Of a stretch of 45,746 nucleotides of DNA, positions 1 to 45,746 are shown in pieces (position 1 is the stretch's first letter; each line of letters starts with the position of its first letter). Source of the stretch: a virus; the IMG/VR virus record IMGVR_UViG_3300020156_000455, positions 1-45,746 of that record; one strand, given 5' to 3'. The position numbers and the translations under genes are program-made. The notes under the pieces were generated by a model. The model ran no database searches, was not told the origin of the DNA, and saw only the letters and a list, made by a program, of their open reading frames with translations.

Positions 1-36
1 ATGTACCAATCACTTTCGGAATTGTACCAGTCGATT

Positions 37-1161
37 ATGGCAACGATCAGAGCACGAAAACGCACCGATGGCTCAGTCAGTTACACGGCACAGATACGCC
101 TGTTTCGCGATGGAGCGCAAGTCTACCAAGAGAGCCAGACCTTCGCCCGGAAACAGGCGGCACAAGCGTGGGTGCGGCGACGTGAGGCAGAGCTAGATCA
201 GCCTGGTGCGATTGAGCGGGCGAACCGCAAGGGCGTCACCGTTCAGGACATGATCAAGCAGTATCTGGATGAAATGGAGAAAGTCCGGCCGTTGGGTAAA
301 ACCAAGGAAGCCACTCTAAATGCTATCGCGGCGACGGAGTTTGGCCAGACCGTTGATTCGGCTATCAACAGTCAACGATTGGTGGATTTCGCACTCTGGC
401 GAATGAGTAAAGAGGGCGGCGGCGTCCAGCCGCAGACGGCTGGCAACGATTTGGCGCACCTTGGGGCTGTCCTTTCGATTGCGCGTCCCGCTTGGGGGTA
501 TGAGGTAGACCCTCACGCGATGCCGGACGCTCGGAAGGTGTTGAGGAAGCTCGGCTACAACATGAAGAGCCGGGAGCGCGATCGTCGTCCAACGAAGGAC
601 GAGCTGGATAAACTTTTGGAGCACTTCGTCAGCATGCAGCAGCGTCGGCCTAGTTCGATCAACATGCTGAAGGTGATTGGCTTCGCGATTTTTTCCACGC
701 GTCGGCAAGATGAGATAAGCCGAATTCAGTGGGAGGACGTCGATGAGTCGAATCAGCGGGTGCTGGTGAGAGATATGAAAAACCCCGGGCAGAAAATTGG
801 CAATGATGTTTGGTGCCACCTACCCGACGAAGCCTGGAGAATTCTGCAGAGCATGCCAAAAGAGCGTGGGGAAATTTTCCCGTACAACTCGTCGTCAATC
901 TCCACGGCCTGGGCGAAGGCGTGCAAGTTTCTAGAGATCGAAGATCTTCACTTCCACGATCTGCGACACGACGGAGTGAGTCGGTTGTTTGAGATAGATT
1001 GGGATATTCCGCGGGTGGCCAGTGTGTCTGGGCATCGTGATTGGAATTCATTGCGTCGATATACCCATCTGCGCGGGCGAGGTGACCACTATGCCGAGTG
1101 GCCGTGGTTAAAGAGGATAGTTCAGGCACCCGTGAAGTTGGGCGCCTGGGGTAAGCAGTGA
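37..1161 (+). CDS. int: Phage integrase (tyrosine recombinase)
   Basis: Site-specific recombinase that would integrate and, with an accessory factor, excise the prophage. The C-terminal half carries the tyrosine-recombinase residues: Arg in STRRQDEIS (about residue 222), HxxR in HDLRH (His307, Arg310), His333 in SGHRDW and the nucleophile Tyr342 in RRYTHL, counted from the ATG at 37. I chose ATG 37 (MATIRARKR) because the N-terminal arm-binding domain of related phage integrases begins this way. The frame is also open to position 1 through a weak upstream ATG, so a 386-aa form cannot be excluded at the window edge. It is convergent with the leftward early operon, whose last gene ends 2 bp after its stop. 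The attachment site should lie left of the window. Confidence 0.93.
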   Translation: MATIRARKRTDGSVSYTAQIRLFRDGAQVYQESQTFARKQAAQAWVRRREAELDQPGAIERANRKGVTVQDMIKQYLDEMEKVRPLGKTKEATLNAIAATEFGQTVDSAINSQRLVDFALWRMSKEGGGVQPQTAGNDLAHLGAVLSIARPAWGYEVDPHAMPDARKVLRKLGYNMKSRERDRRPTKDELDKLLEHFVSMQQRRPSSINMLKVIGFAIFSTRRQDEISRIQWEDVDESNQRVLVRDMKNPGQKIGNDVWCHLPDEAWRILQSMPKERGEIFPYNSSSISTAWAKACKFLEIEDLHFHDLRHDGVSRLFEIDWDIPRVASVSGHRDWNSLRRYTHLRGRGDHYAEWPWLKRIVQAPVKLGAWGKQ

Positions 1162-1162
1162 T

Positions 1163-1438
1163 TTAACTGGCTCGGCGGTACCCGTTGAGCTGGTTGCACT
1201 CTTTCACCGCAGCTTCCCGTTGCAGATCAAGGTAGGCTGCCAGATCAGCGATGTGGATGCCTTTAGCGCTTTTCTGACTCGACTCCAGCCGTGTGATCGG
1301 GATTTTGATCTGTCCCGCCATAACCTTGCGCTGGAACATATCGGTCGTCAAGTGCGTGAAGTAATCCTTGCAGACCTGCTCAAGTGGGATAATGGCCCGG
1401 CCATTGTATTGGGCCATTAGAATAAAGGAAGTATTCAT
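1163..1438 (-). CDS. PrtN-like pyocin-activator family protein
   Basis: A 91-aa protein that begins MNTSFILMAQYNGRAIIPLE and contains the family signature RLESSQKSAKGIHIADLAAYLD (split here: RLESSQKSAKG then IHIADLAAYLD). This pattern is characteristic of the PyocinActivator/PrtN family, whose founding member activates pyocin genes in P. aeruginosa. In prophages such proteins commonly sit next to the integrase, where an excisionase-like or activator role is plausible (inference). It is the last gene of the leftward operon: its ATG overlaps the stop of the preceding 393-aa gene by ATGA, which suggests translational coupling. A second diverged family member lies at 3747-4064 in the same operon. 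The identity is firm; the role in this phage is not. Confidence 0.85.
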   Translation of the reverse strand: MNTSFILMAQYNGRAIIPLEQVCKDYFTHLTTDMFQRKVMAGQIKIPITRLESSQKSAKGIHIADLAAYLDLQREAAVKECNQLNGYRRAS

Positions 1439-2616
1439 TCAGTCTCCTCGCGAATAGCCACTTTTCTTCTGCTGGCCGCAGATAGGTTTGGTATTAATGC
1501 TGGTGCGGGCCTTACAGTAAAAAAAGTTCCACCCACCTCGACTGTTTGAACACCCCTAAGAAATCCAGTTATGTCGATATCAATGCCATTCTTTAAACGA
1601 CGTTGATGAGCCGCTACCAAGTGTAGTATCGGTCGTTTTCGTCCTGTCTCGGTTAGTGGAACTGATCTCGCGTACAGCAAGGATTTAATTTGCTCGGGCA
1701 TTGAGCCTAGGCGGGCGAGGCAGTTGGATTCGCGGGCCTCTATAGTCCAGCAATGTCGGCTATCGGCTATGAATTGCAGAGCGATTGAAGCCCTGGCTTC
1801 ACGATCTTTGAGCTCCTTTTCGGGAGTGGTGAAATAATGATTACTTTTGTATCGATCAGATAGCTCAAAGCGTTGATCACAGGCAACCACTTTGCCTTCT
1901 TTCGTTATGCAAAAGAATGATCGCTCACCTTCTACAAATTCATTTTCCGTTGCGGCAATTATAATTTCATACAACTGTCCACCTGACCGTCTATGCCAGG
2001 TCTTGGGTAAGTTGGTGACTTTCCGAATATATGTGGCTTGAAAGAAACCACCATATTCATTGGGCCGGGCTTGATGAGTTCTCGTAAACCCAATGCATCC
2101 AATCGAAGGCATAGGGTCATTGATGACATCAAACTCCCAATCTCCAACGCACGTTGTATTGGGCGCGATGATGACTCTGTCGTTGCTCGGAATATACGGC
2201 CCGATCCGTCTGATAAGGTTCAATCGCTCATTAGTAAGCGTGTTAGGACCCGCTCCTTTACTTTTTTTGATTCTGGTCTCAAAACAGGTAATTAAGGCAG
2301 CGGCGACACAGTCTTCAAAAGAATCAGTTGTCCATAAATCTTGGGTGTCTGTCGGCTGATATTCATCGTTTCCAGAAAGGTGCGTATACCCCATTGCAGG
2401 CTGCGCGGGCGGGCGATCCGGAGCGATTAGCGTTACGTTGGGTGTCGCTGCCTCGCGCAGCTTTTCGTGGGGTATAAGTACCTCGGCAGTGGCGCTGGAA
2501 GAAGCAATAATGCCTGCTGCTGCGCAGCAGAGACTGTTGTTTACAGGCGTGTCGATCCCACTGTCATCGCGAAGCAAAGCGGCCTGCATTTGCGTGTTGT
2601 CCTGTGAGTGCGTCAT
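1435..2616 (-). CDS. Hypothetical phage protein, 393 aa
   Basis: I do not recognise the family. I chose the start at 2616 because its ATG overlaps the stop of the upstream HD gene (ATGA), matching the coupling seen throughout this operon; an in-frame start at 2697 would add 27 residues inside the HD gene. There are no obvious membrane segments. The N-terminal ~70 residues are low in structure-forming residues (Ala/Ser/Pro/Thr). The rest has a mixed globular composition with several Trp/Cys residues. Codon use between about 1500 and 2300 is more AT-rich than its neighbours, which suggests separate acquisition of this gene within the early operon. The position next to PrtN-like and HD genes suggests an accessory lysogeny or host-modifying function. 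Confidence 0.6.
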   Translation of the reverse strand: MTHSQDNTQMQAALLRDDSGIDTPVNNSLCCAAAGIIASSSATAEVLIPHEKLREAATPNVTLIAPDRPPAQPAMGYTHLSGNDEYQPTDTQDLWTTDSFEDCVAAALITCFETRIKKSKGAGPNTLTNERLNLIRRIGPYIPSNDRVIIAPNTTCVGDWEFDVINDPMPSIGCIGFTRTHQARPNEYGGFFQATYIRKVTNLPKTWHRRSGGQLYEIIIAATENEFVEGERSFFCITKEGKVVACDQRFELSDRYKSNHYFTTPEKELKDREARASIALQFIADSRHCWTIEARESNCLARLGSMPEQIKSLLYARSVPLTETGRKRPILHLVAAHQRRLKNGIDIDITGFLRGVQTVEVGGTFFTVRPAPALIPNLSAASRRKVAIREETE

Positions 2617-3155
2617 GCCGCTTTCCTCCGATGTTCGATAGCAAGTTGATCCATCAGGCGCTGGTGGTAAGTGTTGCGCGCCTCTGCGGCAGACCACGGA
2701 TGGATGGTTTCAACCATGGGTTCAACGCCGACCAAGCAATCCCAGATAGCCGGTTCGGTTGGCATGAGGTCGCGACGTTCGGTGGCCAGCGCTATCAGGT
2801 CGGCCTGATGGATGCAGGTCGGGAGTTCTGGGGCGATGTCGAACCGGTCGCAAACGCGCCACCATATGCAGTCCTCGAAGTGTTGGTAGGCACTAATCCA
2901 CTGCTTGAGTGGCCGTGTCATATCGCCCAAGTACGCCTCGGGAGCGTCATGGAGCAAGGCCACAAGTTTGTGTTCTTCTGGCACCAGGTCGGCGACGATG
3001 CAGCTGTGCTGAGCCACGCTGTAAAACTCGCGGGTGTGGCCGTTGAAGCGGCACAAATGAGCCAGCGAGTGTGCAATATCTCGCGGATCGATCATTTCGG
3101 CGTCCGGCTCAAGCAAATCAAAGCGCTTGCCGGTATGGGTGAGGATCCAGCTCAT
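2613..3155 (-). CDS. HD-domain phosphohydrolase (YfbR-like)
   Basis: A 180-aa protein with the HD metal-binding pattern of 5'-deoxynucleotidase and related phosphohydrolases: His in SVAQHSCIVADL, HD in ALLHDAPEAYLGD (the catalytic His-Asp pair), and a later Asp in IHQADLIAL. The region DIAHSLAHLCRFNGH at the N-terminus is typical of phage and bacterial YfbR-like proteins. It would hydrolyse nucleotides or nucleotide signals in the cytoplasm; in phages this usually means adjusting nucleotide pools, though the substrate here is unknown. It overlaps both neighbours by 4 bp (ATGA), so it is part of the PL operon and under repressor control. Confidence 0.85.
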   Translation of the reverse strand: MSWILTHTGKRFDLLEPDAEMIDPRDIAHSLAHLCRFNGHTREFYSVAQHSCIVADLVPEEHKLVALLHDAPEAYLGDMTRPLKQWISAYQHFEDCIWWRVCDRFDIAPELPTCIHQADLIALATERRDLMPTEPAIWDCLVGVEPMVETIHPWSAAEARNTYHQRLMDQLAIEHRRKAA

Positions 3156-3691
3156 GCTGCACCTCTCGATTGCGCTGCGGTCGCAGTAGCCTGGTGTTCT
3201 TGTTGGAAAAAAACGGCAGCGTTCTCCGCATCGTCCGTGCTGAGAGCAATACGAAGAGGAACCACCTCAACCTTTGCAAGGCCTGTTAATTCGGCGGGCT
3301 TCAGTAAATCGGCCATGGCGAGCGCTTGGTCGATCAGGGCGCGGGTTTCGCGTTCGAGTTTTTTCCCCGTGCGGAAGGCGGCGAACGTATCGGCGGCAAT
3401 GCGGAGCTTTTCGGCGATTTCGAGCAGCGTCTGGCGTTCGGGATTGCCGAGCGTCAACGCTTGCTGAAGGCGTTTGCTGAATTGCGTCAAGTGGGCGTGG
3501 TCAGCCTTGATGAATTTGAGGGAGGCTCTTAACTCGCTAATGGTCTTGGCGCTTTCGGCGCGCAGGATGTCGCCGCTTAGTTTCATGCCAGCGGACATGC
3601 CGTCGGTACGGCCCATGATGTAGCCGGCCCAGACTAATAGTCCGGCCAGAATGATTAGGGCGATGAGTGCGCAGATTTGAATTGCAGTCAT
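3152..3691 (-). CDS. Membrane-anchored coiled-coil protein, 179 aa
   Basis: I chose the start at 3691 because it has a strong upstream AGGAG and because a hydrophobic segment follows at once (residues about 3-24: IQICALIALIILAGLLVWAG). The frame extends upstream to 3910, but those residues look non-coding. After the single transmembrane helix comes a cytoplasmic or periplasmic helical region rich in Ala, Glu, Lys and Leu that would form coiled coils (about residues 35-150). Proteins of this build are common in the early operons of Pseudomonas temperate phages, but I know no assigned function. Superinfection exclusion or an inner-membrane host interaction is possible (inference only). The stop overlaps the HD gene start. 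Confidence 0.65.
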   Translation of the reverse strand: MTAIQICALIALIILAGLLVWAGYIMGRTDGMSAGMKLSGDILRAESAKTISELRASLKFIKADHAHLTQFSKRLQQALTLGNPERQTLLEIAEKLRIAADTFAAFRTGKKLERETRALIDQALAMADLLKPAELTGLAKVEVVPLRIALSTDDAENAAVFFQQEHQATATAAQSRGAA

Positions 3692-3746
3692 TTGGTTTGC
3701 TCCTGGTTCAGTGTCGGACTGGTGGTGGCAGTCCTTGAGATAAGGC

Positions 3747-4064
3747 TTACTCGGTTGGCTCGTCTTGCTGACTCTGCATGTCTTCGTCGGCCTGGCAGGC
3801 GCGGATATCGATGAGCGATGCAACGTGTCGAATGTGGGCGTACTTGGGCGCTTTCCGACTTGAGTCCAGTGTGGTGATCGGAAGCTGGATGCGACCGCTG
3901 TTGATTTCAATTACAAACTTTTGCTCGTTGAGGTTGCGGAAATACTTTTCGCGTACGGCCTCCAGCGGAATCAGCACATCACCGAAGGTGCGGTACAGCA
4001 GCTCGATGGTCGTGGATTCAGGAGCGGGACGTAGCCGCAGTGGGGTTTGGGCTGCATTACTCAT
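3747..4064 (-). CDS. PrtN-like pyocin-activator family protein, second copy
   Basis: A 105-aa protein related to the 91-aa product of 1163-1438. The shared pattern is LYRTFGDVLIPLEAVREKYF, a hydrophobic stretch with LPITTLDSSRK, then HIRHVASLIDI, aligning with IPLEQVCKDYF, IPITRLESSQK and HIADLAAYLDL. It has an extra ~18 N-terminal residues and a Gln/Glu/Asp-rich tail. A GGAGG motif lies about 15 nt upstream of the ATG, which overlaps the preceding 59-aa gene by 8 nt. Two PrtN-like genes in one early operon could mean separate regulatory targets, for example excision and a host or phage promoter. That is inference; only the resemblance is visible. Confidence 0.72.
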   Translation of the reverse strand: MSNAAQTPLRLRPAPESTTIELLYRTFGDVLIPLEAVREKYFRNLNEQKFVIEINSGRIQLPITTLDSSRKAPKYAHIRHVASLIDIRACQADEDMQSQQDEPTE

Positions 4065-4236
4065 GGCTTTGTGTGGCCTCCTTGCGTTTGCTTCTTGCTG
4101 GATGGTTCCAGGCGTTCAGGCAATGGCGTTTGGTCAACTCCCGCAGATGCTCGGGCACCTCAAGGAGCGCGGCATTGCGCTCCTCTCGTGTCCGCATTGC
4201 GATGATCTGGCGGGCGTATTCCCTAGGCCACGTCAC
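4057..4236 (-). CDS. Small hypothetical phage protein, 59 aa
   Basis: A short protein beginning at a GTG (position 4236) as VTWPREYARQIIAMRTREER. The frame stays open further upstream, but that part reads as a shadow of the neighbouring gene. It overlaps the stop of the KilAC-like gene by 14 nt and its own stop overlaps the PrtN-like gene start by 8 nt. The protein is basic, Arg/Lys-rich and helical, without cysteines arranged as a zinc finger. Short WPREYA-type proteins of this sort recur in Pseudomonas phage early operons. The function is unknown. Confidence 0.6.
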   Translation of the reverse strand: MTWPREYARQIIAMRTREERNAALLEVPEHLRELTKRHCLNAWNHPARSKRKEATQSHE

Positions 4237-4504
4237 GGCGGTCTGCCGGAATTTCAGGTAGGTCGATGCCGAGTTTTTCAGCCAGCCAACGAATGCCGGC
4301 TTGCTTGACCCGCGTCGACTGGCTGTATTGCAAGCCGTACTTTTCGTCATACCAGGTGCCGTCCTTGACCCGCAGATACTCTTTGTCCCGTTTTGGGTAA
4401 GCCGGCAGGTTGCCCTTAAGCAGGTCTTTTTCCCGCATGAGTGCAATCAGTTTTGGACGTGTGAGGCCTAGTTGCGAGGCTGCTTGGGCGAGGGTGCGTT
4501 CCAT
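4223..4504 (-). CDS. KilAC/antirepressor-like DNA-binding protein, 93 aa
   Basis: The protein starts MERTLAQAASQLGLTRPKLI, a helix-turn-helix-like opening. It then has LMREKDLLKG, KEYLRVKDGTWYDEKYG and a C-terminal GIRWLAEKLGI. This order (helical DNA-binding start, 'L...YLR...G.W', 'KQAGI.WLAEKL') is the pattern of the phage antirepressor C-terminal domain (KilAC, PF03374), here as a stand-alone domain without the N-terminal Bro/ANT part. It may act as an antirepressor or DNA-binding regulator in the early operon. An upstream in-frame ATG at 4525 would add 7 residues and overlap the preceding gene; ATG 4504 with GGTGG upstream is preferred. Confidence 0.68.
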   Translation of the reverse strand: MERTLAQAASQLGLTRPKLIALMREKDLLKGNLPAYPKRDKEYLRVKDGTWYDEKYGLQYSQSTRVKQAGIRWLAEKLGIDLPEIPADRRDVA

Positions 4505-4514
4505 GTCGTCCACC

Positions 4515-5105
4515 TCATGCCGCATGTGCGGCAGGAGTTGCAGCGGCCGCGAGATGGTTGATGGACTCGATAACCATTAGGTAAATCTCGGTATCGGTGT
4601 CGCTCACGGTGAAGCATCGTGTGTTGGGGCTTTTGTTCCCGATGCTAAGGATGATGGTCGCTCCTCGGCGCGTGTGTGTGCGGTGAATGGCAACGTGCAA
4701 GGGGAGATCAAACCCCATGTCGAGGCTCAGCACGCCGCCGGTGCGCACCAGCTCAAGCACGCGCTGCTTGTCTTGGGCTTCAAAGCGGCCGTATACGCGG
4801 CTGGCATGCGGGAGATGAACCGGGTCGCTGTTATTGCTCGGATCGAGCGGTCCGTTAGCGATCTCTTCAATGAAGTCGGCCAGCTTAAGGTGAGTTTTCT
4901 TGTCGCTTGGAAGGGTCAGCGTGTGGCGCTCAGTCCCCAGCTCGACACTGAATGCGGTCTCAGTTGCCCCCCGTTCTACTTTGAGGCGGAACGCAAGGCA
5001 CTCGCGCGTGGGAGCGGTTCGTAGGACATGATTGAAGGTCTCGGTCAGATTGACCTGAGCTTTGAGCAACTGCAGGGTGCGGTTGTCGATTCGGTATTTG
5101 CTCAT
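4515..5105 (-). CDS. Hypothetical phage protein, 196 aa
   Basis: Unrecognised soluble protein in the PL operon. The ATG at 5105 overlaps the stop of the upstream 58-aa gene (ATGA). It contains a run of alternating hydrophobic residues typical of beta strands (residues about 35-75 and 120-175), a KTHLKLADFIEEIA helix and an Ala-rich tail (HLAAAATPAAHAA). There are no membrane segments or clear catalytic motifs. It could be an early host-takeover protein, but nothing in the sequence shows it. Confidence 0.58.
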   Translation of the reverse strand: MSKYRIDNRTLQLLKAQVNLTETFNHVLRTAPTRECLAFRLKVERGATETAFSVELGTERHTLTLPSDKKTHLKLADFIEEIANGPLDPSNNSDPVHLPHASRVYGRFEAQDKQRVLELVRTGGVLSLDMGFDLPLHVAIHRTHTRRGATIILSIGNKSPNTRCFTVSDTDTEIYLMVIESINHLAAAATPAAHAA

Positions 5106-5278
5106 GCTGCGTGCCCCCCGCCATTTGGATCAAAAGGAGAGGGTTGAGGCTTGGCAATAAGCTTTGGCTTGCTGTTGTGAATGATGACCAAGCAGCCGGT
5201 AACGGACTGCAGTTGCTCAATCATCCTTTTGTTGCTGACGCACGCCGGGTGGACGTGGAGGGTTGCGGTGGATTGCAT
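5102..5278 (-). CDS. Small leader protein of the leftward operon, 58 aa
   Basis: First gene after the PL promoter. ATG at 5278 is preceded by GAGG in a good ribosome-binding position, and its TGA overlaps the next gene's ATG (ATGA). The product begins MQSTATLHVHPACVSNKRMI and ends in a Pro/Gly-rich tail. No family is recognised. The promoter, ribosome-binding site and overlap support a real gene despite the small size. Confidence 0.6.
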   Translation of the reverse strand: MQSTATLHVHPACVSNKRMIEQLQSVTGCLVIIHNSKPKLIAKPQPSPFDPNGGGHAA

Positions 5279-5313
5279 GGGTGATGCCTCGCTCTATGGT
5301 GGAGAGTGAGGCA

Positions 5314-5341
5314 ATATTAACCCTGAAGGTTATTTGGTCAA
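5314..5341 (-). promoter_or_regulatory. PL-type early leftward promoter
   Basis: On the minus strand TTGACC (-35, 5341-5336) and TAATAT (-10, 5319-5314) are separated by 16 bp, a strong sigma-70 match. It fires toward the 58-aa gene at 5278. A 15-bp palindromic operator fills the spacer and another lies just upstream of the -35, so repressor binding would block RNA polymerase directly. Confidence 0.75.
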
Positions 5342-5363
5342 GAAAAAATAACCTTTAAGGTTA
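5318..5363. promoter_or_regulatory. Left operator pair for the CI-like repressor
   Basis: Two near-palindromes: TAACCCTGAAGGTTA (5318-5332) and TAACCTTTAAGGTTA (5349-5363), 31 bp centre to centre (about three helical turns). Both share arms TAACC/GGTTA with the two sites at 6034-6088. They overlap the PL promoter and lie immediately downstream of the repressor gene stop. The match of four sites in the two control regions flanking one repressor gene makes operator function very likely. Confidence 0.82.
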
Positions 5364-5366
5364 ATT

Positions 5367-6014
5367 TTATAGATCTGAGATTTTCCATCTCGCGCGACCA
5401 CAAATGTTCCAATCTTCAGTCATTCGGATTATGCGTTCCGGCCAATCAGGATTCAGCGCGTATAGATATCGTTCGCTACCTTCCTGCCTGAGTTGCTTGA
5501 GTGTTGCTGCCTCATCTCTAACGCGCTTCGCTGCAACATAATGACCCGGCAAGGCTTCGAGGGATGGATCGATCACGATCTTGTCTCCCTCCATAAACTT
5601 CGGTTCCATGCTCACGCCTTCAACTCTGAGAATGAATGCGCGTGGGCCCACTGGACCTGGAGCGTCAATCCATTCTTCTGCGTCTCTTGGTTCGAAACTC
5701 CCGTGGCCCTCGCACCATGAGCCCGCCGCAATTGAACCTATGACCGGTAGCTTACGTCCCGTATGGCTCAGCACAGTGGCGTTGTTGAACTCCCCTACAC
5801 CATAGGGCATGTCGAGATAACCCTCGTGCAGGTGCAGAGCTTTTTCGAGTTCGCGCGCAATCTGGTCTCCTATCCCTTTCGTAGGGTTTTTCCCTCCGAA
5901 AGCACTGACTTGAGCTGGAGCTTTACCTAGTCGCTCAGCTACGTCCGTCAGCCGAAGATTCCGCTCAGCGATGATTCGTCGAAAGTTATGAAGCCGGGTA
6001 TCTGAAATTTTCAT
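5367..6014 (-). CDS. cI: CI/LexA-like phage repressor with S24 autopeptidase domain
   Basis: A 215-aa lysogeny repressor. Residues 1-65 form an N-terminal helix-turn-helix DNA-binding domain (IIAERNLRLTDVAERLGKAPAQVSAF). The C-terminal half is a LexA/UmuD-type S24 self-cleaving domain: Ala97-Gly98 in SIAAGSW is the expected scissile bond, Ser135 in EGVSMEP the nucleophile and Lys173 in AATLKQL the general base. RecA-stimulated self-cleavage would make the prophage SOS-inducible, as for lambda CI or P. aeruginosa PrtR. Two palindromic operators lie on each side of the gene, so it should repress PL, PR and probably its own promoter. Confidence 0.92.
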   Translation of the reverse strand: MKISDTRLHNFRRIIAERNLRLTDVAERLGKAPAQVSAFGGKNPTKGIGDQIARELEKALHLHEGYLDMPYGVGEFNNATVLSHTGRKLPVIGSIAAGSWCEGHGSFEPRDAEEWIDAPGPVGPRAFILRVEGVSMEPKFMEGDKIVIDPSLEALPGHYVAAKRVRDEAATLKQLRQEGSERYLYALNPDWPERIIRMTEDWNICGRARWKISDL

Positions 6015-6033
6015 TTAATGATTTTGGCTTCAT

Positions 6034-6088
6034 TAACCTTTCAGGTGAATGTCCTAATGGCTATTGCAAAAAATAACCCATAAGGTTA
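6034..6088. promoter_or_regulatory. Right operator pair for the CI-like repressor
   Basis: Two sites match the left pair: TAACCTTTCAGGTGA (6034-6048) and TAACCCATAAGGTTA (6074-6088), 40 bp centre to centre. The first has one degenerate arm (GGTGA rather than GGTTA), suggesting weaker binding. It lies within the likely repressor-gene promoter region. The second sits in the spacer of the rightward promoter. The arrangement resembles OR with graded affinities. Confidence 0.8.
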
Positions 6089-6092
6089 ATTT
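6064..6092 (+). promoter_or_regulatory. PR-type early rightward promoter
   Basis: TTGCAA (-35, 6064-6069) and TAATTT (-10, 6087-6092) with a 17-bp spacer that contains an operator palindrome. A strong AGGAGG (6100-6105) and the cro-like ATG at 6114 follow. This is the expected entry promoter for the cro-cII-primase-Q transcript. Confidence 0.65.
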
Positions 6093-6113
6093 GTGGGTCA
6101 GGAGGATTACCTA

Positions 6114-6347
6114 ATGAATCTGCGTGACTACATCAGCAATATGGATAGGGAAAAGCTGAAGGCCTACGCGAAGCGCTGCCGTATCGCAGACAGCTACCTT
6201 CGCTTACACGTGAAATATGCAAGCAAAGATCCAAGCGTTTCACTAATCAAATCTTTGGCCCGCGAAAGTGATGGCTACGTGTCAATCGCTGAAGTGCTTG
6301 AGCACTTTGGAATTACGGATCGTGACTCGCCAAGTGAAGCTGCTTAA
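6114..6347 (+). CDS. cro: Cro-like helix-turn-helix regulator
   Basis: A 77-aa protein starting MNLRDYISNMDREKLKAYAK at an ATG with AGGAGG eight bases upstream; the frame continues to 6093 but without a better start. The helical N-terminus and the length fit Cro/YdaS-type regulators, and the position (divergent from CI, first gene after PR, operators between) is that of Cro. It would compete with CI for the same operators and commit the phage to lytic growth. The DNA-recognition helix is not strongly conserved by eye, so the family call rests partly on context. Confidence 0.75.
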   Translation: MNLRDYISNMDREKLKAYAKRCRIADSYLRLHVKYASKDPSVSLIKSLARESDGYVSIAEVLEHFGITDRDSPSEAA

Positions 6348-6351
6348 GTAG

Positions 6352-6375
6352 AAAAAAGGCGACCCAAGGGTCGCC
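6352..6375 (-). terminator. Minus-strand intrinsic terminator between cro and cII
   Basis: GGCGACCC AA GGGTCGCC (6358-6375), an 8-bp perfect stem, is preceded on the plus strand by six A's (6352-6357). Read leftward this is a hairpin followed by a U-run, so it terminates a transcript coming from the right on the minus strand. It lies 5 bp beyond the cro stop codon. No minus-strand protein gene explains it, which supports an RNA gene at 6376-6660. Confidence 0.7.
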
Positions 6376-6660
6376 CAGTTCCTCCCGACACGCACCACCA
6401 CAGCGCTGTCGGGCCGCGATAGGGGGTGGCGGGCAAACCAAATGCAAAACCGCCCACTCCTATCGCGTTTTCCAAGGCTCGGAAGCTTTGGTGTTGCTGC
6501 CTTTTCCACCACAGAGCTGGCAGCTGTTGCGCCAGGGGTGAACAACGGATTGTTCGCCCCGGCACGGTGCCGGTGTTGGTCTTAGGGACCTCGCCGGCGT
6601 TTGGGCACTTACACGCCACACGACAAATGTATCACCACTCTCTGTCGTGCGGCACTGGCA
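6376..6660 (-). ncRNA. Candidate structured antisense RNA between cro and cII
   Basis: No convincing protein gene fits this stretch, but it is packed with inverted repeats: a 7-bp stem at 6384-6413 (CCCGACA/TGTCGGG), a long imperfect stem at 6415-6467 (CGCGATAGG.../...CCTATCGCG), an 11-bp stem at 6535-6560 (GGGGTGAACAA/TTGTTCGCCCC with one G-T pair), GGCAC/GTGCC near 6561-6571 and CACGACA/TGTCGTG near 6616-6650. The T-run terminator at 6352-6375 sets the likely orientation as minus. Such an RNA would be antisense to the cro-cII leader of the PR transcript, comparable in placement to lambda OOP or C4-type immunity RNAs (inference). Reading frames of 73-91 codons on both strands are Cys- and Trp-rich and look artefactual. 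Confidence 0.45.
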
Positions 6661-6679
6661 ACATTCAAGGATTAATGCC

Positions 6680-7198
6680 ATGAGCCGAATCGCTCTAAGT
6701 TCTGTAGATCGAGCCCAGCGGGAAGTCCTGCCGCTCGATCTTGCGCTTTATCACGCTGCACGCGACTACCCAGGCGGCGCCGCTGCTATCGCAGCCACCA
6801 CTGGCCGCAACGCCACGACGTTGCAGCACAAGCTTTCCCCAACCCATCCAAGCCACACCGTGAACATTCAAGAGTTTGGCGAGATCCTGGAACTGACCAA
6901 GGATCGCCGTATTCTGGATGCGGTGCATGCACTGGTCGGCGACACGACTTGGCAGGAACTGGCTGAGGCGTACACAAACGACATGCCCGAGACCTTGACC
7001 ACCGGCATTGCTGAATACTTCCGGCAGGTGGCGGATCTGGCCGAAACCTGGGCCAAGAGTATCGGTGACGGCGTCGTGACTGACCAGGAACTGGCAGCGA
7101 TTCGCCTGCAGGTGTTCCGCGGGATTCAAGGGCTGCTCGGATTGTTCAACCGCGCCACTTACGTCAATCAGACGACGCGAGGTGCTGACCATGGCTGA
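6680..7198 (+). CDS. CII-like phage regulatory protein
   Basis: A 172-aa protein starting MSRIALSSVDRAQREVLPLD. Features of the phage regulatory CII/CP76 family are visible: ALYHAARDYPGGAAAIAATTG, then ATTLQHKLSPTHPSHTVNIQEFGEILELT, a helix-turn-helix-like region at about residues 25-80, and a helical C-terminus. In Pseudomonas phages this gene follows cro and precedes the replication genes. It probably activates or tunes lysogeny/replication transcription. ATG at 6680 is used rather than the upstream frame start because the family begins near here. It overlaps the DksA-like gene by 8 nt. Confidence 0.78.
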   Translation: MSRIALSSVDRAQREVLPLDLALYHAARDYPGGAAAIAATTGRNATTLQHKLSPTHPSHTVNIQEFGEILELTKDRRILDAVHALVGDTTWQELAEAYTNDMPETLTTGIAEYFRQVADLAETWAKSIGDGVVTDQELAAIRLQVFRGIQGLLGLFNRATYVNQTTRGADHG

Positions 7199-7421
7199 CA
7201 TCGCAGACTTCGCTAATGATCTGGTGCTGGAGCGCGTCGACCAAGCGCTCGCAGCACGTCGCATCGCCGCCAAACCAGCCTTGGCGGCGCATTCGTTTCT
7301 GTTCTGCGAAGAGTGCAATGAGGCAATTCCGGAGGCGCGCCGTGTGGCGCAGCCTGGCTGCACGCATTGTGTGGATTGCCTTTCCCTCGCGGAAATGAAG
7401 GGAGCTCGTCATGTTCGATGA
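7191..7421 (+). CDS. DksA/TraR-type C4 zinc-finger protein
   Basis: A 76-aa protein with FCEECNEAIPEARRVAQPG followed by CTHCVDCL: a CxxC-x(n)-CxxC zinc finger of the TraR/DksA family. Short phage and plasmid TraR-like proteins bind the RNA polymerase secondary channel and alter initiation without needing ppGpp. It overlaps the cII-like stop by 8 nt and the primase start by 11 nt, so it belongs to the PR operon. Confidence 0.88.
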   Translation: MADIADFANDLVLERVDQALAARRIAAKPALAAHSFLFCEECNEAIPEARRVAQPGCTHCVDCLSLAEMKGARHVR

Positions 7422-9630
7422 AGTGCTGGCTCAGTTCGCAGACTACGGCCTTGTACCTGCGCAGCCGCTGGTGTTCGGTAAGCTCACTCGTTGCAAGACG
7501 GCGCAGGATAAGGGCAGCGAAAAGAACGGCTGGTACGTCGCCCATGAACATCGCACCGAGAAAGGCGAGACGCTTATTTTCGGTTCATTCGGCGATTGGC
7601 GTTCGGGCGAGACACAGAAGATCAAGGTCAAGGCTGGTCGGATGTCACCCGAAGAGCGCGAGGTCATGCGCGCCCGTCAGGAAGAAGGCAAGCGTCGCGC
7701 TGCAGAAGTGGCAGCTAATGCGGCGCGTCGAGCGGCAAAGCGAGCGGACAGCTTGTTCCAGCGCATGCCGGAGAAAGGTCGTAGCGAATATCTGGACCGC
7801 AAGCAGATTGTCGGTTTCCGGGTTCGCTACGCGCCGCGTTCCGGGGCAGTCTTGGTTCCCATGAGCAATGCGCGGGACGAAATCGTCGGGCTTCAGGTGA
7901 TTTACCCGAGCAAACAGGAAGATACGGGGCGGGACAAGTCTTACTGGCCCTACGGGATGTCAAAAGAGGGTGCTTTCCATCTCATCGGTCCGGATGCCGA
8001 TCCGGGTGATCCAGTGCTGGTATGTGAGGGCTACGCAACAGGCGCCAGCCTGCATATGGCGACTTCGCTGACCGTTGCGGTGGCATTCGACGCGGGTAAC
8101 CTGCTGGCCGTGTGTAAGGCCATGCGCGAGCGGTTTGCCGGTTGCCCTCTGATCATTTGCAGGGACGATGACTGGAAAACCACGAAGCCAAACGGTGACG
8201 CCTGGAACCCCGGTGAAGAGAAGGCCAATAACGCGGCACTGATCGTCGGTGGCCAAGTGGTCGCGCCGATTTTCTCCAGTGAGCGGGAAGTGAAGTGGAC
8301 CGACTTCAACGATCTGCATGTCGCCGAGGGTTTGGAGGCGGTGCGCCGTCAGGTGCTGGCCGTGGTCAAGCCGCCGGCTGCAGGTGGTTGGAAAGATCTA
8401 CTAGCTCGCAGCGATAGCGGCGCTCTGATCGCGCACATGCAGAACGTTGAATTGATATTGGCCAATGATCCACGTTGGGCTGGGGTCATCAGCTACAGCG
8501 CCTTCAGTTCGAAGCTCGTCAAGCTGCGTGCGGCGCCTTATGGCGGCGGCACAGGTGACTGGGCGGACATCGATGACGTGCGGGTGATGAAGTGGCTCGC
8601 GCAGCAGTACAACTTGCGGGTCAAGGCCTCGCATGTGATCGAGGCGGTGAGTGTTGTTGCGCATGACCATGCGTTTCATCCAGTGCGCCAGTACCTGCGA
8701 AAGCTCGAATGGGATCGCGTGCCGCGCTTGGAAAGCTGGCTCACCGATGTGATGGGCGTAAAGGCTACCGACTACTCGAGCAAGGTCGGTAAGCGCTGGA
8801 TGTTGTCGGCCGTGGCGCGTGTGATGAAGCCGGGCTGCAAGGCTGACTCGGTGATGATCCTTGAAGGCGCGCAGGGTGCCGGTAAGTCGACGGCGATGAG
8901 CATTCTCGGCGGTGAGTGGTTCATGGATACGCCATTTGCCCTGGGCGACAAAGACGGGTTTCAGGCGATCCGGGGTAAGTGGATCGTCGAGCTGGGTGAG
9001 CTGGACAGCTTCAACAAGGCCGAGAGTACCAAGGCAAAGCAGTTTTTCTCTGCGTCCACCGACACTTACCGCGAGAGCTACGGCCGTAGAACAATGGACG
9101 TACCACGCCAGTGTGTTTTCGTGGGTACAACGAACCAGGACGAGTACCTCAAAGATGCCACCGGCAACCGCCGTTACTGGCCGGTGGCGTGTACCAAAGT
9201 CGATCTGGAGTTGTTGCGCTCGATCCGCGATCAGCTGTGGGCCGAGGCGGTGTTCTGCTACGACGCGGGCGACCTTTGGTGGGTAACGCTGGACGAGGCA
9301 GCATTGTTCGCGGAGGAGCAGGACGAGCGTTTCGTAGTGGACGAATGGGAAACGCCAATCTTGACTTGGTTGGAAGAGTCGCAGATTGGTGAGACCACGA
9401 CCGGCAGTGAGGTGCTGACACAGGCACTCAAGCTCGACCCGGGACATTGGGGTAAGCCAGAGCAGATGCGCGTCGGTGCCATCCTTCATCGGCTGGGCTG
9501 GAGGCGTTACAGGCTCGGTGCTATGACCAAGAGTCGGCAGCGGTTGTGGGGCTACAAGAAGCCTGCGGACTGGGGGAAGGCGCCTGAATTGGAAGTCGAC
9601 GTTGCCGAGGAGCTTTGTTTCGATGATTAA
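7411..9630 (+). CDS. Primase/helicase with Toprim and VapE-like ATPase domains
   Basis: A 739-aa replication protein. The N-terminal part carries a Toprim domain (VLVCEGYATGASLH near residues 201-215, with LIICRDDDW later supplying the metal-binding acidic residues). The C-terminal half is a virulence-associated-E/D5-like P-loop ATPase with Walker A LEGAQGAGKST (about 484-494), Walker B WIVELGEL and a sensor-like FVGTTNQDEYLKD followed by GNRRYWP. It would prime and unwind phage DNA at the origin. The clustered short repeats at 10.0-10.3 kb just downstream may be its binding sites. It is preceded by the DksA-like gene and followed by Q with an 8-nt overlap. Confidence 0.92.
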   Translation: MFDEVLAQFADYGLVPAQPLVFGKLTRCKTAQDKGSEKNGWYVAHEHRTEKGETLIFGSFGDWRSGETQKIKVKAGRMSPEEREVMRARQEEGKRRAAEVAANAARRAAKRADSLFQRMPEKGRSEYLDRKQIVGFRVRYAPRSGAVLVPMSNARDEIVGLQVIYPSKQEDTGRDKSYWPYGMSKEGAFHLIGPDADPGDPVLVCEGYATGASLHMATSLTVAVAFDAGNLLAVCKAMRERFAGCPLIICRDDDWKTTKPNGDAWNPGEEKANNAALIVGGQVVAPIFSSEREVKWTDFNDLHVAEGLEAVRRQVLAVVKPPAAGGWKDLLARSDSGALIAHMQNVELILANDPRWAGVISYSAFSSKLVKLRAAPYGGGTGDWADIDDVRVMKWLAQQYNLRVKASHVIEAVSVVAHDHAFHPVRQYLRKLEWDRVPRLESWLTDVMGVKATDYSSKVGKRWMLSAVARVMKPGCKADSVMILEGAQGAGKSTAMSILGGEWFMDTPFALGDKDGFQAIRGKWIVELGELDSFNKAESTKAKQFFSASTDTYRESYGRRTMDVPRQCVFVGTTNQDEYLKDATGNRRYWPVACTKVDLELLRSIRDQLWAEAVFCYDAGDLWWVTLDEAALFAEEQDERFVVDEWETPILTWLEESQIGETTTGSEVLTQALKLDPGHWGKPEQMRVGAILHRLGWRRYRLGAMTKSRQRLWGYKKPADWGKAPELEVDVAEELCFDD

Positions 9631-9982
9631 GGAGATCGATTCGTTGCTTCAGTTATGGGCTCGGGAGTTGCACTCCGACCATTCGAAAGGCGGTCTGGCC
9701 GGTGGAAACATGGTTGCGATGATGATGGAGAGTAACGGCCAGTTAATCCGCGGGCGGCGTGCATTTCGTGCGCCGTTGGAGAGCTCGTTGGATATCGAAC
9801 TTATCGTGAACAAGCACCTCGCGCCCGAGCTGGTGACGGTTGTGCGAGAGCACTACTGCACCCTCGATATCGACATGCGTTTGCGTTATGCGCACTGCGG
9901 CTGCGGGCGTGACACTTATTATCAGCGTCTTCATGAGGCGCATTTGGTTATCTGGGGCGTGTTGATGGGGGTGGCTGCTTGA
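9623..9982 (+). CDS. Phage antitermination protein Q-like
   Basis: A 119-aa protein (ATG 9623, with GAGGAG 10 bases upstream inside the primase gene). The pattern LQLWARELHSD, a Gly-rich turn, HLAPELVTVVREHYCTLD and CGRDTYYQRLHEAHLVIWG matches the phage Q antiterminator family. It is the last gene of the PR operon, before a 520-bp non-coding stretch and the late genes. It should let RNA polymerase read through the terminator at 10466-10491 and switch on lysis, packaging and morphogenesis genes (inference from position and family). Confidence 0.8.
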   Translation: MIKEIDSLLQLWARELHSDHSKGGLAGGNMVAMMMESNGQLIRGRRAFRAPLESSLDIELIVNKHLAPELVTVVREHYCTLDIDMRLRYAHCGCGRDTYYQRLHEAHLVIWGVLMGVAA

Positions 9983-10007
9983 CCCCAGGCATGGCTCCGG
10001 CAGTTGC

Positions 10008-10276
10008 TGTCCCACCGGCCCGCCTTGTCCCACTATGTTTTGGCGTAGTGGGACAGGTGCGGGCCTTGTCTTTGTTGGGCTGTCCCACCGTCCCACCTTC
10101 CAACGTCACCCGCCCGCATATGCGTAGCAGACACAATGCACGCGCGCTTCACGCGCAAGCGTGTTTATAAATTTCTCTCTTTACACGAGAAAATAGATAA
10201 ATAAGTAGGACGGTGGGGCTAAGCCCCGAATCTAGGCGCTCTCAGGCGTCCCACCTCAATTCTAAAAGGTGGGACA
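10008..10276. repeat. Cluster of TGTCCCACC repeats in both orientations
   Basis: Copies of TGTCCCAC(C): 10008-10016, 10026-10033, 10081-10089 on the plus strand and 10048-10055, 10268-10276 reversed, with shorter GTCCCACC copies at 10090-10097 and 10248-10255. Two copies form the perfect arms of a hairpin (TGTCCCACTA 10026-10035 / TAGTGGGACA 10046-10055), extended outward by GGCCCGC/GCGGGCC at 10017-10065. Between the copies lies an AT-rich run (10165-10210). An iteron-like cluster next to a primase gene with an AT-rich stretch fits a replication origin, but a Q-binding or transcription-control site is also possible. Confidence 0.6.
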
Positions 10277-10465
10277 GATGGGACGCCGCCGAAACAACAA
10301 AATGCCGTGGTGAGTTATTCGCTTACATTCGCTAGACGTTCACCCCACATTGACCACTTATTCACCGGGTGGCATTAAACCGGGGTTGCTGCCACCGGAA
10401 TCGACCTGTAAAAAGTAGTCATCTTCGATAGGTGCGACCGCAGAGAGCGGCATGCACCAACCACC

Positions 10466-10491
10466 AAACCCGGCCATTGCGCCGGGTTTTT
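10466..10491 (+). terminator. Intrinsic terminator before the late genes
   Basis: AAACCCGGC (10466-10474) and GCCGGGTTTT (10481-10490) form a 9-bp GC-rich stem followed by a T-run on the plus strand. It sits 18 bp upstream of the holin ATG and therefore would block late transcription unless antiterminated, consistent with the Q-like gene upstream. Confidence 0.8.
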
Positions 10492-10508
10492 GCGTTTAGG
10501 GGTTGGCG

Positions 10509-10853
10509 ATGACAAGCGAGCAACAAGCACTGGCAGAAATGCCGATCTGGTTAGTGATCGTCCTGGCCCTGGTCGGTGGCGTATCGGGGGAAATGTGGCG
10601 GGCCGACAAGGACGGGGCGCGAGGCTGGGCATTGTTGCGAAGGCTGGCACTTCGGTCAGGCGCCTGTATTGTCTGCGGGGTGTCGGCGATGATGTTGATG
10701 ATCGCCGCCGGCATGACGATCTGGACGGCGGGCGCCTTGGGTTGCCTGACGGCAATGGCCGGCGCGGACGTAGCCATTGGGTTGTACGAACGATGGGCCG
10801 CTAAGCGATTGGGCGTGTGCGAAGTTCCGCCGAATGGCGGCGGGCCAGCCTGA
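10509..10853 (+). CDS. Phage holin, three transmembrane segments
   Basis: A 114-aa protein starting at ATG 10509 with AGGGG upstream. Three hydrophobic stretches are visible: residues about 12-27 (PIWLVIVLALVGGVSG), 51-68 and 73-92, with a charged loop (WRADKDGARGW) between the first two. This topology matches the LydA-like holin superfamily III. It would form the membrane lesion that times lysis. It lies immediately before terS, about 20 kb from the endolysin and spanin genes, a split lysis layout. Confidence 0.78.
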   Translation: MTSEQQALAEMPIWLVIVLALVGGVSGEMWRADKDGARGWALLRRLALRSGACIVCGVSAMMLMIAAGMTIWTAGALGCLTAMAGADVAIGLYERWAAKRLGVCEVPPNGGGPA

Positions 10854-10922
10854 AACCGCCGGGGACCCTGGGGTTATTCGGTGGGTACGGGGTCGGAAAC
10901 CCGCGGGACTGTGTTAGCGGAC

Positions 10923-10986
10923 GGTTCACCAGCTTAGTGAACTGAGGTGAACAGGTGAACTGGCGGTGAACTCGCGGGTGAACTGG
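10923..10986 (+). repeat. GTGAAC repeat array upstream of terS (possible cosB)
   Basis: Five direct copies of (A/G)GTGAAC(TG) start at 10936, 10946, 10954, 10965 and 10977, plus one inverted copy GGTTCACC at 10923-10930. Copies are spaced 8-12 bp, close to one helical turn. The array ends 10 bp before the small terminase gene. In lambda-like phages the terminase-binding cosB site lies just upstream of nu1, so this array may be the TerS-binding part of cos. The nicking site would then be expected nearby, at about 10855-10925. Confidence 0.55.
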
Positions 10987-10996
10987 AGAATTAACC

Positions 10997-11587
10997 ATGA
11001 CGATCATCAGTAAAACGGAGTTTGCGGCCCGGCGCGGCTGGGCCAAATCCTATGTTTCGAAATTGGCGAGTCAGGATCGGCTGGTACTTACCGAAAATGG
11101 CAAGATCGACTTGGAAGCCACTGAGGCGCTACTCGATAAAACCAGCGACCCCAGCAAGGCCGCGGTCGCCGACCGTCACCAGCAAGACCGGATTCAACGT
11201 GACGTTTACAGCCAACTATCACCCCTCACGGCGCCGACTTCCACGGCTGCGCCGCCGCAGCTGATGCCTAGCGACGGCAAACACCCCGACTACCAGAAAT
11301 CCCGTGCACTGCGCGAACACAACATGGCCAAGTTGGCCGAGATCGAGCTGGGCAAGGCGCAAGGCTCTTTGGTATCGAGAGAGGCAGTCGAGACTGGCGC
11401 CTATGACGCCGGCCGGTTGTTGCGTGACCAGTTGTTCGGACCGCTACCTCAGCTGTCCTACGACCTCGCGGCAATGACGGATCCTTGGCAAATCGAAAAA
11501 CATCTCACCGCGACAATCCGTCGAACGCTGGAGGAAGCCGAGCGCCTCTCTTCAGCGGACCTTGATCACGCCTTAACAGTGAACTGA
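10997..11587 (+). CDS. terS: Terminase small subunit (Nu1-like)
   Basis: A 196-aa protein starting MTIISKTEFAARRGWAKSYV, a winged-helix-type DNA-binding start (KTEFAARRGWAKSYVSKLASQDRL) as in lambda Nu1. The middle (residues about 45-95) is polar and Pro/Ser/Thr-rich, and the C-terminus is helical, fitting large-subunit binding. It would recognise the packaging site and recruit the large terminase encoded 5 bp downstream. The start is supported by context; the GTGAAC array lies immediately upstream. Confidence 0.85.
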   Translation: MTIISKTEFAARRGWAKSYVSKLASQDRLVLTENGKIDLEATEALLDKTSDPSKAAVADRHQQDRIQRDVYSQLSPLTAPTSTAAPPQLMPSDGKHPDYQKSRALREHNMAKLAEIELGKAQGSLVSREAVETGAYDAGRLLRDQLFGPLPQLSYDLAAMTDPWQIEKHLTATIRRTLEEAERLSSADLDHALTVN

Positions 11588-11591
11588 ACCT

Positions 11592-13616
11592 ATGCACACG
11601 GAATTTTCTGACGGTGCACAGGTGTACCGTGAGAACTACTTCCGTGGGCTGCGTCCCGACCCCGATCTTTGGATTGATGAATGGGCCGACGAGTACATGC
11701 GAATCCCGCGTGACACCGGTGCTCCTGAGCCCGGCCAGTACCGCACGTCGCGGACACCTTATGCTCGCGAGCCGATGCGTTGCCTGTCGCCGGCCCATCC
11801 CTGCAGACGCGTGGTCACCATGGTGGCTTCGCAGTTGATGAAAACCCAGATCGCGCTCAATTGGATGGGCGGCCTGATTCACATGGCGCCGTCGAACATC
11901 CTGGCGCTGTTGCCTAGCCTCGGCCTGTCCAAGCGGGTGTCTGGGCGGATCAGCAAGACCATCAAAGCCACTCCCGTGCTGCGCGAGCGGGTCGCGGCCA
12001 CCCGTTCGCGGGACGCACGCAACACCATGGACACCAAGGAGTTCGAGGGGGGCTCGCTGTACGTCACCACCGCCGGTTCTGCGGCCAACCTATCGGAGCT
12101 GTCGGCACGCTACATCTACGGCGACGAAGTCGACCGCTGGGAGAACGACGTCGGCCAGGAAGGTGATCCCATCAGGCTGGCAGAGACGCGTGCGACCAAC
12201 TTCGGCCGCAATGCGAAGATTTACTTTTCCAGCTCGCCGACGATCAAGGGCGCCTCGCGAATCGCCGATCTGTTCGAGTCCAGCGATCAGCGTCACTACT
12301 ACGTGCCATGCCCGCATTGTGGGCACATGCAGGTGCTTGAGTGGGAAAACCTACTCTATTCAGCCGATTTCAGCGTCGTGCATTACAAATGCGCGGCGTC
12401 CGGGCTGAACTGTGACGTGCTGATCGAGGAACACCATAAGAGCGACATGCTCGCTCGCGGTGAATGGCGTGCGCATGGCACCGGCGACGGCAAGACGGTT
12501 GGCTTTCATCTCAGCGCCCTGTATTCGCCGACCGGTTGGATGGACTGGACATCGCTCGCCATCGAGTTTGAAGACGCGAAAAAAGCCCAGGCGCAAGGCG
12601 ATACCAGCCTTATGCAGGTGTTTTACAACACCCGTCTGGCCAAAGTATGGGACAGCTCGCTCGAACAGACCAAGGCGGAAGTGCTGATCGCTCGGGCGCG
12701 GCTGGAAACCTACACCCTGGGCGCTATGCCGTCAGGCGTGCTGATGCTGACCGGCGCCGTCGACGTTCAGGCCAATCGTCTGGAACTGATGGTGATGGGC
12801 TTCGGCGTCGGCATGGAGCGCTGGGTGGTTGATCACCATGTCATCTGGGGTGATCCGGCAGACGACCGCACCTGGGCGGTGCTGGATGAGAAGCTTAAGG
12901 CGCGTTACCGGCATCCTTGTGGTGTGGGTCTGGCGATTCTCGCCGTGGGTGTCGACTCCGGCGGTCACCACACCGATGAGGTCTACCAGTTCTGCCGCGT
13001 TCGTCGCTGGCGCAATATCTTCGCCATCAAGGGGGCGAGCAAGCCGGGCAGGCCGGTCATTGCACAGCGCCCGTCCATGGTCGACGTGACATGGAAGGGA
13101 CAGACCGAACGCAACGGCGCAGAGCTGTGGTTTGTCGGTACCGACACCGCCAAAGACTGGATCTACAACCGTTATCCATTCCCGGACGGTCCGGGATCGC
13201 TGCACTTTGCCAACGACCTGCCGGACGAATTCTTCGCCCAGTGCGTCGCCGAGCGCAAAGTCGTGCGATACGTGCGCGGACACAAGCGCATCGAGTGGGT
13301 GAAGGGCAAGGCTGAGCGCAACGAAGCGCTCGACCTGATGGTGTACTGCCTGGCGATGGCGCATTACCTCGGCATCAATCGCTACCAGGAACACGATTGG
13401 GACAGGGTGCGACAAGCACTGGCCCAGTCCGGCTTGTTCGATGACGTCATCAAGCCTGTCCAGGGCGAGCGCCTTGATGCTGAGCAAACACCGGCGCCCG
13501 CCGCTGTACGTCAAGCCCAACCCGCACCACCACCCGCTGTGCCGGTTACACAATCGCGACCGGCAGCCCCCCCTCAACGCCGCAGCTCAGCCAGCGGCTA
13601 TCTGAAGAGACGCTGA
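11592..13616 (+). CDS. terL: Terminase large subunit (lambda gpA family)
   Basis: A 674-aa packaging ATPase/nuclease. The N-terminal ATPase has the atypical gpA Walker A ASQLMKTQ (about 79-86) and Walker B YIYGDEVDRW (about 174-183), with SSSPT as coupling motif. A CPHCGH motif near residue 238 with a later Cys-rich YKCAASGLNC resembles the zinc-binding insertion of the family. The C-terminal half carries nuclease-type acidic residues (GAVDVQANRLE, AVGVDSGGHHTDEV, NEALDLMVY). The extreme C-terminus is Pro/Ala-rich. It would cut cos DNA and pump it into proheads. Size and order match the lambda GpA family (PF05876). Confidence 0.95.
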   Translation: MHTEFSDGAQVYRENYFRGLRPDPDLWIDEWADEYMRIPRDTGAPEPGQYRTSRTPYAREPMRCLSPAHPCRRVVTMVASQLMKTQIALNWMGGLIHMAPSNILALLPSLGLSKRVSGRISKTIKATPVLRERVAATRSRDARNTMDTKEFEGGSLYVTTAGSAANLSELSARYIYGDEVDRWENDVGQEGDPIRLAETRATNFGRNAKIYFSSSPTIKGASRIADLFESSDQRHYYVPCPHCGHMQVLEWENLLYSADFSVVHYKCAASGLNCDVLIEEHHKSDMLARGEWRAHGTGDGKTVGFHLSALYSPTGWMDWTSLAIEFEDAKKAQAQGDTSLMQVFYNTRLAKVWDSSLEQTKAEVLIARARLETYTLGAMPSGVLMLTGAVDVQANRLELMVMGFGVGMERWVVDHHVIWGDPADDRTWAVLDEKLKARYRHPCGVGLAILAVGVDSGGHHTDEVYQFCRVRRWRNIFAIKGASKPGRPVIAQRPSMVDVTWKGQTERNGAELWFVGTDTAKDWIYNRYPFPDGPGSLHFANDLPDEFFAQCVAERKVVRYVRGHKRIEWVKGKAERNEALDLMVYCLAMAHYLGINRYQEHDWDRVRQALAQSGLFDDVIKPVQGERLDAEQTPAPAAVRQAQPAPPPAVPVTQSRPAAPPQRRSSASGYLKRR

Positions 13617-13617
13617 T

Positions 13618-13824
13618 ATGTCATTTACGAAAAAGCACCTCGACGCGGTTGAGGCGGCCATTGCGCGCGGTGAGAAAACTGTGCGCTACACCGACCGTAC
13701 CGTGGAGTACCGCACGGTCGATGAACTGCTCAAGGCGCGCGAGGAAATACGCTCGTCGTTGGCAAGTGCAGCTGGGCCACGTTCGCGCGTGGTCCGGCTG
13801 TACCACGCAGGGAAGGGGGTCTGA
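13618..13824 (+). CDS. Head-tail joining protein gpW-like
   Basis: A 68-aa protein with the gpW fold pattern: an N-terminal helix (HLDAVEAAIARGEKTVRYTD), a beta hairpin (TVEYRTVDELL) and a second helix. It lies between the large terminase and portal, exactly where W lies in lambda, and its TGA overlaps the portal ATG by 1 nt. The protein would plug the portal after packaging and form the tail-docking surface. Confidence 0.88.
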   Translation: MSFTKKHLDAVEAAIARGEKTVRYTDRTVEYRTVDELLKAREEIRSSLASAAGPRSRVVRLYHAGKGV

Positions 13825-15305
13825 TGGCCCGGCACTTCCCAACGCTGACCCGTAACGGATTTGCCCTACCGTCCAACATCAAGGCCAGCTACGAAGGCGC
13901 TGGGGAAGGGCGCCGCTCGAGTGGCTGGGACGCTCCCGACAACGGGATCAACAGCATCAACACCCCGGCACTGCGCAACCTGCGGTCGCGCTCCCGGGCG
14001 GCGGTTCGCAATGACCCATATGCATTCAATGTCATCGACAAGCGCGTCAGTAACCTGATCGGCACGGGCATCACTCCTCGGCCTACGACCGACGATGATG
14101 CATTGCGCAAACTTTTGCAGGAGCTGTGGGGGGACTGGGTCGATGAGTCGGATGCGGATGATCGCACCGACTTCTACGGCCAGCAGGCGCTGGTGGCGCG
14201 CACGGTTGAAACCTCGGGCGAATGCTTCGTGCGGTTGCGGCCGCGCGGTCTGGATGAAGGCTTAGCAGTTCCGCTGCAGCTGCAGATCCTCGCACCGGAA
14301 TTTGTGCCGCATGACAAATTCGAGACCACCAAAAACGGCAACGTCATCCGCGCTGGCATCGAATTCACCCCGGGCGGCAAGCGGGTGGCGTATTGGATGT
14401 ACCTGTCGCACCCACGTGATGCCGCGTCTCTGAACGCCGGCTACAACCAGCTAGTGCGCGTGCCTGCCGCCCAGGTGCTGCACATCTTCGAACCGGTCGA
14501 GCCGGGACAGTTGCGCGGTGTGCCGCGGCTGTCGCCGGTGCTCAAACGCCTGCGCAGTCTGGACAACTACGACGACGCGGTGCTGTTTCGTCAGGAAGTG
14601 GCCAACCTGTTCGCCGGTTTCATCAAGCGTCCGGCGCCGGACTCGGGACCACTTCCCAGAGATCCTGTGACCGGTCAGCCGCTCGATCTGGATCGCGATG
14701 GCTTCACGCCGATGGTTGCGCTCGAACCCGGCACCATGCAGGAACTGGGGGCAGGTGAGGAGGTTGAGTTTTCTAAACCGCCAGACGCCGGCAACAACTA
14801 CCCGGACTTCATGCGGCAGCAACTGATGGCTGCTGCAGCAGGGTCGGGTACGCCTTACGAGATCCTCACTGGTGACATGCGCGGGATCAACGACCGAGCA
14901 TTGCGGGTGGTACTCAACGAGTTTCGGCGCCGCCTGGAACAACTGCAGTTCAGCGTGTACGTGCATCAGCTCTGCCGTCCCGTACGCGCGGCGTGGATGG
15001 ACATGGCGGTGCTGTCTGGCGTCCTGGTGCTGGACGATTACGCACAGAAACGCCGCCAGTACCTGCGTACCCGCTGGGTGCCTCAAGGCTGGGCCTATAT
15101 CCAGCCAGTGCAGGACGTGCAGGCACGCCGTATGGAAGTGCAAGCCGGATTTTCTTCGCGCAGCGAGATGGTCCTGCGCACCGGCTACGACGCCGAAACG
15201 GTCGATCTGGAAAACGCTGCAGATCTGGCACGGGCCACAAAACTGGGCCTCAACTACAACACCCTTGATGCCGTCGAAGACAACGACGACAAGGAGCAAC
15301 CATGA
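13824..15305 (+). CDS. Portal protein (lambda gpB family)
   Basis: A 493-aa portal protein. It starts with a basic N-terminus, then SRAAVRNDPYAFNVIDKRVSN and the family-typical IGTGITPRP. The core includes FVPHDKFE, HIFEPVEPGQLRGVPRLSPVL and YEILTGDMRGINDRALRVVLNEFRR, which match lambda-family portals (PF05136). It makes the dodecameric ring at one prohead vertex. The stop overlaps the protease start by 4 nt (ATGA). Confidence 0.95.
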   Translation: MARHFPTLTRNGFALPSNIKASYEGAGEGRRSSGWDAPDNGINSINTPALRNLRSRSRAAVRNDPYAFNVIDKRVSNLIGTGITPRPTTDDDALRKLLQELWGDWVDESDADDRTDFYGQQALVARTVETSGECFVRLRPRGLDEGLAVPLQLQILAPEFVPHDKFETTKNGNVIRAGIEFTPGGKRVAYWMYLSHPRDAASLNAGYNQLVRVPAAQVLHIFEPVEPGQLRGVPRLSPVLKRLRSLDNYDDAVLFRQEVANLFAGFIKRPAPDSGPLPRDPVTGQPLDLDRDGFTPMVALEPGTMQELGAGEEVEFSKPPDAGNNYPDFMRQQLMAAAAGSGTPYEILTGDMRGINDRALRVVLNEFRRRLEQLQFSVYVHQLCRPVRAAWMDMAVLSGVLVLDDYAQKRRQYLRTRWVPQGWAYIQPVQDVQARRMEVQAGFSSRSEMVLRTGYDAETVDLENAADLARATKLGLNYNTLDAVEDNDDKEQP

Positions 15306-16456
15306 GCAAACAAGCGCGACCGCGCATTTACAACCGCGCAGGCAAACGCGTCAAGGTTCAGGACAAGACCTGGTACGCCCTGCAGGCCAGCGGAGAGGCC
15401 ACCGAGCGAGTGATCGAGGTTTTCGTCTATGGCGAGATCGGCGCGTGGGGCATCACAGCCAATCAGTTCGTGCAGGATCTGCGCGCCATGGATGATGGTG
15501 TGTCCCCGGTGATCGCCGCGTTCAACAGTATCGGCGGAGACCTGTTTGACGGTCTGGCCATGCATAACGCGCTGTCGCGTCTGGGCGAGCGCTGCACCGG
15601 ACGAATCGATGCGCTCGCTGCCAGTGCTGCCAGCGTCGCCGTGTGCGGTGCACACCGCGTAGTCATCGCGGCGAACGCCATGTTGATGATTCACAACCCA
15701 TACACCTATGCAGGCGGTGGCGCTGAGGACTTCCGTCGGGTCGCTGATGTATTGGATCAAACCTTGGAGGCGATCATTGCGGCCTATAAGGCCAAGGCGC
15801 CCGACATCGAAGACGCCGAGCTGCGGCGGATGGTTGATGCCGAAACCTGGCTGACTGCTAACGAAGCGGTGGCTCTTGGTCTTGCAGACGAAGTCGGAGA
15901 CGGCATCAAAGTCAAAGCATGCCTCGGTCAAGGCGCGGTGTTGCAACGGTTCCAGCACGCTCCGGTTGAGTTGGTGGCCCAGCTCGACGAGCCGCCTGAA
16001 CCGGATCCCGAACTTGAACCTGTCGATCCGCCGCTGGTGCCGCCTGTAGTGGACTCGGCCAAATTGGCATTGATGATTAGTCAGCGTTGCACGGCGGCGG
16101 GCATCAGCAATCTGATCGAGCCGCTGCTCAATTCTACCCAGCTCGAAAGCGAGGAAATCGTTCTCGCCGGTCTGGCTCGCGCCAAGGCGGTGAACGACCT
16201 CTGCGTCGCCGCGCGTCTGCCGGAATTCAGCGCCGAGTATGTCTCGGCCGGTCTGGATGCGGCGGCGGTTCGGGTGCGTCTGTTCGACAAGATCGTTACC
16301 AGCGGTAAGGGCTTTGAAATCGACAACAGCCTGCCACTGAACGATGACCCGGCGCCCAAGGTGCTGGCCAAACAACCTGACCCCAACTCGATTTGGGCTG
16401 CTCGGCAAGCGGCCCAAACAGGAACCGCGCGCGGCGCGAAAGGAGCACGAGCATGA
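15302..16456 (+). CDS. ClpP/S49-like prohead protease, with scaffold-like C-terminus
   Basis: A 384-aa protein. Residues 35-205 form a ClpP-like serine protease domain: NSIGGDLFDGLAMHNAL, catalytic Ser near residue 108 in DALAASAASVAV, His131 in AMLMIHNP, and Asp around 179 in MVDAETW followed by LTANEAVALGLADEV. After a Pro/Glu-rich linker (about 225-260) comes a helical C-terminal region that could act as scaffold, as in lambda C/Nu3. It would mature the prohead. It couples to the portal and decoration genes by 4-nt overlaps. Confidence 0.9.
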   Translation: MSKQARPRIYNRAGKRVKVQDKTWYALQASGEATERVIEVFVYGEIGAWGITANQFVQDLRAMDDGVSPVIAAFNSIGGDLFDGLAMHNALSRLGERCTGRIDALAASAASVAVCGAHRVVIAANAMLMIHNPYTYAGGGAEDFRRVADVLDQTLEAIIAAYKAKAPDIEDAELRRMVDAETWLTANEAVALGLADEVGDGIKVKACLGQGAVLQRFQHAPVELVAQLDEPPEPDPELEPVDPPLVPPVVDSAKLALMISQRCTAAGISNLIEPLLNSTQLESEEIVLAGLARAKAVNDLCVAARLPEFSAEYVSAGLDAAAVRVRLFDKIVTSGKGFEIDNSLPLNDDPAPKVLAKQPDPNSIWAARQAAQTGTARGAKGARA

Positions 16457-16797
16457 CCATCAAACAGGAACCGATGCACGCAGGTGAATTCCTGCTGTCC
16501 GAGGGCGCCGGCACGATCTCGCGCGAAGCGATCAATGTCGCGGCGGGTCCGGCATTGTGGCCGGGCCAAATTCTCGGGCTGGTGACTGCCACCGGCGAAT
16601 TCGCACCGTACAACCCGACGGCAGAGGACGGCACTGAGAACGCTGTCGCCATTCTCTACGGCCCGCTCGGCGAATCCGACGTGGTGCGTCGCGGTCGCGC
16701 CGTGGTGCGGTTGGCCGAGGTCAGCGAAGCGCACTTGACCGGGCTCGATCTGGCTGCCGAGAAAGCCTTGGCCGCACATTCGCTGATCGTTCGCTAA
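16453..16797 (+). CDS. Head decoration protein (lambda gpD-like)
   Basis: A 114-aa protein (ATG 16453, ATGA overlap with the protease). The order GEFLLSEGAGTISREAINV, AAGPALWPGQILGLVTATGE and a C-terminal region ending GLDLAAEKALAAHSLIVR matches the HDPD head decoration family, trimers of which stabilise the expanded capsid. Followed by a hairpin/T-run and then the major capsid gene, as in lambda D-E. Confidence 0.88.
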   Translation: MTIKQEPMHAGEFLLSEGAGTISREAINVAAGPALWPGQILGLVTATGEFAPYNPTAEDGTENAVAILYGPLGESDVVRRGRAVVRLAEVSEAHLTGLDLAAEKALAAHSLIVR

Positions 16798-16820
16798 AGC
16801 GGATTCCTTCTTTCATTTGC

Positions 16821-16843
16821 ATCCCGCCGCGAGCGGGATTTTT
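16821..16843 (+). terminator. Hairpin with T-run between decoration and capsid genes
   Basis: ATCCCGC (16821-16827) and GCGGGAT (16833-16839) followed by TTTTT. It is succeeded by CGTTTCTGGAGA and the capsid ATG. It may be a weak terminator or RNA-stability element, and is one of several similar linkers in the late operon. Confidence 0.6.
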
Positions 16844-16861
16844 CGTTTCTGGAGAGTACCC

Positions 16862-17857
16862 ATGGCCGATATCGCCATTTTTGACGACGAAGCGTTTACC
16901 GTTACCTCGCTGACCGCTGCACTCAATGATCGACCTTACCTGCCGGGACGCATCAGCGCGTTGGGCCTGTTTCGCGAAGAAGGCATTACCACCCTGACCG
17001 TGCAGATCGAGAAGGACGGCGACACCCTGGCACTGGTGCCCGCCGGCGAGCGTGGTGGTTCAGGCCTGGTGGTCGCTGCCGGCAAGCGCAACCTGATCCC
17101 GTTCAACACCGTGCACCTGCCTGAGCGCTTCACCATCAAGGCTGACGAGATCCAAGGCATTCGTGCCTTCGGCACTCGCACTGAACTTCAGGCGGTGCAG
17201 GACGTGGTGAATGCGCGCCTGGCTAAGGCGCGGCGGCAGTTGGACGCTACGCACGAGTTCCAGCGTATGGGCGCACTGAATGGCCAGATCCTCGACGCCG
17301 ATGGCAAAACCGTACTGCTCGACCTCTACGACCGCTTCGGTGTGGACCGTCAGAGACTGTCCATGGGACTGGCGGATGCGGGCACGGAGCTGCGGGTCAA
17401 GTGTGGTGAAGCGCTGGACATGCAGGAAGACGCGCTCGGCAGTGTGACCAGCACCGGTTCTCGCGCCTTCTGCGGCAAGAATTTCTGGAACAAGCTGATC
17501 GTTCACAAGTCGGTCAAAGAGACCTACCTCAACAGCCAGCAGGCAGCAGCCCTGCGTGGTGATGCCCGTGAGAGCTTCGAGTTCGGCGGCATCATCTGGG
17601 AGCGCTACCGTGGCAAGGTGGCCGGTGTGTCCTTTGTCCACGACGACAAAGCCTTACTAGTTCCTGAGGGTGTGCCTGATCTATATATCTCGGTGTTCGC
17701 TCCGGCGGACTACATGGAAACGGTCAACACTCAGGGAATCCCTTACTACAGCATGATTGAGCCGCTGCCCTTCAACAAAGGCATGGCCGGTGAAGCTCAA
17801 TCCAACCCGCTGCACCTGTGCACCCGGCCGCGAGCCCAGATCACGCTGGAACTCTGA
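16862..17857 (+). CDS. Major capsid protein (lambda gpE family)
   Basis: A 331-aa protein starting MADIAIFDDEAFTVTSLTAA with CTGGAGA 7 bases upstream; the longer frame from 16817 runs through the hairpin and is not used. Family features include NDRPYLPGRISALGLF, FNTVHLPERFTIKADEIQGIRAFG, an N-proximal strand-rich region and the C-terminal IPYYSMIEPLPFNKGMAGEAQSNPLH typical of phage capsid E (PF03864). It forms the icosahedral shell. Confidence 0.94.
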   Translation: MADIAIFDDEAFTVTSLTAALNDRPYLPGRISALGLFREEGITTLTVQIEKDGDTLALVPAGERGGSGLVVAAGKRNLIPFNTVHLPERFTIKADEIQGIRAFGTRTELQAVQDVVNARLAKARRQLDATHEFQRMGALNGQILDADGKTVLLDLYDRFGVDRQRLSMGLADAGTELRVKCGEALDMQEDALGSVTSTGSRAFCGKNFWNKLIVHKSVKETYLNSQQAAALRGDARESFEFGGIIWERYRGKVAGVSFVHDDKALLVPEGVPDLYISVFAPADYMETVNTQGIPYYSMIEPLPFNKGMAGEAQSNPLHLCTRPRAQITLEL

Positions 17858-17859
17858 CC

Positions 17860-18180
17860 ATGGGCTTTCGCGATCTGATCGCCGAGGTCGACGCGGTGGT
17901 GTTCGAAACGCTGGGCGATACGGCGCGAATCGAGGGTCGCGAAGAGCCAGTGTTCGGCATGTTCGCCGCGCCCTGGCTGCAACCCAAGTTCGGCAAGCTC
18001 AACACCGGGTTACGCGAGCCGCGCTTCGAGATCCGTGTCAGCGATTCGCAAGGTCTGCAGCAGGGCATGCTGGTCAGCGTTGACCTGCCTGCCCTGGATG
18101 GCGGCGGCGACTACGACCTGATCCAGCTCGAGCCAAGCGGCGATGGCCTGGTCGCTCTGATTCTGAGGTTGCGCCCATGA
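17860..18180 (+). CDS. Head-tail joining protein (lambda FII-like)
   Basis: A 106-aa protein (ATG 17860, 2 bp after the capsid stop). Its size, its position after the capsid gene and its beta-rich pattern (FRDLIAEVDAVVFETLGDTARIEG, then short strands ending LVALILRLRP) fit FII-type head-tail attachment proteins. The stop overlaps the next ATG by 4 nt. The family identity is by context and pattern. Confidence 0.72.
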   Translation: MGFRDLIAEVDAVVFETLGDTARIEGREEPVFGMFAAPWLQPKFGKLNTGLREPRFEIRVSDSQGLQQGMLVSVDLPALDGGGDYDLIQLEPSGDGLVALILRLRP

Positions 18181-18842
18181 GTGTCGGCAGCTATTTCAAA
18201 CCCTCGGCCGGGGGCGGGATGATCTCTATCCAGTCTTCGGCCACAGACTTTCAGGCGTTCCAGGACTTTGCCAAGGTGGTACCGAAAGCGGCTGCTGCGG
18301 CGCATCGGCGCGCGATCAACAAGACGTTGGGCTGGTTGCGCACGCACATCGCCCGAGCGGTCAGCCGGTCGGAGCGCATTGCTGTTGCGGCGGTGCGTCA
18401 GCGGTTGCGCAGCTATCCAGTTTCCGGCGGGGCTGCGAGCGGCAAACTGTGGTTCGGTTTGAACGCCATCGAGTCCAGCCGGATCGGCCGGGCGCGACAA
18501 AGCGGCAGCGGCGTGTCAGTAGCGGGGCGGCGTTACCAAGGGGCTTTCCTCAAGAAGGTCTACGGCAACAAGCCCGACATCTGGATCCGCACAGCCAGCA
18601 AGCATTTCAACGCGGACGACTACCCCGACAGCACGGTGTCACCTGGTCGCAGGCCGAGTTCGGGTTGGGTCGCCGAAAACGGCAGTCGTTTCCCGCTGGC
18701 CAAGGCTAAGGTATCGCTGGAGCAAGCCCGGCCGCACTTCGACAGCTGGGTCAAAAGGGCGGATGAGCGTCTGCTGGAGATCCTCAAACAGGAACTCAAC
18801 TTTGAGCTGCAGAAATACCTCAAGAGGATCGGTAATGTCTGA
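18177..18842 (+). CDS. Minor tail protein Z-like (tail completion)
   Basis: A 221-aa protein that is very basic and helical, with FQDFAKVVPKAAAAAHRRAIN, TLGWLRTHIARAV and repeated Arg/Ser segments, ending in a Leu/Glu-rich helix. This matches prophage minor tail protein Z. In lambda Z acts at tail completion and joining; here it precedes the P2-like tail cluster and so sits at the head/tail module border. It overlaps the next gene by 8 nt. Confidence 0.78.
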   Translation: MSVGSYFKPSAGGGMISIQSSATDFQAFQDFAKVVPKAAAAAHRRAINKTLGWLRTHIARAVSRSERIAVAAVRQRLRSYPVSGGAASGKLWFGLNAIESSRIGRARQSGSGVSVAGRRYQGAFLKKVYGNKPDIWIRTASKHFNADDYPDSTVSPGRRPSSGWVAENGSRFPLAKAKVSLEQARPHFDSWVKRADERLLEILKQELNFELQKYLKRIGNV

Positions 18843-19347
18843 CAAACCCTTCAGCTTGGACCAGCTTTATCGGGCGGTAGAACAGCATTTGCGTACCCAC
18901 TTGCCTGGCGTGCAGGCCGTCACAGCCTGGCCAGACATTAAGGATCGCGTGTTGCTGCCAGCGGTGTTCTTGGAGGTGGCCGAGATCGAGCCGGGTACCG
19001 ATATCGGTACCGGCGAAACCTCGCTCATCTTCAAGTTCGAGGCCCGCATCATCGTCGACCCAATCAAGCCGCACCATCATCAACAGGCCGTGCAATTAGC
19101 GACTCAGCTGGCGGTGCTGCTGCGTGGGCAAACATGGGGGCTTGCAGTTGAGCCTGCCGAGTTTGTGCAATCGCTGCAGGACTGGACCCAGCCGCACCTG
19201 GATGGATACACCGTTTGGCTGGTGGAGTGGACTCAGCAGGTTTATCTCGGCGTTGAGGAATGGCCATGGTCGGACGAACCGCCGGGAACGTTGGTGTTTG
19301 ATGTTGAGCCTGGTGACGGGCCATTCAGGCCTGAGGATCTACCGTGA
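18835..19347 (+). CDS. Tail terminator/completion-like protein, 170 aa
   Basis: A 170-aa acidic protein starting MSDKPFSLDQLYRAVEQHLR at ATG 18835. The pattern of a helical start, VTAWPDIKDRVLLPAVFLEVAEIEPGTD, a strand-rich centre with FEARIIVDP, and a helix preceding GLAVEPAEF resembles tail terminator proteins of the U/Mu-gp37 type. It would cap the tail tube. Function is assigned from position between Z and baseplate V and from resemblance. Its stop overlaps a GTG start (GTGA). Confidence 0.6.
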   Translation: MSDKPFSLDQLYRAVEQHLRTHLPGVQAVTAWPDIKDRVLLPAVFLEVAEIEPGTDIGTGETSLIFKFEARIIVDPIKPHHHQQAVQLATQLAVLLRGQTWGLAVEPAEFVQSLQDWTQPHLDGYTVWLVEWTQQVYLGVEEWPWSDEPPGTLVFDVEPGDGPFRPEDLP

Positions 19348-19910
19348 GTTACGCAAGCGCCCAGCATGACCGCATGATCGCGGGGGCGGTAAAGGCTTGC
19401 TACGTGGTCGCGGTGGATCTGTCCGCTTCGCCGCCGGTATGTCGCGTGTCGGACGGCAGTGAATGGGTCAGCGCTTGGGTGCGGTGGCACAGCATCGCGG
19501 CGGGCAAGGCCAGGCACTGGCGGGCGCCGTCTTTGGGCGAGCAGGGCAGTTTGATCAGTCCCAGCGGTGACGTGTCGCAAGGCACCTTTGTCCCGGGCCT
19601 GTATGGCAATGCCGGACCGCCTCCAGATAATCGCGACCACGTCGAGGTCTGGCGTTTTGATGACGGCGGCTCGCTGATCTACGACTGGCAGGCCAAGAGC
19701 TACAGCATCACCCTGCCGAGCGGTACGGTCACCATCAAAGTGGCCAGCACCGAAGCGGTCGTAACCGATGCGGCCGTGAGCGTGACTACCGGCAACATCA
19801 ATCTGAAAGCGGCGGTGATGATCGACGGTGCGCTACACGTTACTAAGGGCATCACCAGCGCCGGCGCGATCATTGACGCCACCGGCAACAGTAATCACCA
19901 CACGCATTAA
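19344..19910 (+). CDS. Baseplate assembly/spike protein V (P2 gpV-like)
   Basis: A 188-aa protein starting at GTG 19344. An N-terminal OB-fold part (VDLSASPPVCRV, WVRWHSIAAGKARHWRAPSLGEQGSLISPSGD) is followed by a beta-helix built of short repeated strands (SYSITLPSGTVTIKVAS, AVVTDAAVSVTTGNINLKA) and a C-terminal NSNHHTH metal-binding apex. These are the hallmarks of gpV spikes that pierce the outer membrane at the tip of contractile tails. Confidence 0.9.
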   Translation: MSYASAQHDRMIAGAVKACYVVAVDLSASPPVCRVSDGSEWVSAWVRWHSIAAGKARHWRAPSLGEQGSLISPSGDVSQGTFVPGLYGNAGPPPDNRDHVEVWRFDDGGSLIYDWQAKSYSITLPSGTVTIKVASTEAVVTDAAVSVTTGNINLKAAVMIDGALHVTKGITSAGAIIDATGNSNHHTH

Positions 19911-19922
19911 TTCATTCACGAC

Positions 19923-19945
19923 AGCCCGCCCAGTGCGGGCTTTTT
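19923..19945 (+). terminator. Hairpin with T-run after gene V
   Basis: AGCCCGC (19923-19929) and GCGGGCT (19935-19941) followed by TTTTC and then GCCTGGAGAAAC before the next ATG. It has the same layout as the linkers at 16821 and 24191. Confidence 0.6.
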
Positions 19946-19962
19946 CATGCCTGGAGAAACAG

Positions 19963-20211
19963 ATGGCCAAGATCGATACGACCGTCACCGAGGTGCAAGC
20001 GTCCTCGGAACTGGCAATTGCATCCTCACCGTTCTCATCGCCCGAACTCTTGAAATACCGCGACAAGCTCTACACGTCGCGACTGTTGATCGTCCCCGGC
20101 ACTGACCGTTCCTATCCGGTCGACAAGGCAACGGTCGTGGTGCCGGCCTCCGACATCGAAGCGGTCAAGTTCCTGAAAGCCAGCGAAGAATACGAGCCGA
20201 TCAAGGAGTGA
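19963..20211 (+). CDS. Small hypothetical tail-region protein, 82 aa
   Basis: ATG 19963 with CTGGAG upstream. The protein (MAKIDTTVTEVQASSELAIA start) is hydrophilic with Ser/Glu-rich N-terminus and a strand-rich centre (RLLIVPGTDRSYPVDKATVVVPASD). No family recognised. It sits between V and W in the baseplate cluster and its stop is followed by AAGGAG-coupled W, so a minor baseplate or chaperone role is possible. Confidence 0.6.
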   Translation: MAKIDTTVTEVQASSELAIASSPFSSPELLKYRDKLYTSRLLIVPGTDRSYPVDKATVVVPASDIEAVKFLKASEEYEPIKE

Positions 20212-20216
20212 CATCG

Positions 20217-20543
20217 ATGATCGGAATGGATCGCCACACCGGCCTACCCATATCCGGCATCGAGCACTTGCGCCAATCCATTGCCGACATCTTGAGCACG
20301 CCGCTGGGCAGTCGCCGGCACCGTATGGAGTACGGCAGCAAGCTACGGCGGTTTGTCGATTTGCCCATCAACGAAGGCTGGAAAAGTGCCGTACAGGCTG
20401 AGGTTGCCCGCGCGCTTGGGCGCTGGGAGCCGCGTTTGAAGTTGGATCAGGTGCGCGTCATTTCCGTCATTGGCGGGCAAATCAATTTGCAGATCGTCGG
20501 GAAGTACCTAGGCGACAGCGTCACGTTGGAGGTGGCCGCATGA
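20217..20543 (+). CDS. Baseplate protein W (P2 gpW/T4 gp25-like)
   Basis: A 108-aa protein (ATG 20217, AAGGAG 8 bases upstream; a GTG at 20208 is an alternative). The signature SGIEHLRQSIADILSTPLGSRRHRMEYGSKLRR is that of gpW/gp25 lysozyme-like baseplate wedge proteins. It links sheath to baseplate and starts sheath assembly. ATGA overlap with J. Confidence 0.92.
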   Translation: MIGMDRHTGLPISGIEHLRQSIADILSTPLGSRRHRMEYGSKLRRFVDLPINEGWKSAVQAEVARALGRWEPRLKLDQVRVISVIGGQINLQIVGKYLGDSVTLEVAA

Positions 20544-21421
20544 GTACCGTAGATCTGTCTTCGCTGCCGGCCCCGACCGTGCTGGAGCCTCTGGACTTCG
20601 AAGAGGTTTATCAGGACGGGCTGAGCGTGTTTCGCGGGTACATGGGCGGCAACTGGACGGCCGCGCTGGAAAGCGACCCAGTGGTCAAAGTGCTTGAGGT
20701 CGGGGCTTACAACAAGGTCGGCAACCGCGCCCGAGTCAATGATGCCGGCAAGGCGCTTTTACTGGCGCATGCCATACGCGGCGATCTCGATCACTTGGGG
20801 GCCAACGTCAATCTGCAGCGCCTGGTCATTCAGGCCGAGGATCTGCTGGCGGTGCCGCCGGTGCCCAAGGTCATGGAAGACGACGACCCGTTTCGCGAGC
20901 GTATTCAGTTGGCCTATGAGGGCTTGACCACGGCCGGCCCGCGTAACAGCTACATCCTGCATGCACGCAATGCATCAGGGCTGGTGGCAGATGCCACGGC
21001 CGAAAGTCCGGAGCCTTGTTATGTCACGGTCACGGTGCTGGGGTTGGACGGGGAAGGCGAAGCGCCGCCGGAGCTGCTGGCTACTGTGGCCGCTGCGCTG
21101 AATGACGATGACGTACGGCCGGTGGGTGATCGGGTGACTGTGCAAAGCGCAGAGGTTATCCGTTACGAGATTAACGCCATCTTGCACATGGCCAGCGCTG
21201 GCCCGGAAGCGGATGCCAGTTTGGCTGAGGCGAAAAGTCGCTTGGCAGCCTGGGTCAATCCACGCAAGCGGCTGGGCGTCGAGGTCGCTCGCTCCGCTGT
21301 TGACGCCCAGCTGCACGTTGCCGGCGTTGCCCGGGTTGAGTTGGTCGGATGGCAAGATCTGGCCCCGACCAAGGCGCAAGCGGCGTTCTGTACACGCTAC
21401 AACGTGAGGCTGGCGGGCTGA
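20540..21421 (+). CDS. Baseplate protein J (P2 gpJ-like)
   Basis: A 293-aa protein. Features of the Baseplate_J family are visible: VLEVGAYNKVGNRARVNDAGKALLLAHAIRGDLDHLGA, the YEGLTTAGPRNSYILHARNA segment and a C-terminal RLAAWVNPRKRLGVEVARSAVDAQLHVAGV region. It forms the wedge with W and I. The order V-W-J-I is exactly that of P2. Confidence 0.93.
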   Translation: MSTVDLSSLPAPTVLEPLDFEEVYQDGLSVFRGYMGGNWTAALESDPVVKVLEVGAYNKVGNRARVNDAGKALLLAHAIRGDLDHLGANVNLQRLVIQAEDLLAVPPVPKVMEDDDPFRERIQLAYEGLTTAGPRNSYILHARNASGLVADATAESPEPCYVTVTVLGLDGEGEAPPELLATVAAALNDDDVRPVGDRVTVQSAEVIRYEINAILHMASAGPEADASLAEAKSRLAAWVNPRKRLGVEVARSAVDAQLHVAGVARVELVGWQDLAPTKAQAAFCTRYNVRLAG

Positions 21422-21422
21422 T

Positions 21423-22031
21423 ATGAAAAGTCTACTGCCGCTCAATAGCACGCAGCTGGAACGGGCCATGGAGGCCGCGTTTTTCGAAAAGACGATTGTC
21501 CCTCTGCGCGACCTCTACAACGCTGATACCTGTCCGGTTCATCTACTGCCGCACCTGGCATGGGCGTGGTCGGTGGACCGCTGGGATTACCGGTGGACTG
21601 AGGCGACCAAGCGCGCGGCCATCAAGGCGTCGTACTACATCCACAAGCACAAAGGCACCATCGGCGCGTTGCGCCGGGTGGTCGAGCCGCTGGGCTACCT
21701 GATCGAGATTGTCGAGTGGTTCAACACGGTCCCCGAGGGCGTGCCAGGCACCTTCGCGCTGAAGGTTGGCGTTCTCGATACGGGCATCACTGAGGAAATG
21801 TATCAGGAGCTTGAGCGCCTGATTGACGATGCCAAGCCCGTCACCCGGCAACTGACTGGGCTGGCGATCAGCCTGGAAACTCAAGGCGATTTGAATATCG
21901 CCGTGTCCCTCTACGAAGGCGACGAAATCGACGTTTACCCGCCCGTCATGCGTGACATTGAGGTCACTGGCCGCTTTGGCGTGGTCGGTCGCGAACACAC
22001 CATTGATACCCTGGACGTTTATTATGATTGA
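21423..22031 (+). CDS. Tail protein I (P2 gpI-like)
   Basis: A 202-aa protein beginning MKSLLPLNSTQLERAMEAAF. The segments DTCPVHLLPHLAWAWSVDRWD, YYIHKHKGTIGALRRVVEPLGY and EWFNTVPEGVPGTFAL are characteristic of the phage_tail_I baseplate family. It binds the fibre. Its stop overlaps the fibre ATG by 8 nt. Confidence 0.93.
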   Translation: MKSLLPLNSTQLERAMEAAFFEKTIVPLRDLYNADTCPVHLLPHLAWAWSVDRWDYRWTEATKRAAIKASYYIHKHKGTIGALRRVVEPLGYLIEIVEWFNTVPEGVPGTFALKVGVLDTGITEEMYQELERLIDDAKPVTRQLTGLAISLETQGDLNIAVSLYEGDEIDVYPPVMRDIEVTGRFGVVGREHTIDTLDVYYD

Positions 22032-23583
22032 TGCGAATTCGCAGTTTTTTGCGATCCTCACGAACGTGGGGATGGCCAAGCAGGCGAATGCCGACGCGCT
22101 CGGCATTCCCTGGCTGATCACACAAATGGGCGTTGGGGATGCCAACCCGAACGGGCTGGCGGACCCGCCCAACCCGGTGCCGTCGGCCAGTCAAACCAAG
22201 CTGCTCAACGAGTGGCGCCGCAAGCCGCTCAACCAACTGAAGATTGACCCGGTCAACCCGGCGGTGATCATCGCCGAGCAGATCATCCCGGCCGATGAGG
22301 GCGGTAAGTGGATCCGCGAAATCGGCCTCTACGATGCCGACGGCGATCTGGTGGCGGTGGCCAACTGCGCGCCAAGCTTCAAGCCGCTGTTGTCGCAAGG
22401 CTCAGGCCGCACGCAAATCGTGCGGATGAACTTCATTGTCACCAGCACCGGCAATATTCAGCTCAAGATTGACCCGGCGATTGTGTTGGCCTCGCGGGCC
22501 TACGTCGATGCGGCCATTCTGGAAGTGCTGCCGAAGAACAAGGTCCCGGGCGATTACACGCGGGTCAAGGTCAACGATCGCGGGATTGTCGTATCGGGTG
22601 ATAACCCGGAAACGCTTGCCGGTTTCGGTATCAAAGACACGTACACGAAGCCGGAAATCGAGGCGATGATTGCGCAGGCCTCGGCGCTGCCTGTAGGCGC
22701 AACGGTGGCTTTTCCGTTGGACAAGGTGGCGCCCGGGTTTCTGGAGCTGGACGGTAGCGTTAAGAGCATCGCGGTTTATCCCGATCTGGCGGCGTTCCTC
22801 GGTACGGCCTTCAACAAGGGCGACGAGGGGCCGGGCAATTTCCGCTTGCCTGAATCGCGCGGCGAGTTTCTGCGCGGCTGGGATCATGGACGCGGTGTCG
22901 ATGCTGGGCGGGCAATTGGTAGCTGGCAGGACCATGCGTTTCAGAATCACTTGCATGCTCTGCGGCAAACAGTAACGACTGCTACGCCTACGGGCACGGG
23001 CTTGGCGGTGGTCATCAGTGGATCGGGTACTGGCGCCAACTCTGACGTTCCAATGACGGGAAACGTTGGTAGCGAAACCCGCCCGCGCAACTTGGCAGTG
23101 GTATGGTGCGTCAAGGCGTGGAACGCGCCGATCAATCAGGGAAACATCGACATTGCCGCACTCGCGGCTTTGGCGACGCAGGCCACGGAAATCAAGCTGG
23201 GTACGGCTAAGGTTGCAACTCAGGCTGAGGTAGAGGCCGGTGTCGATGACACTAAATTTGTAACCGCGAAAAAGCTCTTAGGTGGCTTCGGAATGACCAT
23301 CGGCCAGAATGGATTTATTCGACTTCCACGCTGGCTAAGTGGCTTCACTATTCAGTGGGGGATTAACACAGTTTCTTCTAACGGGGATTGTGTAATCACT
23401 CTTCCAACCAACTACAACACGCAGCACTTTCAGATTCTGTCGATTGCGGGTTCTATCAGTGGCATGGCTGTCGCCTACACGGGTCTCAGTTTGTCGGGTG
23501 CTGTGATTCCACACTATGTCCCTTCTACCGCTGCCAAGGCAGGGGGCGGGTACAACTGTGTTTGGATATCGTTCGGAAAGTAA
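22024..23583 (+). CDS. Tail fibre protein (P2 gpH-like, collar domain)
   Basis: A 519-aa receptor-binding fibre. The N-terminus (SQFFAILTNVGMAKQANADA, TQMGVGDANG-like, WIREIGLYDADGDLVAVAN) is the P2-type fibre attachment domain. A middle collar domain (SALPVGATVAFPLDKVAPGFLELDG, FRLPESRGEFLRGWDHGRGVDAGRAIGSWQ) resembles phage tail collar repeats. The last ~100 residues (GFIRLPRWLSGFTIQWG on) look like the gp53-type receptor-binding tip. From about 23280 the DNA is more AT-rich than the rest of the late operon, which suggests that the tip was exchanged. This is the host-range determinant. Confidence 0.93.
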   Translation: MIDANSQFFAILTNVGMAKQANADALGIPWLITQMGVGDANPNGLADPPNPVPSASQTKLLNEWRRKPLNQLKIDPVNPAVIIAEQIIPADEGGKWIREIGLYDADGDLVAVANCAPSFKPLLSQGSGRTQIVRMNFIVTSTGNIQLKIDPAIVLASRAYVDAAILEVLPKNKVPGDYTRVKVNDRGIVVSGDNPETLAGFGIKDTYTKPEIEAMIAQASALPVGATVAFPLDKVAPGFLELDGSVKSIAVYPDLAAFLGTAFNKGDEGPGNFRLPESRGEFLRGWDHGRGVDAGRAIGSWQDHAFQNHLHALRQTVTTATPTGTGLAVVISGSGTGANSDVPMTGNVGSETRPRNLAVVWCVKAWNAPINQGNIDIAALAALATQATEIKLGTAKVATQAEVEAGVDDTKFVTAKKLLGGFGMTIGQNGFIRLPRWLSGFTIQWGINTVSSNGDCVITLPTNYNTQHFQILSIAGSISGMAVAYTGLSLSGAVIPHYVPSTAAKAGGGYNCVWISFGK

Positions 23584-23586
23584 CCT

Positions 23587-24132
23587 ATGAAAATTTTTGT
23601 GTCTCCTACAGTGGGCGGCTTTTTTCATCAGCCAGGGAACAACAACATCCCCGAAGATGCCGTGCAAATCACGCCCGACCAATACGCAACTCTGTTGCGG
23701 GGGCTTTCGGAAGGTAAATCAATCGCTTGGGGCGGCGAAGGTGTGCCGTTGCTGGTAGAGCCTGAGCCGGTCGCCAAAGATTACAAGGGGATCGTGGCTC
23801 AGGAGCGTTTCGCTCGCGAGGCCACTGGCGTAAACGTAGATGGCCTGCAAATCGAAACGACCCGCGACAGCCAGGCGTTGATTGCCAGTACCGGATTGTC
23901 CGCCGTCCTCGATCCCGAATACCGCTGCAACTTCAAAACGGTCGGCGGCTTTGTAGAGATCGGATCGGCGCAGATTATCGCCATCGCCAAGGCTGTCCGG
24001 GCGCATGTACAAGCCTGCTTTGACCGCGAGCTGTCGCTGTTGCGAGCGATCAACGCCGGCGAGTATCACGACGAAATGCTGTCGCAAGGCTGGCCGGATT
24101 CCGCGCCGCCTGATCCGGCAGAGCTGCAATAA
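23587..24132 (+). CDS. Fibre-associated protein with DUF4376-like C-terminus
   Basis: A 181-aa protein 3 bp after the fibre gene. The N-terminus (MKIFVSPTVGGFFHQPGNNN, IPEDAVQITPDQYATLLRGLSEGKSI) resembles the start of tail fibre assembly proteins. The C-terminal part (VGGFVEIGSAQIIAIAKAVRAHVQACFDRELSLLRAINAGE) resembles the DUF4376 domain found with fibre genes. It probably acts as the fibre folding chaperone. Confidence 0.75.
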   Translation: MKIFVSPTVGGFFHQPGNNNIPEDAVQITPDQYATLLRGLSEGKSIAWGGEGVPLLVEPEPVAKDYKGIVAQERFAREATGVNVDGLQIETTRDSQALIASTGLSAVLDPEYRCNFKTVGGFVEIGSAQIIAIAKAVRAHVQACFDRELSLLRAINAGEYHDEMLSQGWPDSAPPDPAELQ

Positions 24133-24214
24133 ACGCCCCGCACTGACGGGGCGTTTTCGTTTCCGTATCTCGTAACACCAATACCCTCACAGCCTCGCTT
24201 ATGCGGGGCTTTTT
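24133..24214 (+). terminator. Two tandem hairpins between fibre and sheath genes
   Basis: First: ACGCCCCG/CGGGGCGT (24133-24140, 24147-24154) followed by TTTTCG. Second: AGCCTCGC/GCGGGGCT (24191-24198, 24203-24210, one G-T pair) followed by TTTTTCGTTTCTGGAGA. The second belongs to the recurring linker type. The first carries a decayed version of the same tail (TTTTCGTTTCCG). Together they separate the fibre and sheath modules and may reduce readthrough. Confidence 0.65.
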
Positions 24215-24235
24215 CGTTTCTGGAGACTAACCCTT

Positions 24236-25402
24236 ATGAGTTTCTTTCACGGCGTCACGACCACGTCGGTCGACACTGGCGCGCGCACCATCTCGCTGCC
24301 GTCGTCCTCGATTATCGGTCTGTGCGATACCTTCACACCTGGCGTTCTAGGCGGCGGCACGGCCAAGGCGGGCGAACTGAAGTTGATCACCACTGAGCGC
24401 GAAGCCATCGCCGCTTTCGGCCCTGACTCGGCGATCACCAAGGCCTGTCAGGCTATCTACGTCAAGGCCAAGGCGGTGATCGTCGCCATCGGCGTGGCCA
24501 AGCTGGAAGACCCCGCGCTGCAGACATCGGCGATCATCGGCGGCGTTCTGGCCTCGGGTCAGCGCACGGGACTACAGGCGCTGCTTGATGGCAAAAGCCT
24601 GTTCAACGCCCAACCGCGGCTGTTGATCGCGCCAGGCCATACGGCGACTCAGGCGGTGGCTACGGCCATCGACAGCGTGGCGCAGAAGCTGCGCGCTATC
24701 GGCATCATCGACGGCCCTGGTACGACCGACGAGGCCGCTATTGCCTACGCCGAGAACTTCGGCAGTCGCAACCTGTTCATGGTCGACCCGGGCGTCAAGT
24801 ATTGGGACACCGTCACCAGCTCGACGGTCGACGCGCCCGGCTCGGCTTGGGCAGCAGGCCTGTTTGCCTGGACCGATGCTGAATACGGTTTCTGGGCCTC
24901 GCCATCGAACAAGGAATTGACCGGTATCACCGGTACCGGCCGCGCGGTCGAGTACCTGGACGGCGACGAGACGTGCCGGGCCAACCTGCTCAACAACGCC
25001 AATATCACCACGATCATTCGCGATGACGGTTACCGCCTGTGGGGCAACCGCACGCTGTCGAGCGATCCGAAGTGGGCCTTCGTTACTCGCGTTCGCACGC
25101 TGTTCATTCTCATGGATGCGGTGCAGGCCGGGCACAAATGGGCGGTCGACCGCTCGATCACCAAGACCTACGTGGCCGATGTCACCAACGGTCTGGAAGC
25201 GTTCATGCGCGACCTGAAAGCCCAGGGCGCGATCATCAACTTTGAAGTATTTCCCGACACCGAACTGAACACGGCCAGCCAGATCGCTGAGGGCAAGGTG
25301 TATTGGCGCATCCGATTCACCGACGTGCCGCCGGCAGAAAACCCGAATTTCCTTTTCGAAGTCACCGATCAGTGGATGACCGAAGTGCTTGAAGCAGCCT
25401 AA
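24236..25402 (+). CDS. Contractile tail sheath protein (P2 FI-like)
   Basis: A 388-aa protein. It starts MSFFHGVTTTSVDTGARTIS and includes the sheath-family segments VIVAIGVAKLEDPALQ, RNLFMVDPGVKYWD, GRAVEYLDGDETCRANLLNNANITTIIRDDGYRLWGNRTLS and FVTRVRTLFILMDAVQAGHKWAVDRSITKTY. The C-terminus (VYWRIRFTDVPPAENPNFLFEVTDQWM) matches P2 sheath. It contracts to drive the tube into the cell. Confidence 0.96.
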   Translation: MSFFHGVTTTSVDTGARTISLPSSSIIGLCDTFTPGVLGGGTAKAGELKLITTEREAIAAFGPDSAITKACQAIYVKAKAVIVAIGVAKLEDPALQTSAIIGGVLASGQRTGLQALLDGKSLFNAQPRLLIAPGHTATQAVATAIDSVAQKLRAIGIIDGPGTTDEAAIAYAENFGSRNLFMVDPGVKYWDTVTSSTVDAPGSAWAAGLFAWTDAEYGFWASPSNKELTGITGTGRAVEYLDGDETCRANLLNNANITTIIRDDGYRLWGNRTLSSDPKWAFVTRVRTLFILMDAVQAGHKWAVDRSITKTYVADVTNGLEAFMRDLKAQGAIINFEVFPDTELNTASQIAEGKVYWRIRFTDVPPAENPNFLFEVTDQWMTEVLEAA

Positions 25403-25415
25403 GGGGGCGTAGCAA

Positions 25416-25919
25416 ATGATTCCTCAGACTTTGTACAACACCAACCTGTTCGTCGACGGCGTGAACTTCTCCGGCGACGTGCCCAGCCTCACGCTGCCCA
25501 AGCTGACCACCAAGACCGACGAATACCGTGGCGGCGGCATGGCCGGCCCCATCGAGATGGATCAGGGGCTTGAGAAAATGGAAGCCTCGTTTGTCACCAA
25601 GGGCGTGCGCCGCGAGTCGCTCAAATACTTCGGCCTGGCTGACGGCACGGCGTTCAACGCCACGTTCCGAGGTGCCTTCAAGGGCCAAAAGGGTGCGGTA
25701 ACGGCGGTCGTTGCCACCCTGCGCGGTCGCCTCAAAGAGGTCGATCTCGGTGACTGGAAAGCGGGCGATGCTGCTGAGATCAAGCATGCCGTTGCGGTCA
25801 CGTACTACAAGCTCGAAATCGACGGGCGCCTGATGTACGAGATCGACATGGTCGCCGGCATTCAAGTGATCGACGGCAAAGACCAACTCCTCGAAGTGCG
25901 CAACGCGCTCGGCCTGTAA
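25416..25919 (+). CDS. Major tail tube protein (P2 FII-like)
   Basis: A 167-aa protein starting MIPQTLYNTNLFVDGVNFSG. The pattern SGDVPSLTLPKLTTKTDEYRGGGMAGPIEMDQGLEKMEA and the C-terminal YYKLEIDGRLMYEIDMVAGI is that of contractile phage tail tubes. It lies 13 bp after the sheath gene, as in P2. Confidence 0.95.
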   Translation: MIPQTLYNTNLFVDGVNFSGDVPSLTLPKLTTKTDEYRGGGMAGPIEMDQGLEKMEASFVTKGVRRESLKYFGLADGTAFNATFRGAFKGQKGAVTAVVATLRGRLKEVDLGDWKAGDAAEIKHAVAVTYYKLEIDGRLMYEIDMVAGIQVIDGKDQLLEVRNALGL

Positions 25920-25932
25920 GGAATAGATTCAG

Positions 25933-26532
25933 ATGACTCAAGCAATCGCTAAAAACCTGCCGGCCTGGCTGTCGCTCAGTGCGCTCGGTGCGGTCGTGAC
26001 GCTGACCCGGCCAAGCAAGGCCAACAGCATCGACGTCGAGACGTTGAACCTGCGCAACCCGACTGTGCGTGAAGTGCGCGCGGCTGATCGTGCTGCCAAC
26101 GGCGACGACGAACAGCGCGAACTGATGCTGTTCGCAGGTCTCGCCGAAGTCGGACTGAAGGATCTCGAAGGCCTCAAGCTGACGGATTATCGCCGCGTGC
26201 AAACGGCGTATTCGCACCTGGTACCGAAAACCGATTATTCGGACTCGATGCCGGCGTGGTTGTCGCTGACGACCGACCAGGTGCTGGTGACGATGTCGTG
26301 TCCGAGTGAAATCAATGGTGTGACCGTCGACAAGCTGGCCTTGCGTTCGCCGACCGTGGGCGACGTGCGGGCGGCCAACCGTGAAGTGGGTGGCGATGAT
26401 GAGCAGCGCGAGCTGGTGTTGTTTGCTGCGTTGTCCGGCGCTTCGGTGGCGGATCTGGAGGGGCTGAAGCTGGTGGATTTTAACCGCTTGCAGGCCGGCT
26501 ATTTTCGCATGGACAACGACGACGGGCTTTAA
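25933..26532 (+). CDS. Tail assembly chaperone E-like, internally duplicated
   Basis: A 199-aa protein in the position of P2 gpE/Mu gp41 tail assembly chaperones. It is made of two homologous halves: residues about 8-98 and 105-194 each read NLPAWLSL / SMPAWLSL, then RPSKANSIDVETLNLRNPTV / CPSEINGVTVDKLALRSPTV, then REVRAADRAANGDDEQREL / GDVRAANREVGGDDEQREL, then DLEGLKL. A normal E has one such unit. The gene ends CTT TAA C, and a short E'-like frame follows in the +1 frame, so a frameshift product is expected. It assists folding of the tape measure. Confidence 0.82.
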   Translation: MTQAIAKNLPAWLSLSALGAVVTLTRPSKANSIDVETLNLRNPTVREVRAADRAANGDDEQRELMLFAGLAEVGLKDLEGLKLTDYRRVQTAYSHLVPKTDYSDSMPAWLSLTTDQVLVTMSCPSEINGVTVDKLALRSPTVGDVRAANREVGGDDEQRELVLFAALSGASVADLEGLKLVDFNRLQAGYFRMDNDDGL

Positions 26533-26644
26533 CCCCAGCGTTATCAAGTCGGCAGCGAAACGTCTGGCGGCGGAAACCGGATTTTCCGCCGCTGAGATCC
26601 AGTCGATGCCGTTCGCGGACATGGTGTGGTGGCTCACGGATTGA
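26531..26644 (+). CDS. E'-like frameshift extension of the tail chaperone
   Basis: A 37-residue reading frame (NPSVIKSAAKRLAAETGFSA then AEIQSMPFADMVWWLTD) in the +1 frame relative to E. It resembles the short P2 GpE' family (a helix, then 'MP...W'). The frame has no ATG, GTG or TTG between its upstream TGA (26465-26467) and here, so it needs ribosomal frameshifting. CTT TAA C at 26527-26533 permits a +1 slip of the Leu codon to TTT, the geometry of the prfB site, though no Shine-Dalgarno-like element is close. A -2 slip would give the same frame. Confidence 0.6.
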   Translation, partial: NPSVIKSAAKRLAAETGFSAAEIQSMPFADMVWWLTD

Positions 26645-26682
26645 GCTGCCACCGGTAGTGCTGGGCACATGAGGGCCATGAC

Positions 26683-29316
26683 ATGGCAAACAAACTCGCC
26701 CTCGGGCTGGTGATCGGCGGTGCCGTCAGTTCCACGGTCGGCGCCGCGTTCAAGGACGTAACCGGGCGCATCAAGCGCCTCGAGGCAGAAGGCAACAAAG
26801 CGCGGGTGCTGCAGCGCACGATTGGCGACACCATCCGCCTGCGCGAAGAATGGAAAAAGGCTCACGACACCGGCGCTGCCGGTGCGTCCAAATTACTCAG
26901 CCGTTTGAACTCGAACCTCGACAGCTTGAAAAAGCAGGGGGTCGAGGTCGGCCGGCTGGAAAAAGCCTATCGCTCGATGGGGCAGATGGCCAACAAGGCC
27001 GAGCTGAAAGCCAAGGGTCATCAGCAGACCGATTCTGGTGTAAAGGGCATGAAGGGCGCTGTCGGTGCGGCGGTGGTCGGTGTCGGTGCCATGGCGGTAC
27101 CGGCCAAGGTCAGCGCTGATTTTGGTGCCATTGTGCGAGACATCGCGATCAAGGCCGGCATTGCCAACAAGCCGCAAGAGCAGGAGATGTCGCGCAAGAT
27201 CATCGACACTTCACGCGACACCGGCATGGCGCGCAACGATGTGGCCGACGTGGTCAATCAGTTGGTCGGCGCCGGTATGGACCTGAGCAAGGCGCTGGAA
27301 TACGCGCCTGTCGCGGCCAAGTTTGTCGTGGGCCAGGGATCCAGCGGCGTCGACACGGCGAAGATGATCAATGCCCTGGGGCAGAACGCCAAGATCACCG
27401 ACCCCAAGCAGATGCAGCAGGCTTTGGAGGCGATTGCCTACCAAGGGCAGGCGGGCAGCTTTGAAGCGGCCGACATGGCCAAGTGGTTTCCGGAGCTGCT
27501 GGCCAACATGGCCAGCAACGGCATCACTGGCTTGGATGCGGTGGCGCAATTGGGCGCCATGCTGCAAGTGCAGATGAAGCAGGCCGGTAGTTCGGACGAA
27601 GCGGCCAATAACCTGAAAAACTGGATGGGCAAAATCGGCTCGGGCGATACGGTCAAGGCTTACGAAAAGGCCGGTATCGACTACAAGGGGTCGATGCAGA
27701 CCGGTTTGCAGAACGGCATGTCGACGCTTGAGACCAGTATGGCGCTGGCTCAGAAATACATTCAGGCGACCGATCCGAAGCGTGCGGCGGCCATGGCCGA
27801 AGCGACGTCGAAAATCAGCAAGGAAGCCAATCCGGACAAGGCCAAGGCCATGATGGCCTCGCTGGAAGAATCCCTGCGCACCGGCGACCTGTTCGCGGAC
27901 ATGCAGGTCAAGGCCGCGCTGTCGGCCTACATGCAGAACAAGGCGCTGTACAGCCAGCTGAAAAACGATTCGCGTGAAGCGACCGGGATCCTCGACAAGA
28001 ACCTCGCCGAGCGGCGCGAGTCGTCATCGCAGAAATGGGCGGAAATGGCCCAGTCGATGGATGACGCCATGCGCAGCATCGGCGATGCCTTGCGGCCTGT
28101 GACGGATGTTGTCGCGGAGTCGTTGACCAAGGTCACTAAAGGCATTACGTCGCTGACTGATAGCGCACCCGGGGTGGTCGGCGGTATTGCTACGGTCGGG
28201 GCGGGGCTGATCGCCTTAAAAGGCATCTTCAGCACGATCAAGATCAGCAAGGGGCTGTTAAACCTTGCTCGTGGTTCGCGCGGTGGCCGGGGTGGGGGCG
28301 AAGCCCGCAATAAAAATTCCGGAGAACTTGATCTGGTAGCGACTGGCCTGGATGTTGTTTCGCGGGTGAAGGAAGCGGCAACAGGCAGCCTTGGCACAGA
28401 AACTGGCGCAGGTAACGACGGCGTCAAAAAGGTGTTCGTCGTCAATGCCAACGCCATGGGCGGCGCTGGCGGCGCGGATATCCAAGGCGAGTCTCGCCGG
28501 CGTGGTCGCGGCTCGCGGCGCAGTGCTTCGCGGCGGCGGCCGCTGCCTCGCCCTGGGGCGGCGCGTTCACCGCTGCCGCGTCCGTCTGTTCCCGTACCAC
28601 GGCCGGTCACTCCACCGGTACCGGCTGTTCCGGCGGGCACGATGGCCAAGCTGGGCGGGGTTGTGCAGGCCGTTGGTAAGGTCGGCAAAGTCGCCAAGAT
28701 GATTCCAGGCGGTACGCTGCTGGAGTCCGGGGCCATGGCCTATGAGACGTTTGAAAACGCCAAGACCAAGGACGAAAAAGCCGAGGGCTACGGTGCGGCC
28801 GCTGGCAACCTGGCCGGCACCATGGCCGGCGCAGCAGCTGGGGCCGCCATCGGTTCGGTGGTGCCGATCATTGGCACGGCCATCGGCGGCTTGATCGGTG
28901 CTTACCTTGGCAGTCAGGGCGGTGCGGCGCTGGGCGGGTCGTTGGGCAAGTCGCTGTTCGGTGGCGAGGATGAAAAGCCCGAACAAACGGCAAAGGCACC
29001 GGTGCCGACTACGCCGCTCATGCTTACGTCAGCGGCGCAGCAAGGTCCGGTGCTGGGGGATGTCGCGCGCTCGATGGCGGTGACGGCGCCGCTCAAGTCG
29101 GCGGCGCTGGCGATTCAATCCAAGGAACCGGAAAAACCGGTGCCGGCCAAGGTGGATCAGCAGTTTCAGTATTCACTGAGCATGCCGGTGACCGTGCAGG
29201 GCGACGTCAAGGACCCGCAAACCTTGGCGCAGGATCTGATGCCGCACATGCAGCGAATGATGGCGGATGCGGCGAAGAGTAACGCCGCCAAGCTGTACGA
29301 CGAACCCCATGTCTAA
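26683..29316 (+). CDS. Tail tape measure protein (P2 gpT-like)
   Basis: An 877-aa protein. It opens MANKLALGLVIGGAVSSTVG, with helices in residues 20-140. A tape-measure core follows (VVGVGAMAVPAKVSADFGAI, ARNDVADVVNQLVGAGMDLSKALEYAPVAAKF, AVAQLGAMLQVQMKQAGSSDEAANNLKNWM). Hydrophobic Ala/Gly-rich segments lie near residues 490-510 and 695-750 (AAGAAIGSVVPIIGTAIGGLIGAYLG). An Arg/Pro/Ser-rich low-complexity linker occupies about 605-650. It sets tail length and enters the cell envelope during DNA injection. Confidence 0.94.
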   Translation: MANKLALGLVIGGAVSSTVGAAFKDVTGRIKRLEAEGNKARVLQRTIGDTIRLREEWKKAHDTGAAGASKLLSRLNSNLDSLKKQGVEVGRLEKAYRSMGQMANKAELKAKGHQQTDSGVKGMKGAVGAAVVGVGAMAVPAKVSADFGAIVRDIAIKAGIANKPQEQEMSRKIIDTSRDTGMARNDVADVVNQLVGAGMDLSKALEYAPVAAKFVVGQGSSGVDTAKMINALGQNAKITDPKQMQQALEAIAYQGQAGSFEAADMAKWFPELLANMASNGITGLDAVAQLGAMLQVQMKQAGSSDEAANNLKNWMGKIGSGDTVKAYEKAGIDYKGSMQTGLQNGMSTLETSMALAQKYIQATDPKRAAAMAEATSKISKEANPDKAKAMMASLEESLRTGDLFADMQVKAALSAYMQNKALYSQLKNDSREATGILDKNLAERRESSSQKWAEMAQSMDDAMRSIGDALRPVTDVVAESLTKVTKGITSLTDSAPGVVGGIATVGAGLIALKGIFSTIKISKGLLNLARGSRGGRGGGEARNKNSGELDLVATGLDVVSRVKEAATGSLGTETGAGNDGVKKVFVVNANAMGGAGGADIQGESRRRGRGSRRSASRRRPLPRPGAARSPLPRPSVPVPRPVTPPVPAVPAGTMAKLGGVVQAVGKVGKVAKMIPGGTLLESGAMAYETFENAKTKDEKAEGYGAAAGNLAGTMAGAAAGAAIGSVVPIIGTAIGGLIGAYLGSQGGAALGGSLGKSLFGGEDEKPEQTAKAPVPTTPLMLTSAAQQGPVLGDVARSMAVTAPLKSAALAIQSKEPEKPVPAKVDQQFQYSLSMPVTVQGDVKDPQTLAQDLMPHMQRMMADAAKSNAAKLYDEPHV

Positions 29317-29325
29317 GGAGGTTTC

Positions 29326-30171
29326 ATGGCTTACATGGAGCAAATGCAATCGAGCCTGAAGTATCTGGTCGAGGCGGCGGAAACCGGCCGACGCAGTGCC
29401 GATGGCATGCTGACCCCGGTCAACGGTGCGATCCGCGAACTGACCGGCGCCGCGTCCGAGCTGGAGAACATCCCGTTTGTTGGTCCGGCCATCGGCGCCA
29501 AACTTCAGCGGGTGATGCGTGGCGTCGATGCGGCTCAGGCCAAGGTCGGGCAGGTGGCGGCGGTGTACGGCCGCGCCACCCGGGCGGCGACCGAAGTGCA
29601 GGAGCGGCTGGGCACATTGAAGGAACAGGCGGGCAAGGCGGCCACGGCGATCAACAACGTCGCCGGCAAGGTCAGCCCATCGCTGGCCAATATCGTGCCC
29701 ACCAGTTCCTTTGCCGGAGAGGCCACGCCGGCGCCGGAAGCGGTGAAGCCGTTCCCACACCTGATGATCATCCAGCCGCGTGATCCGAAAATTGAGCCGT
29801 ACTACTTCAACCTGGACACGGCGGCCTTTGATGAGCTGAGCCGTTCGACCGAATTCCGCTGGGCTTCTCAGGAGCGGTTGACGCGCCGGCCGGCGAAGCA
29901 GGCCATCGGTATGGGCGATGAAAAGCTGACGCTCAAGGGCACGATCTACCCGGGCTTCAAGGGTGGGCTGAAGCAGCTCGACACCCTGCGTTCCATCGGG
30001 GCCAGGCTTCAACCGCTGACTCTGACCACGGGCTATGGCGAGGTGATCGGAACGTGGTGCCTGAAAAACATCAACGAGGAACAGTCCGCGCTGCTGCACG
30101 GTGGGATTGCTCGAAAACAGGGTTTCACTTTGGAGTTTGAGCGCTATGGCGACGACATGCAGGACGTCTGA
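29326..30171 (+). CDS. Tail protein U (P2 gpU-like) with an N-terminal helical extension
   Basis: A 281-aa protein. The C-terminal ~140 residues (FPHLMIIQPRDPKIEPYYFNLD, RTEFRWASQERLTRRPAKQAIGMGDEKLTLKGTIYPGF as two segments, GEVIGTWCLKNINEEQSALLHGG) are the P2 gpU domain. The N-terminal 140 residues are an added Ala-rich helical region (AAQAKVGQVAAVYGRATRAATEVQERLGTLKEQAG) absent from P2 U. AAGGAGG precedes the ATG. It overlaps gene X by 26 nt. Confidence 0.9.
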   Translation: MAYMEQMQSSLKYLVEAAETGRRSADGMLTPVNGAIRELTGAASELENIPFVGPAIGAKLQRVMRGVDAAQAKVGQVAAVYGRATRAATEVQERLGTLKEQAGKAATAINNVAGKVSPSLANIVPTSSFAGEATPAPEAVKPFPHLMIIQPRDPKIEPYYFNLDTAAFDELSRSTEFRWASQERLTRRPAKQAIGMGDEKLTLKGTIYPGFKGGLKQLDTLRSIGARLQPLTLTTGYGEVIGTWCLKNINEEQSALLHGGIARKQGFTLEFERYGDDMQDV

Positions 30172-30352
30172 TGGCGACATGCTCGATGTCATTTGCAACA
30201 ACGTTTACGGCCATCTGAATGGCAGCGTCGAGGCCGTGCTCGATGCCAATCAGGGGCTGGCCGATGAGCCTCAACCGTTCCGGTCGGGCGTGATTATCTT
30301 CCTGCCGGATCTGCCCAGTCCGACCAGTGAGGGCGTCAGCTTGTGGGATTGA
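30146..30352 (+). CDS. Tail protein X (P2 gpX-like)
   Basis: A 68-aa LysM-like tail protein (ATG 30146, inside the end of U). The segments DGDMLDVICNNVYGHLNGSVEAVLDANQGLA and FRSGVIIFLPDLP are characteristic of the phage_tail_X family. It works between U and D at tail completion. Confidence 0.92.
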   Translation: MATTCRTSDGDMLDVICNNVYGHLNGSVEAVLDANQGLADEPQPFRSGVIIFLPDLPSPTSEGVSLWD

Positions 30353-30412
30353 CCCGGGGAGGCCTTCGTCGGCGACGTGCCGGGTTACGCGTGACGACAC
30401 TTTGTTTTCTGA

Positions 30413-30433
30413 CCTGCCTTGTGCGGGTTTTTT
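30413..30433 (+). terminator. Short hairpin with T-run before gene D
   Basis: CCTGC/GCGGG (30413-30417, 30423-30427) and a run of six T, followed by ATTGGAAAAAAACC and ATG 30448. It resembles the other late-operon linkers but lacks the CTGGAG motif. Confidence 0.5.
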
Positions 30434-30447
30434 ATTGGAAAAAAACC

Positions 30448-31497
30448 ATGACTCCCATGTTTCGAATCGTCGCCGATGGTGCCGATGTCACGGCCAAGAT
30501 CAATGATCGGCTGTTGTTGCTGCGCACCTCTGACAAGCCGGGCATGGAGTCCGACGAGTTTGAGTTGCGTATCGACGACCGTGATGGGCAAGTGCAATTG
30601 CCTCGTCGCGGCAGCTCAATTGAGATTTACCTGGGGTATGCCGAAACGACCTTGGCGCGCATGGGTAGCTATACCGTGGACACGGTCGAGGTGTCAGGTC
30701 CGCCCGATACCATCGTGATCAAGGGCAAAGCCAGCGACATGCGGGGCAGTGGCAAGACCATCCGTAGCGGAAGCTGGGAAGATGTGCCGCTGTCGAAGAT
30801 CGTGGCTGACGTCGCCGCGCGCAATAGCTGGCAGCCCGTGTGCCCGGTGTCGACCAAGGTCGCCCGGGTCGACCAGCTCAACGAGTCCGACTTTAATTTC
30901 ATCACCCGTCTGGCCAAGCAGTACGACTGCACAGCCAAGGTCGCGGACGGCAAGCTGTTGGTGATGCCGCGCCAGGGCGGCCAGACCGCTAGCGGCAAGG
31001 CGTTTGGGGCCGTTACCCTGACCCGACGCGACCTTAGTCGCTGGCAATTCAGCCTCGGTGATCGCAACTCACATAAGGCGGTGGCCACCAAGCATCAAGA
31101 CAAAAAGAACGGCAAGCTCGCGGTGGTCACCATCGACAACGACGACGCTCCGGACGGCCTGCCGGCAGTGCATACCGACCGCCATATCTACCCAAACAAG
31201 ACCGCTGCTGAAGCGGCGGCCAAGGCCCGTCTATCAGCGTTCAACCGCTCCACCGCCGACGTGCGGCTTGAGATGCCCGGACGCACGGACATCTTCGCTG
31301 AGCGTCCCATCATCGCTCAGGGTTTCAAGGTCGGGCTTGATGGCGAGTACCTGGCGGATTCGGTCGAGCAGGTGTTCACCCAGTCCGGCTGGTCGACCAC
31401 CATCGAATGCAACGCCGGCAAAGCCGGTAAATCCAAAGGCAAGAAAAAGAAAGGGCCGAAACCACCCCTCAAGGTGGTGAACATCGAGAAGCAATAG
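30448..31497 (+). CDS. Baseplate hub protein D (P2 gpD-like late control)
   Basis: A 349-aa protein starting MTPMFRIVADGADVTAKIND; the frame extends back to 30343 through the hairpin but has no ribosome-binding site there. Family features: SDEFELRIDDRDG, IYLGYAETTLARMGSYTVDTVEVSGPPDTIVIKGKASDMRGS as two segments, LNESDFNFITRLAKQYDCTAKVADGKLLVMP, and a Lys-rich C-terminus (GKSKGKKKKGPKPPLKV). It forms the hub holding the spike. Confidence 0.94.
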   Translation: MTPMFRIVADGADVTAKINDRLLLLRTSDKPGMESDEFELRIDDRDGQVQLPRRGSSIEIYLGYAETTLARMGSYTVDTVEVSGPPDTIVIKGKASDMRGSGKTIRSGSWEDVPLSKIVADVAARNSWQPVCPVSTKVARVDQLNESDFNFITRLAKQYDCTAKVADGKLLVMPRQGGQTASGKAFGAVTLTRRDLSRWQFSLGDRNSHKAVATKHQDKKNGKLAVVTIDNDDAPDGLPAVHTDRHIYPNKTAAEAAAKARLSAFNRSTADVRLEMPGRTDIFAERPIIAQGFKVGLDGEYLADSVEQVFTQSGWSTTIECNAGKAGKSKGKKKKGPKPPLKVVNIEKQ

Positions 31498-31510
31498 CCG
31501 CATCCCATCG

Positions 31511-31531
31511 CCGCCTGAGTGCGGTTTTTTT
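31511..31531 (+). terminator. Hairpin with T-run after gene D
   Basis: CCGC/GCGG (31511-31514, 31521-31524) followed by seven T's, then ACGTCTGGAGTTTGT and the endolysin ATG. A weak stem, but it repeats the linker layout and separates tail and lysis modules. Confidence 0.5.
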
Positions 31532-31546
31532 ACGTCTGGAGTTTGT

Positions 31547-32110
31547 ATGTCCATCACTGAACAACAGCTGCAAAGCATCATGCCCAACGCCCGCCGCCAA
31601 GCGGGCGTTTTTGTATCCGCCCTCAATGCAGCCATGGCTCATCGGCAGATCAACACGCCGAAACGCCAAGCCGCGTTTCTGGCGCAAGTCGGTCACGAGT
31701 CGGGCCAGCTGCAGTACGTCCGGGAGCTGGGTGGCGATCAATACCTGGGCAAATACGACACCGGCAACCTGGCTGCAAAACTGGGCAATACGCCGGCAGC
31801 GGATGGTGATGGCCAGCGCTATCGCGGTCGCGGCCTGATCCAGGTCACCGGCCATGACAATTACCTGCGCTGCAGCTTGGCGCTGTTCGGCGACGAGCGA
31901 TTGCTGCGCACGCCTGAATTGCTGGAGCTGCCGCAGTGGGCTGCCGAATCGGCTGCATGGTTCTGGTCAGTGAAGGGGCTGAACGCGCTGGCCGATCAAA
32001 GTGAATTCAACACAATCACCCGCAGGATCAACGGCGGTCTCAACGGCCTGCAGGATCGGCTGGAGTTGTGGGGGCGGGCGAGGGCGGTGCTATGCGTTTC
32101 GGCGAACTGA
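31547..32110 (+). CDS. Endolysin, glycoside hydrolase family 19
   Basis: A 187-aa cell-wall hydrolase. The GH19 motifs are visible: AAFLAQVGHESGQLQYVREL with the catalytic glutamates Glu51 and Glu60, YRGRGLIQVTGHDNY, WAAESAAWFW, and FNTITRRINGGLNGLQDRL. It lacks a signal peptide, so release depends on the holin. CTGGAG precedes the ATG. It overlaps the Rz-like gene by 19 nt. Confidence 0.94.
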   Translation: MSITEQQLQSIMPNARRQAGVFVSALNAAMAHRQINTPKRQAAFLAQVGHESGQLQYVRELGGDQYLGKYDTGNLAAKLGNTPAADGDGQRYRGRGLIQVTGHDNYLRCSLALFGDERLLRTPELLELPQWAAESAAWFWSVKGLNALADQSEFNTITRRINGGLNGLQDRLELWGRARAVLCVSAN

Positions 32111-32634
32111 TCCCGGCGCCGTATCGGCTACTGGCAAAAGGCGTGCTGCTGATCGTCTTGGTCGGTGGTTCTGCGTCCATTAGCTGGCAAGTACAGAATT
32201 GGCGCTACGGCAAACAGCTTGCAGAGCAGGCCCGACTCCACAGCGAAACCCTTAACCAGTTGGCGCTGGCCACGGTGGCGCAGCAGCGTGCCGAACAGGC
32301 CAAACGACTCGCGCTCGAGCAGCGCCTGGCAACCAGTGAACAGACCCATTATCGAGCCTTGAGCGATGTCCAACGTGATCAAGGTCGCCTGCGCGACCGC
32401 CTTGCCACTGCTGATCTGCGCCTGTCAGTCCTACTCGACGCCACCACCGGCGCCGGCAACGAATCGGTGTCAGCCACCACCGCCACCGGCGGCGTGGTTC
32501 ATGGCCCCACAAGAGCCGAACTTGACCCAGCGCATGCTCAACGAATTATCGGCGTCACCGATGACGGCGACCGGGGGCTAATTGCCCTCGCGGCCTGTCA
32601 GGCATACGCCAAAGAAGTCTCAACACCGAAGTGA
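32092..32634 (+). CDS. i-spanin, Rz-like
   Basis: A 180-aa protein starting MRFGELIPAPYRLLAKGVLL (ATG 32092 inside the endolysin gene). A single N-terminal signal-anchor (about residues 16-34) is followed by a Gln/Glu/Arg-rich periplasmic coiled coil (residues about 40-115, EQARLHSETLNQLALATVAQ onward) and a loosely structured tail. This matches the phage lysis Rz i-spanin. With the embedded o-spanin it would fuse inner and outer membranes. Confidence 0.9.
   Translation: MRFGELIPAPYRLLAKGVLLIVLVGGSASISWQVQNWRYGKQLAEQARLHSETLNQLALATVAQQRAEQAKRLALEQRLATSEQTHYRALSDVQRDQGRLRDRLATADLRLSVLLDATTGAGNESVSATTATGGVVHGPTRAELDPAHAQRIIGVTDDGDRGLIALAACQAYAKEVSTPK
32366..32581 (+). CDS. o-spanin lipoprotein Rz1, embedded in Rz
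   Basis: A 71-aa protein in the +1 frame wholly inside the Rz gene. It starts MSNVIKVACATALPLLICAC: a short signal peptide with a lipobox ending I-C-A-C at about residue 20. A Pro-rich mature region follows (STPPPAPATNRCQPPPPPAAW). Lipid-anchored, Pro-rich and nested in Rz is the diagnostic arrangement of Rz1. It would sit in the outer membrane and join the i-spanin. Confidence 0.88.
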   Translation: MSNVIKVACATALPLLICACQSYSTPPPAPATNRCQPPPPPAAWFMAPQEPNLTQRMLNELSASPMTATGG

Positions 32635-32784
32635 AAAAGAGCGGCCGGTCTGGATGCGTCAACATCCAGATCGACCGCCGTCCCTGCAGATGGTCCCTGC
32701 AAGTCCAGCCAAGGCTCTTGCTCCGTGCACAAAGCGCGGCGAGCCTAGCACCTGTTTATCTATACAGTAAAGGTCTTGCTTTTT

Positions 32785-33579
32785 ATGTCTACACCCATCA
32801 TCCCTTGGATGGGCGGCAAACGCCGCTTGGCCGACCGCCTCATTCCGCTTTTTCCGCCACACGAATGCTACGTTGAAGTCTTTGCCGGCGGTGCCGCGCT
32901 CTACTTCATGAAGCCCCAGCCATCGCCGGTCGAGGTTCTCAACGACATCAACGGCGATCTGGTCACGCTTTACCGCGTCGTGCAGAACCACCTCGAAGAA
33001 TTTGTGCGCCAATTCAAATGGGCGCTCAGCTCGCGGCAGGTATTCGAATGGCAGAAAATGACCCGCCCCGAAACCCTCACCGACATCCAGCGCGCCGCCC
33101 GATTCTTTTACCTGCAGCACCACGCCTTTGCCGGCAAGGTCTCCGGTCAGACTTTCGGGACGGCGACGACTGCCCCGGCCATCAACCTGTTGCGCATCGA
33201 GGAAAACCTCTCGGCTGCGTGGCAGCGCCTGGCCGGCACCTACGTCGAAAACCTCCCCTGGCTTGAATGCGCTGAGCGCTATGACCGCGCCCATACCTTC
33301 CATTACATGGATCCCCCTTACTGGCAGACTGCAGGTTATGGCGTCGACTTTCCGTTCGATAACTATGAGCGGATGACCGACTTCATGCGCCGTTGCAAAG
33401 GTAAGGTGATGGTCAGCATTAACGACCATCCCGAAATCCGCCGCGTATTCGAAGGCTTCCACTTCGAGACCTTGGACATTCGCTACACCACTGCCAACCA
33501 GCGGCAAGGCAAGGCCGAGGTGAGCGGTGAGCTGGTGATCATGAACTGGGCGCCAGAATCGTTGGGCGGCTTGTTTTGA
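32785..33579 (+). CDS. D12-class adenine-specific DNA methyltransferase
   Basis: A 264-aa Dam-like enzyme (ATG 32785; the frame could also start at a TTG at 32776). D12 motifs: PWMGGKRRLADRL (residues 7-19), FAGGAAL (33-39) as the SAM-binding motif, and DPPYW (176-180) as the catalytic motif. The target is unknown. It lies beyond the lysis genes, at the usual place for a lysogenic-conversion gene. It may protect phage DNA from host restriction. No cognate restriction enzyme is nearby. Confidence 0.93.
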   Translation: MSTPIIPWMGGKRRLADRLIPLFPPHECYVEVFAGGAALYFMKPQPSPVEVLNDINGDLVTLYRVVQNHLEEFVRQFKWALSSRQVFEWQKMTRPETLTDIQRAARFFYLQHHAFAGKVSGQTFGTATTAPAINLLRIEENLSAAWQRLAGTYVENLPWLECAERYDRAHTFHYMDPPYWQTAGYGVDFPFDNYERMTDFMRRCKGKVMVSINDHPEIRRVFEGFHFETLDIRYTTANQRQGKAEVSGELVIMNWAPESLGGLF

Positions 33580-33718
33580 GGAGTCTCGGGCTTACTTACT
33601 CCGCCCGGAGACAGGCGGGGTGGCACACTCCGCTCCGATAGCGAAGCGCCACGATAGTGCTGCTGGCTCAATTGCGTTAAAACTCGGAGGCATTGGTCAG
33701 CGGCAAAGGGTTCGAGAG

Positions 33719-34144
33719 ATGTCCCATGGCTTAGACGTTCCCATCACGCACGAATATCGCGGTCATAAGCTGGTCGTGAAGTTTGATTGGGATAGGCCCA
33801 ACGATCGATCCCCGACGGCGGCACACGTACTGGAAGAGAGCGGGGTGCACGGGCTCGCTGATACGGTTGCGGAACTGCCAGGCCCATGGCCGGATTATCC
33901 CGTGCACTGGCTGAGGCGATGGCGGCCGCTGAATGCTGGATTGATAGTCAACTGCCCTGACAGCCGATCGTCTGACCGAACGACTATGTTCTCCAAATGC
34001 TGTCATAATGATGTCATATGGATGGCACGGATGCGCTTTACACTCACGCCACGAAGTATGACGTCATGCCCTCGACTGATGATTTTCGTTTCAATGCCCA
34101 TCACCTGTTGCTCGATCTTGATGCAACCACCAATCAGCTCATGA
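33719..34144 (+). CDS. Doubtful hypothetical protein at the prophage edge
   Basis: A frame starting MSHGLDVPITHEYRGHKLVV. The first ~75 residues look protein-like (LVVKFDWDRPNDRSPTAAHV, HGLADTVAELPGPWPDYPVHW), but the second half (CCHNDVIWMARMRFTLTPRS) reads like a shadow of the gene at 34066-34311. It may be a gene truncated or frameshifted near 33960 at the right end of the prophage. There is no clear ribosome-binding site. Confidence 0.3.
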   Translation: MSHGLDVPITHEYRGHKLVVKFDWDRPNDRSPTAAHVLEESGVHGLADTVAELPGPWPDYPVHWLRRWRPLNAGLIVNCPDSRSSDRTTMFSKCCHNDVIWMARMRFTLTPRSMTSCPRLMIFVSMPITCCSILMQPPISS

Positions 34145-34311
34145 TGCTGGTCGTTTCACACGAAATCTTTGGAAGTCGTTGGAATGAGGCGGTCGCTCGT
34201 CAGAAGCAAGCCTATGCAGCGTGGATTTCCATCCTAACGGGTATTCAAATCGACCCGATGCCTGTGCTGGACGGCAGAGCAGTGGGCGGGGACACCACTA
34301 CTTCCGAGTAG
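34066..34311 (+). CDS. Hypothetical protein, 81 aa
   Basis: Starts MPSTDDFRFNAHHLLLDLDA (an upstream ATG at 34018 would add 16 residues). The helical stretch LLLDLDATTNQLMMLVVSHE and EAVARQKQAYAAWISILTGI look natural. No family recognised and no strong ribosome-binding site. It may be a small chromosomal or prophage-edge gene. Confidence 0.5.
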   Translation: MPSTDDFRFNAHHLLLDLDATTNQLMMLVVSHEIFGSRWNEAVARQKQAYAAWISILTGIQIDPMPVLDGRAVGGDTTTSE

Positions 34312-34328
34312 GTTTCGGTATTGACTAT

Positions 34329-34583
34329 TTACGCGTGGTCTTCCTCCCAAACGACCGATACCGATCCTCGCCATTTCACGTCGGTCACGCCGAAGCGTTC
34401 GGCCATCGGCTTGGAAAAGCGCTTTAGTGGCGGACGGCCCGGCCTGGGAATGGGCGTAAGGCCGGCGTCACAGCTTGCCCACTGCCAAGCCTCGGCGTTG
34501 TTCATCACTTTAGTTCTGATGATGAAGCTCCTCGATTTTCCATGAAGTTGGTAATCGATGACATACAGATCGGCTTGAGTCAC
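34329..34583 (-). CDS. Small Pseudomonas protein, DUF6555-like, 84 aa
   Basis: Starts MTQADLYVIDYQLHGKSRSF and continues NNAEAWQWASCDAGLTPIPR, MAERFGVTDVKWRGS. The pattern 'Y.LHG....F.IR...-NAEAW.WASCDAG..PIP' followed by a 'MAE.FG-TDV.W' end is, as I recall it, that of a small protein family (DUF6555) restricted to Pseudomonas. The function is unknown. Its presence supports the genus assignment and suggests chromosomal rather than phage DNA. Confidence 0.7.
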   Translation of the reverse strand: MTQADLYVIDYQLHGKSRSFIIRTKVMNNAEAWQWASCDAGLTPIPRPGRPPLKRFSKPMAERFGVTDVKWRGSVSVVWEEDHA

Positions 34584-34709
34584 GAGACCTCCTATTGCTC
34601 ATAGTTAAATGAGTTTGCGGGGCGCAAAAGATTCAGAGAAATGTACGACGATTGTTAACGCAATCAGTACGCCACTAATCCGCATGCAGTGAACAAGACT
34701 ACAACGCAG

Positions 34710-35333
34710 TCAGCGGTCGACAGGAGAGCATTCGTCATCTAGGCCGGATCTCGTTAGCTCTCGTGGCTTCACGGAATGAATCAGCGCCTCCACTAGCGCG
34801 TCGGTGCGAACCAAGCTGTCCGGGTGATCTATCTCGATTGCCGTGACCGGCATGCTGGACACCACCGCATCGCCCGGATCTTGCACTAGGCTAACCCCAC
34901 CGGCCGCCCGCACAGCGGCAGCACCGGCGGCGGCGTCCCTGCCATTACCGGAGAGAATTAAGCTGACGACTCGTTCTCTGTATACCGTTGCGGCTGTGCC
35001 AAACAACCGGTCTACGGCAGGTTTTGAGAAATGCAGTTTCGGTCCATCGCTGAGGTGCAAGACTCCCGGTTCTACGACTTCAAGATGTTTTCCAGGCGGG
35101 GCAAGGTAGACACGGCCCGCTTCGATGGGTATATCGTCGTCTCCATAGACAACCGGCAACGCGGACCAAGCGTCGAATATCGACGCGAGCAGCCTGGGGC
35201 TGGAAGAGCCTATATGCACAACGATCAATACCGCAGCGGGAAAGTCCGCAGGTAACCCTGAAAGAATTTGACGCAGAGGGAGAAAGCTTCCCTCCGATCC
35301 GCCGATCACAACAATGTCTCTCACTATATCCAT
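34710..35333 (-). CDS. CheB-type methylesterase domain protein, no receiver domain
   Basis: A 207-aa protein consisting of the CheB catalytic domain only. The triad is visible: Ser13 in VIGGSEGS (CheB GASTGG), His40 in IVVHIG and Asp133 in LSGNGRDAAAG. Other family features are YLAPPGKHLEV, KPAVDRLFG and LVQDPGDAVVSSMPVTAIE. Full CheB proteins carry an N-terminal receiver domain; it is absent here. A CheB-like fold without CheR or receptors nearby suggests a stand-alone esterase or stress-related role. The Gly-to-Glu substitution in the nucleophile loop (GSEGS) is unusual. Confidence 0.85.
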   Translation of the reverse strand: MDIVRDIVVIGGSEGSFLPLRQILSGLPADFPAAVLIVVHIGSSSPRLLASIFDAWSALPVVYGDDDIPIEAGRVYLAPPGKHLEVVEPGVLHLSDGPKLHFSKPAVDRLFGTAATVYRERVVSLILSGNGRDAAAGAAAVRAAGGVSLVQDPGDAVVSSMPVTAIEIDHPDSLVRTDALVEALIHSVKPRELTRSGLDDECSPVDR

Positions 35334-35539
35334 GTCGCTCGCACGCTCTGTCTTTCATGAGTGGATCAAAAGCGCCGGGCAAATGTTCAATGCAGCGCGG
35401 AAAACTGCGCTTGAGGGGCGAGGGCGGAGCCCGTGAATAGACATTGCCCGGGAAAATGCTTCTGCAGGAGGCGCTCTGACTCGTTTTGCCTTGACCTCAC
35501 GTCACCTGTGAGAGGGAGAGCTAAGGCGTAAATCTGCTC

Positions 35540-35764
35540 ATAACGCCACGCTTTCGACAAAACGGCTCACGCCCGTCAACAAGTACAGATGCGCAGCGGC
35601 TCACACCGCGAGCGCACCGGTGGCCTGCGTCCCCGGCTTCCGTCCACACGAATCGATAGGCACCAGTTGCGGGCCGCCATCGACTTTGGTCGCGAGGCAG
35701 TCACGCAAAGCGTGCTGTTCAACCGATGCGCGCAACACTCCTTATGAATGCCTTCGCCGATCAT
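35540..35764 (-). pseudogene. Frameshifted remnant of the GEGIHED gene (see 40923-41171)
   Basis: On the minus strand an ATG at 35764 begins MIGEGIH, the same start as the better-preserved copy at 41171-40923 (VIGEGIH). After about 9 codons a frameshift is needed to keep the similarity (VLRASVEQHALRDCLATKVD in the next frame against VLRALVEQHAVRECLVAKIN). Another frameshift is needed near GGPQLVPID. The region shows degenerate similarity down to about 35540. I cannot name the family. Confidence 0.6.
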
Positions 35765-36000
35765 CTTTCAATTCCCGCTGGCGCGCCTGTAAGGCGCGAT
35801 CAAATATCATGTACAAGCCTTCGATCACCCCAGCGTCAAGCGCCTTCGGTCTCAGTGCCCAGGGCAAACCCTGCGGCACGGCCGGCCGCGTGCAACGCGT
35901 CGGCGACGGTGCTTGCCTCGGTATTGCCGAGAGCAGTTTCCATGCCCGCGCCTGTACCAAGCGCGGCAGGTTCAGCTCGGCAATTCGCCGTCTTCATTCA
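35742..36000 (-). pseudogene. Frameshifted remnant of the 79-aa gene at 41168-41407
   Basis: Fragments in three pieces align with the intact copy: LPRLVQARAWKLLSAI (with LPNAVEVQTLKLLHQI), then NTEASTVADALHAAGRAAGF and ALGTET (with LAHTADDLFRASDRAEGFVL), then KALDAGVIEGLYMIFDRALQ (with KVLNAASIEGLYKTFEAAAT). At least two frame changes separate them, so the gene is inactive. A 72-codon open frame covers part of it by chance. Confidence 0.65.
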
Positions 36001-36321
36001 TTGCCATTGCCATCCATTCAGGGTGCCTGGTTGCTCAAGCGCTAATTCGTATTGCTCGACGTCGATCAGCAGCCAGCCGCCGGTGGGTTCGTTAGACCCG
36101 TCGACTATGAGCCCCTGCACCATTGTTCCATGCGGCAGCATCACCCGTAGCGCATTGGCCTCCTTGGGGCCTTGCAGGTAATGTTGCAATTCGACGCGGA
36201 CACGACCGGAGCCTACGTTAACCAGGCGCAACGGGAATTCGAGACTTGTTCGCTCGGCCGGCTCCTGCCCCTCATAGAGGGCCAACACGGTTACGGTGGC
36301 CAGACCTTCATAAACGCACAT
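35998..36321 (-). CDS. Hypothetical protein, 107 aa, within the degenerate cassette
   Basis: An intact frame starting MCVYEGLATVTVLALYEGQE (an ATG two codons upstream is also possible; AGGA lies just before). It is strand-rich and hydrophobic-alternating (LEFPLRLVNVGSGRVRVELQ, GWLLIDVEQYELALE). It sits ahead of two pseudogenes on the minus strand and has no counterpart in the second copy at 40.9-41.5 kb. No family recognised. Confidence 0.55.
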   Translation of the reverse strand: MCVYEGLATVTVLALYEGQEPAERTSLEFPLRLVNVGSGRVRVELQHYLQGPKEANALRVMLPHGTMVQGLIVDGSNEPTGGWLLIDVEQYELALEQPGTLNGWQWQ

Positions 36322-36413
36322 GGGCATCCTAAGCAAAATGATTGGCTGAAGTGAGCCAAGCGGTAGAAGGATGGTAGACCAGTCCTGGGGACGCCTGGTT
36401 TCCACTGCGCATG

Positions 36414-36451
36414 AAAAGGCCCCACGCGGGGGTAAGGTGTGGGAGCCTTTT
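36414..36451. terminator. Hairpin, likely minus-strand terminator/attenuator
   Basis: AAAAGGC (36414-36420) pairs with GCCTTTT (36445-36451) with inner CCCAC/GTGGG pairing. It corresponds in position and flanks to the perfect hairpin at 41496-41526 in the second cassette copy. Confidence 0.5.
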
Positions 36452-36782
36452 GAACATAAACGGCGTCAAACGTAGCAGACGTCAACGGTCATACCCGGTC
36501 GAGACCTGACGTAACAAAAATCTTGATTTCGAGAGATTTATTATGGCGAGACTCGTAAGCGGCTTCACAAAACTCAAAAATATTACCAGGCGCTTTATCT
36601 CTATATCTTCGCGGCAGGAGTCTGGTGATCAGCGAAATAGACAAGAGATGGGGTGCGAACGAGGTGGAACTGCGATTCCACGTCCATTGTATTCAAGTCA
36701 AATTGAGTCCATAAATGAAAGTATGCCCCCAAGGATCGAAAAGCCGCTCCTCCAAACTGGAGGCCGAATGAGGCGTCGGACG

Positions 36783-37019
36783 ATGATGAAAAATCCGCAA
36801 ACTATTTCCGCATGGCATGAGGCCACTGATCGCACCAACGAGTTATTCCAAGAGGCAGATCGCCTAAACGCCATAGCTTATGAGCTGCTCACTCATGCGG
36901 CAGATTCGCCTGAAGCCATGATCGCGTTTCAAAAAGCGCGCGCTGCAGCTGATTCTAAAAGCCTTGAAGGGAAAAAAGCTTGGGACCAGGCGAGGGCTAA
37001 ATTCCAGAAGAAACACTGA
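36783..37019 (+). CDS. Hypothetical protein, 78 aa
   Basis: Starts MMKNPQTISAWHEATDRTNE with GAGG upstream. It is helical (ELFQEADRLNAIAYELLTHA, IAFQKARAAADSKSLEGKKA). The longer frame back to 36543 is unlikely to be translated. It lies 100 bp upstream of the CheB-like gene on the same strand. No family known to me. Confidence 0.6.
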   Translation: MMKNPQTISAWHEATDRTNELFQEADRLNAIAYELLTHAADSPEAMIAFQKARAAADSKSLEGKKAWDQARAKFQKKH

Positions 37020-37120
37020 GCGCTAGTCGCGCTTCAATTGAATTTCCGCCCGATAACGTCGCCTTCCACTCGGACGGGTGTTATTTGGCGTAGTGCTTTG
37101 GTACAGGGAGGTGGTTTTGG

Positions 37121-38131
37121 ATGCAGCTCGATAGCCGGGGTCGGATTATTGTTATTGGTGCTTCTGCCGGCGGAGTCGAAGCGTTGAGAAGCCTATTTCG
37201 CTATTTACCTGCTGACTTACCGGCAGCGTTTTTGGTCGTGTTACATATTCCTCCACACTCTCCAAGTGAGTTGAGCAGAATACTTGCTCGAGAAACCAGA
37301 ATGGAGGTCGTTTCGGTCCAAGCCAATCAGTCTCTTAGAACCTCAACCGTCTACGTCGCCAGCGCTGATCACCATCTGCTTTTGACGGAGGAAGGTGTTC
37401 GTCTCACCCGCGGCCCCAAGGAATGCAGAGTTCGTCCAGCTATCGATGTGCTCTTTAGATCAGCGTCTGTCGCTTATGATTCTAGGGTGATCGGCGTGAT
37501 ATTGACCGGCGCACTGGACGACGGAACTGCGGGCCTTTGGGCAATAAAGGATAGAAACGGTACGGCACTCGTGCAGGATCCTTCTGAAGCTACTTATGAT
37601 TCCATGCCCCGCAGTGCGATAGAGCACGTGGAAACAGACTTCGTAGGCACGCTCGCGGAGCTGGCGAATCAGATTGCAACGCGGGTTAGATTACCAATAG
37701 AGCAAATGGTTACAGGCCCCTTGAACGAGCGCCATCTGATCGAAACGAGCATCAGTGAACACGGCAACGGCTTGGAAGCTGGCGTTATGAATATAGGGAA
37801 TATCTCAAACTACACATGTCCCGATTGTCACGGAGTTTTGGTGCAAATAAAGGAAGGATCGATCGTCAGATTTCGCTGCCACACGGGACATGCTTTTTCG
37901 ATAAAGACCCTAATTGCTGAAGTTAACGCCGCGATCGATACCGGGCTGTGGGACGCGCTTAGAGCGATTGAAGAAAGAATCATGCTGCTTCGTCAAATGG
38001 GTGATCTGGCAGAAGCGCAAGGATCTAAGGAAGATGCGGAGCTTTCCCGATCCCAAGCCAAAGACGCCGAGGAGCGTTTGAAGCCGCTTCGCGAGCTTGT
38101 ATTAGACCCAGACTTTTTTCACACCGGTTGA
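37121..38131 (+). CDS. CheB-type methylesterase with C-terminal zinc-binding tail
   Basis: A 336-aa protein: CheB catalytic domain at residues about 8-190 with Ser15 in GASAGG, His42 in VVLHIPPHSPS and Asp134 in LTGALDDGTAG. The C-terminal part (about 230-336) has CPDCHG and FRCHTGHAFS, a CxxC...CxxGH arrangement likely to bind zinc, followed by a helical segment (EERIMLLRQMGDLAEAQGSK). This architecture recurs among stand-alone CheB proteins outside chemotaxis clusters. No CheR is present. GGGAGGTGG precedes the start. A shorter CheB-only paralogue lies 2 kb upstream on the other strand. Confidence 0.87.
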   Translation: MQLDSRGRIIVIGASAGGVEALRSLFRYLPADLPAAFLVVLHIPPHSPSELSRILARETRMEVVSVQANQSLRTSTVYVASADHHLLLTEEGVRLTRGPKECRVRPAIDVLFRSASVAYDSRVIGVILTGALDDGTAGLWAIKDRNGTALVQDPSEATYDSMPRSAIEHVETDFVGTLAELANQIATRVRLPIEQMVTGPLNERHLIETSISEHGNGLEAGVMNIGNISNYTCPDCHGVLVQIKEGSIVRFRCHTGHAFSIKTLIAEVNAAIDTGLWDALRAIEERIMLLRQMGDLAEAQGSKEDAELSRSQAKDAEERLKPLRELVLDPDFFHTG

Positions 38132-38211
38132 GTCACGCAATCGATCACGACCCATTAAGCGGATCAGCGGCTCATTGCTCCTGGCCGATCACTACGTACC
38201 GGTGCGACTGC

Positions 38212-38430
38212 CTAAACCTGTCGTAGCCGGGTAATCGCATGTGTGATCGCTTTTGCGTTTGTATCCAGCGTCTCCAAAGCGGCGACGGCGTTATCGACCT
38301 CGGTGTCTGTGCCATCCCGTGAAATCCAATGAATGATCTCTTCGATTGCCGCACCCAGCGCATGCTGGTTGTGCAGCAGCAGCGTAAGCGCATCGGCAGT
38401 GGCGATATTGGAATCCGAATTATTTGGCAT
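38212..38430 (-). CDS. Small paralogous protein A, 72 aa
   Basis: Starts MPNNSDSNIATADALTLLLH and continues NQHALGAAIEEIIHWISRDG. It is about 70 percent identical by eye to the product of 42906-43124 (NIATADALTLLLHNQHALGA is shared). The start at 38430 is aligned with the paralogue. The small helical acidic protein has no recognised family. The two copies and their downstream sequence are repeated 4.7 kb apart. Confidence 0.7.
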   Translation of the reverse strand: MPNNSDSNIATADALTLLLHNQHALGAAIEEIIHWISRDGTDTEVDNAVAALETLDTNAKAITHAITRLRQV

Positions 38431-38518
38431 TTGGATCGTCCTTGAATGAAAGCTTGGAGAGCTATACGTTCCTGCCAACAAGATTAGACAAGGCATCTTT
38501 TTCTGCGAAGTTTATTGC

Positions 38519-38645
38519 GCACCAAAAAGCGCGTCTGTCCCATATGGGCTTTTTTTCAGACGGCGAAAACCACAAACCCCCGGCTTTCTTCGGACAATCA
38601 GGGGCTCGCGATTACTGAATTTGACTGAGAAGGAGGGATTCGAAC
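38519..38645 (-). other. Terminator plus tRNA-Ser-3'-end-like fragment (junction copy 1)
   Basis: On the minus strand the sequence GTTCGAATCCCTCCTTCTC (38645-38627) matches the T-loop and acceptor end of a tRNA-Ser(GCU)-like gene, without the rest of the tRNA. It is followed by a GCCCC...GGGGG hairpin (near 38575-38605) and a region also present at 43218-43340. Such a 3' tRNA fragment with a terminator is typical of a genomic-island attachment site. Confidence 0.5.
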
Positions 38646-38862
38646 GTTCTGCGTCGTAACCCGAAATTAATACACGCAACATCCGACCGCTCAACACAAC
38701 GCTTGCATCCGGAATATCGTGTCGGCGGCCGCTTATCGCCAAAAGCAATCGTCCCATCAGTCGCAACGAACGTTTGCTAAGGTGTCAATCGAGCTGTCAG
38801 CAATGCCTAAGCGCGTTCTCCACAGCTGCTAACGAACTGCGGAGGCCATAGCAGACCCCAAA

Positions 38863-39114
38863 TCATTCATGGTAATCAGCGCCTGCAACAGCGCGTAAAT
38901 AGGCCTGGTCAGCTTCGATTCGCAACTCCTTCCACTCTTGCCCATTGATTACGCCGAGCCTGTCCATTTCATCCGCAAGGCGCAGGAGCTCCTCATGGTA
39001 GGCATCCGGGCAATTTTTTCGAAGCGTGCAATCATCCAGCGCTTGGTGCCAGCTAGCATAGGCGCGCAGCTTGGCTTCCTGGTCCAGCGAAAAGATGTTT
39101 TTGCAGATATTCAT
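38863..39114 (-). CDS. Hypothetical protein, 83 aa
   Basis: Starts MNICKNIFSLDQEAKLRAYA. It is helical and acidic (ASWHQALDDCTLRKNCPDAY, LLRLADEMDRLGVINGQEWK). It has natural composition but no strong ribosome-binding site. It lies among small Pseudomonas accessory genes. No family recognised. Confidence 0.55.
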   Translation of the reverse strand: MNICKNIFSLDQEAKLRAYASWHQALDDCTLRKNCPDAYHEELLRLADEMDRLGVINGQEWKELRIEADQAYLRAVAGADYHE

Positions 39115-39275
39115 GGCGATGACTTATCGAAGTGGTTTATGAGTGGAGCCCGGTTAGGCCCCACAGTTCAGTAGCGTCGATGAGAAAAAAAGCGACGAAT
39201 AAAGCAGATGGGAAACCTGAGATCTCGTGGCGTCTGGTCCGAGTAAGTGGCGCATCAAGGTGCCACGCTCATGCT

Positions 39276-39785
39276 TCATCTTTTCGCTTCGAGGTTGGGA
39301 TCTTCGGAGCGGATAAGGAAGGCTTGAGTTATTTCCGGAAGGTGTTGGAGCAACCAGTCAGCCATCTCGATTTCCTGCGGCAGGATTTGCTCGCAGGCGG
39401 CGAGAGTCTCGGTGTCGCCTGCAGCTCTTGCAGCTGCGATAAGTACGGTATATGCAGCAATTTCGACGTTCTCAAAAACGTACCCTGCCATAGCACCTTT
39501 GACTACTTCATCGCTCATCAGTGTCCCGCCTACCGCTTGGCCAAACGCCATTAGTCGACCAGTCATGTCTTTGATGGTCGACGAACTGCCGCCGAGCCTA
39601 GCGAGGCAGTCATCAATCAGTTTTTGCTGATCGAGCGTTTCCTCAACGTGCTGGTCAATACGGGCTTTTAGTTGCGGGTAGTGCTCCAACCTCTTCGATT
39701 GAGCTCTCAGCATTTGTTCGGCTTGTTGCTCCATTGCGTGAGCATCACGGAGCCAATCAATCAGATTCTCTTGCGGAGTAGCCAT
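39276..39785 (-). CDS. DUF892 (YciE/YciF) ferritin-like protein
   Basis: A 169-aa protein (ATG 39785 with GAGG upstream). It has the four-helix ferritin-like features of the YciE/F family: NLIDWLRDAHAMEQQAEQML, RIDQHVEETLDQQKLIDDCL, YVFENVEIAAYTVLIAAARA and ACEQILPQEIEMADWLLQHL, including the E-x6-x-E metal-ligand pattern of bacterioferritin-like folds. Members are linked to stress response. No operon partner is present. Confidence 0.88.
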   Translation of the reverse strand: MATPQENLIDWLRDAHAMEQQAEQMLRAQSKRLEHYPQLKARIDQHVEETLDQQKLIDDCLARLGGSSSTIKDMTGRLMAFGQAVGGTLMSDEVVKGAMAGYVFENVEIAAYTVLIAAARAAGDTETLAACEQILPQEIEMADWLLQHLPEITQAFLIRSEDPNLEAKR

Positions 39786-40052
39786 ATCGATATCCTCACT
39801 ATGTGTGTAATGAGGTGGATGCGCTTGCAATCAAAGAGTTCAGGTTTTTTGAAGGCCCCTGCACCGTTGGTCTAGATATGGTCGTCTACTGAAAATTGTT
39901 GAAACTCCCAGCCTACACGGAGAATCTTAATACTAGCCTGGCACCATTTGCAGGCTGCTCATGGAACTCCTTTTATAGCCCATACCCCGTGTGGGCTCTT
40001 TTTCCAGATCTAAAGAATTCCGCGTACGCGGATGTGCGTTTTGGAGAGACCG

Positions 40053-40241
40053 ATGGACGTCAGCACGCTTAGGTCAAAATCTCGATCCGAATGCTCGCAT
40101 CCGTACATTCGAAAAGGGTATTACTTAGGCTTGCCTCCTGAGGTTTATGTATGCACGAGGTGCGGGGAGCAACGTTTAAAAGTTCAATGGGAGAATTTCG
40201 AGTTGCGTCGACGACCGCCCTCTGGCTTGTTAGATTACTGA
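40053..40241 (+). CDS. Small zinc-finger-like protein, 62 aa
   Basis: Starts MDVSTLRSKSRSECSHPYIR with GGAGAG upstream (an upstream frame start at 40032 overlaps it). It has CSH followed 18 residues later by VYVCTRCGEQ, a C-x-H...C-xx-C pattern that could bind zinc, then an Arg-rich tail. The frame is short and isolated. No family recognised. Confidence 0.55.
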   Translation: MDVSTLRSKSRSECSHPYIRKGYYLGLPPEVYVCTRCGEQRLKVQWENFELRRRPPSGLLDY

Positions 40242-40725
40242 TAAATCCGTCTCTTACGAGTTAGCGCCGTCCTCGGGGCTCATTGATACACGTCATGTCC
40301 CGAAGCAGCGAGGATATCTCAAGGCCCGGCAACAATTCTTGGCCATTTGCAGCTCACTGCTACTTCTCTATTAGCCCACAATGCCGGACTCTGCCCACCT
40401 GCTGGAGAAATCAAGCCTTTTGGCATGGCCTACAGAAACCGCTCTTCTTGGTCGCTTAGAAATTGCTACGCAGCACTGTGCTACACCAACTAAGTTCAAC
40501 GTACTGGGCTTTGATGCGGTCTTGGATCCAATCCATCGGACCTAACCAGCTAGGGCCGTTGTCGGCTGAAACGGATACTCGCACGGTGAGCAATGACGTT
40601 GCAGCGCCGCTGGGTTGAGAGCTGAGTTAATTCGCGAACCGATCTTCTATCCACTGTAAATCAATAAACAGATAGCCAAGCTGTTTCCCGGTGGGATCGG
40701 TAAGGAGATTGACGTTCATGATGTT

Positions 40726-40755
40726 TTTAGGGCAGATTTAGGGCAAATTTAGGGC
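40726..40755 (+). repeat. Three TTTAGGGC repeats at 11-bp spacing
   Basis: TTTAGGGC at 40726-40733, 40737-40744 and 40748-40755, each one helical turn (11 bp) apart. They lie 82 bp before a tRNA T-arm-like fragment. Phased short repeats next to an attachment-like site resemble integrase arm-type sites (inference). Confidence 0.5.
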
Positions 40756-40836
40756 CGCAATAGACCGCATGACGCCAAAGGTTCGGACGTTAAAACCCTT
40801 TTTTGTTGGCCTTAAGCGGCCTGCGATATCGACAGA

Positions 40837-40860
40837 AGGGGTTCGAATCCCTATCCAGAC
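40837..40860 (+). other. tRNA T-arm-like fragment
   Basis: AGGGGTTCGAATCCCT (40837-40852) has the GTTCGAATC T-loop and complementary flanks, followed by ATCCAGAC. No other tRNA parts are present, so it is a fragment, of the kind left at island attachment sites. Confidence 0.45.
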
Positions 40861-40922
40861 TTTGGAAGTGGGCAGGTCCTAATGTCGCGGGGATGCTGCA
40901 ATTGCCTTGAACCTATCACCGC

Positions 40923-41171
40923 TTACAATTCTACACTGAATCCGCTGAGGCCCACGCCCTCGGCAAAACGTCCCACGGCGGTCAAGCTGGCCCAGGTGCG
41001 CAGTGACTCACGTCGCGAGCGCACCGGCACCCAGCGTGCGCCGCTGCCGCCCAGGCGAATCGACAGGCCCTATTCTGGGCCGCCGTTGATCTTGGCCACC
41101 AGGCATTCGCGCACCGCGTGTTGTTCGACCAGGGCGCGCAACACGTCTTCGTGAATACCTTCGCCGATCAC
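40923..41171 (-). pseudogene. GEGIHED gene with one internal stop
   Basis: From a GTG at 41171 the frame reads VIGEGIHEDVLRALVEQHAV and continues to a TAA at 40923, 82 codons, except for a single TAG at codon 34 (41072-41070). After the TAG the frame continues SIRLGGSGARWVP, RTWASLTAVGRFAEGVGLSG, which look like protein. A CAG to TAG change would explain it. The GTG overlaps the stop of the 79-aa gene, so the two form a cassette. The family resembles small plasmid partition-associated proteins, but I am not certain. Confidence 0.6.
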
Positions 41172-41407
41172 TGCTCGTGCTCCTGACGCCGCGCCGTGGC
41201 CGCTGCCTCGAAGGTCTTATACAAACCTTCGATACTGGCCGCGTTCAGCACCTTGACCGTCTCCAGGCCCAGCACAAAACCTTCGGCACGATCACTGGCG
41301 CGAAACAGGTCGTCAGCCGTGTGCGCCAGTTCAATTTGGTGCAGCAGTTTCAGGGTTTGCACCTCCACTGCGTTCGGCAGTTTCAGTGCCGCCAAGGTAT
41401 CAGTCAT
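41168..41407 (-). CDS. Hypothetical protein, 79 aa, intact cassette gene
   Basis: Starts MTDTLAALKLPNAVEVQTLK and includes LLHQIELAHTADDLFRASDR, LETVKVLNAASIEGLYKTFE. A helical acidic protein. A diverged, frameshifted copy lies at 35742-36000. It sits upstream of the GEGIHED pseudogene with a 4-nt overlap. No ribosome-binding site is strong. The function is unknown. Confidence 0.65.
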   Translation of the reverse strand: MTDTLAALKLPNAVEVQTLKLLHQIELAHTADDLFRASDRAEGFVLGLETVKVLNAASIEGLYKTFEAAATARRQEHEQ

Positions 41408-41495
41408 GCGTACTCCCGCGTCCAGAGATCAACCAGATATCGAGGGAATGGTAGACCAGCCCTGGGGGGACCGGCTTCCACGGCCACAAAAAAAG

Positions 41496-41526
41496 GCCCC
41501 CACACCTGAGCCAGGTGTGGGGGCCG
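41496..41526 (-). terminator. Strong terminator/attenuator upstream of the 79-aa gene
   Basis: GGCCCCCACACCT (41496-41508) and AGGTGTGGGGGCC (41514-41526) form a perfect 13-bp stem with A's before it on the plus strand, i.e. a U-run on the minus strand. It sits about 90 nt upstream of the gene start on that strand, so it could be a leader attenuator, or the end of another transcript. Confidence 0.7.
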
Positions 41527-41706
41527 ATTGAACATAGGCTGGAATTACATGCATACCTAAAGATTTATGCGACGCGCCTTAACAGCGACCGGCAGATTGC
41601 GGGTGAGAAATCACAGATGGTCATTTGTCCAACGTCACCGCAGCCGAAAACCAAAAATCTACTTGTGAACTAATCTCTCCCTTCCAAACCCATTAGGTTA
41701 ATCAAC

Positions 41707-42144
41707 ATGTCTACCCCTACGCAAAAAATCGAAATTGCATCCCAACTCCTCGATACCGCCTTGCGTCATTTTTTCAGTGAGCCACCAGAATATTTCGCAA
41801 CGATATGCCTGGCCGGTGCTGCCGAAGAAATACTGGGCAAGCATGTAGAGTCGAAAGGTGGTGAGTCATCATTCAACAGCATGAAGAACGGTGCTGTGCT
41901 TATATCGCAGTTTCTAGAGGGTGAGTCTACCACCGAGAAGGCTATCCATAAGCTAATGAACAAAGCGAAGAATTCGACTAAACACATGGATGGTGGCGAT
42001 GACTCAACCGTCGATTTTGATCCGAAAGCCGAAGCAAAGGATTTGCTAGAGCGAGCGGTGACCAACTATTACCAATTGATGGTGCATTTCGAGCTGAAAG
42101 AAACGGATCTGCTGACTCGTTTCAACAATGAGCGTGGTACGTAG
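41707..42144 (+). CDS. HEPN-like protein A, 145 aa
   Basis: Starts MSTPTQKIEIASQLLDTALR, then PPEYFATICLAGAAEEILGK, with KNSTKH at residues 88-93 and a helical C-terminus (AKDLLERAVTNYYQLMVHFE). The all-helical shape and the polar KNxxKH near the C-terminal helix resemble HEPN-fold proteins, in which an Rx4-6H motif is the ribonuclease site; here the Arg is Lys. The call is tentative. It could be a toxin, antitoxin or defence gene. Confidence 0.55.
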   Translation: MSTPTQKIEIASQLLDTALRHFFSEPPEYFATICLAGAAEEILGKHVESKGGESSFNSMKNGAVLISQFLEGESTTEKAIHKLMNKAKNSTKHMDGGDDSTVDFDPKAEAKDLLERAVTNYYQLMVHFELKETDLLTRFNNERGT

Positions 42145-42247
42145 GGCGGCACTGGCCAGATGGATACAAGGCTCGACCTGATACCTCGTAACGTCAGTGT
42201 TCAGGCCGTACTGTATGCGGTGAATGAACTCAGAGGATCGGATACCC

Positions 42248-42775
42248 ATGAGAACCATGACCATACCGGTAGGCCAACTGATTATTGACGGTCTCGGAGA
42301 TACAGAAAATGCATATGAGTACGTCTACGAGTTGATGCCTCTAATTGGGGAAGTTGTCCTCTGGTTTAATACGCTTGAGGCGGACATCGATCACATCTTG
42401 TGCGGATTCATATCTGACCGAACAGATCAAAAAGGTCTCTTGGTCGTTGGAAATATGATGTATGCCACTAAGCAGGATTTGTTCGAGCGATTCACTTCTG
42501 ATTTTTTCCGTGACAGAGGGGATCAGCCTGCCTGGCTCTCACAGCTCCTTTCAGATCTTCGGGAATGTGGAAGCCTCCGCAACAAGGTGGTTCATGCGAA
42601 TTGGATGCAAACCAATGAGGATGGGTACACCCAAGTCAAAATTAAATTCAGCAAGAGGGGGCTTGAACATGAGCTTGTTCAATTCTCCAAAAATTCGCTC
42701 GAACTCATAGTCGGTAAAATTGAGGCTACGAGAAACCAACTGGATTACCTCAGCATGGAATTTCTACCCTGCTGA
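42248..42775 (+). CDS. HEPN-like protein B, 175 aa
   Basis: Starts MRTMTIPVGQLIIDGLGDTE (an ATG at 42224 adds 8 residues; GAGG lies before the 42248 ATG). Helical (YEYVYELMPLIGEVVLWFNT, LVVGNMMYATKQDLFERFTS) with RNKVVH at residues 111-116, matching the HEPN Rx4H ribonuclease motif at the start of a predicted helix. It lies 103 bp after HEPN-like protein A on the same strand, so the two may be an operon. Confidence 0.6.
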   Translation: MRTMTIPVGQLIIDGLGDTENAYEYVYELMPLIGEVVLWFNTLEADIDHILCGFISDRTDQKGLLVVGNMMYATKQDLFERFTSDFFRDRGDQPAWLSQLLSDLRECGSLRNKVVHANWMQTNEDGYTQVKIKFSKRGLEHELVQFSKNSLELIVGKIEATRNQLDYLSMEFLPC

Positions 42776-42905
42776 TGCGTAGTGGAAGCGAGACAATCTG
42801 ACGGCGGGAGCAGAATTCATTCGGATGCTATAGGCCGATAGATGACTATCGCGAACGCTTAAAAAAGATCCAGTCACTTGCGTTCGCGGGATCAGAGTCA
42901 ACTCT

Positions 42906-43124
42906 CTAGGACTGCCGTATTCGCAGGATCGCATCTCTTAATGCTCGTGCATTTGTGTCCAGTGTTTCCAGGGCCACGACGGCGTTGTCGGCAACATCGT
43001 CTGCGCCAGTCCCTGAGATCCAATTGGTGATCTCTTCGATCGCTGCACCGAGGGCATGCTGGTTGTGCAGAAGCAATGTCAGCGCATCAGCAGTGGCGAT
43101 GTTGGAGGCTGAGTTATCAGGCAT
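42906..43124 (-). CDS. Small paralogous protein B, 72 aa
   Basis: Starts MPDNSASNIATADALTLLLH and continues NQHALGAAIEEITNWISGTG, closely related to the gene at 38212-38430. The following region (43218-43355) also repeats that of the first copy. It is the second of two related small genes in this window. No family recognised. Confidence 0.7.
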   Translation of the reverse strand: MPDNSASNIATADALTLLLHNQHALGAAIEEITNWISGTGADDVADNAVVALETLDTNARALRDAILRIRQS

Positions 43125-43217
43125 GCGATCCATCCTGGGAATGAGGGGTTTGCACAGCCTAGCTCATGCGGCCGCAGTGAGAGGCCGAGATACGCACTCA
43201 TAGCCCCATCTTCCGCA

Positions 43218-43355
43218 CCAAAATAGCGCCTCAGTCCCATCTCAGTCCCATATGGCCTTTTTTCAGACGCCAAAAACCACAAACCCCCGGCTTTCTCTAG
43301 GAAAATCAGGGGTTTGCGTTTGTAGAATATAGCGGTGAAGGAGAGATTCGAACTC
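43218..43355 (-). other. Terminator plus tRNA-3'-end-like fragment (junction copy 2)
   Basis: On the minus strand GAGTTCGAATCTCTCCTTCACC (43355-43335, T-loop then acceptor-like end) is followed by a CAAACCCC...GGGGTTTG hairpin (43280-43316). The AGTCCCATATGGCC block near 43245-43257 is shared with 38535-38545. The block order repeats that of copy 1 next to the paralogous small gene, so this looks like a second copy of the same island-junction unit. Confidence 0.5.
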
Positions 43356-43733
43356 AAATTAATATGGTGCCCTGGATGCTGAACTAGACGACACGAAAAG
43401 CGCCGACTTTCGAGCCTGCGTCAAAACCGTCTTATTGACAGTATCAGCAGTGTCCAGATTGGAGCCGAAAACGCTTGCTTAAAAATTGCTAAGAGATGGG
43501 AAGAAAAAAACGGGATCGTCGAATGAATAATTCTTGATGGTACGCAACTGGTACAGGCTCTTTTAAGGGTGTCACTTCGGCCTTTATTTAAAGGGGCGGG
43601 AGATACAGTGCGTCCAATCCATCATGGGCGCGACAGAGAAACGGCGGAAAAGTGGGGCGGTTTGAGCAACGTTAGAGTGCATGTGTCAATAATTGCGTAA
43701 GCTGCGAGGTCAGACACTATATCAGCACTGTAC

Positions 43734-43756
43734 GATAATTGCTTTAAGCAATTATC
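43734..43756. repeat. Perfect inverted repeat, 11-bp arms
   Basis: GATAATTGCTT (43734-43744), a single T, then AAGCAATTATC (43746-43756). The arms are AT-rich and no T-run follows, so a protein-binding or recombination site is as likely as a terminator. Confidence 0.6.
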
Positions 43757-43788
43757 TGATGCGGGCGTGCGTTCATGAGTTATTAATG

Positions 43789-43808
43789 AGCCCTGAAAAA
43801 AAGGGCTC
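43789..43808. terminator. Hairpin downstream of the ATPase-partner operon
   Basis: GAGCCCT (43789-43795) and AGGGCTC (43802-43808) with an A-rich loop. It lies just beyond the stop of the 252-aa gene (43823) on the minus strand and probably ends that operon. The U-run is weak. Confidence 0.5.
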
Positions 43809-43822
43809 TTAATTATAGGCTT

Positions 43823-44581
43823 TTATCGAAAAAGCTCTTGGCAGGGGCCGGGTACTTCGTGTTCTTCAATTTTAAAGCCATGAAATACAAGTTTATCTGG
43901 GTATGTCGGTTTGAATCTGTAGTATTCATTTCTGGAGCGATGGAAGCCCCAGTAATCCTTCCCGTATTTAATTGATTGAAGCAAAAGGTACTGGGCTTCT
44001 TGCATGTTAAGCGGCATCGCTGCGACAAGTTCTCCCTTCGCTGATTTATATGGTTTTGCTTTGTGTTTGTCGGAGGGTTCGTAGCATGGTACTAGTGGCA
44101 TAAGGGAAATAATCGAGTGAGCATTTGCTACTCTTAATGAATTGCTAGGATTGGAAATCGTGAGAGTTTCGCTCTCTGTTAGTACGCACCCGCCAAGGCT
44201 TAATAGAAAGGTCGTTGTGTTTGACGTTATATTTGAGCAGGCGTGTCCGTCAGTAAAGTGACCGTTATTTTCCATGCGGGACAGCGAGATGTCTCCATTA
44301 GATATGTGGCTGTGTTTTTTTATGAATAAATACCACTTTGTTACAGCGTCCTTGCCAGCACTTGTGCGTCGAACTTCATTCATGGTCTCGCTAAAAGTCT
44401 GTCCTTGGATAAGTATCCGATTTTCCATCTGCTCGTCGTAGGATATTGTTATTCTTTTTGATATAATTGCCGGATGCAAATGGAAAAGAGTTTGCACCAA
44501 ATCTAGTAGTTTGGCTGTCACTTGGCCGATAGAATTGAATTGACTGTTAGCCGAAAGGGAGTTTATGTAAGAGTTATTCAT
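43823..44581 (-). CDS. Unrecognised 252-aa partner of the AAA15 ATPase
   Basis: A 252-aa protein whose ATG (44581) is separated by 1 bp from the ATPase stop, so the two are certainly co-transcribed. It starts MNNSYINSLSANSQFNSIGQ and has a helix (VTAKLLDLVQTLFHLH), central strands (RITISYDEQMENRILIQGQTF split here), a hydrophobic middle (TFLLSLGGCVLTESETLTIS) and a C-terminal region rich in aromatic and charged residues (YWGFHRSRNEYYRFKPTYPD). No nuclease, Toprim or membrane motif is evident. The lower GC than the rest of the window suggests recent transfer. Pairing an AAA15 ATPase with a smaller effector is how several anti-phage systems are built, so this may be the effector. Confidence 0.75.
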   Translation of the reverse strand: MNNSYINSLSANSQFNSIGQVTAKLLDLVQTLFHLHPAIISKRITISYDEQMENRILIQGQTFSETMNEVRRTSAGKDAVTKWYLFIKKHSHISNGDISLSRMENNGHFTDGHACSNITSNTTTFLLSLGGCVLTESETLTISNPSNSLRVANAHSIISLMPLVPCYEPSDKHKAKPYKSAKGELVAAMPLNMQEAQYLLLQSIKYGKDYWGFHRSRNEYYRFKPTYPDKLVFHGFKIEEHEVPGPCQELFR

Positions 44582-44582
44582 T

Positions 44583-45746
44583 TTATAATAGCATCAGGTC
44601 ATTTTCGATTTGATCAAAGAATCCCTCTGGCCAATGGCTGGGTCTTCCATCCTTAGAAATTGTGATTTGGCTGACCTCAGAGTTTTCGAGCTCGGCATCA
44701 CGTGAAAAAGAATTAAGGATGACTTCAGAGCTTTCTATTGTTGAATTTTTTACTGCGAGTCTAATTCCGTTTATTACATGATCACTGTGCGTTTCGATAA
44801 ATACTTGCCTACCGGTCGCCGCGATTAAAGCTAAGAAAACGCCTATTCTGGATTGGCTGAAAGGATGAAGGTGTGCCTCGGGGTTTTCTACAATTATAAG
44901 GCCATCACGCTTTAATGATAATGCAGCTACTATGATAGGAAGCGTGTAGGTCAGCCCGAATCCAATATGTGTAGCCCTTGTCGGCATTTTTGAGGACCCT
45001 GGTGCTCTGACAAAGCGTAGGGTTGTTGAGTCCGTGTTGTGTGATTCTTCAGCGTAAAACCTGGCACCGGGTATGACCCAGTCAAGCATTATGTTACTAA
45101 CTAGGTCTAGGCGACCTTCTGTGTCTATAAGATCTTTTTCTATTTCTTTGTTATCAAGTTTTCGTGCCGAGGTAGCTAATTGCTCCGCTAGGTTGCTACT
45201 CCAGGCATCTATGGTAAAAAAGCTTTTTGCAGAACGAGCGAGGGCCGCGGTAGTGTATTCGCCATGCTTTCCAATAAGACCGCAGATGCTTATGCCCTCA
45301 GTAGGTAAGCTATACGTTACACGCGGCCCTATTCTTTCAGCATTTAAGTAAGCAAAGTTAAGCCCCCGCTCCGAAAGGATTCTAGGAACTGTGCTGGTAC
45401 TTGATAATTGGAGTTTTCGTTCTGAAATTACTTCGCTAGCTTCTCTGTTGATATGGAAGTTATATTCAAACTTCTCTTTCTTGACAGTGAGCCCTAATTT
45501 GATTTTTCTCTCGCACGAAGGGTGAAATACATCTTGTGCTGTCCCGGCTTCGTAAAGAGGGCCGGATAGCATTAAGCTCTCAATTTCTCCCTCTTTATCA
45601 GACGACTGACGAAGTAATAATAATGCTTGTAAAAGACTTGATTTTCCTGATGCATTCGGTCCAGCTAAAATATTCAGGCTTGTAGTTTTAAGTCTGTGCT
45701 CAGTACTTAGTGATTTAAAGCCTTTTACGCGAATTTCTTCTATCAT
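44583..45746 (-). CDS. AAA15/OLD-type ATPase with DUF3696-like C-terminus
   Basis: A complete 387-aa SMC-like ATPase. Walker A GPNASGKSS (29-37), ABC-like signature region IGFGLTYTLP (261-270), Walker B IIVENPEAHLHP (284-295) and H-loop ETHSDH (318-323) are all present. The C-terminus (ITISKDGRPSHWPEGFFDQI) matches the DUF3696 tail of this ATPase group. The ATG lies exactly at the window edge, so any upstream partner is out of view. The middle domain (residues about 60-250) is not recognisable. Such ATPases act as sensors or regulators in defence systems such as PARIS or Septu. Lower GC than the prophage. Confidence 0.88.
   Translation of the reverse strand: MIEEIRVKGFKSLSTEHRLKTTSLNILAGPNASGKSSLLQALLLLRQSSDKEGEIESLMLSGPLYEAGTAQDVFHPSCERKIKLGLTVKKEKFEYNFHINREASEVISERKLQLSSTSTVPRILSERGLNFAYLNAERIGPRVTYSLPTEGISICGLIGKHGEYTTAALARSAKSFFTIDAWSSNLAEQLATSARKLDNKEIEKDLIDTEGRLDLVSNIMLDWVIPGARFYAEESHNTDSTTLRFVRAPGSSKMPTRATHIGFGLTYTLPIIVAALSLKRDGLIIVENPEAHLHPFSQSRIGVFLALIAATGRQVFIETHSDHVINGIRLAVKNSTIESSEVILNSFSRDAELENSEVSQITISKDGRPSHWPEGFFDQIENDLMLL

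Follow-up and report, generated by a model that had tools for sequence, protein, structure and literature searches.

Organization of the E/E' locus

The window, by which we mean the whole stretch of DNA that was analysed (a viral record of 45.7 kb), contains gene matches to terminase, portal and protease together with a P2/R-pyocin-like tail module. Two cargo-like prophage genes were also seen in the window, one for a CheB methylesterase domain protein (37121-38131) and one, on the minus strand at the right end, for an AAA/AbiEii-like ATPase with DUF3696 (44583-45746). Within the tail module, gene E was assigned as a Phage_TAC_7/P2 gpE tail assembly chaperone by its domain and by the flanking FII and T genes. 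Pfam and PHROGs each gave two matches in E, a head-to-tail duplication, and both halves align to single-copy E proteins of other Pseudomonas. The features of the locus are the following.

25416..25919, plus strand: FII tail tube, the gene upstream of E (PF04985; match to the pyocin R2 tube PA0623, E=2.3e-73)
25933..26532, plus strand: gene E, tail assembly chaperone, 199 aa, two Phage_TAC_7 domains in one ORF (PF10109, E=1.9e-37, two matched stretches; sequence)
25933..26223, plus strand: E copy 1, with TAT TCG CAC as the equivalent of the slip site and without UUU_C (TTT in 0/93 unique tandem ORFs)
26233..26529, plus strand: E copy 2, with the proposed shift site near its 3' end (alignment with single-copy E proteins)
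26500..26508, plus strand: proposed shift site TAT_TTT_CGC (E-, P- and A-site codons), slippery tetranucleotide TTT_C at 26503-26506 (TTT_C in 96/96 clusters, 0 parsimony changes)
26504..26641, plus strand: E' extension that would be read after +1 slippage, FAWTTTTGFNPSVIKSAAKRLAAETGFSAAEIQSMPFADMVWWLTD (F = re-paired Phe) (+1-frame F, W, A and WWL in 96/96 clusters; homology to -1-accessed E'; fusion of 236 aa)
26530..26532, plus strand: zero-frame TAA ending E, the slip point proposed by a preliminary description of this DNA (stop context and position unconserved)
26642..26644, plus strand: TGA ending E' (sequence)
26683..29316, plus strand: T tape measure, the gene downstream of E (PHROG 794, E=4e-195)

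E junctions were compared in a set of 80 viral loci carrying E and 80 carrying FII, together with 25 genome loci and 20 P. aeruginosa-type loci, to which 91 further places were added from the 121 positive genomes among 400 Pseudomonas-genus genomes searched. This yielded 240 unique E junctions, 236 of them usable for site analysis, which formed 96 clusters at <90% identity and 19 at 70% identity. Counts by cluster assume that the clusters are roughly independent, and changes counted on a parsimony tree (length 22.5), built without the shift site, are the safer measure. Sampling outside Pseudomonas came from a class-wide search of 369 genomes with 5 matches, including the reference itself; the matches outside Pseudomonas had WW- or W-type extensions, in -1 frames only.

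Conservation of the E' frame

As shown by the sequence, the 3' end of E reads GGG CTT TAA C, and the E' frame, +1 (equivalently -2) relative to E, runs from stop to stop over 26465-26644 and is open over 26468-26641 with no start codon. No ATG, GTG or TTG precedes its conserved core, and it encodes ...FNPSVIKSAAKRLAAETGFSAAEIQSMPFADMVWWLTD. The preliminary description had recognised an E/E' pair in which a start-less E' follows E in the +1 frame, a departure from the -1 arrangement of P2, and all of this was borne out. A WWL-type E' was found in the +1 frame at 234/240 unique junctions and in the -1 frame at 4/240, all from the distant phages Mica, Bas97, Persinger and Murka. For the other 2/240 (L098 and L169) neither frame was called; here the frame is broken upstream within E copy 1 or copy 2, by a frameshift or a deletion, shifting the reading; the second copy is intact in both, as are TTT_C and E'.

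The encoded extension is the usual WWL-ending one of tail chaperones, and WWL was present in 96/96 clusters, drawn from more than 100 genomes and viral contigs. On this comparative evidence the E' frame is under selection, and the idea that E' is a decaying relic or a product of sequencing error or polymerase slippage can be practically dismissed; a run of three T (TAC TTT C) is, moreover, too short for polymerase slippage. The same comparison bears on whether E' could be a separate protein made by reinitiation or from an internal start. From the site onward, 57/96 clusters do have some ATG, GTG or TTG in the +1 frame, but these starts are not conserved, 39/96 clusters have none there, an E'-frame start with an SD-like sequence is seen in only 6/96, and the invariant +1 F and W codons precede any such start. 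With no conserved start among the 96 clusters, the extension appears reachable only by a change of frame, and a separate E' protein is very unlikely.

Identification of the probable shift site

Around the site the window reads GGC_TAT_TTT_CGC, with UUU_C preceding the CTT codon by 24 nt (8 codons). Exactly one in-frame TTT_C was found near the end of E in 236/236 usable sequences, and it was retained in 96/96 clusters at <90% identity and in 19/19 at 70% identity. The codon that follows TTT was CGC in 189 sequences, CGT in 39, CGA in 1 and CTG in 7 (by cluster, CGC 72, CGT 20 and CTG 4, giving CGN in 92/96), and the codon that precedes it was TAT or TAC in 92/96 clusters. Phe codons elsewhere in the last 50 codons of E were TTC 70 times and TTT 35 times across the 96 clusters. 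Parsimony gave 0 changes at any base of the site TTT, compared with 14, 17 and 15 third-base changes on the same tree for the adjacent Tyr, the next Arg and the Phe of the LFA motif, respectively.

Downstream of the site, a conserved NTG G corresponds to a Trp of the +1 frame in 96/96 clusters, and counting the re-paired Phe as first, Trp is the second or third +1 codon in 236/236 sequences. The first base of zero-frame codon +2 varies (CTG/ATG/TTG/GTG; 10 changes), while the TGG in phase with E' is nearly fixed. Judged from these patterns, the +1 frame is constrained from the TTT_C codon onward. In many sequences +1-frame stops lie upstream of TTT within 8-13 codons and, taken with the conserved Trp downstream, they confine the shift to the stretch from roughly codon -8 to the Trp. 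In that interval TTT_C is the sole invariant codon able to re-pair in +1.

An interval of about 8 codons could also accommodate a +1 shift on some other codon shortly before TTT or, since -2 and +1 land in the same frame, a -2 slippage of the kind used by phage Mu, which at UUU would yield the transframe peptide LQAGYFFAWTTTTGFNPSVIK. However, the codons before TTT vary and none of them re-pairs in +1; inspection of TAY_TTT shows no re-pairing for -2 either, since the Phe anticodon would mismatch on AYU. TTT_C alone is invariant, and in a CTG class it has moved together with the +1 Trp, so that both of these routes are improbable.

This CTG class consists of four divergent clusters (L292-L295, L297, L313 and L314) reading TAC NNN TTT CTG GTG, for example TAC ACC TTT CTG GTG. 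The site is displaced by one codon, the A-site codon is CUG and not CGY, the aligned +1 residue is now P, A, T or R, and TTT_C has kept its place directly before the +1 Trp. Because TTC at the site would turn the +1 Phe into Ser, coding in the +1 frame may add to the constraint on TTT; coding alone is disfavoured by the CTG class, where the site has moved and the residue has changed with TTT_C retained before Trp.

The preliminary description had instead placed the shift at CTT TAA C, in the geometry of the prfB site, and had seen no strong upstream Shine-Dalgarno-like element. The latter agrees with our data, and the former does not. Alignment of the junctions of relatives, which it had suggested for CTTTAAC, recovered that sequence in only 10/96 divergent clusters, and UUU_C, a different slippery site upstream, in 96/96, the kind of pattern that it had named as evidence against its proposal. 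The zero-frame stop lies 6 to 23 codons past TTT, varying in position by 17 codons, in 32 different contexts. Slippage at CUU_UAA_C, which would yield the transframe peptide MDNDDGLNPSVIK, could draw on the NTT TRA Y ending of E in the window and in many close relatives, and on a possible re-pairing of CUU with UUU. Against this, CTT is replaced elsewhere by GTT, ATT, CTG, GTG, GAC, GAA, GCG, GGC or CAC, the NTT variation of the close relatives is silent in +1, where the codon is GGN (Gly), and constraint on the +1 frame sets in ahead of the stop. A prfB-type +1 frameshift at the stop codon was therefore rejected for want of both a conserved CUU-stop and an upstream SD-like element, and we regard it as highly unlikely. 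Overall, the comparison makes it very probable that E and E' are joined by a programmed +1 frameshift at UUU_C in TAY_UUU_CGY (26500-26508).

The same site, TAC TTT CGC CTG GTG, is found in P. aeruginosa R-pyocin clusters, where the stop follows 15-23 codons after TTT and never at CTT TAA. One P. aeruginosa-type cluster, in the R-pyocin-like record OQ658366, has a tube near-identical to PA0623; at its locus (L178; OQ658366 7797-8141) E is called hypothetical and E' carries no annotation at all.

Tandem duplication of E

Tandem E genes were seen in many P. fluorescens-group prophages, and single-copy E in the P. protegens and P. aeruginosa types. Since either half of a tandem E could in principle hold the shift site, the duplication provides an internal control within the gene. 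Among unique tandem ORFs, the codon of copy 1 that matches the slip site was TCG in 81, ACG in 7, GCG in 2 and another Ser codon in 3. TTT_C has thus been lost in 93/93 from copy 1, which is not followed by an E', while copy 2 keeps it, so that each duplicated gene carries its own natural mutant control.

Putative mechanism of frameshifting

For the tRNA mechanics at UUU_C, we infer that, while the A site is empty, the P-site peptidyl-tRNA-Phe (anticodon GAA) would move one base 3' and re-pair from UUU to UUC. Of the two codons, UUC is the better partner for tRNA-Phe (GAA) (PMC3498833), so a one-base move from UUU_C would gain a pair. Decoding would then restart at GCA UGG to give the 236-aa E-E' fusion ...LQAGYF-AWTTTTGFNPSVIK...WWLTD, for which the predicted tryptic junction peptide is LQAGYFAWTTTTGFNPSVIK. 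The majority of ribosomes would continue to the UAA and make E alone. By analogy with lambda G/GT, E may coat the tape measure and E-E' may recruit the tube protein. A low shift rate would suit such a chaperone pair, the frameshift rate of the phage Mu tail chaperone being about 2.2%.

UUU_CGN occurs in frame 11 further times across the 24 other ORFs of the window, suggesting that the dicodon alone may shift little, and these genes use CGC more often than any other Arg codon, which argues against rarity of the A-site codon as the trigger. No conserved SD-like element was found near the site, where anti-SD duplex energies were weak and unpeaked. Folding just 3' of the site was no better than that of shuffled sequences (mean z +0.3 and +0.2). 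Between +40 and +100 the mean z was -1.6, yet RNAalifold on 96 codon-aligned sequences gave no consensus structure. In the window this folding signal corresponds to a 10-bp GC-rich hairpin inside E' (26567-26592; GCGGCGGAAA-CCGGAT-TTTCCGCCGC), about 60 nt past the site, which is shared by close relatives only. According to the Atkins review, some tailed-phage and influenza shifts appear without stimulatory signals.

Comparison with known frameshift sites

Work by Schwartz & Curran from 1997 reportedly showed, with reporters, that UUU-CGN dicodons make E. coli ribosomes slip +1; that slippage at UUU-pyrimidine was in artificial constructs, whereas the site described here is natural and conserved. 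In influenza A PA-X, the shift is at UCC_UUU_CGU and the +1 product was proven by mass spectrometry (PMC3498833). The two cases share UUU_CGY, re-pairing of the P-site UUU to UUC (predicted here), a preference for CGN and no known stimulator; they differ in that the present one involves the bacterial ribosome, lies in a gene for a structural protein, includes a class with CTG in the A site and has TAT or TAC (92/96) as its E-site codon in place of UCC. A +1 class of UUU_C with CGN had been predicted by Firth et al. (PMC3498833), who left open its use by cellular genes. With TTT_C in 96/96 clusters, CGN in 92/96 and conservation beyond coding need, the E/E' site appears to belong to this class. 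The bacterial prfB (RF2) site, CUU_UGA_C, is also a +1, P-site slippage, but in E/E' there is no A-site stop, no SD-like stimulator and a different slip codon. The tail chaperone shift of phage Mu (PMC3498833, PMC5009743) is in a homologous gene position and ends in the same frame; it is -2, however, and TAY_TTT_CGN offers by inspection no -2 re-pairing.

P2 is alike in its gene order FI FII E E' T U D, its start-less E' and the extension of E by frameshifting. A passage in PMC3931495 that cites Christie et al. 2002 describes its E/E' (E+E') shift as -1 at T6G, and the P2 record has the slip sequence TTTTTTG; by contrast, our locus has E' in +1, UUU_C with no X_XXY_YYZ or T6G heptamer, and a duplicated E. 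Mica, Bas97, Persinger and Murka have a recognisable E (PF10109), and their E' profiles are homologous to those of the +1 phages (hhalign probability 97%, E=1.1e-10), although E' follows in -1 in all four, and Mica and Bas97 carry A_AAT_TTT_A. This homology indicates that one protein extension was retained while the route of access switched between -1 and +1.

Tail chaperone shifts in +1 and UUU_CGN sites are each already known; a search of the open-access literature, in which an earlier report could be missed, found none that combines the two. The E/E' junction offers a deeply conserved UUU_C with CGN that would be decoded by bacterial ribosomes, in more than 100 Pseudomonas lineages and in R-pyocin clusters, and its mechanism is directly testable in E. 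coli. A doubtful but conceivable extension is that UUU_CGY is a self-sufficient, naturally selected bacterial +1 site and that the E:E-E' ratio, and with it tail and R-pyocin assembly, tracks the translational state of the host, because the rate at UUU_CGY would depend on tRNA-Phe (A37 modification and charging).

A gpE homologue of about 95 aa was also encountered as an orphan in another prophage context (L360; G878:C1:2344117-2347383), with a second copy at G878:C1:4904410. It is accompanied by no tube, tape measure or E', reads TTC ATG at the position of the site, which makes it a further natural control, and, lying in a non-tail context, is possibly a decoy chaperone.
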